IMG/VR virus record: IMGVR_UViG_3300010389_000072
Location: 1 to 32,393 of that record
DNA: 32,393 nucleotides
Strand: one strand, 5' to 3'
DNA from: a virus
The notes beneath the pieces were generated by a model. The model saw only the letters and a list, made by a program, of their open reading frames with translations. It did no database searches and had not been told where the DNA came from. Shown in pieces: positions 1-32,393 of this stretch; positions within the stretch are counted from its first letter, which is position 1, and each line of letters begins with the position of its first letter. Position numbers and translations under genes: made by a program.

Positions 1-528
1 TTATTCGGGCGAGCGGGCAGGGGCCAGGCGGGCCAGCCGTCGAACATCGAAAACCCAACTGACCTGCGCGTTCCCGGCGCGATCATCAACGCGGCGCTTG
101 TAGGCGAGGGATTTGCAGCCGTCCTCCACGATGGCGCGGCGCACATCATTCAGGAAGCCGGCGTGGGTGACATGCATGGGCTCGACGGTGCGCGCCCGGC
201 CGGCCAGCTCCTTGCGGGTGATGTCCCAGCGCACGTCGAACACGATGAGTAGGTTTGGGTATAGGCGGGCGTATCGATGCCCGTCTTTGTCATTGAAGGT
301 GACAGCGTATTGGGGATCTATGCCGTAGAGGTCGTCGGCCAGGAATAGTGGGGTGCGGACTGACTTGAGGTCGGCGGGGATTGTGAGCAGTAGATCGTGG
401 CTGTATTTGTCTGTTGTCTTGGCCGGGTTTATTGCGGCGGTTATGCCGGCCAGGGCACTGTTATTGACGAACTGGATCTCTTGTTCTGCGCCGTGGGCGC
501 ACCATGCGGCTTTGTCTTCAGTGTCCAT
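1..528 (-). CDS. Hypothetical protein, 175 aa
   Basis: Complete leftward gene of 175 residues whose TAA stop lies on the first three bases of the window. It starts at ATG 528. I do not recognise the family. The protein is soluble-looking, with no membrane segment or signal peptide. It has an acidic N-terminus, a central part rich in hydrophobic beta-type segments and aromatics (LLIVFDVRW near residue 95), and a basic C-terminus. It is the last gene visible in the leftward cassette. The Shine-Dalgarno upstream is weak, and its start overlaps the end of the preceding 41-residue frame by 11 bp, so translational coupling is possible. It is the longest gene of the cassette and lacks the short motif its neighbours share. 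Confidence 0.8.
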   Translation of the reverse strand: MDTEDKAAWCAHGAEQEIQFVNNSALAGITAAINPAKTTDKYSHDLLLTIPADLKSVRTPLFLADDLYGIDPQYAVTFNDKDGHRYARLYPNLLIVFDVRWDITRKELAGRARTVEPMHVTHAGFLNDVRRAIVEDGCKSLAYKRRVDDRAGNAQVSWVFDVRRLARLAPARSPE

Positions 529-643
529 GTTCGACGGCCCGGTGCCTGTCGGTGCTTCGGCGCGGGTTTGTCCAGTAGTCGATCAGGTTGCCCCGATGCT
601 TGCTGTACTTGCGCCAGTTGAATCGGCCCCGATGTTTAGGCAC
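518..643 (-). CDS. Small basic hypothetical protein, 41 aa
   Basis: This frame begins at GTG 643 and ends at TGA 518. It overlaps the upstream 42-residue gene by 8 bp and the downstream 175-residue gene by 11 bp, the same overlap style as the rest of the cassette. A GGGAAG sequence lies about nine bases before the GTG. The product is strongly basic, with many Arg, His and Lys residues (it begins MPKHRGRFNWRKY), which could suit nucleic acid binding, but no known fold is recognised. A longer frame from ATG 709 exists but would run deep into the upstream gene, so the GTG start is preferred. It fills an otherwise unexplained 107-bp gap. It could be spurious. Confidence 0.45.
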   Translation of the reverse strand: MPKHRGRFNWRKYSKHRGNLIDYWTNPRRSTDRHRAVEHGH

Positions 644-764
644 TGAACGCGACTTCCCAGATGATGGTGTCTGCGATCTGGACGCATCGATGCCAGGGTA
701 GTTCGTCACCGTCGCCGTAGATGATTTCCGCGATGCGGGCGCGCAGTTTATTGAGTTCGTTCAT
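636..764 (-). CDS. Small protein of the tandem RIA/ADxII family, 42 aa
   Basis: ATG 764 to TAA 636 encodes 42 residues. The start overlaps the stop of the upstream 70-residue gene in an ATGA tetramer (761-764), a classic coupled arrangement. The sequence has LRARIAEIIYGDGDELPWHR near the N-terminus and QIADTII near the C-terminus. That is the same two-helix pattern seen in the genes at 970-1281, 1278-1487, 1480-1680 and 1673-1945. It is the shortest copy and lacks the Cys-rich tails found in some others. Similar motifs occur in many small actinophage proteins of unknown function. No enzymatic motif is visible. Confidence 0.7.
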   Translation of the reverse strand: MNELNKLRARIAEIIYGDGDELPWHRCVQIADTIIWEVAFSA

Positions 765-973
765 GTGGTGGCGGCGTGGAATCTTGACCAGAGTACGGGT
801 GGGCGGTTGCGCTCCTCTTGTTGTCTGCGGAGCTGGGTGAGGCGCTGTTGTTGCTGGATGGCGCGGCCAGCCCAGGCGATGGCTTCGGTGCCTGTGGCAA
901 ATGTTCGGCTTTGGTGTCGGCTAGTGGCGATCCATTGTCCGGTGGTGGGGTCTTTGGTGATCCGCAGTTTCAT
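761..973 (-). CDS. Hypothetical protein, 70 aa
   Basis: ATG 973 was chosen rather than the far upstream in-frame ATG 1165. GAGG sits seven bases before it, and it overlaps the upstream gene by exactly four bases (970-973); the longer frame would run on the wrong side of a well-supported gene. The N-terminal part (MKLRITKDPTTGQWIATSRH) reads like a small antiparallel beta unit, as seen in many short phage proteins. The second half is a predicted helix rich in Gln and Arg (RAIQQQQRLTQLRRQQEE) that could form a coiled coil or bind nucleic acid. No assigned family. The stop is coupled to the next gene through ATGA. Confidence 0.7.
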   Translation of the reverse strand: MKLRITKDPTTGQWIATSRHQSRTFATGTEAIAWAGRAIQQQQRLTQLRRQQEERNRPPVLWSRFHAATT

Positions 974-1281
974 TGATCGTCCTCGCGTAGGCATTCCAGG
1001 GCTTGGCAGGGTTTGCCGCATCGGTTGCAGTAGGGGGGTTTGTGGGGGTGCCAGTCTGTGATCCAGCGGGTTTTGAGTGTTTCGCCGGGGAGTCGGTGGG
1101 CTTTGAGGGCTTCGCCGCGTGTGTCGTAGAGGCTGCCGCCGTCTTCGTTGTCGAGGAGCCCCCATTCTTGGTGGAGGCCCAGCCGGTCGATGACTGCTTC
1201 TGCGATTTCTTCGCAGCGGTGTTCGGGGAGGTTGCAGTTGTCGTAGATGGCTTCAAATGCGATGCGGCGGGCGTCTTTCAT
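970..1281 (-). CDS. Paralogue-family protein with a Cys cluster, 103 aa
   Basis: ATG 1281 to TGA 970, with GGAAAG five bases upstream of the start and four-base overlaps with both neighbours. The N-terminal 40 residues carry the shared cassette motif: ARRIAFEAIYDN, then CEEIAEAVIDRLGL. The middle is acidic and the C-terminus contains CNRCGKPC followed by a further Cys (ALEC), a spacing consistent with a zinc knuckle. The function is unknown. The motif plus a metal-binding tail is typical of small early or accessory actinophage proteins, which may bind nucleic acids or host proteins; that role is inference only. Confidence 0.75.
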   Translation of the reverse strand: MKDARRIAFEAIYDNCNLPEHRCEEIAEAVIDRLGLHQEWGLLDNEDGGSLYDTRGEALKAHRLPGETLKTRWITDWHPHKPPYCNRCGKPCQALECLREDDQ

Positions 1282-1487
1282 TTGACTTTCCAGGGGGTGA
1301 CGTAGCGGTGGAGGGTTTGGTTGTCTTGGAATTGGCCGTCGATGTATGCGGTCACTGGTGTGCGGGTGCGTTCTTCCAGTTGGAGTTCTTTGATGACGGC
1401 TTCGGCTAGTTCTTCGTAGGTGGCTTCGCCGTATTTTTCTTCTGTTTGTTGCAGTGTGGCGGCGATGCGGTCGGATAGTTCAGTCAA
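1278..1487 (-). CDS. Paralogue-family protein, 69 aa
   Basis: The frame starts at TTG 1487; there is no in-frame ATG before the conserved motif. GGAAG lies about ten bases upstream, and the start overlaps the preceding gene's stop by 8 bp (1480-1487). The N-terminal half holds LSDRIAATLQQ and then YEELAEAVIKELQLEE, the clearest version of the cassette's shared two-helix pattern. The C-terminal 30 residues (TPVTAYIDGQFQ and onward) look like a short beta extension and contain no cysteine, unlike some sister genes. It ends in a four-base overlap with the 103-residue gene. Function unknown. Confidence 0.72.
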   Translation of the reverse strand: MTELSDRIAATLQQTEEKYGEATYEELAEAVIKELQLEERTRTPVTAYIDGQFQDNQTLHRYVTPWKVK

Positions 1488-1680
1488 TGTTGTTGCGCTT
1501 CCAGTTTGTGGTGTATCGGTGGCTGCATCGGCAGCCGTGTCGGGCGTCGGTGTTGCAGCCGAATTCTTTTGTGAGGTCGAGTTCCGCGAGGACTGCGTCG
1601 GTTAACCGCACAGCAGTTGCCATTGGCCGCTGGCCGTCTTCGTACAGCACGGCGGTGATGCGGTTCCGAATGTCACTCAT
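1480..1680 (-). CDS. Paralogue-family protein with Cys-rich tail, 66 aa
   Basis: ATG 1680 is chosen over ATG 1713 because a strong GGAGG lies seven bases upstream and it places the conserved motif (IRNRITAVLYEDG, then RLTDAVLAELDL) at the N-terminus as in the sister genes. The start overlaps the upstream stop by 8 bp. After the motif comes a segment with three cysteines and several histidines (CNTDARHGCRCSHRY), which could bind zinc. Function unknown. Its position between two copies of the same motif supports origin by local duplication. Confidence 0.72.
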   Translation of the reverse strand: MSDIRNRITAVLYEDGQRPMATAVRLTDAVLAELDLTKEFGCNTDARHGCRCSHRYTTNWKRNNID

Positions 1681-1945
1681 CGTCAGCCTCCAGTCCATTG
1701 CTCGCTTCTGCATGCTTGCGGGCGATCTGGCGCATGCGGCAGCCGGTGTTGACGCACGGGATGCCCAGGTCGAGTTCCGCGATCACCGCGTCGGCATCAG
1801 CCAAGAATGCCGCCCTGTCGATGCCGTCCCACGTTGCATCCCCGTAGCCCAAGTCGCGGCCTAATCGGCTGAACAGCACGGCGGCGACACGGTCACGCAG
1901 AGCCGCAGCGGCTTTGACCTCGCCCCATTCCCTCGCGCTACTCAT
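1673..1945 (-). CDS. Paralogue-family protein, 90 aa
   Basis: ATG 1945 to TGA 1673, with GGTGGGG a few bases upstream of the start. The shared motif is present but the two halves are spread by an insertion: ALRDRVAAVLFSRLGRD, then about fifteen extra residues, then FLADADAVIAELDLG. The C-terminus contains CVNTGC and several basic residues. The start overlaps the stop of the upstream 43-residue gene by 8 bp. No family with a known role is recognised. It is the most diverged member by length of the five-gene array. Confidence 0.75.
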   Translation of the reverse strand: MSSAREWGEVKAAAALRDRVAAVLFSRLGRDLGYGDATWDGIDRAAFLADADAVIAELDLGIPCVNTGCRMRQIARKHAEASNGLEADDE

Positions 1946-2069
1946 CGTCGCCCCACCTGGCCTTGTCGAGGGCCGCGAACACGCCCATCAGTACCGCCCC
2001 GAATTCCTCGCCGGTCTGGGCGGCGTCGAGCATTTCGGGGGTGGTCTTGGGATCTTCAGGGCTAGTCAT
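1938..2069 (-). CDS. Small acidic hypothetical protein, 43 aa
   Basis: ATG 2069 to TAG 1938. AAGGAG lies seven bases before the start, among the best ribosome binding sites in the leftward cassette. The product is acidic (MTSPEDPKTTPEMLDAAQTG at the N-terminus, then a hydrophobic stretch, ending in DDE). It overlaps both neighbours by 8 bp. It does not carry the RIA/ADxVI motif of the five genes after it. No domain is recognised. Given its size, confidence rests mainly on the ribosome binding site and the packing. Confidence 0.65.
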   Translation of the reverse strand: MTSPEDPKTTPEMLDAAQTGEEFGAVLMGVFAALDKARWGDDE

Positions 2070-2238
2070 TATCGTTCTCCTTGTTGTAGCCGATGAGGGC
2101 GAAAACCAGGAACGGCCATGTGTCGCAGGGGTTCCCGCCCCATTCCTTGACGAGCTGGGCGAATACTGGGGTTTCTTCGCACCAGCTATCGTGTTGGAGG
2201 AGGTAGGGGCTGCACCCGCACTCCCGTGGTTCCTTCAC
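2062..2238 (-). CDS. Cys-containing hypothetical protein, 58 aa
   Basis: The real start is taken as GTG 2238, which overlaps the upstream TGA in a GTGA tetramer (2235-2238). The in-frame ATG at 2439 would duplicate almost all of a well-supported upstream gene. The N-terminus has CGCS, then HDSWCEE and a later NPCDTW, so four Cys and one His could form a metal site. The second half is hydrophobic (FLVFALIGY), short for a membrane span. No strong Shine-Dalgarno is visible, so translation probably depends on coupling. Function unknown. Confidence 0.65.
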   Translation of the reverse strand: MKEPRECGCSPYLLQHDSWCEETPVFAQLVKEWGGNPCDTWPFLVFALIGYNKENDND

Positions 2239-2444
2239 GCCGGCTCGTATCTTTCGGCGTATTCTTTGCAGGACTTGAGGGTTCCTGCGACGAAGATGAT
2301 CTTGAGTGGGTCTTTGGTGTTGACTTTGAATGCGAGCATCCATCGTCCGGTGCCGGATTTCTTTTGGCAGAGGAAGTAGCCGGCGTCGGTTTTGGCTTCG
2401 TAGCGGAGGTAGCCGGGTTGGTTGGGTATCGATGTCCACTGCAT
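2235..2444 (-). CDS. Hypothetical protein, 69 aa
   Basis: ATG 2444 to TGA 2235, with GGAG eight bases upstream. It follows the first leftward gene with a single base between stop and start. The sequence alternates aromatic and charged residues (GYLRYEAKTDAGYFLCQKK, then MLAFKVNTKDP) in a pattern suggesting a small beta sheet, ending in a basic helix. No cysteine cluster or membrane segment is present. I do not recognise the family. Confidence 0.72.
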   Translation of the reverse strand: MQWTSIPNQPGYLRYEAKTDAGYFLCQKKSGTGRWMLAFKVNTKDPLKIIFVAGTLKSCKEYAERYEPA

Positions 2445-2445
2445 G

Positions 2446-2658
2446 TCAGAACTCCGGTCGGGTTTTGGCTACGACTACCCACCAGAGGCAGCAGTCTGGT
2501 GTGTAGTCATCGTTGAGGCTGAATCCGTAGCCGTCGTCGTTGACTTTGAGGACGGCCCAGGCTTCGGTTATGCAGTCCCAATACCAGAAGTCGCCTTCGT
2601 CATCTCGCCATATGTTGTTGCGGTGTTTTTTCTTGAGTTTGTAGACACGTTTTTTCAT
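2446..2658 (-). CDS. Hypothetical Trp-rich protein, 70 aa
   Basis: First gene of the leftward cassette, ATG 2658 to TGA 2446. The N-terminus is very basic (MKKRVYKLKKKHRNN) and the rest is rich in Trp, Tyr and Asp, with a beta-like pattern (DFWYWDCITEAWAVLKVNDD) and a CCLWWVVV segment. A basic tail on an aromatic beta unit could bind nucleic acid; this is inference. The GGGAG directly before the ATG is closer than usual, and a GGAG twelve bases away is the alternative. Its upstream region is the divergent gap shared with the late operon. Confidence 0.72.
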   Translation of the reverse strand: MKKRVYKLKKKHRNNIWRDDEGDFWYWDCITEAWAVLKVNDDGYGFSLNDDYTPDCCLWWVVVAKTRPEF

Positions 2659-2710
2659 GCTCCCTATTTTCTCCCGATGTGTCGGAGCTTCGGCGTGTCT
2701 GGCTGTAAGG

Positions 2711-2736
2711 TTGGCTAATGATTTCGCTGGTACAAT
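2711..2736 (+). promoter_or_regulatory. Candidate rightward late promoter (extended -10)
   Basis: TGGTACAAT at 2728-2736 is an extended -10 (TGn followed by TACAAT). TTGGCT at 2711-2716 resembles a -35, but the spacing of 14 is short, so the extended -10 may do most of the work. It lies in the divergent gap, 20 bases before the first rightward start. AGAGGAG follows at 2743-2749 as the ribosome binding site. ACAATTGT (2732-2739), overlapping the -10, is an 8-bp palindrome that recurs at 7823-7830. Confidence 0.5.
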
Positions 2737-2755
2737 TGTTTTAGAGGAGTTTCAT

Positions 2756-3028
2756 ATGATGTCCGCTACTGCTGATCACGATGTGCCAGTTGATCTTCGG
2801 GGCAACCGCTTGTCGCTTGAGCAGGTTAAGGACATGTTGCGCCATGATGTTGCTGAGTTGGCCCGGTTGCATGCGTTGAAGGCCGGCGATGATGCTCGCC
2901 GGGTGCGGGATCAGATTTGCATTCCGAATCGGCGTCTTCAGAATTTGTTGGCGATGTGGGAGCGGGCGCATGATCTTCATTGGGCTTGGTATAGGAAGAT
3001 GTTGAGTGAATCCGCCGACAGGGCTTGA
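2756..3028 (+). CDS. Hypothetical protein preceding terminase, 90 aa
   Basis: First gene of the rightward late operon. ATG 2756 and ATG 2759 are adjacent; AGAGGAG at 2743-2749 serves either, so the product has 90 or 89 residues. An in-frame upstream ATG at 2657 precedes the promoter and is rejected. The protein is mainly helical and charged (SLEQVKDMLRHDVAELARL, then VRDQICIPNRRLQNLLAMWE), with no membrane segment. I do not recognise it. Its position directly before the small terminase and a 23-bp overlap with that gene suggest a packaging-related or regulatory role, but that is context only. Confidence 0.7.
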   Translation: MMSATADHDVPVDLRGNRLSLEQVKDMLRHDVAELARLHALKAGDDARRVRDQICIPNRRLQNLLAMWERAHDLHWAWYRKMLSESADRA

Positions 3029-3377
3029 GGGGCGCGGTAGGGAGTTGTGGGATGCTGCCACAGCGGCCTCTGATTTCGACGCTGCTGGGCTTTTGCTTCT
3101 GGGTGAGGCGTGTCGGACGGTCGATATCATTGAGCGCCTCTCAGCGGCTTTGAGGTCGAATTCGCAGGAGTGGGTTCGGTTGGCTGAAGAGGCTGAGGTT
3201 GTGGCCGGCGGGGCGACGAAGATCCAGATCGTGGTCAATCCGCTACTGGGCGAGGTTAGGCAGCAGCGGATCGCTTTGCGGACGATGCTGGCGCACCTGA
3301 AATTGGGTGCGGTTGTTGAGAATACTGGCGAAGACTCTCCTATTGCGAAGTTGATGGAAGCCTTCAGCTTGGATTAG
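3006..3377 (+). CDS. terS: Terminase small subunit
   Basis: GTG 3006 opens a 123-residue frame; AGGAAG lies about eight bases upstream. The N-terminal pattern PPTGLEGRGRELWDAATA, followed by LLLLGEACRTVDIIERL, matches the usual start of actinobacterial phage small terminases, which form rings that bind viral DNA and present it to the motor. The remainder is a helical hairpin and a C-terminal QQRIALRTMLAHLKLG oligomerisation-type helix. It overlaps the previous gene by 23 bp and sits nine bases before the large subunit. Assignment rests on this pattern and on position; small terminases are poorly conserved. Confidence 0.8.
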   Translation: MNPPTGLEGRGRELWDAATAASDFDAAGLLLLGEACRTVDIIERLSAALRSNSQEWVRLAEEAEVVAGGATKIQIVVNPLLGEVRQQRIALRTMLAHLKLGAVVENTGEDSPIAKLMEAFSLD

Positions 3378-3386
3378 AGGACGGCT

Positions 3387-4967
3387 ATGCCTGTTGGCAC
3401 AAAGCCGGTGACCCGCAAGCAGTTCAAACTTGGCGAAGACAACGTCAATGTCGTTAACGGGGAACGTGTTGGTTCGCAGACCCCGACGAACTGTTGGGTT
3501 CCCGAATATGACCGATCAGTGGGTGATCGGTGCATAGAGTTTTTGGATGCTGTCGGGGTGAATCTTGATCCTTGGCAACGGTTTTGCTTGTCCGAGTCTC
3601 TGGGGTTGAGAACTGCCGGCGTGGGCGGGCGGGAGAAGTGGTCGGCCAAAGAGGTCGCGCTGCTAGTGCCGAGACAACAGGGCAAGACGGTGATCGTTGA
3701 GGCGCGGGAACTGTTGGGGCTGTTCCTACTTGGCGAGAAGTTGATCATTCATTCGGCGCAGTTGTTTCCGACAGCGAATGAGTCGTATCTGCGGATGTGC
3801 CGGTTGATTGAGTCTTGTCCAGAGCTGGACAGGATGGTTCACAAGAAGCGTTCTGGTAACAACAATGTCGGAATTGAGTTGAAGAATGGTTCTCGACTTT
3901 TGTACATGGCTCGCGGGCGTGATCCTGGCCGTGGGTTCAGCGGTGATCTAGTTGTCTTGGACGAGGCGTATTCCCTTGCCCCTGAGATGATCGGTGCTTT
4001 GGTGCCGGCGCTGTCGGCCCGCCCGAATCCTCAGATCTGGTATGCGTCCTCGACGGGGCATGAGGATTCTGATGTGTTGTTGAAGGCGCGGGATCGGGGT
4101 TTGGCGAACGAGCCCGGTATCGCTTTGTTTGAGTGGTGCGCTGAACCGGACTGCTCGTTGGATGACCGGGAGCAGTGGTATCGGGCGAATCCAGCTCTGG
4201 GCATCCGCTTGGAGGAGGATTACATCGAACTGGAGCGCCGTTCGATGTCGGATAAGGAGTTCGCTCGCGAGAGGCTTGGCTTGTGGGCTGAGTCGAAGAT
4301 CCACTCCCCCATCGATGAGGAGTTGTGGAGGTCGCTGTGCCGTTGTGGCGGTATGACGCATCCTGAGTGCCGCAAGGCCGGCCCGATGTCGGAGATCGCC
4401 TCTCAGACTGTGGTTTCTATCGATGCTTCTCCTGATCGTTCCTGGGCGACGGTGGCTTTGGCGGGCTACACAGCTAGCGGCGATAAGCAGGTTGAGATCA
4501 TTGAGGATGGGCGCGGGCTGTCGTGGTGTGTGGATGTGATTGAGAAGCTGTATTCGTCGCCGTCGAATCCTCCCCCGCTGGCGGTGTGTGTTCAGTCTGG
4601 GGCGCGGGCCGGGGCGCTGATACCGGAGATTGAGGCTCTGGGTGTTCGGGTGGTGCCGTTCGGCACGCGCGAGATCATGGGGGCCACTGGGTTCTTCTAC
4701 GACTCCTGCCAGGACGGCACTCTGGTGCATTTGGGTGATAAGTCTTTGGCGCAGGGGTTGTCGGGTGCCCGGCAGTACATGATCGGCGGGAAGGTTGGGG
4801 CCGGCGAGTACAACGGGTGGGGTTGGACGCGCAGTGACCCTACGGTGAATATCACCGGGGTTTGTGCTGTCACTTATGCGCTCTGGGGCTTGAACATGCT
4901 TAGGACTGAGGCGCTATCTGAACGTAAAAGCTATCAAGGGAAGCCGCGAGGTGGCCGCATATGGTGA
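3387..4967 (+). CDS. terL: Terminase large subunit (packaging ATPase-nuclease)
   Basis: 526 residues, a usual length. The N-terminal ATPase has the Walker A-like VPRQQGKT (94-101), Walker B DLVVLDE (187-193, Asp192 and Glu193) and the coupling motif SSTG (221-224). The C-terminal RNase H-like nuclease begins at VVSID, with Asp346 as the first metal ligand. At the places where related actinophage enzymes usually carry further acidic residues, this one shows VQSG (Gln403) and a TVNIT segment (Asn488), with Asp484 close by; see findings. It powers DNA translocation and cuts the concatemer, docking on the portal encoded next. Its last seven bases overlap the portal start. Confidence 0.95.
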   Translation: MPVGTKPVTRKQFKLGEDNVNVVNGERVGSQTPTNCWVPEYDRSVGDRCIEFLDAVGVNLDPWQRFCLSESLGLRTAGVGGREKWSAKEVALLVPRQQGKTVIVEARELLGLFLLGEKLIIHSAQLFPTANESYLRMCRLIESCPELDRMVHKKRSGNNNVGIELKNGSRLLYMARGRDPGRGFSGDLVVLDEAYSLAPEMIGALVPALSARPNPQIWYASSTGHEDSDVLLKARDRGLANEPGIALFEWCAEPDCSLDDREQWYRANPALGIRLEEDYIELERRSMSDKEFARERLGLWAESKIHSPIDEELWRSLCRCGGMTHPECRKAGPMSEIASQTVVSIDASPDRSWATVALAGYTASGDKQVEIIEDGRGLSWCVDVIEKLYSSPSNPPPLAVCVQSGARAGALIPEIEALGVRVVPFGTREIMGATGFFYDSCQDGTLVHLGDKSLAQGLSGARQYMIGGKVGAGEYNGWGWTRSDPTVNITGVCAVTYALWGLNMLRTEALSERKSYQGKPRGGRIW

Positions 4968-6481
4968 ATTACTACTCTGATGATGTTTGGCTTGATCAGC
5001 CTGGCGAGCCGGTTTCCTTTCCGCCGGAATCGAATGGCCGGGTGTTGTTGCGGTATTTGAACACTGAGTTGTTTCCGGCATTTGACCATGAGCGTCAGCG
5101 GATCAGGAAGCTGGAGGCTTGGGGTAACGGCCGGCAGCCAGAGGTGAGGCCGCTGAAGCGGAATACTGAGCGGGCGATCTTGCAGAGGATGGCCCGCACG
5201 CCGTGGATTCCGTTGATGGTTTCTACTTTCGCGCAGCAGATGATCGTGGATGGTTACCGGCGTGAGGGTGATCGGGAGAACCGCGAGGCGTGGAAGACGT
5301 GGGAATTCAACGATATGAAGGCCCAGCAGTTGTCGATCAATCGGGCGACGATGATCGCGGGCTATTCGTATCTGCGGGTGACCGATGGTGTGCGAATGGA
5401 TTCCGGCGAGGTTGTGCCGGCTGACGGCATGGAGGGCGAGCGGATGGCGGTGATGCGGGGGGTTTCCCCGGCCCGCTGCTACGCCCTGTATGCCGACCCG
5501 TTCGGTGATGAGTATCCAGAGTATGTGCTGGAGAAGCGGTTCGATGGGACGTGGCGCTGGTGGTTCAACGGTGACGCCTACCATGTGCTGTCCTTTGACG
5601 GCTCCCGGTTCAAGATTGTGGAGACTCGCGAGCATGATTACGGGGTTAATCCGTTCGTCCGCTACGTCAATCAGATCGACCTTGAGGGCAGGACTTGGGG
5701 TGAGGTCGAACCTGTTGTGGATCTTGCGGCCAGAATCGATAAGACTGCGTTTGATCGACTACTTGTGCAACATTTCAACAGCTTCAAGGTGCGGTGGGCT
5801 ACAGGACTTGAGCAGCCCGACACCGAAGAGGAAGTGCAGCAGGACAAGATAAGGATTGCTAACGAGGACATCCTGATCGCTTCGGATGTGCAGGCGAAGT
5901 TCGGCACGCTGGATGAGACTTCGATGGGCGGGTTCATCGATGCCTATCGGAATGATCTTGAGGCGTTCACTGCTGTGGCGCAGTTGCCGCCGAATCTGAT
6001 CAGCCAGGTGGTCAATGTCGCCGCTGATGCTCTTGACGGTGCCCGCAGGCAGACTTACCAGAAGCTGTTTGAGAAGCAGACGATCATGGGTAGCAGGCAC
6101 GCGCAGGCGTTGCGTTTGGCGGCGCATATTGAGGGCCGCGAGGAGGACGCGAACGACTTTTCCGCGCGTGTGCATTGGCAGGATGTTGAGGTTCGTTCGC
6201 TGTCTCAGTTCGCTGATGCTTGGGGCAAGATCGTTGATCAGTTGGGTGTTCCGAAGTGGGCGGCGTGGCCGAAGATTCCTGGCGTTGATCAGGCGGAAGT
6301 GCAGGAGTGGCAGGAGCATTGGGACGACGACGATCCGCTGATCCAGTACTTGAGGGAAATGGATGTGAAACCTGCTGCCCGGCCGGCCAGTCCTGCTGGG
6401 TCTGTGATGGATGGCCGGGGCGGGCCGAATTCGACGGCGAATCAGCCACGGGTGAACAACAGGACGGGGCTGGCTAGTTGA
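4961..6481 (+). CDS. Portal protein (SPP1 gp6-like)
   Basis: ATG 4961, inside the last codons of terL, opens 506 residues, a typical portal length. The protein forms the dodecameric ring at the capsid vertex through which DNA enters and to which the connectors attach. Family features seen are the Trp-containing N-terminal helices (WIPLMVSTFAQQMIVDGY), a central YADPFGDEYPEYVLEKR beta segment, and a long helical crown region with many Gln and Asp residues. The last 40 residues are low complexity, rich in Pro, Gly and Asn. Placement between large terminase and a MuF-like protein is canonical. The TGA is shared with the TTG start of the next gene. Confidence 0.93.
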   Translation: MVNYYSDDVWLDQPGEPVSFPPESNGRVLLRYLNTELFPAFDHERQRIRKLEAWGNGRQPEVRPLKRNTERAILQRMARTPWIPLMVSTFAQQMIVDGYRREGDRENREAWKTWEFNDMKAQQLSINRATMIAGYSYLRVTDGVRMDSGEVVPADGMEGERMAVMRGVSPARCYALYADPFGDEYPEYVLEKRFDGTWRWWFNGDAYHVLSFDGSRFKIVETREHDYGVNPFVRYVNQIDLEGRTWGEVEPVVDLAARIDKTAFDRLLVQHFNSFKVRWATGLEQPDTEEEVQQDKIRIANEDILIASDVQAKFGTLDETSMGGFIDAYRNDLEAFTAVAQLPPNLISQVVNVAADALDGARRQTYQKLFEKQTIMGSRHAQALRLAAHIEGREEDANDFSARVHWQDVEVRSLSQFADAWGKIVDQLGVPKWAAWPKIPGVDQAEVQEWQEHWDDDDPLIQYLREMDVKPAARPASPAGSVMDGRGGPNSTANQPRVNNRTGLAS

Positions 6482-7809
6482 CCGCTCCGGTCGATGATGA
6501 TCCGCGCTTGAAGCCGTTGCCGATGGTGGCGGCTTGGCTGGCGCAGCGTCACGCCGATGACCAGGAGTTGGTGGCCGACAATCTGGTCTTGGGCCTGTTT
6601 CCGTTGTGGCAGTTGATGAGGTTCGATGATCTGGATGCTTCGACGGCTGTGTGGCTTGAGTCTGTGATGCCGCGTGTGGAGACTGCTTATCTCCAGTCTC
6701 AGAGGTTGGCTGCGGTTTTCACGGCGTATGTTCGGGCCGCTGAGTTGCCGACTGATCCTCCGCTGCTGATTGATGTTCCCGAAGTGCAGTTTTCTCCGTA
6801 TATTCGGGCTGATTCTTTTGAGATGCCGCCGCTGGTGGAGAAGCCGATCCGACCTCCTTTGCCGGATGTGGAGCTGGTGCAGGAGGTTGTCGAGGAGGTT
6901 TCGGATGTTGTACCGGAGCCTGCCCCGCTGCCGGATTTGCCGCCGGATGTTGTGGCGCAGCTTGAGCGGGGTAGAAGGCTGGGAACTCCGCAGTTCGTTT
7001 TGGATCGGATTGAGTTTTTGGCCCGCCGGCAGCAGGGCATTGATGTGCAGGAGTTTCCTCGCCGGGATGTCGCTACTTCGTTGACGATTGAGGCGAATTA
7101 TGCGACGAAGCGGGCGATGCCGGGGCCGGAAGAGCGGTTGATGCGGGATGCTTTGACGCGGAGTTCCGGTGCTGCGGTTCGTCAGGCGATGAATGGCGGT
7201 CGGGGTGTCATCGATTTGGCGGCTGCTCAGGACGAGAAGATTAAGGGTTACGCCAGGGTTACTGATGGTGATCCTTGTGCTTTTTGTGCGTTGCTGGCTT
7301 CTCGCGGGGCGGTGTATGGCAAGGGCAGTTTCATCAATACTGATCGCCAGGTTGAGGAGGCGCGTCAGTCTGGTGAGTGGTCTTTGAATCCTGATGCGGC
7401 CCGTGATGTGCCTGCGGGTTGGTCGAATGTTGCGAAGGTGCATAACAACTGTCGGTGTCATTTGCGGCCGGTGTATTCGACTGAATCGACGTGGGATGCG
7501 GCTGGTGAGCATTTCAAAGCGGTGTGGTACTCCAGGGGTGATTACATCAACTCTGAGGACACTTTGGAGCTGGTCGATAAGCTGAAGAGGCGTAATCCCG
7601 ACATCAAGGGCTACGAGATACAGCGAGCTGTGGACTTGCTCGCCTTTAAGCGGGCGCTGGCAGCGAATCCGTTCCAGGGCAATCAGTTCGATCTCGCGCA
7701 GATGCGGGATGATCTGCGCGGGCGTCGAGCCGGCCTGCTGGATGCCGGGTTCGATCCCACCTCGCCGCAGGTTGCAGCCGCTGAGCGGATGTTGGAACGT
7801 ATTTCCTGA
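6478..7809 (+). CDS. MuF-like minor capsid protein
   Basis: TTG 6478 overlaps the portal stop in TTGA, and a GGACGGGG stretch lies upstream. The product has 443 residues. A central acidic, Pro-rich linker (about 118-160) separates an N-terminal helical part from a MuF-type core with the four-ligand pattern PCAFC (Cys267, Cys270) and VHNNCRC (His322, Cys325, Cys327). This pattern is common in actinophage capsid morphogenesis proteins and probably binds a metal. MuF-type proteins enter the procapsid with the portal and may be ejected with DNA. No protease triad is obvious, so I do not call it a maturation protease. Confidence 0.82.
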   Translation: MTAPVDDDPRLKPLPMVAAWLAQRHADDQELVADNLVLGLFPLWQLMRFDDLDASTAVWLESVMPRVETAYLQSQRLAAVFTAYVRAAELPTDPPLLIDVPEVQFSPYIRADSFEMPPLVEKPIRPPLPDVELVQEVVEEVSDVVPEPAPLPDLPPDVVAQLERGRRLGTPQFVLDRIEFLARRQQGIDVQEFPRRDVATSLTIEANYATKRAMPGPEERLMRDALTRSSGAAVRQAMNGGRGVIDLAAAQDEKIKGYARVTDGDPCAFCALLASRGAVYGKGSFINTDRQVEEARQSGEWSLNPDAARDVPAGWSNVAKVHNNCRCHLRPVYSTESTWDAAGEHFKAVWYSRGDYINSEDTLELVDKLKRRNPDIKGYEIQRAVDLLAFKRALAANPFQGNQFDLAQMRDDLRGRRAGLLDAGFDPTSPQVAAAERMLERIS

Positions 7810-7819
7810 TTTAGGCATA

Positions 7820-7833
7820 CGCACAATTGTGCG
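7820..7833. repeat. Perfect 14-bp inverted repeat CGCACAATTGTGCG
   Basis: A perfect palindrome in the 71-bp gap between the MuF-like gene and the scaffold gene. Its core ACAATTGT also overlaps the -10 of the promoter before the late operon. There is no T-run after it, so it does not look like an intrinsic terminator. An operator or other protein-binding site is more likely; this is inference. No convincing -35/-10 pair was found around it. Confidence 0.5.
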
Positions 7834-7880
7834 GAAGGCGAAACGTGCGGCCTTGAACGGTACGGAAAGTGAGTTAATCG

Positions 7881-8564
7881 ATGTCTGAGGATGCTGCCGA
7901 TTCGGGTGTGGATGAGTCCGCTGCCGCTGATGTGGTTTCCGATGGGGGTGATGATGTTTCAGCGCCGCCGCCGCCTGCTTCCGACTGGTGGAAGTTCGAC
8001 AGCAAGGAGACTGCTGAAGATTGGGCGAACAATCTCGTAACGAAACGCCTTGCGCGGGAACGGAAGAAGTATGATCCGATTCTTGAAGAGCATGGTAAAC
8101 TTAAGGCGGAAGTCGAAGAGCTTCGGCCCTTGAAGGCCGCTACGCAGACCGACGCTGAACGGTGGGAAGCCGAAAAGGTGCAACTCGCAAAAGAGTTGGA
8201 GGAGTTGCGTTCTTTCCAGCAGGCCCGCGTGCGTGAAGACCTTGTCCGCGAGATCGCGGAGGAAAAGGGACTCCCCGCCCGGTTCGTTAGCCGGATCAAG
8301 GGGAATGACGCAGAAGAGATTGCTGCGGATGTCGATGATCTACTCAACGTCCTGAGTTTAGAGGACGGGAAGGCCACCAAGAAAAAGCCTGCTGCTTTGA
8401 AGCCGAAGGCGGCTGATGAGGATTCGTCCTCTAGCCGTGGCTATAGCGGGGCCGGTGGCGGCGACGACGACGAAGAGATCACTGCCGAAGCCGTGTTGAA
8501 GCGGCTGGCGGAGCGTGGCTTGAGTCGCGGCGGGCGTAACCCTTTCTCTCTGCGCGGCAAGTGA
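7881..8564 (+). CDS. Capsid scaffolding protein
   Basis: ATG 7881, preceded by GGAAAGTGAG, gives 227 residues. The N-terminus is acidic and Ala-rich, followed by a short Pro run and a Trp-containing segment. Residues 55-125 form a highly charged helix likely to be a coiled coil (KLKAEVEELRPLKA, then EAEKVQLAKELEELRSFQQ). The C-terminus has a Ser/Gly/Asp linker and a basic tail (RGGRNPFSLRGK), the typical end that touches the coat protein. This composition and the position directly before the major capsid gene identify it. It would direct shell assembly and be removed before packaging. Confidence 0.88.
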   Translation: MSEDAADSGVDESAAADVVSDGGDDVSAPPPPASDWWKFDSKETAEDWANNLVTKRLARERKKYDPILEEHGKLKAEVEELRPLKAATQTDAERWEAEKVQLAKELEELRSFQQARVREDLVREIAEEKGLPARFVSRIKGNDAEEIAADVDDLLNVLSLEDGKATKKKPAALKPKAADEDSSSSRGYSGAGGGDDDEEITAEAVLKRLAERGLSRGGRNPFSLRGK

Positions 8565-8596
8565 TTTCGCGCTTCGATAACTAAGGAATTCATCCA

Positions 8597-9535
8597 ATGG
8601 CAAACGCTTTTATCAAGCCCAACGCCATCGTTGACACCGTCCTGGGAATGCTCCAGGGTGAAATGGTTCTGACCAACTTGGTCTGGAAAGACGGTCTTGG
8701 CGATTTCGCGGGCAAGTACAACGATACGATCACCATTCGCATTCCGGTTCCGACCGATGCGAACACCCGCGTTCTGCGCGGCACTGGAGCTGCCCGCAAC
8801 CTGACGGTCAGCGACCTGACTGAGACTTCGGTCGATGTCAAGCTGACCGACGACGTGTACAACCTCATCGTCCTGACCGACGAGGAGAAGACGCTCGATA
8901 TTTACGACTTCGCCGGGCAGGTTCTGTCCCGCCAGGTCGATGCGGTGGCCCGCAAGTTGGAGCAGGGTCTGGCCGACACCATCACTGGTGCCGACTACAC
9001 CACCACTCACACTGCTGCCGCCGATGGCGTCTACGACGCGATCATCCATGCCCGCCGTCAGCTCAATGACGCTTTCGTTCCTCGCCAGGGGCGTGTCATG
9101 GTGGTGGGCAGCGGAATCGAAGAGGCGCTGCTTCTGGATGATCGTTTCCTTCGGTTCGATTCGACGGGTGACGCCGGCAATTCGGCGCTGCGTGAGGCGC
9201 GGATCGGTCGGATCGCCGGCCAGGACATCGTGGTGTCGGATTACCTGCCGGCCAACGAGGGCTACCTGTTCCACATGACCGCTTTCGTCATGGTGTCCCG
9301 CCCGCCGTCAGCGCCGATGTCGGGTGCCGACCGTGTTTCCGCTGTGGGCGCTTCCAACGGTGTGGCTCTGCGGTGGCTGGGTGATTACGATCCTTCGGTC
9401 ACCTCTGATCGTTCGCTGGTGGACACCTTCGTCGGCTACAAGGCGATCAAAGATCCCAACCCGGCGACCCCGACCGATCCGGCGACTAGCCAGTTCGTTC
9501 GGGCCGCGAAGATCGAACTGTCGGCCGGCGTCTAA
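8597..9535 (+). CDS. Major capsid protein (HK97 fold)
   Basis: ATG 8597 with AAGGAA eight bases upstream; 312 residues. There is no long N-terminal delta domain; the scaffold function is in the separate upstream gene. Features fitting HK97/P22-type coat proteins are the N-terminal arm (ANAFIKPNAIVDTVLGML), the E-loop-like stretch TDANTRVLRGTGAARNL, a long helix with QVDAVARKLEQGLADTI, and the A-domain strand motif VVSDYLPANEGYLFHMTAFVMV. The gene uses mostly C-ending codons, unlike many neighbours, which fits very high expression. It follows scaffold after 32 bp and precedes the connectors after 12 bp. Confidence 0.93.
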   Translation: MANAFIKPNAIVDTVLGMLQGEMVLTNLVWKDGLGDFAGKYNDTITIRIPVPTDANTRVLRGTGAARNLTVSDLTETSVDVKLTDDVYNLIVLTDEEKTLDIYDFAGQVLSRQVDAVARKLEQGLADTITGADYTTTHTAAADGVYDAIIHARRQLNDAFVPRQGRVMVVGSGIEEALLLDDRFLRFDSTGDAGNSALREARIGRIAGQDIVVSDYLPANEGYLFHMTAFVMVSRPPSAPMSGADRVSAVGASNGVALRWLGDYDPSVTSDRSLVDTFVGYKAIKDPNPATPTDPATSQFVRAAKIELSAGV

Positions 9536-9547
9536 GAGGAGTCTGGA

Positions 9548-10021
9548 GTGGCTGTCGCTCTCGCTACGGTAGAGCAGCTCTCCCGATGGACTCAGTGGAC
9601 GTTGCAGGACAACACCCCAGAGTTCGATCAGGCAGAGTACGTTCTGCTGTTGGCTTCTGAGTGGGCTCGCGCTATTAGCGGGAAGCTCTGGGCTACAGCC
9701 GACTCCGCTCCCCAGACTGTTGTCGGAATCGTCCTGGCTTCGGCTAGGCGCGAGATTGAGAATCCCCGGCGTGTCACTTACGAGGTGTTGGGGCCGCAGT
9801 CGGCGTCTTACAACGTCGCGAATTACCCGCCGGGGTTTTTCACCGAGCCTGAGTACAAGTTTCTGCGCCGGTTCCGGTCGGCTGGGGGCTTGTGGTCGCA
9901 GTCCTCGTACCGCGACCTGGCTGACGAGCAGATCGGCTACCTGTACGTCACCAATACCAACGAGCCGTTGCCGATGTATTGGCCGGGAGATCCCGGCTGG
10001 GACGAAACGGCGCACCTGTGA
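9548..10021 (+). CDS. Head-to-tail adaptor
   Basis: GTG 9548 follows AGAGGAG at 9534-9540, the first bases of which overlap the capsid stop region. The product has 157 residues and a helical N-terminal half (TVEQLSRWTQWTL, then ASEWARAISGKLW), typical of gp15/gp6-type adaptors that bind below the portal. The C-terminus is rich in Tyr, Pro and Trp (MYWPGDPGWDE). Identification comes from this pattern, size and being the first gene after the coat protein. It overlaps the next gene by GTGA. Confidence 0.8.
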   Translation: MAVALATVEQLSRWTQWTLQDNTPEFDQAEYVLLLASEWARAISGKLWATADSAPQTVVGIVLASARREIENPRRVTYEVLGPQSASYNVANYPPGFFTEPEYKFLRRFRSAGGLWSQSSYRDLADEQIGYLYVTNTNEPLPMYWPGDPGWDETAHL

Positions 10022-10386
10022 GGGGTCGTACTGGGCTGGTGTTCCGCGCACCTTTGCGTGACCGGCACGGGGATGCTGTTGATGCGGACGGCAACCCGGT
10101 GGATATGACCGACGAAGAGGGCAACGCTTACGTCGGTGAGATCGCCAACATCGTGATGGGCGGAATGTCTGCCAGCCCGAAGATGGCCCGCGAGGAGTCA
10201 TCGGATACGCGGGGGATGATTGGCTGCCCCAGTAGGGCGACCGTGAAGCTGCGGTTCGGTGACAGGGTTGAGATCGACGGGGTGCGTTACCGGGTGATCT
10301 CTAATCCCGAATGGGATTACCGGCAGGGTTTGACTGGAACTGATTTCGGCCACTACTGGGTTGATGTGGAGGGCACCATTGGCTAG
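10018..10386 (+). CDS. Head-to-tail stopper
   Basis: The start is placed at GTG 10018, which overlaps the adaptor stop by four bases, rather than the in-frame ATG 9979 that lies inside the adaptor gene. The product has 122 residues. It has the beta-rich ending common to stopper proteins (VKLRFGDRVEIDGVRYRV, then an aromatic EWDYRQGL segment and WVDVEG). Stoppers sit under the adaptor and close the filled head. The assignment is by fold-like pattern and gene order; sequence similarity in this family is low. Confidence 0.72.
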   Translation: MRGRTGLVFRAPLRDRHGDAVDADGNPVDMTDEEGNAYVGEIANIVMGGMSASPKMAREESSDTRGMIGCPSRATVKLRFGDRVEIDGVRYRVISNPEWDYRQGLTGTDFGHYWVDVEGTIG

Positions 10387-10897
10387 CGTCAATATCCGCC
10401 CCAGTGTCGGCGGAAGCCATGTGCAGGTCACGTCCAGCTCGTCCGGTTCGCATGTTTCGATGGGGCCGGGCCAGGGCGGGAATGTCCGCGTCAATCAGGG
10501 GCCGTGGCATGTGGTGATCTATGACTCGCCTGGGGCGCGGACGGGTGCGTTCAGGTCGAATAACCCCGGCCTTGCCGCTGTGCTGCGCGGCCCTAAGCTG
10601 GAGGTTGTGGTCACCGACTACACCGCCAAGGTGGCCGCGACGTACCGGAGCCTGCTTGGTGCCAGAAGTAAATCCGGTGATCTTGCCGGCACGATAACGG
10701 CAACGGTGATCCCGAATTCGGGCTACAGCAATGATCGCTGGGTTGGTGAGGTCACTGTCGGCAGCCCGACGACACCCTATGGTGCTGCTGACGAGTTTGG
10801 TCGCAGTAACCCCGACGATAAGCAGCGTGGATCGACAACTGAAGGCAGCAACAATCTCCGCACTGCGCTGTACAGCGTGTTGCCGTATCCGCTATGA
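10379..10897 (+). CDS. Neck/tail completion protein (HK97 gp10-like)
   Basis: Three in-frame starts are possible: TTG 10361, ATG 10364 and TTG 10379. I prefer TTG 10379 because GGAGGG (10368-10373) sits five bases before it and the overlap with the previous gene becomes 8 bp; ATG 10364 would give 177 residues. The 172-residue product has a low-complexity Ser/Gly N-terminus, then a helical YTAKVAATYRSLLGARS segment and a small beta part. It ends near DEFGRSN, reminiscent of gp10-like neck proteins, where a Y/F-E-G-type motif precedes the C-terminal helix. It fits the slot between stopper and tail terminator. Confidence 0.65.
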   Translation: MASVNIRPSVGGSHVQVTSSSSGSHVSMGPGQGGNVRVNQGPWHVVIYDSPGARTGAFRSNNPGLAAVLRGPKLEVVVTDYTAKVAATYRSLLGARSKSGDLAGTITATVIPNSGYSNDRWVGEVTVGSPTTPYGAADEFGRSNPDDKQRGSTTEGSNNLRTALYSVLPYPL

Positions 10898-11394
10898 CAG
10901 ACTTTCTTCCAGATTGGTTCGATCCTGGCTATCAGGATATTGAGGACACAATCTGTGACTACTTTGACTGGATTACGGCCGGCAAGGTGAAGACATTCAC
11001 CTGGCTTCCTCCAGGTTTCTACGACCCGGCTTCGGGGAAAGGTACGCAGCCTACTCTGCGGATCTGGCGACAGCCAGGTAAGGCTGACAGTTCGCTCAGG
11101 ACTGATGACAGCCTTGTTCAGATCGCGTGCATCACCCATAAGCGTTCTACCACTTGGGAACTGGTGGAGTTCGTTCGCAGGATGATGGACGATGAGGTTA
11201 TCGGGCTGTTGCCGATTCCTCGTAAGGATGGGTCTACGTCGAAGATTCTCTCTTCGGAGGAATGGCTTGGCCCCCAACAGGTTCCTGAGCAGTTCATTGA
11301 CGAGAAGTTTGTGCCGGTGACGTTTAAACTTCGCACTCGCGAGGCGCGTGGCTTGCCGAATTATCGTCAGATTCTGAAGTCCCTTCCCACCTAG
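10894..11394 (+). CDS. Tail terminator
   Basis: ATG 10894 overlaps the previous stop by ATGA and encodes 166 residues. The protein mixes a helical first part (DWFDPGYQDIEDTICDYF) with beta strands (LVQIACITHKR) and a conserved-looking WELVEFVRRMMDDEV helix. This is the organisation of gpU/gp17-like proteins, which cap the tail tube when elongation stops. It lies directly before the major tail protein, as in most siphoviruses. The call depends on position and general pattern. Confidence 0.72.
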   Translation: MTDFLPDWFDPGYQDIEDTICDYFDWITAGKVKTFTWLPPGFYDPASGKGTQPTLRIWRQPGKADSSLRTDDSLVQIACITHKRSTTWELVEFVRRMMDDEVIGLLPIPRKDGSTSKILSSEEWLGPQQVPEQFIDEKFVPVTFKLRTREARGLPNYRQILKSLPT

Positions 11395-11404
11395 AGGAAA
11401 CGAA

Positions 11405-12313
11405 ATGCCCGATTTTGAGACTATTCGGGACGCGAAGGCCGATCTGGTTCTGGCCCATCTGCACTTCGCCGTCCTGTTCGACAGCATCGGCAACGATGTG
11501 GCTGCCACGTTGGAGGACGCCGCGACTGGCGATCTCGACGTGCCGGCGACGGCTGAGTCGGCCGGCATCATCGAAAAGGCTGCCGGCGTGTCGATCACCA
11601 ACGAGATGGATTCGACCGACATTGAGGGTTACGGCGAGGCCGATCCCGTTCGGACGATCATCTCCAAGCGCAGCGTCCAGTTTGAGGCGAAGTTCTTGGA
11701 GACGAACAAGGTTGTGCTGGAGAAGTTCTGGGGCACCGTGTTCGATGATGACAACCTGGATGTGTCGGATCATGGTGGCGTGACCATCAAGGCTCCGACG
11801 CTGCCGAAGAACACCTTCTACCGCGCCTATCTGGTTGCGACCGATGACGTGAACGGCGAGGATCTGTACGCCTACTACGTCATGCCGCGTGTGAAGCTGG
11901 TCAACGTCGGCAACCAGGAGTCCCGTGACAACGAGGCTGTCGGCTACACGCTGACTTTCCAGGCGTACCGCGACAATTCGGTCGGCTTCTCTGTGCTTCA
12001 GGGCTGGTGCGGGCCGGGCTGGCGGAAGCTCGTCCACAAGACCGGGTTCGTGACTCCTCCGACTGCGATTGAGGTCACGCCGGCTACCGCTTCGTTGACT
12101 GTCGGCGGGACTGAGCAGCTCGCGGTGACGGCGTCGAACGGTCTGAACGTGACCCCCGACTGCCAGTACTCCTCGTCGGATGCGACGAAGGCGACGGTTT
12201 CGGCTAGTGGCCTGGTCACTGGTGTTGACACCGGGTCGGCCACGATCACGGTTTCGTTTGAGCTGCCTGATGGTAGTGACGCGACCGACACGGTTTCGGT
12301 CACTGTCAGCTAG
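11405..12313 (+). CDS. Major tail protein with C-terminal Ig-like (BIG2) domain
   Basis: ATG 11405 with AGAGGAAA upstream; 302 residues. Residues 1-215 form the tube domain: an acidic N-terminus, SKRSVQFEAKFLETNK, and the late segment AVGYTLTFQAYRD, which fits tail tube proteins. Residues 219-302 are a bacterial Ig-like group 2 domain, recognisable by IEVTPATASLTVGGTEQLAV, YSSSDATKATVSASGLVTG and SATITVSF. Such domains decorate the outside of tails and may bind host surface sugars weakly. The gene is C-rich at third positions, like the coat gene. It is followed by the longest gap of the late operon. Confidence 0.92.
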   Translation: MPDFETIRDAKADLVLAHLHFAVLFDSIGNDVAATLEDAATGDLDVPATAESAGIIEKAAGVSITNEMDSTDIEGYGEADPVRTIISKRSVQFEAKFLETNKVVLEKFWGTVFDDDNLDVSDHGGVTIKAPTLPKNTFYRAYLVATDDVNGEDLYAYYVMPRVKLVNVGNQESRDNEAVGYTLTFQAYRDNSVGFSVLQGWCGPGWRKLVHKTGFVTPPTAIEVTPATASLTVGGTEQLAVTASNGLNVTPDCQYSSSDATKATVSASGLVTGVDTGSATITVSFELPDGSDATDTVSVTVS

Positions 12314-12330
12314 CGGCACGTTCGCTGATT

Positions 12331-12380
12331 TCCCCGCCCTGGCCGGCCCTGAAATTGGGTCGGCGGGGAGCGGGGATTTC
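12331..12380 (+). promoter_or_regulatory. Hairpin with two alternative right arms
   Basis: In the 116-bp gap after the major tail gene, TCCCCGCC (12331-12338) can pair with GGCGGGGA (12362-12369) in an 8-bp stem, or its first seven bases with GCGGGGA (12370-12376). The loop holds the palindrome GGCCGGCC, and GAAAT (12351-12355) can pair with ATTTC (12376-12380). No T-run follows, so it is not a classical terminator. It could attenuate transcription or slow translation between a highly expressed tube gene and the low-copy chaperones. Confidence 0.4.
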
Positions 12381-12429
12381 GGCGTGTTCGATGTAGTACC
12401 AAACAACAACGCAAGGAGCAGATGCGGAT

Positions 12430-12747
12430 ATGGCTACCAGCAAGGCTAAGCCGGCTTCGGATACTCAATTGGATGCTGACGATCTTTGGAACCAGCTTGT
12501 CAGCGAAAATGTCGTTCCCCCGATGAAGATCAAGGGGGTGATCCTGAATCAGCCCACTAAGCAGCAGGTCGATAGGTGGCGGGTTGCCGCTAACGCCGAA
12601 GAGGGCGAGCGGGCGCTGTTCGGGGATCAGTACGATGCGATTCATGCGATTTTCCGCGATGAGCCCGAATATGTTTGGGAGAACTTCAATCTTCTGTATT
12701 TGAAGCACATGTTCGGTGCCGGCGACGACGGCCAGTTGGGAAAATAA
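12430..12747 (+). CDS. Tail assembly chaperone, short frame
   Basis: ATG 12430 with AAGGAG at 12413-12418 gives 105 residues, ending at TAA 12745. This is the upstream frame of the G/GT-type chaperone pair. It is charged and helical (STKQQVDRW-like middle, then YDAIHAIFRDEPEYVW), with a C-terminal MFGAGDDGQLGK. The last two codons before the stop are GGA AAA, part of the slippery heptamer. The short form is usually made in excess and coats the tape measure during tail assembly. ATG 12422 is in another frame and is rejected. Confidence 0.9.
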   Translation: MATSKAKPASDTQLDADDLWNQLVSENVVPPMKIKGVILNQPTKQQVDRWRVAANAEEGERALFGDQYDAIHAIFRDEPEYVWENFNLLYLKHMFGAGDDGQLGK

Positions 12748-13190
12748 TCAAGATCGTCAACAGGTATTGGGACGCTATCTGTTGGGATTGCCAAGAGCGG
12801 CTTGGGTTTTCTGCCTACGAGTATTTTCAGTGGGAGTTGGCTGGTGTCAGGTGGCAGCGTAAGCGGCCTTGGCCTGAACTGCTTGGCTTCTTCGACAGGC
12901 TGATGAACATTCAGGGCACCGCCGTCAATGAGGCTGTGTTGCTTGATCCTGAGACTGTCGAGTGGATGGCCGATCAGCCGCCTGAGCGTGGCACGCACCG
13001 TCCTCCGATCTTCGGGCACACCAAAGAGGTGAACCTGATGATGATGCAGATCGAAGTGGCGACGGGTAAGCCGATGAAGAGGCCGCTGATTCCTGGCTTG
13101 GAGTTGCGGACTGATCGGACAATCGTGAAGACACAGAATGCTGTTGCTGCGGCGCAGAAGCGTAATCGCGAGAAGCGGAAATCTAGCTAG
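12430..13190 (+). CDS. Tail assembly chaperone, frameshift fusion product
   Basis: Predicted as join 12430-12744 and 12744-13190, with ribosomes slipping back one base on GGGAAAA. The fusion has 253 residues. After slippage the frame continues IIKIVNRYWDAICWDC, a typical second-frame start with aromatic and Cys residues, through a helical middle (WPELLGFFDRLMNIQG) to a very basic end (QKRNREKRKSS). The second frame has no good independent start: its ATG 12675 lies inside the first frame without a ribosome binding site. The fusion usually binds tape measure and tube subunits and is absent from the finished virion. Confidence 0.88.
12738..12744 (+). other. Programmed -1 ribosomal frameshift site GGGAAAA
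   Basis: The heptamer fits X XXY YYZ in the upstream reading frame (TTG GGA AAA TAA), and the stop codon follows at once. Slipping back by one base enters the second chaperone frame exactly. The site position, just before the tape measure gene, matches the conserved tail chaperone frameshift of siphoviruses. Confidence 0.92.
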
Positions 13191-13199
13191 GGGGTTGGT

Positions 13200-16100
13200 G
13201 TGGCGCTTGCTGGCGAAGCCGCTGTACGGATAGTCCCTTCGCTTAAAGGTTTCCACGGTGAGGCTGCGCGGAAACTTGCGGCGAAGAAGATTGACTTCGA
13301 TGTCAATGTCGGGGCTAACACCTCTAGGTTTCATCGGGAGATGGAGCAGGCGCGACTCGCGCAGGAAGCCCGCCCGATCACTCTTCGCACTAGGACTGAC
13401 TGGGCTGGGCTTCAGCGTGATTTGTCTGAAGTGCGCCACATCTTTGAGCGCAATAATCTGGTCAAGGGCATTCGCCTTAATATCAAAATCTTGGGCTTGG
13501 ATGCCCTGCCGGCGTTGGCGTATGCGGCTGGCAGCGCGGCGTCTGGCTTGGACGCTTTGGCGAAGTCGGCTTTTGTTGTGCCGGGTGCGCTTTCCGGTGT
13601 TGGCGCTGCCGCCGCTTCTCTTGCTATCGGTCTGTCGGGTGTCGGGGATGCGTTCAAGGATTACGGTAAGGCTGCCGAAGATTCCAGTAAGAATCTGAAG
13701 GATGTTCGGGACGCGCAAAGGGATTTGGCGCGGGCTCAGCGGGATGTTAGTGGGGCGATCAGGGATCAGCGCCGCGAGCTGGAGGATCTGAACGCTGAGC
13801 TTCGCCGCAGCACGCTGGACGAGGCTGATGCGATCCTGAATTTGCAGGAGTCTGCGGATCGTCTGCGCCAGGGCGGTTTCAGGACGATCACCGAATATCA
13901 GCGCGCCCAGCTCCGGTTCTTGCGTGATGTCGAGTCTTTGAAGGATGTCCGCAAGAGCAACATCAGGCTGTTGGAGGACACTAACGAGGCGAACGAGAAG
14001 GGCATCCTTCAGGGCGATCAGGTTGTCGCCGCTTTGGATAAGGTGACTTCTGCGGTTGATCGTTTGAATGAGGCGCAGAAAGAGGCGTCTTCGGCCGGCG
14101 GCGCTTTGGGCAACATCTCCCCTAATGCGAAGGCTTTCATTGAGCAAGCCTACGCGATGAAGGGCGCTTGGGATGATTTGCGGTTGGCTGTTCAGGACAA
14201 TCTTTTTGACGGTTTAGATCGGTCGCTGGCTGACCTTGGCACTAAGGTTCTTCCCGGTTTGAAGGTGGGCCTGTCGCAGGTTGCGGGCGGGTTGAATTCG
14301 ACGTTCAAGTCGGCTGCTGATTCTGTGGCTTCGGATCGCAATGGCGGTCTGTGGGCGAGCATTTTCGGTAACACGACGACCGGGCTGGAGACTTTTAAGC
14401 GCGGCCTTGATCCGGTGATCACCGGGCTGTCTCAGATGGCCGAGGTGGGTTCACGCTTTTTGCCCAGGCTGGGTGCGGCTTTTACTAATGTTGGCCGGGA
14501 CTTTGAAGACTTTACTGCGAGGATCTCTGCTGATGGGACTCTTGAGCGGTGGATCGATCAGGGGCTTGATTCTCTTACTTCGCTGGGCAATGTGGCGAAG
14601 AATCTTGGTTCTGTCATCTCCAGTGTTGGTGAGGCTTTCAATGCCGCGTCGGGCACTGAGGGCGGCTTCATCGGCTATTTCGACCGCGAGTTGCGGGAGC
14701 TTGCTGAGTATTTGCGCGGCGAGGGTCGCGTTGTTCTGACTGACTATTTCCATCGTGCGCGGGATCTGATCCACACGGTGATGGATGCGTTCAGCGATAT
14801 GCGTCCGCTGATCAATAGCATCATTGAGGCGGCGCGGCAGTTCTCTCAGATCATGCTGCCGGCTCTTGGTCTTGTTTTGAGATTCGGTCAGGCGATTGAG
14901 GAGCACACTGGCCTGATCACCAAGATGTTCTTCGTGTATGCGGGTTGGCGCACTATCGCCCCGATGATCGACGCGACGAAGAATGCCTGGAAAAACTATG
15001 TGAAGATTGTTGATTCAGTCTCACGGTTCGGGCCGACGCAGAACAGGTATTTCCAAGGCGTCACTGGCGGCTTGCAGAGCGTTAAGACTGGCTTCAATAA
15101 TCTGAAGGCTCCTGTTTACGGGGCTACTAGTCAGCTCAAAGCATTCACTGGCACGCTGAACCCGGCGGCGGCGGGTGTGGCGAAGATGCTTGGCCCGATG
15201 CAGAGCGCGGCGGGCAAGTTTGACATCCTGTCTAACCGGGCGCAGTACGCCACCCGCAAGGCGGATGCCTTCAAGGGCATGATTGGCGGCGTTATCAACG
15301 TGCTAGGCCCGGCCCTTCTTGGTATCGCTATCAGCGCCGGCATTCAGGGCTTGATGTCTTTGGGTGACGCCCACAAGGCTGCCGAAGATGCGGCTCGCCG
15401 TCAAGCTGATGCGTTGGGCCAGTTGAAAGATGCGCTGGATGAGATCACTGGCGCTGCGACAGCCGCCTCGCTGGAAACCGCCGCCAGGGTGGCACAAGAC
15501 TTCGACATGGGGCCGGTGGTCGGCAAGCGGAACGTGCTTGACGATGTTGTCCGCTCCGGTCTTGCCTCGCCGGATCAGCTTATCTCTGCGACGTTGCCGC
15601 AGAATCAGCAGCTTGCTGACGAGATCGACCGCAAGGCTATCGCGCAGGCAGCGGACAAGATCAAGTCTTCCGATGTGTGGGATAGGTACGGGGAACGCTG
15701 GTCTGAAAACGGCGTGACACCGGAGATCCTCGCCAGGGCAGCCAAGGGCGAACCTGAGGCGTTGAAGGCTGTCGAGGATGTTGAGCGCCTGTTGTTCGGC
15801 AAGCCTCGCCGCGAGTTCAATTTGTTTGACCGCGCCCGCTTCCCCAATGCGGATGCGACGATGCCGTCCGTTGCGGATCTGATTGTTCAGGCTGGCATTT
15901 TCGATGAGGCTTCGGTCGGCCTGTTCCTGGGGCGGGCTAGGGAGCAGAATGTTCTTGGCGGGCAGGCGGCGCAGCAGCGCACGCAGGCTGTGGGCGGTAC
16001 TGCGAACCTAACACCGGCCGGCCAGCAGGAGTTCGGCAAGTTCGGCGCGACGAACGCTGAGACTTACCTGACCGCTGACGGCATCGGTTCGATTGTGGTG

Positions 16101-19100
16101 CCGAATGATCCTGGCGAGATCGACCCTGCTGTCGGGCAGGTTGTTCGGCAGAACGATAGCCAGTGGCAGATCAACCTGACCCCTGATGCGACTGAGAAGT
16201 ATATTCAGGGTTTCGCGCGGGGTGGTTTGATCGGCGGGGTTGGTACTGGGACTTCGGATTCCAATCTGTTGATGGCTTCGCGCGGGGAGTTCGTCACCCG
16301 CAAGGATGCGGTCGATTACTATGGCGCGGATTTTTTTGCCCGTTTGAATGGCATGCAGTTGCCGAAGTTCAACCTTGGTGGTTGGATTCAGTCGCCGCCT
16401 AAGCTGCCTAATTACGACGACATTATTGCGCCGCCCGACGTTAACGTCTTGGATTCGATGGCGACGAATGTGATGTCGGGCATTAATCCGCCTGCCGCGC
16501 CGCCCCTTTCTCCTGCTGCTCCCCCGCCGCCGGTTTGGCCTAATGAGGTTCCGAAGCCGCCAGCGCCGCCTGCCGCGCCGCCGAAGCCTGCCGCGCCGCC
16601 GAAGCCTGCCGCGCCGCCGATTGATAATGCGGTTCCGAAGCCTGCCGCCCCGCCGAAGCCCGCCGCGCCCAGCACTCCCGCTGCGCCTTCGACTCCTAAG
16701 CCGACTTCGCTGACGCCGACCGGGCTGGCCCAGGTGAAGCCCGGCCCGCTGTCTGGTGCCGCCCTTGAGCGGGCTCAGGCTGTCGCGCGATCTACGGGCA
16801 TGTCGCTGGGGGATGTGATGCAGCGCATGCCTTCTTTGATCACCCCGTATACGGGTTTGCCCGCTAACGCCGACATCAAGTACGGCCAAGAGGGTTTCCC
16901 GTCGTGGGTGTACAAGATTGCCGACAGGTTCGGTGTTCAGGCGTCAACTTATGCCGGGCATCAAGTCAATTCTGAGGGATTCAATAAGGGGATCGACTGG
17001 TCTGGCCCGGTCGAGAATATGCGGGCTTTTGCCGCCTATTTGACTTCTTCCGGTATGCCCGGTTTGGAGCAGGTCATCTTTATGGATGCCCGTGATGGGG
17101 CGAAGTTCGGTGTCGATCCTGGTGATCGCGGGCCGAATCAAACCATCGAAGACTACTACGACCAGTGGTGGGCTACACACACCGATCACGTCCACACCCG
17201 CATGAGCGCGGCGCTGCTCACACCAGAAGAGCTGGCCGTGCTTACCGGCGGAATGTCCACGGGCTCTCTGCTTCCCGGCATCCTCTCATCGTCTGGGCTG
17301 CCTTCATTCAGGGGAACTGGTAGCTACTACGGTGGTGGCGGGCAGCCGCGCAAGAATGGGCTTGAGGCGCTCACCGATTACCTGACCAACATGGAGTGGT
17401 TGCAGCCCGAAAACGTCGAGAAGTTCCTGACCGGGCAGGCCCGCAATGTTGGTTCCTCACTGCTCAACATCGGCACCGGGTTCTTGGCCGGCGTCACCGG
17501 GCTGGACTTCTCCGATCTGATCGGAGCTGGGCAGCAGGTCGGCAACTTCTACCTTGGCGCTGGCCGGGGCGGCAGTGGTGGCGGAATGGACGGCGGATAC
17601 ACCGACCTGAACGCCATGACCGATGAGGAGATCAACCGCTACCTCAACGGCCAGGGTGGGCTTGGTGTGACTGGCGGTCTTGACGGGCTGCTGGGTGCCG
17701 ACATCTCTTCGCTTCTTGGTTCTGGCGGGATGAGCGATCTGCTCGACACTACGGGTGTCACTTCGTCGTGGAATCCTGGCGGCGGTGCGGAGCAGTGGCG
17801 TCCGGTGGTGCGCCGCGTGCTGGAAACGTATGGGCCGCAGTACGGGATTACGAACATGAAGGCGTGGGAAGACGCCATCGTCAAGCAGATCCAAAGCGAG
17901 TCCAATGGCGACCCTACTGCGGACAATCCGAATGACAGCAACGGCCAGGGCGGCAAGCAGCACGTTTCCGGCCTGTTGCAGTTCCTGCCGGAAACCTTTG
18001 CCGCGAACAACATTACAGGCGGCGAGTACCTTGATCCCGTAGCGCAGATCGCCGCTGTCATACCTTATGTGATGAACAAATACGGGGTGGACGCTAACGG
18101 TGCGCCGAAGCAGATCGGTCGCGGCGTCGGCTACGCCAGGGGCGGCAAGATCAAGGGGATGGGCGGGCCTCGCGCAGACGCCAATCTGGTTCGGGTTTCA
18201 CGGGGCGAGTTCCTGCACTCCGCTAAAGCTGTGGACTATTACGGCGCTGACCTGATGGGTCGGCTGAATGCGATGCAGATCCCGAGGGAGTCTTTGCCGG
18301 GCTTCAATGCGGGGATGTGGTGGAATCCGTTTGCGCCTGCCCCGGCTGCTGCTCCCGCGCCGGCACTAGCTCCTGCCCCGCCGGCCCCGCCACCTCCGCA
18401 GCCTGCGCCACCTCCAGCGCCTGTTGCTCCTCCTCCCGCGCCGATTAGCGGCGGTGAGGCTCAGTCGGCCGGCCCGATGCCGATGGCACCGGCTCCTGCG
18501 GCTGCGCCAGAGATTGCGCCTGCCGCTCCCTCGACCGGAGGTGCGCCGGGGCCGGGGGCGACTGCTCCCGCTCCCGACCCCGGTGCCCTCCCCGCCGTCG
18601 CTGACGCCCTTTCCGGCATCGGCGGCGGTCTGGCCCAGCCCGGCGCGGGCAGCCCCGGCGAGGCGTCCTCCGATCCGCGCGGCACCTTGGGCGCTGCCCC
18701 GGTGTCCCAGGATCACACCAATCCCGCTTTGGCTGCTGGCATTAAGGGCGGTTTCGACGCTTTGGGTGCTTTGGCTGCTTCCGCGATCAATGCGGGCGCT
18801 GCGGCCGGCACGTTTGGTGCGTCTGCGGCTGCCGGTGGCATGGGGGCCGGGCAGGCCGGCCAGCTCGCCCAGGCTGGGGCGCAGATCGCCGGGGATGTCG
18901 CGGTCGGCGCTGTGAACGTGTTGTCAAGCCTACTGGTGGGCACCGCGACGAACGGGTCAACACCGTCAGCGTCGGGGGTTCCGCTGCTGCCGCAGCGCCA
19001 GCCCGTGCAGACGGGTGTGCGCCCGATGCAGCGGATTCACAACGGCGACATCAACGTAACCAACTTGGATGAGTTCAAGCGGACGCAGGAGCGGATGGAC

Positions 19101-19136
19101 GCCCAGGCGCAGATGCCGTTTATCGGGAAGTACTGA
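13200..19136 (+). CDS. Tape measure protein with M15-like and lytic transglycosylase-like domains
   Basis: GTG 13200 after AGGGGG; 1978 residues, the longest gene here. The N-terminal part has a charged coiled coil (about 155-235) and hydrophobic stretches near 115-150 and 693-722 that could enter membranes. A Pro/Ala linker (about 1097-1177) leads to a peptidase M15/ARB_07466-like domain with His1254, Asp1266 and H1327-TDH-V-H1332. Residues 1530-1640 resemble a soluble lytic transglycosylase, with Glu1567 in QSESNGDP and GLLQ at 1591-1594. A second Pro/Ala linker follows (about 1712-1793). The protein sets tail length, is threaded through the tube, and the enzymes would help DNA pass the wall. 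Two copies of an SRGEF/AVDYYGAD module flank these domains. Confidence 0.93.
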   Translation: MALAGEAAVRIVPSLKGFHGEAARKLAAKKIDFDVNVGANTSRFHREMEQARLAQEARPITLRTRTDWAGLQRDLSEVRHIFERNNLVKGIRLNIKILGLDALPALAYAAGSAASGLDALAKSAFVVPGALSGVGAAAASLAIGLSGVGDAFKDYGKAAEDSSKNLKDVRDAQRDLARAQRDVSGAIRDQRRELEDLNAELRRSTLDEADAILNLQESADRLRQGGFRTITEYQRAQLRFLRDVESLKDVRKSNIRLLEDTNEANEKGILQGDQVVAALDKVTSAVDRLNEAQKEASSAGGALGNISPNAKAFIEQAYAMKGAWDDLRLAVQDNLFDGLDRSLADLGTKVLPGLKVGLSQVAGGLNSTFKSAADSVASDRNGGLWASIFGNTTTGLETFKRGLDPVITGLSQMAEVGSRFLPRLGAAFTNVGRDFEDFTARISADGTLERWIDQGLDSLTSLGNVAKNLGSVISSVGEAFNAASGTEGGFIGYFDRELRELAEYLRGEGRVVLTDYFHRARDLIHTVMDAFSDMRPLINSIIEAARQFSQIMLPALGLVLRFGQAIEEHTGLITKMFFVYAGWRTIAPMIDATKNAWKNYVKIVDSVSRFGPTQNRYFQGVTGGLQSVKTGFNNLKAPVYGATSQLKAFTGTLNPAAAGVAKMLGPMQSAAGKFDILSNRAQYATRKADAFKGMIGGVINVLGPALLGIAISAGIQGLMSLGDAHKAAEDAARRQADALGQLKDALDEITGAATAASLETAARVAQDFDMGPVVGKRNVLDDVVRSGLASPDQLISATLPQNQQLADEIDRKAIAQAADKIKSSDVWDRYGERWSENGVTPEILARAAKGEPEALKAVEDVERLLFGKPRREFNLFDRARFPNADATMPSVADLIVQAGIFDEASVGLFLGRAREQNVLGGQAAQQRTQAVGGTANLTPAGQQEFGKFGATNAETYLTADGIGSIVVPNDPGEIDPAVGQVVRQNDSQWQINLTPDATEKYIQGFARGGLIGGVGTGTSDSNLLMASRGEFVTRKDAVDYYGADFFARLNGMQLPKFNLGGWIQSPPKLPNYDDIIAPPDVNVLDSMATNVMSGINPPAAPPLSPAAPPPPVWPNEVPKPPAPPAAPPKPAAPPKPAAPPIDNAVPKPAAPPKPAAPSTPAAPSTPKPTSLTPTGLAQVKPGPLSGAALERAQAVARSTGMSLGDVMQRMPSLITPYTGLPANADIKYGQEGFPSWVYKIADRFGVQASTYAGHQVNSEGFNKGIDWSGPVENMRAFAAYLTSSGMPGLEQVIFMDARDGAKFGVDPGDRGPNQTIEDYYDQWWATHTDHVHTRMSAALLTPEELAVLTGGMSTGSLLPGILSSSGLPSFRGTGSYYGGGGQPRKNGLEALTDYLTNMEWLQPENVEKFLTGQARNVGSSLLNIGTGFLAGVTGLDFSDLIGAGQQVGNFYLGAGRGGSGGGMDGGYTDLNAMTDEEINRYLNGQGGLGVTGGLDGLLGADISSLLGSGGMSDLLDTTGVTSSWNPGGGAEQWRPVVRRVLETYGPQYGITNMKAWEDAIVKQIQSESNGDPTADNPNDSNGQGGKQHVSGLLQFLPETFAANNITGGEYLDPVAQIAAVIPYVMNKYGVDANGAPKQIGRGVGYARGGKIKGMGGPRADANLVRVSRGEFLHSAKAVDYYGADLMGRLNAMQIPRESLPGFNAGMWWNPFAPAPAAAPAPALAPAPPAPPPPQPAPPPAPVAPPPAPISGGEAQSAGPMPMAPAPAAAPEIAPAAPSTGGAPGPGATAPAPDPGALPAVADALSGIGGGLAQPGAGSPGEASSDPRGTLGAAPVSQDHTNPALAAGIKGGFDALGALAASAINAGAAAGTFGASAAAGGMGAGQAGQLAQAGAQIAGDVAVGAVNVLSSLLVGTATNGSTPSASGVPLLPQRQPVQTGVRPMQRIHNGDINVTNLDEFKRTQERMDAQAQMPFIGKY
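16210..16395 (+). repeat. Tape measure internal module, copy 1
   Basis: Encodes ARGGLIGG, MASRGEFVTRKDAVDYYGAD and ARLNGMQLP in order. The same order recurs in copy 2 at 18133-18320 with clear protein similarity but diverged DNA. The module lies just before the first Pro/Ala linker and the M15-like domain. Confidence 0.8.
16490..16730 (+). repeat. Pro/Ala-rich low-complexity repeat
   Basis: Short units of the type PAAPPKP are repeated many times, encoded by near-identical gcc-gcg-ccg triplets. The stretch separates the helical tape measure from its M15-like domain and is likely a flexible or extended linker. Such DNA is prone to length change by slippage. Confidence 0.85.
18133..18320 (+). 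repeat. Tape measure internal module, copy 2
   Basis: Encodes ARGGKIKG, VSRGEFLHSAKAVDYYGAD and GRLNAMQIP, matching copy 1 at 16210-16395 in order and spacing. It follows the transglycosylase-like domain, so the two copies bracket both enzymatic domains. Confidence 0.8.
18335..18580 (+). repeat. Second Pro/Ala-rich low-complexity stretch
   Basis: Runs of PAP, PAPPP and AAP units follow the second SRGEF module. The remaining C-terminus is Gly/Ala-rich with a helical, hydrophobic stretch (about residues 1840-1910). Function as a linker is inferred. Confidence 0.8.
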
Positions 19137-19138
19137 TT

Positions 19139-20050
19139 ATGGATCTCTACAACTCTCGCGCCAAAATTGAGATTTTTGGAATAAACGATGAGTACTTTTG
19201 CATATCCGGCGAGGGTGCCGGCGAGCAGGGTGTCATCTTGCAGCCGAAGCTGAAGGGCGCTATCGACGCCCCGGTCAAGTCGCTCTGGATGCCGGGATCT
19301 TTCGGGCAGACCTTCGTTGATTTCCGTTGGGAACGCAGGGAAGTCATCTTCACCGTGACCGTGTTCGATGACGGCGGCGATCCCGAAGCCTGGCACTCTA
19401 TCGACTCCAAGTGGCGGTTCGCTTGGGATTACGTCAAGGAAACCACCATTCGTTTCACCACCTCTGATGGCTACCGGGATTTGAAGGTTCGCCTGATTGA
19501 GGAGCCGGAAGCCTATGACGCCGGGGATTGGGAGGGTAAAGACCCGCACCTTTACGCGACCTCGACGGTGGTGATGACAACTGGCGCGGAGCTGCCGTTC
19601 TATGTCGGCCCGTCCGACTTCTACGAGTGGGAGGGCGAAACCGCCAAGGGGAAGACATCGTTCAAACTGAACGTGGATTGCGATGTTCCGGTTTGGCCGA
19701 AGTGGACGCTGTCGGATCAGGCGCGCTGGCGGCTGCCCGATTTTTCGTTCGGCAACGAGGAGTACGGGCGCGGGGTGATGGACATGGGTAGGACGGTGGA
19801 GTTGCCGTTCCTGCCGAAAGGTGCAGGCGTGGTCGCAGACTCCGACCCCCGCAATCAGACCCTTCTGGCCGCGAACCGCATTAATGTGCAGGGCTTGTGG
19901 AAGGGCAAGGATCTGTTGTATCCGATTGCGGGCGGCACTTATTCGTCGCTGCCTGTGTCGGTGAAGGATGCGGTCGAGGGGTATGCGTGCCGGCTTGAGG
20001 TGCCGAAGTGGTATACCCGCCCGTGGTCGCGGCCGGTGGGGGTTGTCTGA
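19139..20050 (+). CDS. Minor tail protein, distal tail (Dit-like)
   Basis: ATG 19139, two bases after the tape measure stop and with GGGAAG upstream; 303 residues. It is the first gene after the tape measure, the normal slot for the distal tail protein that forms the hexameric hub. The sequence is beta-rich with many aromatics (VDFRWERREVIFTVTVFDD, TIRFTTSDGYRDLKVRL) and a second half with HLYATSTVVMTTGAELPFY, fitting the two-part organisation of siphovirus tail-hub proteins. The last base of its TGA is the first base of the next gene's ATG. Confidence 0.82.
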   Translation: MDLYNSRAKIEIFGINDEYFCISGEGAGEQGVILQPKLKGAIDAPVKSLWMPGSFGQTFVDFRWERREVIFTVTVFDDGGDPEAWHSIDSKWRFAWDYVKETTIRFTTSDGYRDLKVRLIEEPEAYDAGDWEGKDPHLYATSTVVMTTGAELPFYVGPSDFYEWEGETAKGKTSFKLNVDCDVPVWPKWTLSDQARWRLPDFSFGNEEYGRGVMDMGRTVELPFLPKGAGVVADSDPRNQTLLAANRINVQGLWKGKDLLYPIAGGTYSSLPVSVKDAVEGYACRLEVPKWYTRPWSRPVGVV

Positions 20051-21777
20051 TGGCTATCAGCACTGTTAACGCGCAGAAGCTGTCCGATATTGAGGGGCAG
20101 GTTGATGGGTGGCGCGACCAGTTGGGGTATCTGCGCCGCTCCAAGCCGATGATCACCTTCTATCGCAACCGCGAGGACGGCTCGCCCGGCCTGGAGTACT
20201 ACGGTCGGGTGGATTACCGCGACACGATCAGGGCAAGTTTCCCCTTTAAAAAGAATGTTTCGGCGCAGGGCGTCCTAGAGTTGCGGTTCGATCACTACAT
20301 TTCGGAGTGGCTTCGCAGCGTGCCGAATGATCCGGCGCATAAAAAGAACATTGTCATCAGGGTTGATTGGTTCGGCGGGAAGTTGCGCTGGACTGGGCTG
20401 TTGCATCATCACGCGGTGAAGATGCGTGACGGCATGCGCTATATGGAATTCACGTTCAATGATGATTTGCAGTTTTTGCAGTTCATGCTTGGCCCGCCGA
20501 ATCCCGCGTTGCCGATTCCGGTGTTTCAGTTTCCCCGCGTGCTGCCAATTTTTGGGCCTGCCAAATGGGCTTGTTCCATTATGATTTTGCTCCAGCTCAT
20601 CCGCTTGAACGGGAATTTGTATCAGCTCCCCGACGACCCTTTCGATCTGGGTCAGTGGGATGATCTGATCAACTGGAATGATTGGCAAGTCCACATCAAA
20701 TGCAACCCTCTTCCTTTGGATGACTCGTCGCTGTGGACTGTGCTTGGCACAAGAATGAACCCGATAGACGCCGTTTTATCGGATGCGCTTGAGGATAGCC
20801 AACTTACGGTGAAATGGCGGCGGGTATTCACCGATGAGGGCGAGCAGGAACACGGCTTATTGCTGGCACCCAATCCCGCGAATGGTGCGCTCATTCTGGA
20901 GATTGTTGACGATTCCGGCTACTATTCGCCGCTGAAGGGCACATTCCTGGGCGGCACGATCATTGACGGTATGGCCCGGTCGGCGGTCGAATACATCGGC
21001 GGGTTCATTGAGGATACCGGGGCGCTGCTCACCGACGATGAAACGATCTACCCCGACGAGTATTACGGGCCGGGGTTTCTTGGCACCAAGGCTGAAGCGC
21101 CGTGGCTAGTGATCAGGGACAACGCCTGGACGCCGATGGAGACATCGGAGCTGACGTGGTCACCGGCAACCGCTATCAGGGTGATCGTGGGTGGCGACAA
21201 CCCTGCCGCTGACGCCATTGTCAGGCTGATTATCGAAACCACAGGGAATTTGATCGGCTATTTCCTTTTAGCCGGCTTCTCTAGTGCTGGCTCTATAGCG
21301 GCGGATGCAATTATGCCTTTCGTCGTGGGCACGATAGCGGCTTGGCTTGAGTGGAAACATTTGGAGCGGGCGAGGAACCTTGGCTGGGTTCATTTGTGGG
21401 AGTTGTATCAGCAGGGCGCGGAAAACAATTCTTGGTCTTTGAGTGCGATTGCGGCCTTGCGGGGCGGGTTCTTGGCGTCGAGGTCGGAGACTTCGCACAC
21501 GGTGTCTTTGCGCGGCAATTCTTGGATCATTCCCGGCGTGCATTTCGACATCGGTTCTCGCGTTGGTTCCACGTCGCGCGGGTATCCTGACATTATTTTC
21601 GTCGCGCAAACTGAAGAGATCATTGCGTCGTGGGACAACGCGAACGGTGATCCTGTTAATTTCCAGGTGAAAGTCGGCCAGAATAAGGCTTCGATGACCA
21701 CTGGTGAGCGGGCGGCTAGGTTGCTGAAGAAGACGCGAGATATTTTGAATAACATCGGCGTCCATATGATCAGCTAA
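20050..21777 (+). CDS. Minor tail protein, Gp37-like (tail-tip hub)
   Basis: ATG 20050 is used; the in-frame ATG 20008 lies inside the previous gene. The product has 575 residues. The order after the distal tail protein, the aromatic beta-rich N-terminus (KPMITFYRNREDG, then GVLELRFDHYISEWL) and the segment MRYMEFTFNDDLQFLQFML resemble the ReqiPepy6 Gp37-like family of actinophage tip proteins. A long hydrophobic helix (about 390-434, containing GYFLLAGFSSAGSIAADAI) is unusual for a soluble structural protein and could insert in a membrane on injection. The C-terminus is a beta domain ending with GVHMIS. Likely anchors the central fibre proteins that follow. Confidence 0.8.
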   Translation: MAISTVNAQKLSDIEGQVDGWRDQLGYLRRSKPMITFYRNREDGSPGLEYYGRVDYRDTIRASFPFKKNVSAQGVLELRFDHYISEWLRSVPNDPAHKKNIVIRVDWFGGKLRWTGLLHHHAVKMRDGMRYMEFTFNDDLQFLQFMLGPPNPALPIPVFQFPRVLPIFGPAKWACSIMILLQLIRLNGNLYQLPDDPFDLGQWDDLINWNDWQVHIKCNPLPLDDSSLWTVLGTRMNPIDAVLSDALEDSQLTVKWRRVFTDEGEQEHGLLLAPNPANGALILEIVDDSGYYSPLKGTFLGGTIIDGMARSAVEYIGGFIEDTGALLTDDETIYPDEYYGPGFLGTKAEAPWLVIRDNAWTPMETSELTWSPATAIRVIVGGDNPAADAIVRLIIETTGNLIGYFLLAGFSSAGSIAADAIMPFVVGTIAAWLEWKHLERARNLGWVHLWELYQQGAENNSWSLSAIAALRGGFLASRSETSHTVSLRGNSWIIPGVHFDIGSRVGSTSRGYPDIIFVAQTEEIIASWDNANGDPVNFQVKVGQNKASMTTGERAARLLKKTRDILNNIGVHMIS

Positions 21778-21780
21778 ACC

Positions 21781-21808
21781 TGCTGGTAAATACTACTTCC
21801 GATAGAAT
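21781..21808 (+). promoter_or_regulatory. Weak promoter-like element before 61-aa gene
   Basis: The 59-bp gap is AT-richer than its surroundings and has TAGAAT at 21803-21808 as a -10-like box. TGCTGG at 21781-21786 is a poor -35 with 16-base spacing. A ribosome binding site AGGAG follows before GTG 21837. The AATTGT after the -10 resembles the late promoter region at 2731. Could be chance. Confidence 0.3.
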
Positions 21809-21836
21809 TGTAGATGAGTTCAGGAGTTGATTCATT

Positions 21837-22022
21837 GTGCTTGATTCTTACGATATGCGGGCGTTGAATGCCGCCATTTCTGGGTTGAAGGTCAGCTTGC
21901 ATCATTTGCAGCGCCTGGAGCGCAATGGGGTGGTTGAGGCCGGCCCTGTGGCCGCTCTGGGTGGGGTGGTCGCTGAAGTCGAGGGTGTGCGCGAGGCGAT
22001 CAGGACACCTTCGGAGCAGTGA
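21837..22022 (+). CDS. Small helical protein, 61 aa
   Basis: GTG 21837 with AGGAG about ten bases upstream. The 61-residue product is one or two helices (MRALNAAISGLKVSLHHLQRLE, then VAALGGVVAEVEGVREAI) with alternating hydrophobic residues, suited to coiled-coil or bundle formation. Small genes at this place in tail operons are common but uncharacterised. It overlaps the next gene by four bases (GTGA). Function unknown; probably a tail accessory protein. Confidence 0.7.
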   Translation: MLDSYDMRALNAAISGLKVSLHHLQRLERNGVVEAGPVAALGGVVAEVEGVREAIRTPSEQ

Positions 22023-22471
22023 CCGCTGTTCACCCGCCTGACCCTGACGATCCGAGGGGTATGGCGTTTATTTTGGGTGCCGGCGCGGTAGATCCCCGCG
22101 CGGGTAAGACGTGGGCTGATCGTCAGCCGATGGCGCTTGTTCAGTCGTGGGAGCCCACGTCGGAGTTGTGGTGGGCGCTGGGGTTGCGTTGGCATCCAGA
22201 GTTGGCGACGAAGTGGCTTGTCGGCGGCGGTCAGTTCGGTGTCGGACAGGTTGTCGATGAACCTCCACCCCCGCCGAAGCCGATTGAGGCGGAAGCGGAG
22301 GAGCTTCTGGAGTTCATCGGCAAGGACAATCCTGAGTTCGCTGACATGTTGCGCCGTATCCGCGAGGCGGGCACACCTGAGCAGAGGCAGGCTCTGCTGC
22401 GCGAGTTTGAAGGCAACATCACATCGTTGCAAAAGATGGCTAACTACATTCAAGGGGGTGCTGACAGTTGA
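22019..22471 (+). CDS. Hypothetical tail-operon protein, 150 aa
   Basis: GTG 22019 overlaps the previous stop by four bases; 150 residues. The N-terminal half contains conserved-looking aromatic motifs (AFILGAG, SWEPTSELWWALGLRWHPE). A PPPPPK linker follows and the C-terminal half is a charged helix (EEFADMLRR-type, with NITSLQKMANYIQGG). I do not recognise the family. Its position between the hub protein and the giant repeat protein suggests a minor tail component or assembly factor. It is coupled to the next gene by TTGA. Confidence 0.72.
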   Translation: MTAVHPPDPDDPRGMAFILGAGAVDPRAGKTWADRQPMALVQSWEPTSELWWALGLRWHPELATKWLVGGGQFGVGQVVDEPPPPPKPIEAEAEELLEFIGKDNPEFADMLRRIREAGTPEQRQALLREFEGNITSLQKMANYIQGGADS

Positions 22472-25400
22472 CCGTCCCGATCAATCCTGATGGCACAGTC
22501 CCTTCCGACCCTGAAGGCAATGGCACTGTAACCCCGCCAGATCCCGAGGTCTTCGATGATCAGGGCGTGATTTATGGGGCGGCGTTCTCCGCGCTCAACA
22601 GTCGCACTCAGGAGAATGTCACCGCCAGCTTGCAGGCCCAGTTGTCGGCAAACCCGATCTGGGACGGGTTGTTTGATGCGTTCTGGGAGCTGCTTCGGAT
22701 ACCGGCCGATTTCCTGCTTTCCGTTCTGGAGAAGCTGTTCCCAGGCATCGACTGGGAAGCGTTGCGGGAGTTCAATCTTTTTGACACGATTGAGGATCTG
22801 GTCACTGGCGCTGTCGATGCGCTTAAAGAGGTTCCGTTCCTATCTGATGTGATCTTCTGGATCACCGGGCTTGTTGAGGGTACGCGGGAGACTGTCGAGC
22901 TGTGGTTCGGCAACCTGCGGGACTTCCTGTCGCACATCAATCTTTTCAGCGAAGACTTCAATCTGATTGAGGCCGCTGAGAGTTTTGTCGAGTTCGTCCT
23001 GTTCCCGGTTTGGCGTGTGCTGCCGTGGGATTTTGTTCGCGATTTCTTGGGCCGGCTGTTTCCCGGCGTTGATTGGTCGTGGATCACTTCTGAAGAGTTC
23101 GACATCTCCGACATCGGCCAGGGGATTATCGATGCGGTCAGTCAGATCCCGTTCATTGGGGATCTGTTGTCGTGGCTGACTGGGGCTACGTCTGGCACGT
23201 TGGAGACTTTGCGTCAGTGGTTCGATAATCTTCGCCAATTCTTGGCGAGCATCAACTTCTTCGGGCCTGACTTCGATCTGTTGGCGGCTGCTGAAGACTT
23301 CATCCAGCTCATTCTCGCACCTGTCAATGCGTTTCTCTCGTTCGACTGGTTTTTCGATTTTCTGGAAACGATCTTCCCCGGCTTGGACTGGGATGCGTTG
23401 CGCGAGTTGGATGCTGCTAGCTTCCTGTCGAGTGTCTTGGCGGCGCTGCAAGAGGTTCCGTTTGTCGGCAAGATCGTCACTGGCATTCTGGGTTTGGGTA
23501 GTGGGACGTGGGAGCAGCTCACGATCTGGTTTGATAACTTCTGGGACTTTCTGGGGAATATCAATTTCCTGAGCCCCGATTTCAATCTGCTAGAAGCTGC
23601 TGAGAACTTCCTTGAGTTCATCATCTTCCCGGTGTGGCGGCTCGTCCCGTGGGAGTGGATCGTTGACGTACTCCAAACCCTGTTCCCCGGCTTGGATTGG
23701 ACGTGGCTGGAGACTCTCGACATCAGCGAGTGGGCTGAGCAGATCCTTTCGATCATTGGTCGGGTGCCCTTCGTCGGTGACATTCTTTTTTGGTTGACTG
23801 GGGCTACTGCTGGAACTTTTGAGACTTTGAAGCAGTGGTTCGATAATCTGCGAGAGTTCCTGGGTTACATCAACTTTTTCGGCCCAGACTTCGATCTCCT
23901 TGCCGCTGCTGAAGCGTTCATCGATTTCATTCTTTTTCCGGTGGGCAAGCTCGCGGAGTTGGGTGTCGGCCTGCTGGACTGGCTGCGGGACAGGCTAGTC
24001 AAGCCGGTACTCAGCGCCTTAATGGGTGAGGGAGTTAACCTTGACTTGACCGCGCTTGGAGTGTGGGCGAAGAACCTTCTCAGCGGCGAAGGCCCGATAC
24101 CGGCGCAGAATCTGCAAGGCCAGGTTTCATCGTCGCTGTTCGGCGTCATCCCGGTAGCGCACATCTCCAACACAAGTCCCAACTTGTTGTCGCAGGGCAA
24201 CTTCGATTCCGCCGACATGGTCGAGGCTAATGATGTCGGCTGGGAGTGGACTGACGAGGAGAGTCAGACTGGTACGGGCGGCTCTCTGAAGCTGAATCTG
24301 GATAACACTGTTCAGATCATCTACTGCAATCAGTCGATCCCGGTAGGGCCGGGCGATAAGGTTGCGCTTCAGGGCTGGTTGAAGACAGTCGATTATTCGG
24401 GCGTCGGTGAACCGTTCTTGCTGGATTTGATTCCGTTCGCCGGGCAGGCGCAGTTGGCTGCGGAGGGCGTCGCGGAGTCTGGGCCTTCCCCTGTCGGGGA
24501 TTGGAAGCAGTTCTACGGCAGCGTCTATCAGGTTCCGGCCGGCGTCGATTCGGTTCGGGTGCGTATAGTTGTCGCCGCCGGGGCGTATTCTGGCACCGCA
24601 TACTTTGATGACATCCGCGTAGCGAAAACGGGTTTCTTGCAGCAGGGGCTTGTCGAGCGCCTGACCGATGCTTGGAACAACTTCTGGAACGGCGTTTTCG
24701 GGACTGCCGGCGATGACACAGAGCGGTCTGTGGATGACTTGTTCACTGCTGCGGATACGATTCGGGTCGATAACGCTAACACGGCAGTAATCGCCGCCAA
24801 CGTGTTCAGCGGCCTTGGGGATCTGCTGTGGGGCTTGATCAACGCCCCGTTCAACTTCATCGGTTCGATTGTCGGCGTGGTCATAGACGGTGTGAGTACC
24901 TTCGGCGACTGGCTGCGTAACCTTTGGGAGAAGCTGACAGGCACTAGCGCGGGCGGTGCAAACAAGCTAGCTTCTGATGTAGCCGAAGCGGCAGACAGTG
25001 TTCGCTTCAATGCCAGTAACGCTGTAGTGGAGGCCGGTTCGGCCTCACTGCTCGCTGGGCTGGCCCAAGATGACGCCGACGAAGCTCTGATATTGGCCGG
25101 CCTAGCGCAGCAAGACGCCGACGACGCCAACCTGATAGCTGAAGCCTTCGCGGAATCGGGCTCAAGCCTCATCTCTAACTACAGCTTTGAGCGGACAGAG
25201 TTCTACTTCAACACCGGCACCGGGGCTTCGATCACAACGGAGCAGGCCCGCACCGGGGTCAGGTCTGTGCGGATCGCATCGAACAACGCCTACCCCTATG
25301 CGTATGTGTCGAACAATCTGAGCAGCCTGTTCTACATCCCTGGCGACACTGGGGAAACTTTTGAGTTTGTGTGTTGGGTTCGCGGGCACACGTCGAACAC

Positions 25401-27156
25401 GAAAACCAAGGTCAACGGCATCTGTCTGAGGCTGAACTGCTTCACTTCTGCCGGTAACAGCACGGGCACCTCGTTCGCGTTCTTCGATGCTTCCCCGGCG
25501 CTGAACAACACTTGGACGAGGCTTTCTGCGAAGATCACTATCGACCGGGCCAACACGGCGAAATTCCTTCCTGCGGTTCAGCTTTATGCTCTGGCTGCTG
25601 GAGATATCTACTATTTCGATGATTTCGTTTTGCGTGAAGTTTCGGTGGCAGCCGAAGCGGCCGGCACTGCTAGCGAGGCCAGGGATGCCACCAAGGCGTC
25701 GAACCTGATCATCTTCGGTAACGAGGAGCCGCCGCCAGGCTCAACGATTGCTGAGAGTGCCGTCCCTACGCTTCCGCAGGACAAGGTTCAAGACCTGAGT
25801 TCCACGCTATCTACGGTCAGCCAGCAGGCTAGTGACGCCGAGTTGGCTGCCGGTGGCGCTCAAACGGTTGCTGAAGGCGCGCAGGGCAACGTCGAGGACA
25901 CTTGGGACACCTACACCGAAAAGATACTTGGCGATTCCCCCGATGGCGGTGCCACGGTTGACGATTTCGGCGCGGCTGCCGGCGCGACCACGACCACGTT
26001 CGGGGATCACGATGGACGCATCTCCGGTCTGGAGGCTGTAGCTAGCGGCACAGCTTCGTCGGGACGCAGCGCCACGGTCAATTTCAGTGCCTACCCCAAT
26101 GGGGCGGTGCCTAACCCGCCGTGGACGCGCACCCGGTTCAGCGGATCGGACAGAACCGCCGTCAGTGGCGGCGAGGTGGTCTGGACAGCCAACCTGGCCG
26201 GTGATATTGCACTGATCTGCAACCAGGCCGAGATGGCGACTGACAACCAGCTCGTCACTCTCAGCACCTACTTGGGGCCGAAGAACTCTGTATATCGGGT
26301 TTACGGCAGGTCTAATCTGACTGCATCTACCGCTGTTTACGCTCTCATTACCGTTGCCCAGAGCCAGCCCATCAGTTTTACGACGAGGAATATCACTGTC
26401 GAGTTGTGGGCTAAGACGAATGGGTCGGCAACGCGGATGGCGGGGCCGTTAACTCAAACTATTTCGCTTTCCAGCCAGATGAGCATCGGGTTGAGGTGCG
26501 GTGAAACGATTAATGGTGTTGACTACCCGCGCCGCTACTACATTTATGTGAACGGCACCCAGGTTCTGTATCACTCCGATAGTACCAGTAGCACGATAGG
26601 GCACAGGTATGCCGGTTTTGGCATGACCAGCATTTTTTATAACGGCAGCTACATCTATCCGAATGCTGTGTCTGGTTGGTCGGTGGCTGATACCAAGGCT
26701 GTCGATTACGTTGGCTGCGGCATCAGGCTTAGCTGCTCAAGTCAGGCCACGCTAGCTGCGGCTACGTCAACTCATAGGCTGGTCGGCAACATTTGGAATC
26801 AGACTGAAATCCCAGCTAACGACGGGCTGATTGTTCCGTATGGCACCACCGGAGAGGTTCAGGTTACTGAAGCTGGCTGGTACGCCGTTAGCGGCTCTTT
26901 AGGGCTATCGGGATCTATCAATTGGCCTACGGCTCAAATTCAGCTTGGCGTATTCAAGAACGGCGCTGCACAAAATTGGGGGCAGACCGCGCCTTTCACT
27001 CACGCAGCGATCAACGGTGTCATTTACTGCGCCAAGAACGATAGGATTGGCATAGGATACAAAGGGCAGAACTATACCCCGACAGTTCTTGGTAACCCAA
27101 ATGTGAGCAATTTCTCTGTGGCATTCCTGAACAACACAAAACCCGTAACAGCGTGA
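22468..27156 (+). CDS. Giant minor tail protein: four tandem repeats plus several binding-type domains
   Basis: TTG 22468 overlaps the previous stop; 1562 residues. Residues 69-483 are four tandem units of about 105 residues with a partial fifth, each with an FPG-DW motif (Phe91, 198, 303, 406), a W/F-rich helix and an NFF/NLF-F-DFNLLEAAE-type end. Next are two CBM/galactose-binding-like jelly rolls (about 568-722 and 898-1061), both ending in a YFDD motif. A concanavalin-like region with AVSGWSVAD near its end spans about 1201-1408. A C1q/TNF-like C-terminal domain (about 1421-1562) includes EVQVTEAGWYAVSGSL. Such domain sets bind surface polymers, so it is probably the central fibre or receptor-binding protein. 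Helical Ala/Asp-rich stretches link the domains. Confidence 0.85.
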   Translation: MTVPINPDGTVPSDPEGNGTVTPPDPEVFDDQGVIYGAAFSALNSRTQENVTASLQAQLSANPIWDGLFDAFWELLRIPADFLLSVLEKLFPGIDWEALREFNLFDTIEDLVTGAVDALKEVPFLSDVIFWITGLVEGTRETVELWFGNLRDFLSHINLFSEDFNLIEAAESFVEFVLFPVWRVLPWDFVRDFLGRLFPGVDWSWITSEEFDISDIGQGIIDAVSQIPFIGDLLSWLTGATSGTLETLRQWFDNLRQFLASINFFGPDFDLLAAAEDFIQLILAPVNAFLSFDWFFDFLETIFPGLDWDALRELDAASFLSSVLAALQEVPFVGKIVTGILGLGSGTWEQLTIWFDNFWDFLGNINFLSPDFNLLEAAENFLEFIIFPVWRLVPWEWIVDVLQTLFPGLDWTWLETLDISEWAEQILSIIGRVPFVGDILFWLTGATAGTFETLKQWFDNLREFLGYINFFGPDFDLLAAAEAFIDFILFPVGKLAELGVGLLDWLRDRLVKPVLSALMGEGVNLDLTALGVWAKNLLSGEGPIPAQNLQGQVSSSLFGVIPVAHISNTSPNLLSQGNFDSADMVEANDVGWEWTDEESQTGTGGSLKLNLDNTVQIIYCNQSIPVGPGDKVALQGWLKTVDYSGVGEPFLLDLIPFAGQAQLAAEGVAESGPSPVGDWKQFYGSVYQVPAGVDSVRVRIVVAAGAYSGTAYFDDIRVAKTGFLQQGLVERLTDAWNNFWNGVFGTAGDDTERSVDDLFTAADTIRVDNANTAVIAANVFSGLGDLLWGLINAPFNFIGSIVGVVIDGVSTFGDWLRNLWEKLTGTSAGGANKLASDVAEAADSVRFNASNAVVEAGSASLLAGLAQDDADEALILAGLAQQDADDANLIAEAFAESGSSLISNYSFERTEFYFNTGTGASITTEQARTGVRSVRIASNNAYPYAYVSNNLSSLFYIPGDTGETFEFVCWVRGHTSNTKTKVNGICLRLNCFTSAGNSTGTSFAFFDASPALNNTWTRLSAKITIDRANTAKFLPAVQLYALAAGDIYYFDDFVLREVSVAAEAAGTASEARDATKASNLIIFGNEEPPPGSTIAESAVPTLPQDKVQDLSSTLSTVSQQASDAELAAGGAQTVAEGAQGNVEDTWDTYTEKILGDSPDGGATVDDFGAAAGATTTTFGDHDGRISGLEAVASGTASSGRSATVNFSAYPNGAVPNPPWTRTRFSGSDRTAVSGGEVVWTANLAGDIALICNQAEMATDNQLVTLSTYLGPKNSVYRVYGRSNLTASTAVYALITVAQSQPISFTTRNITVELWAKTNGSATRMAGPLTQTISLSSQMSIGLRCGETINGVDYPRRYYIYVNGTQVLYHSDSTSSTIGHRYAGFGMTSIFYNGSYIYPNAVSGWSVADTKAVDYVGCGIRLSCSSQATLAAATSTHRLVGNIWNQTEIPANDGLIVPYGTTGEVQVTEAGWYAVSGSLGLSGSINWPTAQIQLGVFKNGAAQNWGQTAPFTHAAINGVIYCAKNDRIGIGYKGQNYTPTVLGNPNVSNFSVAFLNNTKPVTA
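22672..23998 (+). repeat. Four and a partial fifth tandem repeats, about 105 codons each
   Basis: Units begin at 22672, 22984, 23299 and 23608, with a truncated fifth at 23917. Each encodes FPVW-like, FPGxDW, VPFxxD, LTGATxGTxETLxxWFDNLR and INFFGPDFDLLAAAE-type elements. Units 2 and 4 are most alike, suggesting duplication of a pair. The protein pattern is clearer than the DNA pattern, so the duplication is old. Confidence 0.9.
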
Positions 27157-27163
27157 GGTCGAA

Positions 27164-27451
27164 TTGGAAATCAATGAACAGGCTCTGATCGCAGCGATCA
27201 CCAGCCAACTACCAGACATGAGCGAAGGTCAGGTGGAGCAAGTGCTCACCACCTGGCGGTCGGTGACCACTGGGGAGCCGGTCGGGACGATCCGGCGCGG
27301 CCCCAACGGCGAAGTCGCACACCGTGTCGCCACCGATGGGGTGGTGCTGTGGCGGGTCACCCAAACAGACGGCGACCAGTACAACGATATGGCACCCACC
27401 CTGCCGGAATGGGAGCTGATCTTTCAGCCGCCGCAGGAGGTTTCAGAATGA
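27164..27451 (+). CDS. Hypothetical protein, 95 aa
   Basis: TTG 27164 follows GTGAGG after a 7-bp gap; 95 residues. The N-terminus is a helix with a helix-turn pattern (INEQALIAAITSQLPDMSEGQVEQVL). The second half is beta-type and aromatic (EVAHRVATDGVVLWRVTQTD), ending in PEWELIFQPP. I do not recognise the family. It sits between the receptor-binding candidate and another small gene, and overlaps the latter by four bases. A fibre accessory or chaperone role is possible but not shown. Confidence 0.7.
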   Translation: MEINEQALIAAITSQLPDMSEGQVEQVLTTWRSVTTGEPVGTIRRGPNGEVAHRVATDGVVLWRVTQTDGDQYNDMAPTLPEWELIFQPPQEVSE

Positions 27452-27654
27452 GCAACTACGGCGGCGGATCAGTGAAACGCAACCCCGCCACTGGCGAGAT
27501 CGCCTTGCGGACAGTATTCCCCACTAACAAGGGGGAGGGGCTTGCGAATATGGCTTGGCTGATTTCTGAGCAGCGCAGGGGAATCCGAAACGCACCGGAG
27601 TCTGAAGTCGCATCCTGGGATGACCTGTACTTCGTAGCACCCGAAGGCGGCTGA
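27448..27654 (+). CDS. Hypothetical protein, 68 aa
   Basis: ATG 27448 was chosen over the in-frame GTG/ATG region further upstream because AGGAGG lies a few bases before it and it overlaps the previous stop by four bases (ATGA). The protein begins SNYGGGSVKRNPATGEIALR and continues with FPTNKGEGLANMAWLISEQRRG. A short beta start and helical middle are likely. No family is recognised. It ends immediately before the GTG of the esterase gene, so the two are likely co-translated. Confidence 0.7.
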   Translation: MSNYGGGSVKRNPATGEIALRTVFPTNKGEGLANMAWLISEQRRGIRNAPESEVASWDDLYFVAPEGG

Positions 27655-28659
27655 GTGAAGGTCAGGTTTCTTTACGCGCACGGCACCGCGTACCTCATCA
27701 ACATCCTTGAGCTTGGGTTCGCCATAGAATTGGGTGGCCGGGTTGTTATTAACGGCCAATACGATTCCCCTGATGGTCTTGGCACCGCCACCGTGGCCGG
27801 CCTGAATGGTAGGACGGCGTTGTGGGATGGTTCGCCGCAGGACGATCCGTTCCCGGCGCTGCTAGACCCGAATAGGTTTGAGGTTACTAGCATCCGCTAC
27901 CCGGCTTCTGCCTACCCGATGAGTACGTCTATCGACATCGGGGTGGGCATGATGATCGACCAGATCAATGCCATGCCACCCGACCAGCCGTGGGCTGTGG
28001 GCGGGTACAGCCAGGGCGGTGCGGTGGCGGCACAGATCTACGATGAGGTTCGTTACGGTAGCTTGACCTCAAGGGCTGCAACGTTTTTGGGGGGTGTTTG
28101 TTTCGGATCGCCCAGAAGGCAGCGCGACCATAGGGGTGCTGTTGGTGGAACGTGGTCTGGCGCTTGGGATGTTGAGGGTTCGACCACGGGTGGTGCCGGC
28201 TGCTTTCCCGATACTGGCCCGCTAGCGCGGCTCACTAATTGCGAGGACAAGTGGGTGGAGTTCACCGCACCGGGAGATGTTGTCGCCGCCACTGGTGAGT
28301 CAAGTTTCGGCAATCTATGGGTTGAGACTGCGAACGCTCTTCTCAACCTTGGTTCGGGTGGGATCATCAACTTCCTCTCCAATTTGGGAGAGGGTATCGC
28401 TGACGCTGTAGAGGCTGCTGTCGGGTTCGCGGGCCAGGTTAATAGTTTCATTGATGCGGCCGGCCAGCCTTTTCAGCAGAGCGGCAGTGGGCACACTTCT
28501 TATGCTTGGGTTCCGCCGGAGGGTTTGACAGGCAAGACTAGTTATCAGATCGCCCTTGAGTATCTGGAATCCCTTGCCGACGATTATGCGGTTGCGCCGA
28601 TTGCGTTGCCGCCCAGTAGCGCCGGGTGGTCTACCCGGCTTTTACCGCCACCAAGTTAA
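27655..28659 (+). CDS. Cutinase-like serine esterase (lysin B-like)
   Basis: GTG 27655 directly follows the previous stop; 334 residues. The lipase box GGYSQGGA places Ser119 as nucleophile, with Asp208 (APGD) and His280 (GSGHTSY) at the expected spacing of an alpha/beta-hydrolase triad. The fold and size resemble lysin B of mycobacteriophages, which cleaves the ester between mycolates and arabinogalactan. No secretion signal is seen. Its place among tail genes, away from any endolysin gene in view, leaves two options: a lysis enzyme, or a tail enzyme opening the mycolate layer on entry. The C-terminal 40 residues are a Pro/Ser-rich tail. Confidence 0.85.
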   Translation: MKVRFLYAHGTAYLINILELGFAIELGGRVVINGQYDSPDGLGTATVAGLNGRTALWDGSPQDDPFPALLDPNRFEVTSIRYPASAYPMSTSIDIGVGMMIDQINAMPPDQPWAVGGYSQGGAVAAQIYDEVRYGSLTSRAATFLGGVCFGSPRRQRDHRGAVGGTWSGAWDVEGSTTGGAGCFPDTGPLARLTNCEDKWVEFTAPGDVVAATGESSFGNLWVETANALLNLGSGGIINFLSNLGEGIADAVEAAVGFAGQVNSFIDAAGQPFQQSGSGHTSYAWVPPEGLTGKTSYQIALEYLESLADDYAVAPIALPPSSAGWSTRLLPPPS

Positions 28660-28669
28660 GGAGCAGCAG

Positions 28670-28966
28670 ATGAAGCATGTGAAGGTTGAGTATCGTACCG
28701 CGCCGGATTCGGAGCCGGTGGTTTTGTTCGACGGTGACGTGGACGAGGTGCAGTGGAGTGACGGGCCGGGCGGGTTCTCCGTTTCGGGCAAGATGCGCCG
28801 CCAGTCCGGTGGTGGCGGTGCTGCGAGCTTCTTGGAGAAGATCGCGGCGTCCCGAAAAGCCCAAACCGCTGAGATGGTTTCAGAGAAGCGTGAGCAGTTG
28901 AATAACGAAGCGGCAGTGCAACATTTGGCTTCCGCGTCAGCGGTATCCAGTGCTGAAACCGGCTAA
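28670..28966 (+). CDS. Hypothetical protein, 98 aa
   Basis: ATG 28670 is chosen because AAGGAG lies just upstream; the longer frame from ATG 28556 would overlap the esterase gene by about 100 bases. The 98-residue product starts with a beta-type region (VKVEYRTAPDSEPVVLFDGD), has a Gly-rich linker, and ends in a long charged helix (FLEKIAASRKAQTAEMVSEK). No known family is recognised. It is followed by a 78-bp gap with a promoter-like element. Confidence 0.7.
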   Translation: MKHVKVEYRTAPDSEPVVLFDGDVDEVQWSDGPGGFSVSGKMRRQSGGGGAASFLEKIAASRKAQTAEMVSEKREQLNNEAAVQHLASASAVSSAETG

Positions 28967-28979
28967 GGTTTGGTACACT
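28951..28979 (+). promoter_or_regulatory. Candidate internal promoter (TGGTACACT)
   Basis: TGGTACACT at 28971-28979 is an extended -10 that differs by one base from the one before the late operon (TGGTACAAT, 2728-2736). TGCTGA at 28951-28956 would be a weak -35 with 17-base spacing. It lies just past the end of the 98-residue gene, upstream of the membrane protein and fibre genes, and could give them a separate expression level. Confidence 0.42.
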
Positions 28980-29044
28980 GTAGGTAGGAGCAGCCTTTCC
29001 ATTCCACATTTATGTTTCGCCTTTTCGGCGGGAGGTTGCTCGTT

Positions 29045-29368
29045 GTGAATCACACGGTTGTCGCCTCGCTGATCGCTGCCTTTTTCGGCGCTGGCGGGCT
29101 TTTCGCGCTGCTGTTTCGTTTCTTTGAGTTGAAGCGCACCCATCCTTTGAATGAGATTGCGACCCTGTCGGAGATTCAGAAGCAGATCCGCGAGGAGGTT
29201 CGGGTCGAGAACGCCGGGTTGAGGCAGGAGATTCACGATCTCCGCATGGCGCTGTCCAATCTGACGCAGATCTTGGATGAGGTTCTGCCGAAGATTGAGG
29301 GTTTGAGTGAGGCGCAGAAGGACAGGCTGCATGCCGCTAGGGCGTCCGCTAAGAATTCGCTTTATTGA
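29045..29368 (+). CDS. Single-span membrane protein, holin-like candidate
   Basis: GTG 29045 is preferred, with GGGAGG about nine bases upstream, giving 107 residues. ATG 29012 is in frame and would add eleven residues with two arginines. One transmembrane segment follows the start (VVASLIAAFFGAGGLFALLF), then basic residues and a long helix with heptad-like hydrophobics (LRQEIHDLRMALSNLTQILDE-type). Small one-span proteins with a cytoplasmic coiled coil are seen near lysis genes of actinophages, so a holin or holin-like protein is possible. No endolysin is visible in the window. Otherwise an unassigned membrane protein. Confidence 0.7.
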   Translation: MNHTVVASLIAAFFGAGGLFALLFRFFELKRTHPLNEIATLSEIQKQIREEVRVENAGLRQEIHDLRMALSNLTQILDEVLPKIEGLSEAQKDRLHAARASAKNSLY

Positions 29369-29379
29369 GAGGTGCCGTA

Positions 29380-29661
29380 GTGGCTATCAAACGGTTCGTG
29401 AAAGATCCCTCTGCCCGTCTGGATTACACGATTGATTGGTCGGCGTGGCTTGCGCCGGATTCTGATTCGATCACTGCTGCGTCGGTGCCGGCCCCGCCTG
29501 ACGGGTTGACGGTGGAGTCCACGACGTGGACTGCGACGTTGACCACGCTGTGGATCAGTGGCGGTACGGCCGGCTCGTCGTATGACGTGACGGTGAGGAT
29601 TGAGACTGCCAGCGGCAGGATTGATGAGCGCACGATTGTGATCGGCGTTAAGGAGCTGTGA
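29380..29661 (+). CDS. Phage fibre-tail adaptor-like protein, 93 aa
   Basis: GTG 29380 with GAGAGG just upstream is preferred over TTG 29365. The 93-residue product is a small beta sandwich: DPSARLDYTIDWSAWLAPD near the start, a TVESTTWTATLTTLWISGG middle, and a C-terminal strand set with YDVTVRIETASGR and DERTIVIGVKEL. This matches the short Gp77-like fibre-tail adaptors found next to fibre genes in many phages and prophages. It probably joins fibres to the tip. It shares one base with the start of the next frame. Confidence 0.75.
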   Translation: MAIKRFVKDPSARLDYTIDWSAWLAPDSDSITAASVPAPPDGLTVESTTWTATLTTLWISGGTAGSSYDVTVRIETASGRIDERTIVIGVKEL

Positions 29662-29747
29662 TGGATCAGGTGTTGGCTTTGCACACCTGGGCTGAAGCGG
29701 AAGTGGTGAAGGCTTCCGACAAACAAGATGATGAGGAAAAAGAATGA
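29661..29747 (+). CDS. Very small protein, 28 aa
   Basis: ATG 29661 overlaps the previous TGA by one base, and AAGGAG stands five bases before it. The frame ends at TGA 29747 with an ATGA overlap into the next gene. The product begins MDQVLALHTWAEAEV and ends in a very acidic tail (DKQDDEEKE). It occupies precisely the space between two well-supported genes, so translation, or at least ribosome passage for coupling, is likely. No function is known. Confidence 0.55.
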   Translation: MDQVLALHTWAEAEVVKASDKQDDEEKE

Positions 29748-30133
29748 CTGTTGGCTTGTCTTCTGCGAACCTGGCGAACCGGGTTCTTGACCATTTGGCC
29801 GGTAATGCGTCGTGGGCTCAGCCGGCCGGCTTGTATGTGGCGTTGCATACCGGGGAGCCGGGCGCTGACGGCACGGCTAACGGGGCGGGTACGAGTGTCC
29901 GCTCTGCTGCTACGTTCTCGTCTGCGGTGGCTGGCGCTATCGCTTTGACTGGGACGCTGCCTAGCTGGTCGATGACTGCTGGGGAGACGATTTCGCACAT
30001 TTCGGTGTGGGATGCTTCGACGGCGGGCAACTTTCTGTGGTCGGCAACGCTGTCGGTGGCGAAGTCGGTGGATGCCGGCGACACGCTGACCCTTAATTCG
30101 TGTGGGCTGTCGCTGGGCGCGTTGGCCTCCTGA
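29744..30133 (+). CDS. Phage tail fibre-type protein (Gp80-like), 129 aa
   Basis: ATG 29744 overlaps the previous stop by four bases; 129 residues. The pattern ANRVLDHLAGNASWAQPA, then LYVALHTGEPGADG, and later ISHISVWDASTAGNFLW is characteristic of the short phage fibre proteins that follow fibre-tail adaptors. It is beta-rich and Ser/Thr/Gly-rich. It probably trimerises and forms part of a side fibre or tip attachment. The next gene follows after 17 bases. Confidence 0.8.
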   Translation: MTVGLSSANLANRVLDHLAGNASWAQPAGLYVALHTGEPGADGTANGAGTSVRSAATFSSAVAGAIALTGTLPSWSMTAGETISHISVWDASTAGNFLWSATLSVAKSVDAGDTLTLNSCGLSLGALAS

Positions 30134-30150
30134 CCTTTTAGGGGGTAGCT

Positions 30151-30615
30151 GTGGCTGTCAAGGATAACTGGCAGAACGGCGAGCAGTTCACCGCTGATGA
30201 CGCGAATGCCGTTGCGGCGGCGGTGAATGCTGCTGAGGTTGCGGCGAACAAGGGACAGCCGGGCGGGTTCGCCAGCTTGGATGAGAACGCTCTGGTTCCT
30301 CAGGAGCAGTTGCCGATCACGACTGCTGATTGGGACACGCTGGAGGGTAAGCCTGCGGTGGTGGCTGCGGGTGAGACTGAGGCCGATGCGCGGGCCGCGA
30401 TCAGCGCGGCAGCCTTGGACGAGAGCGGCAGGGTTCCGCTGACCCAGGTGCCGCCCGGCCTTCTGGTCGATGGAGTCAACCGCGTCGGTGACACCTTCCA
30501 ATTCACCTCCGGTGGAACGAATGTGGGCGATCCGGTGTCTTTGATCGTGGAGGTGCTGGACGGCGGCTCGCCCTCCACCACCGCTGAAAGCTCAATTGAT
30601 GGAGGAACCCTGTGA
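30151..30615 (+). CDS. Fibre-associated protein with SLD-type repeats, 154 aa
   Basis: GTG 30151 with GGGGG five to eight bases upstream; 154 residues. The N-terminus (WQNGEQFTADDANAVAAAVN) is a common start of short phage fibre shafts. The protein includes two phage-tail repeat elements of the LDENALVPQEQLP and LDESGRVPLTQVP kind. The stretch WDTLEGKPAVVAAGETEAD is closely matched in the following gene. The last part is beta-type. It overlaps the next gene by GTGA and likely forms one fibre with it. Confidence 0.72.
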   Translation: MAVKDNWQNGEQFTADDANAVAAAVNAAEVAANKGQPGGFASLDENALVPQEQLPITTADWDTLEGKPAVVAAGETEADARAAISAAALDESGRVPLTQVPPGLLVDGVNRVGDTFQFTSGGTNVGDPVSLIVEVLDGGSPSTTAESSIDGGTL

Positions 30616-31574
30616 CCAGGATTCAGGTGCGGCGCGGCAACGCCGCCGCGTGGACGGCGGCGAACCCGGTTCTGTCGCAAGGCGAGTTCGGCTACGAGCT
30701 TGACACCGGCAAGCTGAAGGTCGGGGATGGTTCGACGGCGTGGAATGTGTTGTCGTATTTCCCGGTGGAGTGGTCTGCGCTCAACGGTGCCCCGGCCTTT
30801 ATCGCTGCCGGTGAGTCGAAAGCGGCTGCGCGGGCAGTGATTTCGGCGGCTAGCCTGGATGCGAACGGAAAAGTGCCGGGGTCGGAACTGCCTAACAGCA
30901 TTATGACCTATGAGGGTCTGCACGACGTTTCGACCAACTCGCCTGAGATTTCGGATGCTACTGGCACTGCCGGTCAGGTGTACCGGGTTTCCGTTGCTGG
31001 GACTAGGGATTACGGTTCGGGCAGCATTGAATTGGGTGTCGGAGATTACTTGATCCATTCGGGCACGGCGTTTGAGAAGGCCGATACGACTGATGCGGTG
31101 AGCACGGTGGCCGGTCGCACGGGGAACATTGTTCTGACGACCGCCGACGTGGACGGCGCTGTCAGCCTGACCGGCTCCGAAACTTTGACGGGCAAGACGC
31201 TGACGGCCCCAACTGTCAACGGCGGCACCCTGAATGAAATAACGGTGAACGGGGTCACTGAGGGTGTGACCGCTCTGGGAACGGTGTTTGGTGTGGTTAC
31301 GCTGCCGCCTGGTGGCAGCACGATTTTTACCGCGACGTTGACGGCCAGCACGGAAACGACGTTCAGTATGCCGAATGCTGCTGCGGGGCGTTCGTGCACG
31401 TTGATTTTGCGCCAGGCTGCGGTTACCGGGGCCGGTACGGCGGTGTTCACTGGGGTGTTGTGGCCGGATGGTGAGGCTTACGCGGCCACCAGCGATGCCG
31501 GGGCGGTGGACATGCTGACGTTCGTTTCTGACGGCACCGACTGGTTCGGTGCTTCGGCGGGTGGGTTCGCCTGA
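30612..31574 (+). CDS. Tail fibre protein with Mtd-type N-terminal domain
   Basis: GTG 30612 overlaps the previous stop by four bases; 320 residues. The first 50 residues (RIQVRRGNAAAWTAANPVLS, then GYELDTGKLKVGDGSTAWN) are the N-terminal attachment domain shared by the Bordetella phage tropism determinant and many fibres. Next come WSALNGAPAFIAAGES and LDANGKVPGSELP, repeat elements shared with the upstream gene. A shaft with VAGRTGNIVLTTADV follows, then a beta-rich C-terminal domain ending in DWFGASAGGFA. It likely binds host surface glycans. No variable repeat or reverse transcriptase is nearby. Confidence 0.82.
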   Translation: MTRIQVRRGNAAAWTAANPVLSQGEFGYELDTGKLKVGDGSTAWNVLSYFPVEWSALNGAPAFIAAGESKAAARAVISAASLDANGKVPGSELPNSIMTYEGLHDVSTNSPEISDATGTAGQVYRVSVAGTRDYGSGSIELGVGDYLIHSGTAFEKADTTDAVSTVAGRTGNIVLTTADVDGAVSLTGSETLTGKTLTAPTVNGGTLNEITVNGVTEGVTALGTVFGVVTLPPGGSTIFTATLTASTETTFSMPNAAAGRSCTLILRQAAVTGAGTAVFTGVLWPDGEAYAATSDAGAVDMLTFVSDGTDWFGASAGGFA

Positions 31575-32393
31575 TGCTGGCTTCTGCGAGGCTGCGTTCG
31601 ACGTTCGGGCGTGCGGTCGATTTGGGTGACCCCTATTGGGCGAATGTGTCGCTGTTGGTGCAGCCGCCGAATGTGGCTGGCGGCACGAACAAGCAGTTTG
31701 TGGACAGCAGTACGAACGGGTTCACGGTGACTGCGGTCGGTGACGTGTACCAGACTGCCGATTCCCCGGTGGCCGGTGGCGGGTCGGCGGTGTTTGACGG
31801 CAGCGGGGATTACCTAGAAATACCTAACAGCAACGCTTTTCAGTTCCCCGACGACTTCACGCTGGAAGCGTGGATTCGCCCTTCTAATACGACCGGGCGC
31901 AAGAATATCTTTAGCATGAGGGAAGGAACTTCGGTCGGCTTGCACTTCCGCGTTGATGGCACAGACCTCGACCTGAACTACGGCGACACCAATCTTTTGA
32001 CTGCGGCCAACAGCATTTCTGCAAATACTTGGCAGCATGTTGCAGCTTGCCGATCCGGTTCCACGCTGAGGGTTTTTGTCGATGGCGTTGTGAAAGCGGA
32101 TAGAACCTGGGCGACTTCCGCGACCACCACCGCGCCGATTCGTGTCGGGATGCTTTACAACCCTACAGATCAGGCTTTCGCTGGTGAGATCGCTGATGCT
32201 CGCATTGTTAAAGGCACGGCTCTTTACACCGCGAACTTCACTGTTCCTACGGCCCCACTGACGGCGGTGTCGGGCACGTCGCTGCTGCTGAACATGAACA
32301 ACTTGGACATTGCTGACAGGTCGCCGCAATCCAACACGATCACGCTGGTTGGTGACGCGCAGACCTCGACGGCGACCCCCCTCGACGGCATGG
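31574..32393 (+). CDS. LamG-like lectin-fold fibre protein (partial)
   Basis: ATG 31574 overlaps the previous TGA by one base. The frame stays open for 273 codons to the window end, so the C-terminus is missing. After DPYWANVSLLVQPPN comes a concanavalin/LamG-type fold: GSAVFDGSGDYLEIPNSNAF, FTLEAWIRPSN, WQHVAACRSGSTLRVFVDG, and FAGEIADARIVKGTALYTAN. These are the hallmark strands of LamG/pentraxin-like glycan-binding domains frequent in phage fibres. It is probably the distal receptor-binding part of the fibre encoded upstream. Confidence 0.85.
   Translation, partial: MLASARLRSTFGRAVDLGDPYWANVSLLVQPPNVAGGTNKQFVDSSTNGFTVTAVGDVYQTADSPVAGGGSAVFDGSGDYLEIPNSNAFQFPDDFTLEAWIRPSNTTGRKNIFSMREGTSVGLHFRVDGTDLDLNYGDTNLLTAANSISANTWQHVAACRSGSTLRVFVDGVVKADRTWATSATTTAPIRVGMLYNPTDQAFAGEIADARIVKGTALYTANFTVPTAPLTAVSGTSLLLNMNNLDIADRSPQSNTITLVGDAQTSTATPLDGM

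Follow-up and report, generated by a model that had tools for sequence, protein, structure and literature searches.

A virus sequence of 32,393 nucleotides (IMG/VR record IMGVR_UViG_3300010389_000072, positions 1 to 32,393; hereafter the window) encodes a central fibre protein (CFP) with four tandem copies of a W/F-rich unit placed directly after its hub-binding head. We put the probability at roughly 65% that these units are an all-helical neck module of a trimeric fibre and that copying to four has lengthened the neck. A helical neck of the central fibre is a known kind of object; the presence of four full-length copies is new.

The repeat had been assigned at the outset to a giant tail protein, which can be named more precisely as the CFP. 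The surrounding tail module contains the following genes:

13200 to 19136, + strand: tape measure protein (TMP), 1978 aa; from its size and position directly upstream of the distal tail protein gene as in Douge, with a weak SLT match
19139 to 20050, + strand: distal tail protein (DTP); phrog_106 E=5e-79; 77-79% identical to cluster M and M. abscessus prophage proteins, 49% to Douge
20008 to 21777, + strand: baseplate hub protein (BHP, Sipho_Gp37); PF14594 E=1.4e-41; 76% identical to Nanosmite, 58% to Douge gp18
22019 to 22471, + strand: 150-aa minor tail protein, counterpart of Douge gp19; phrog_4413 E=2e-45; 53% to Nanosmite, 25% to Douge gp19
22468 to 27156, + strand: CFP, 1562 aa; from phmmer to 8zdo_v, PHROG 746/346/3493 minor tail protein and gene order

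The order TMP-DTP-BHP-small protein-CFP matches gp16-17-18-19-20 of Douge. This gene order, the sequence match to the Douge gp20 structure (8zdo) and an N-terminal head together identify the repeat-bearing protein as the CFP, predicted to hang beneath the baseplate hub and to carry sugar-binding-type domains; the BHP is the expected anchor of the fibre. The CFP gene begins with a TTG codon that shares bases with the stop codon of the 150-aa gene before it (TTGA). Immediately ahead of the tape measure gene, two ORFs (12430-12747 and 12675-13190) overlap with a frame offset of -1 between them, an arrangement typical of tail assembly chaperones produced through programmed frameshifting. Downstream of the CFP gene, positions 27655-28659 encode a cutinase/PE-PPE-like esterase matching phrog_102, a probable LysB (mycolylarabinogalactan esterase), which is in keeping with a mycolate host; the hosts of the relatives are mycobacteria.

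Outside the repeat, the CFP contains the following regions:

22468 to 22650, + strand: N-terminal hub-binding head, residues 1-61; head profile match and alignment
24148 to 24648, + strand: first CBM-like domain, residues 561-727, counterpart of the Douge CFP NTD; phmmer, Foldseek and alignment
25165 to 25563, + strand: second CBM_4_9-like domain, residues 900-1032; PF02018 E=0.0096 and NF033675 E=1e-5, both below cut-off
26059 to 26697, + strand: DUF7257 domain, residues 1198-1410; Pfam PF23918 E=1.4e-11, above cut-off

In the phmmer comparison, residues 513-840 of the query aligned to residues 109-447 of the Douge gp20 chain (8zdo_v, E=3e-20). The heads of cluster M, the M. abscessus prophage and the window matched the Douge and LeBron heads with an hhalign probability of 93.8 (E 1.8e-7). 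The first CBM-like domain was modelled with block pLDDT of about 80-93 over most of its length, and a Foldseek search with a 347-residue model of unit 4 plus this domain returned 8zdq_v as the top match (336 alignment columns, E=6e-11), although the superposition on Douge was poor across the helical part (rmsd 32.9); the matches following the Douge CFP (8zdq/8zdp) included CBM16-type modules. A Douge-type tip and CTD were not found in the window CFP, where the match stops at residue 840 and gives way to DUF7257 and other domains. We did not take likeness in the tip and CTD as defining a CFP, given that the distal parts vary among the relatives too. Between the two CBM-like domains, at positions 24805-25017 (about residues 780-850), lies a second W/F-rich, hydrophobic and helical-looking stretch, with a unit HMM trace of -0.5 bits at residues 797-824.

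The array itself consists of four units with pairwise identities of 39-62%, followed by a fragment of a fifth:

22651 to 22968, + strand: unit 1, residues 62-167 (106 residues); HMM 129.5 bits
22969 to 23283, + strand: unit 2, residues 168-272 (105 residues); HMM 164.9 bits
23284 to 23592, + strand: unit 3, residues 273-375 (103 residues); HMM 155.0 bits
23593 to 23901, + strand: unit 4, residues 376-478 (103 residues); HMM 169.5 bits
23902 to 24147, + strand: partial fifth first helix (residues 479-498) and helical linker to the first CBM-like domain; partial HMM match of 4.8 bits, helices in the model

An HMM built from the four units matches the protein at exactly four complete copies, with unit 1 starting at residue 62 or 70, and a BLOSUM62 self-comparison of the protein peaks at offsets 103, 311, 208 and 206. 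The value of 0.54 at offset 103 compares with a maximum of 0.06 among 100 shuffles, which rules out chance periodicity. The original prediction of a four-fold tandem repeat thus stands, while its boundaries, given as 22672-23998, move slightly to the left, to 22651-23901. The sequence elements it had listed as conserved fared unevenly. FPGxDW (residues 91, 198, 303 and 406; spacing 107, 105 and 103) and WF[DG]N (residues 146, 251, 354 and 457) occur in all four units; VPF is found in units 1, 3 and 4 (residues 122, 330 and 433) and is replaced by IPF in unit 2; and only units 2 and 4 have LTGATxGTxETL in full, the element being degenerate in units 1 and 3. The high density of four residues is borne out by comparison of the units (5.6% W, 12.1% F, 15.3% L and 8.5% D) with the remaining protein (2.0, 3.9, 7.6 and 5.6%, respectively).

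With DNA identities of merely 50-65% among the copies, the array cannot be an artefact of misassembly. Across the copies, 23 columns are invariant, and conservation is much stronger at second codon positions (67-83%) than at third positions (34-48%), which indicates that the copies are old and that every one of them has been under purifying selection.

In the phylogenetic tree, the four units of the window are monophyletic (100/98) and sister to the unit of the M. abscessus prophage (97/95). This monophyly shows that the four copies arose within the lineage of the window phage, by tandem multiplication of a single unit. Units 2 and 4 had been singled out as most alike, and they are the closest pair (62% aa, 65% nt) and group together (96/98); the proposed pairwise duplication is not supported by units 1 and 3, which are 41% identical and do not group, but the AU test does not reject an alternating (AB)(AB) pair duplication (p 0.34). 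The hub is 76% and the DTP 77-79% identical to those of Nanosmite, PegLeg and prophiT49-2, all with one-unit fibres, and the hub is 589 residues long vs. 576-578 in the one-unit phages. The first CBM begins as late as residue 561, whereas its start in the other CFPs examined lies at 110-295. The attachment partner has therefore changed little, although each chain has gained about 310 residues of spacer.

To place the unit among other phages, we searched with an HMM built from the window units only. It detected one significant unit each in the CFPs of Gaia, LittleE, Nanosmite, SG4, PegLeg and Sparky (E 1e-20 to 1e-8); in prophiT49-2, a full unit was accompanied by a weak trace of 7.7 bits. No recognizable unit was found with the unit HMM in Milly, Paola, Jolie2, Daredevil, Douge and Bxb1. 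The single unit sits upstream of the CBM in the one-unit CFPs examined, except in prophiT49-2, which is without that domain, and in Nanosmite, SG4, LittleE and Gaia, homologous sequence occupies the same place in the order head-unit-CBM. A tblastn search with the CFP N-terminal region matched 352 phage records, all of mycobacterium phages; the single record covering 80% of the query is Nanosmite, which carries one unit. Copy-number variation among relatives, as had been anticipated, is real: the profile search gave one unit in 93 of 94 viral and GTDB-contig loci, the exception (L013) having two units together with additional, weak copies of a repeat of shorter length, and bacterial genomes added three two-copy necks with different periods (G188, G264 and L119). 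Close relatives with four units were not found in IMG/VR, the phage records or 396 genus-level and 401 family-level bacterial genomes.

As the original prediction had it, the repeat belongs to no named domain: Pfam and NCBIfam gave no match above curated cut-offs within residues 62-478, and no PDB relative of the unit was significant by sequence or profile. We read the weak PDB matches to designed coiled coils and cytochrome b as matches of composition, and likewise a DUF4112 match that lies on hydrophobic helices and below the curated cut-off. A weak match to the tape-measure family phrog_1535 (E=2e-6; window 22768-23238, CFP residues 101-257) also falls on hydrophobic helices; we read it as compositional, the alternative being a helical element common to both. 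Aligned with the neck of Douge, the unit gave an hhalign probability of 30, a weak match covering just the ITG...DL motif. No description of the neck module was found in the literature, in open-licence texts searched mainly by abstract or term.

Among the named systems, Douge gp20 (PDB 8ZDO/8ZDP/8ZDQ; cluster L4) resembles the window CFP in having a hub-binding head and a CBM-like NTD with a helical region next, and the two phages share the tail gene order and a hub 58% identical. It differs in its neck, about 100 aa long and without a recognizable full unit, in its total length (878 vs. 1562 aa) and in its distal part, where the window has a second CBM-like region and DUF7257. The minor tail proteins of Mclasvirinae phages (Nanosmite, Rey and PegLeg) and of the M. 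abscessus prophage prophiT49-2 have the head and unit type of the window, and their hub and DTP are 76-79% identical, but they carry one unit, not four. SG4 gp18 (Cheoctovirus), LittleE gp39 (Omegavirus) and Gaia gp21 have one unit core (IPxxGDIxExITG...NxRxFFxxINFxxPxF) before the CBM and differ in a divergent N-terminal helix region, the single copy and other distal domains; the distal half of Gaia gp21 matches the Bxb1 gp29 tail spike.

Tandem P-x-x-GD...TG...DL cores like those of the window are also found in the necks of L013, G188, G264 and L119, phages or prophages of Mycobacteriales, but with two clear copies (more, though weak, in L013) and shorter periods, and these expansions are apparently independent. 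The metagenomic fibre protein at L013:5572-8178 combines a Bxb1-like N-terminal head and a neck with several short IPLIGDIVEAITG-type repeats with the CBM type of the window; by this example, head and neck look exchangeable. Kumao gp30 (L115:3702-6269) is a close relative whose CFP has kept mainly the second half of the unit (LGEFLGSINFLSPDFNPQQAAQEF), which suggests that the unit is built of separable parts.

In Claus, the resolved part of the CFP is confined to the first 69 residues, which form four short helices on the hub; beyond them, the chains join in a trimeric helical bundle (PMC13252515). The LeBron head aligns with the head of the window CFP, with matching segments. As LeBron and the head homologues map to the hub-bound segment of Claus, the units of the window should occupy the position of the bundle. 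We propose that the N-terminal head (about residues 1-70) would clamp the trimeric baseplate hub and that the repeat would form the neck directly below it, a module of which relatives carry one. Each unit would consist of short amphipathic α-helices, with breaks at FPGxDW, VPF, TGxxxGT and the INFxxPDF loop. Three chains would probably pack their W/F/L-rich faces together, giving from the four units a trimeric stalk with a hydrophobic core and an acidic surface, and this stalk would hold the first sugar-binding domain, with all beyond it, further from the hub. We infer the trimeric packing, the stalk geometry and the advantage of longer reach. Two single-chain structure models agree on all-α units with an identical helix order in each; their confidence is low (unit blocks about 43-68; mean pLDDT 47.6 for the head and four units), so the proposed unit fold and oligomeric state are tentative. 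Such values are unsurprising, as the chains may need their trimer partners. Plain stalks seldom have so high a W/F content, which counts against our model. Of the three guesses of the original prediction, an amphipathic rod, a membrane-active or mycolate-layer-interacting segment and an extended helical stalk, the last fits best with the position after the head, the all-helical prediction and the unchanged hub.

An alternative reading is that the units are extra hub-wrapping segments, part of a CFP sheath outside the hub as in the published wrap-disassemble model, giving the baseplate more wrapping or bracing and not lengthening the fibre. In Douge, the N-arm (residues 1-164) anchors the fibre to the hub via hydrophobic and π-stacking contacts (PMC13033339), and the part of the Corndog CFP resolved at the hub comprises 103 N-terminal residues (PMC13252515), so that unit 1 could touch the hub. 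We nevertheless consider this unlikely: a hub and DTP 76-79% identical to, and nearly equal in length to, those of one-unit phages provide no added binding surface, and the resolved part of the Claus CFP ends after 69 residues, at the start of the trimeric bundle (PMC13252515).

The units might instead be membrane-active, inserting into or disturbing the mycobacterial outer (mycolate) membrane once the fibre leaves the hub. In tomograms of Douge, the central fibre is seen passing into the outer membrane (PMC13033339). The predicted helices of the unit are W/F/L-rich and amphipathic (hydrophobic moment about 0.3-0.6), and the 19-residue hydropathy of the repeat segment rises to 1.64, borderline for a membrane segment. 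Membrane-active peptides of the cationic type are positively charged, unlike the repeat segment, which is acidic, with 18 K/R and 70 D/E and a net charge of -52 over 445 residues. The predicted helices are furthermore short (about 11-18 residues) and interrupted by P/G/D, and the segment is by position the neck close to the hub and not the fibre tip. The membrane or mycolate-layer guess gained no positive evidence, and we hold a membrane-active role to be quite unlikely. Very improbable, finally, is a neutral expansion without a specific role, in which a recombination duplication was tolerated by a length-elastic neck. CFP necks do vary widely in length and sequence (CBM start 110-295) and some are without the unit, but copies only 39-62% identical have kept their invariant columns and second codon positions.

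In the published model, the CFP detaches from the hub upon genome release, and one may speculate that a longer neck could alter reach or detachment. Tentatively, the central-fibre neck of Mycobacteriales phages may be a spacer tunable by copy number, in which repeated duplication of a W/F-rich module would set the distance of the receptor-binding domains from a constant hub and thus the reach through capsule and mycolate layers. Hubs 76% identical that bear one-unit and four-unit fibres make a natural comparison, and if the copy number of the unit does tune neck length, one could test directly, in phages that infect laboratory mycobacteria, how fibre reach affects adsorption and hub detachment. 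The unnamed helical module is common to about 350 phage records, and a family model for it would improve the annotation of their "minor tail proteins."
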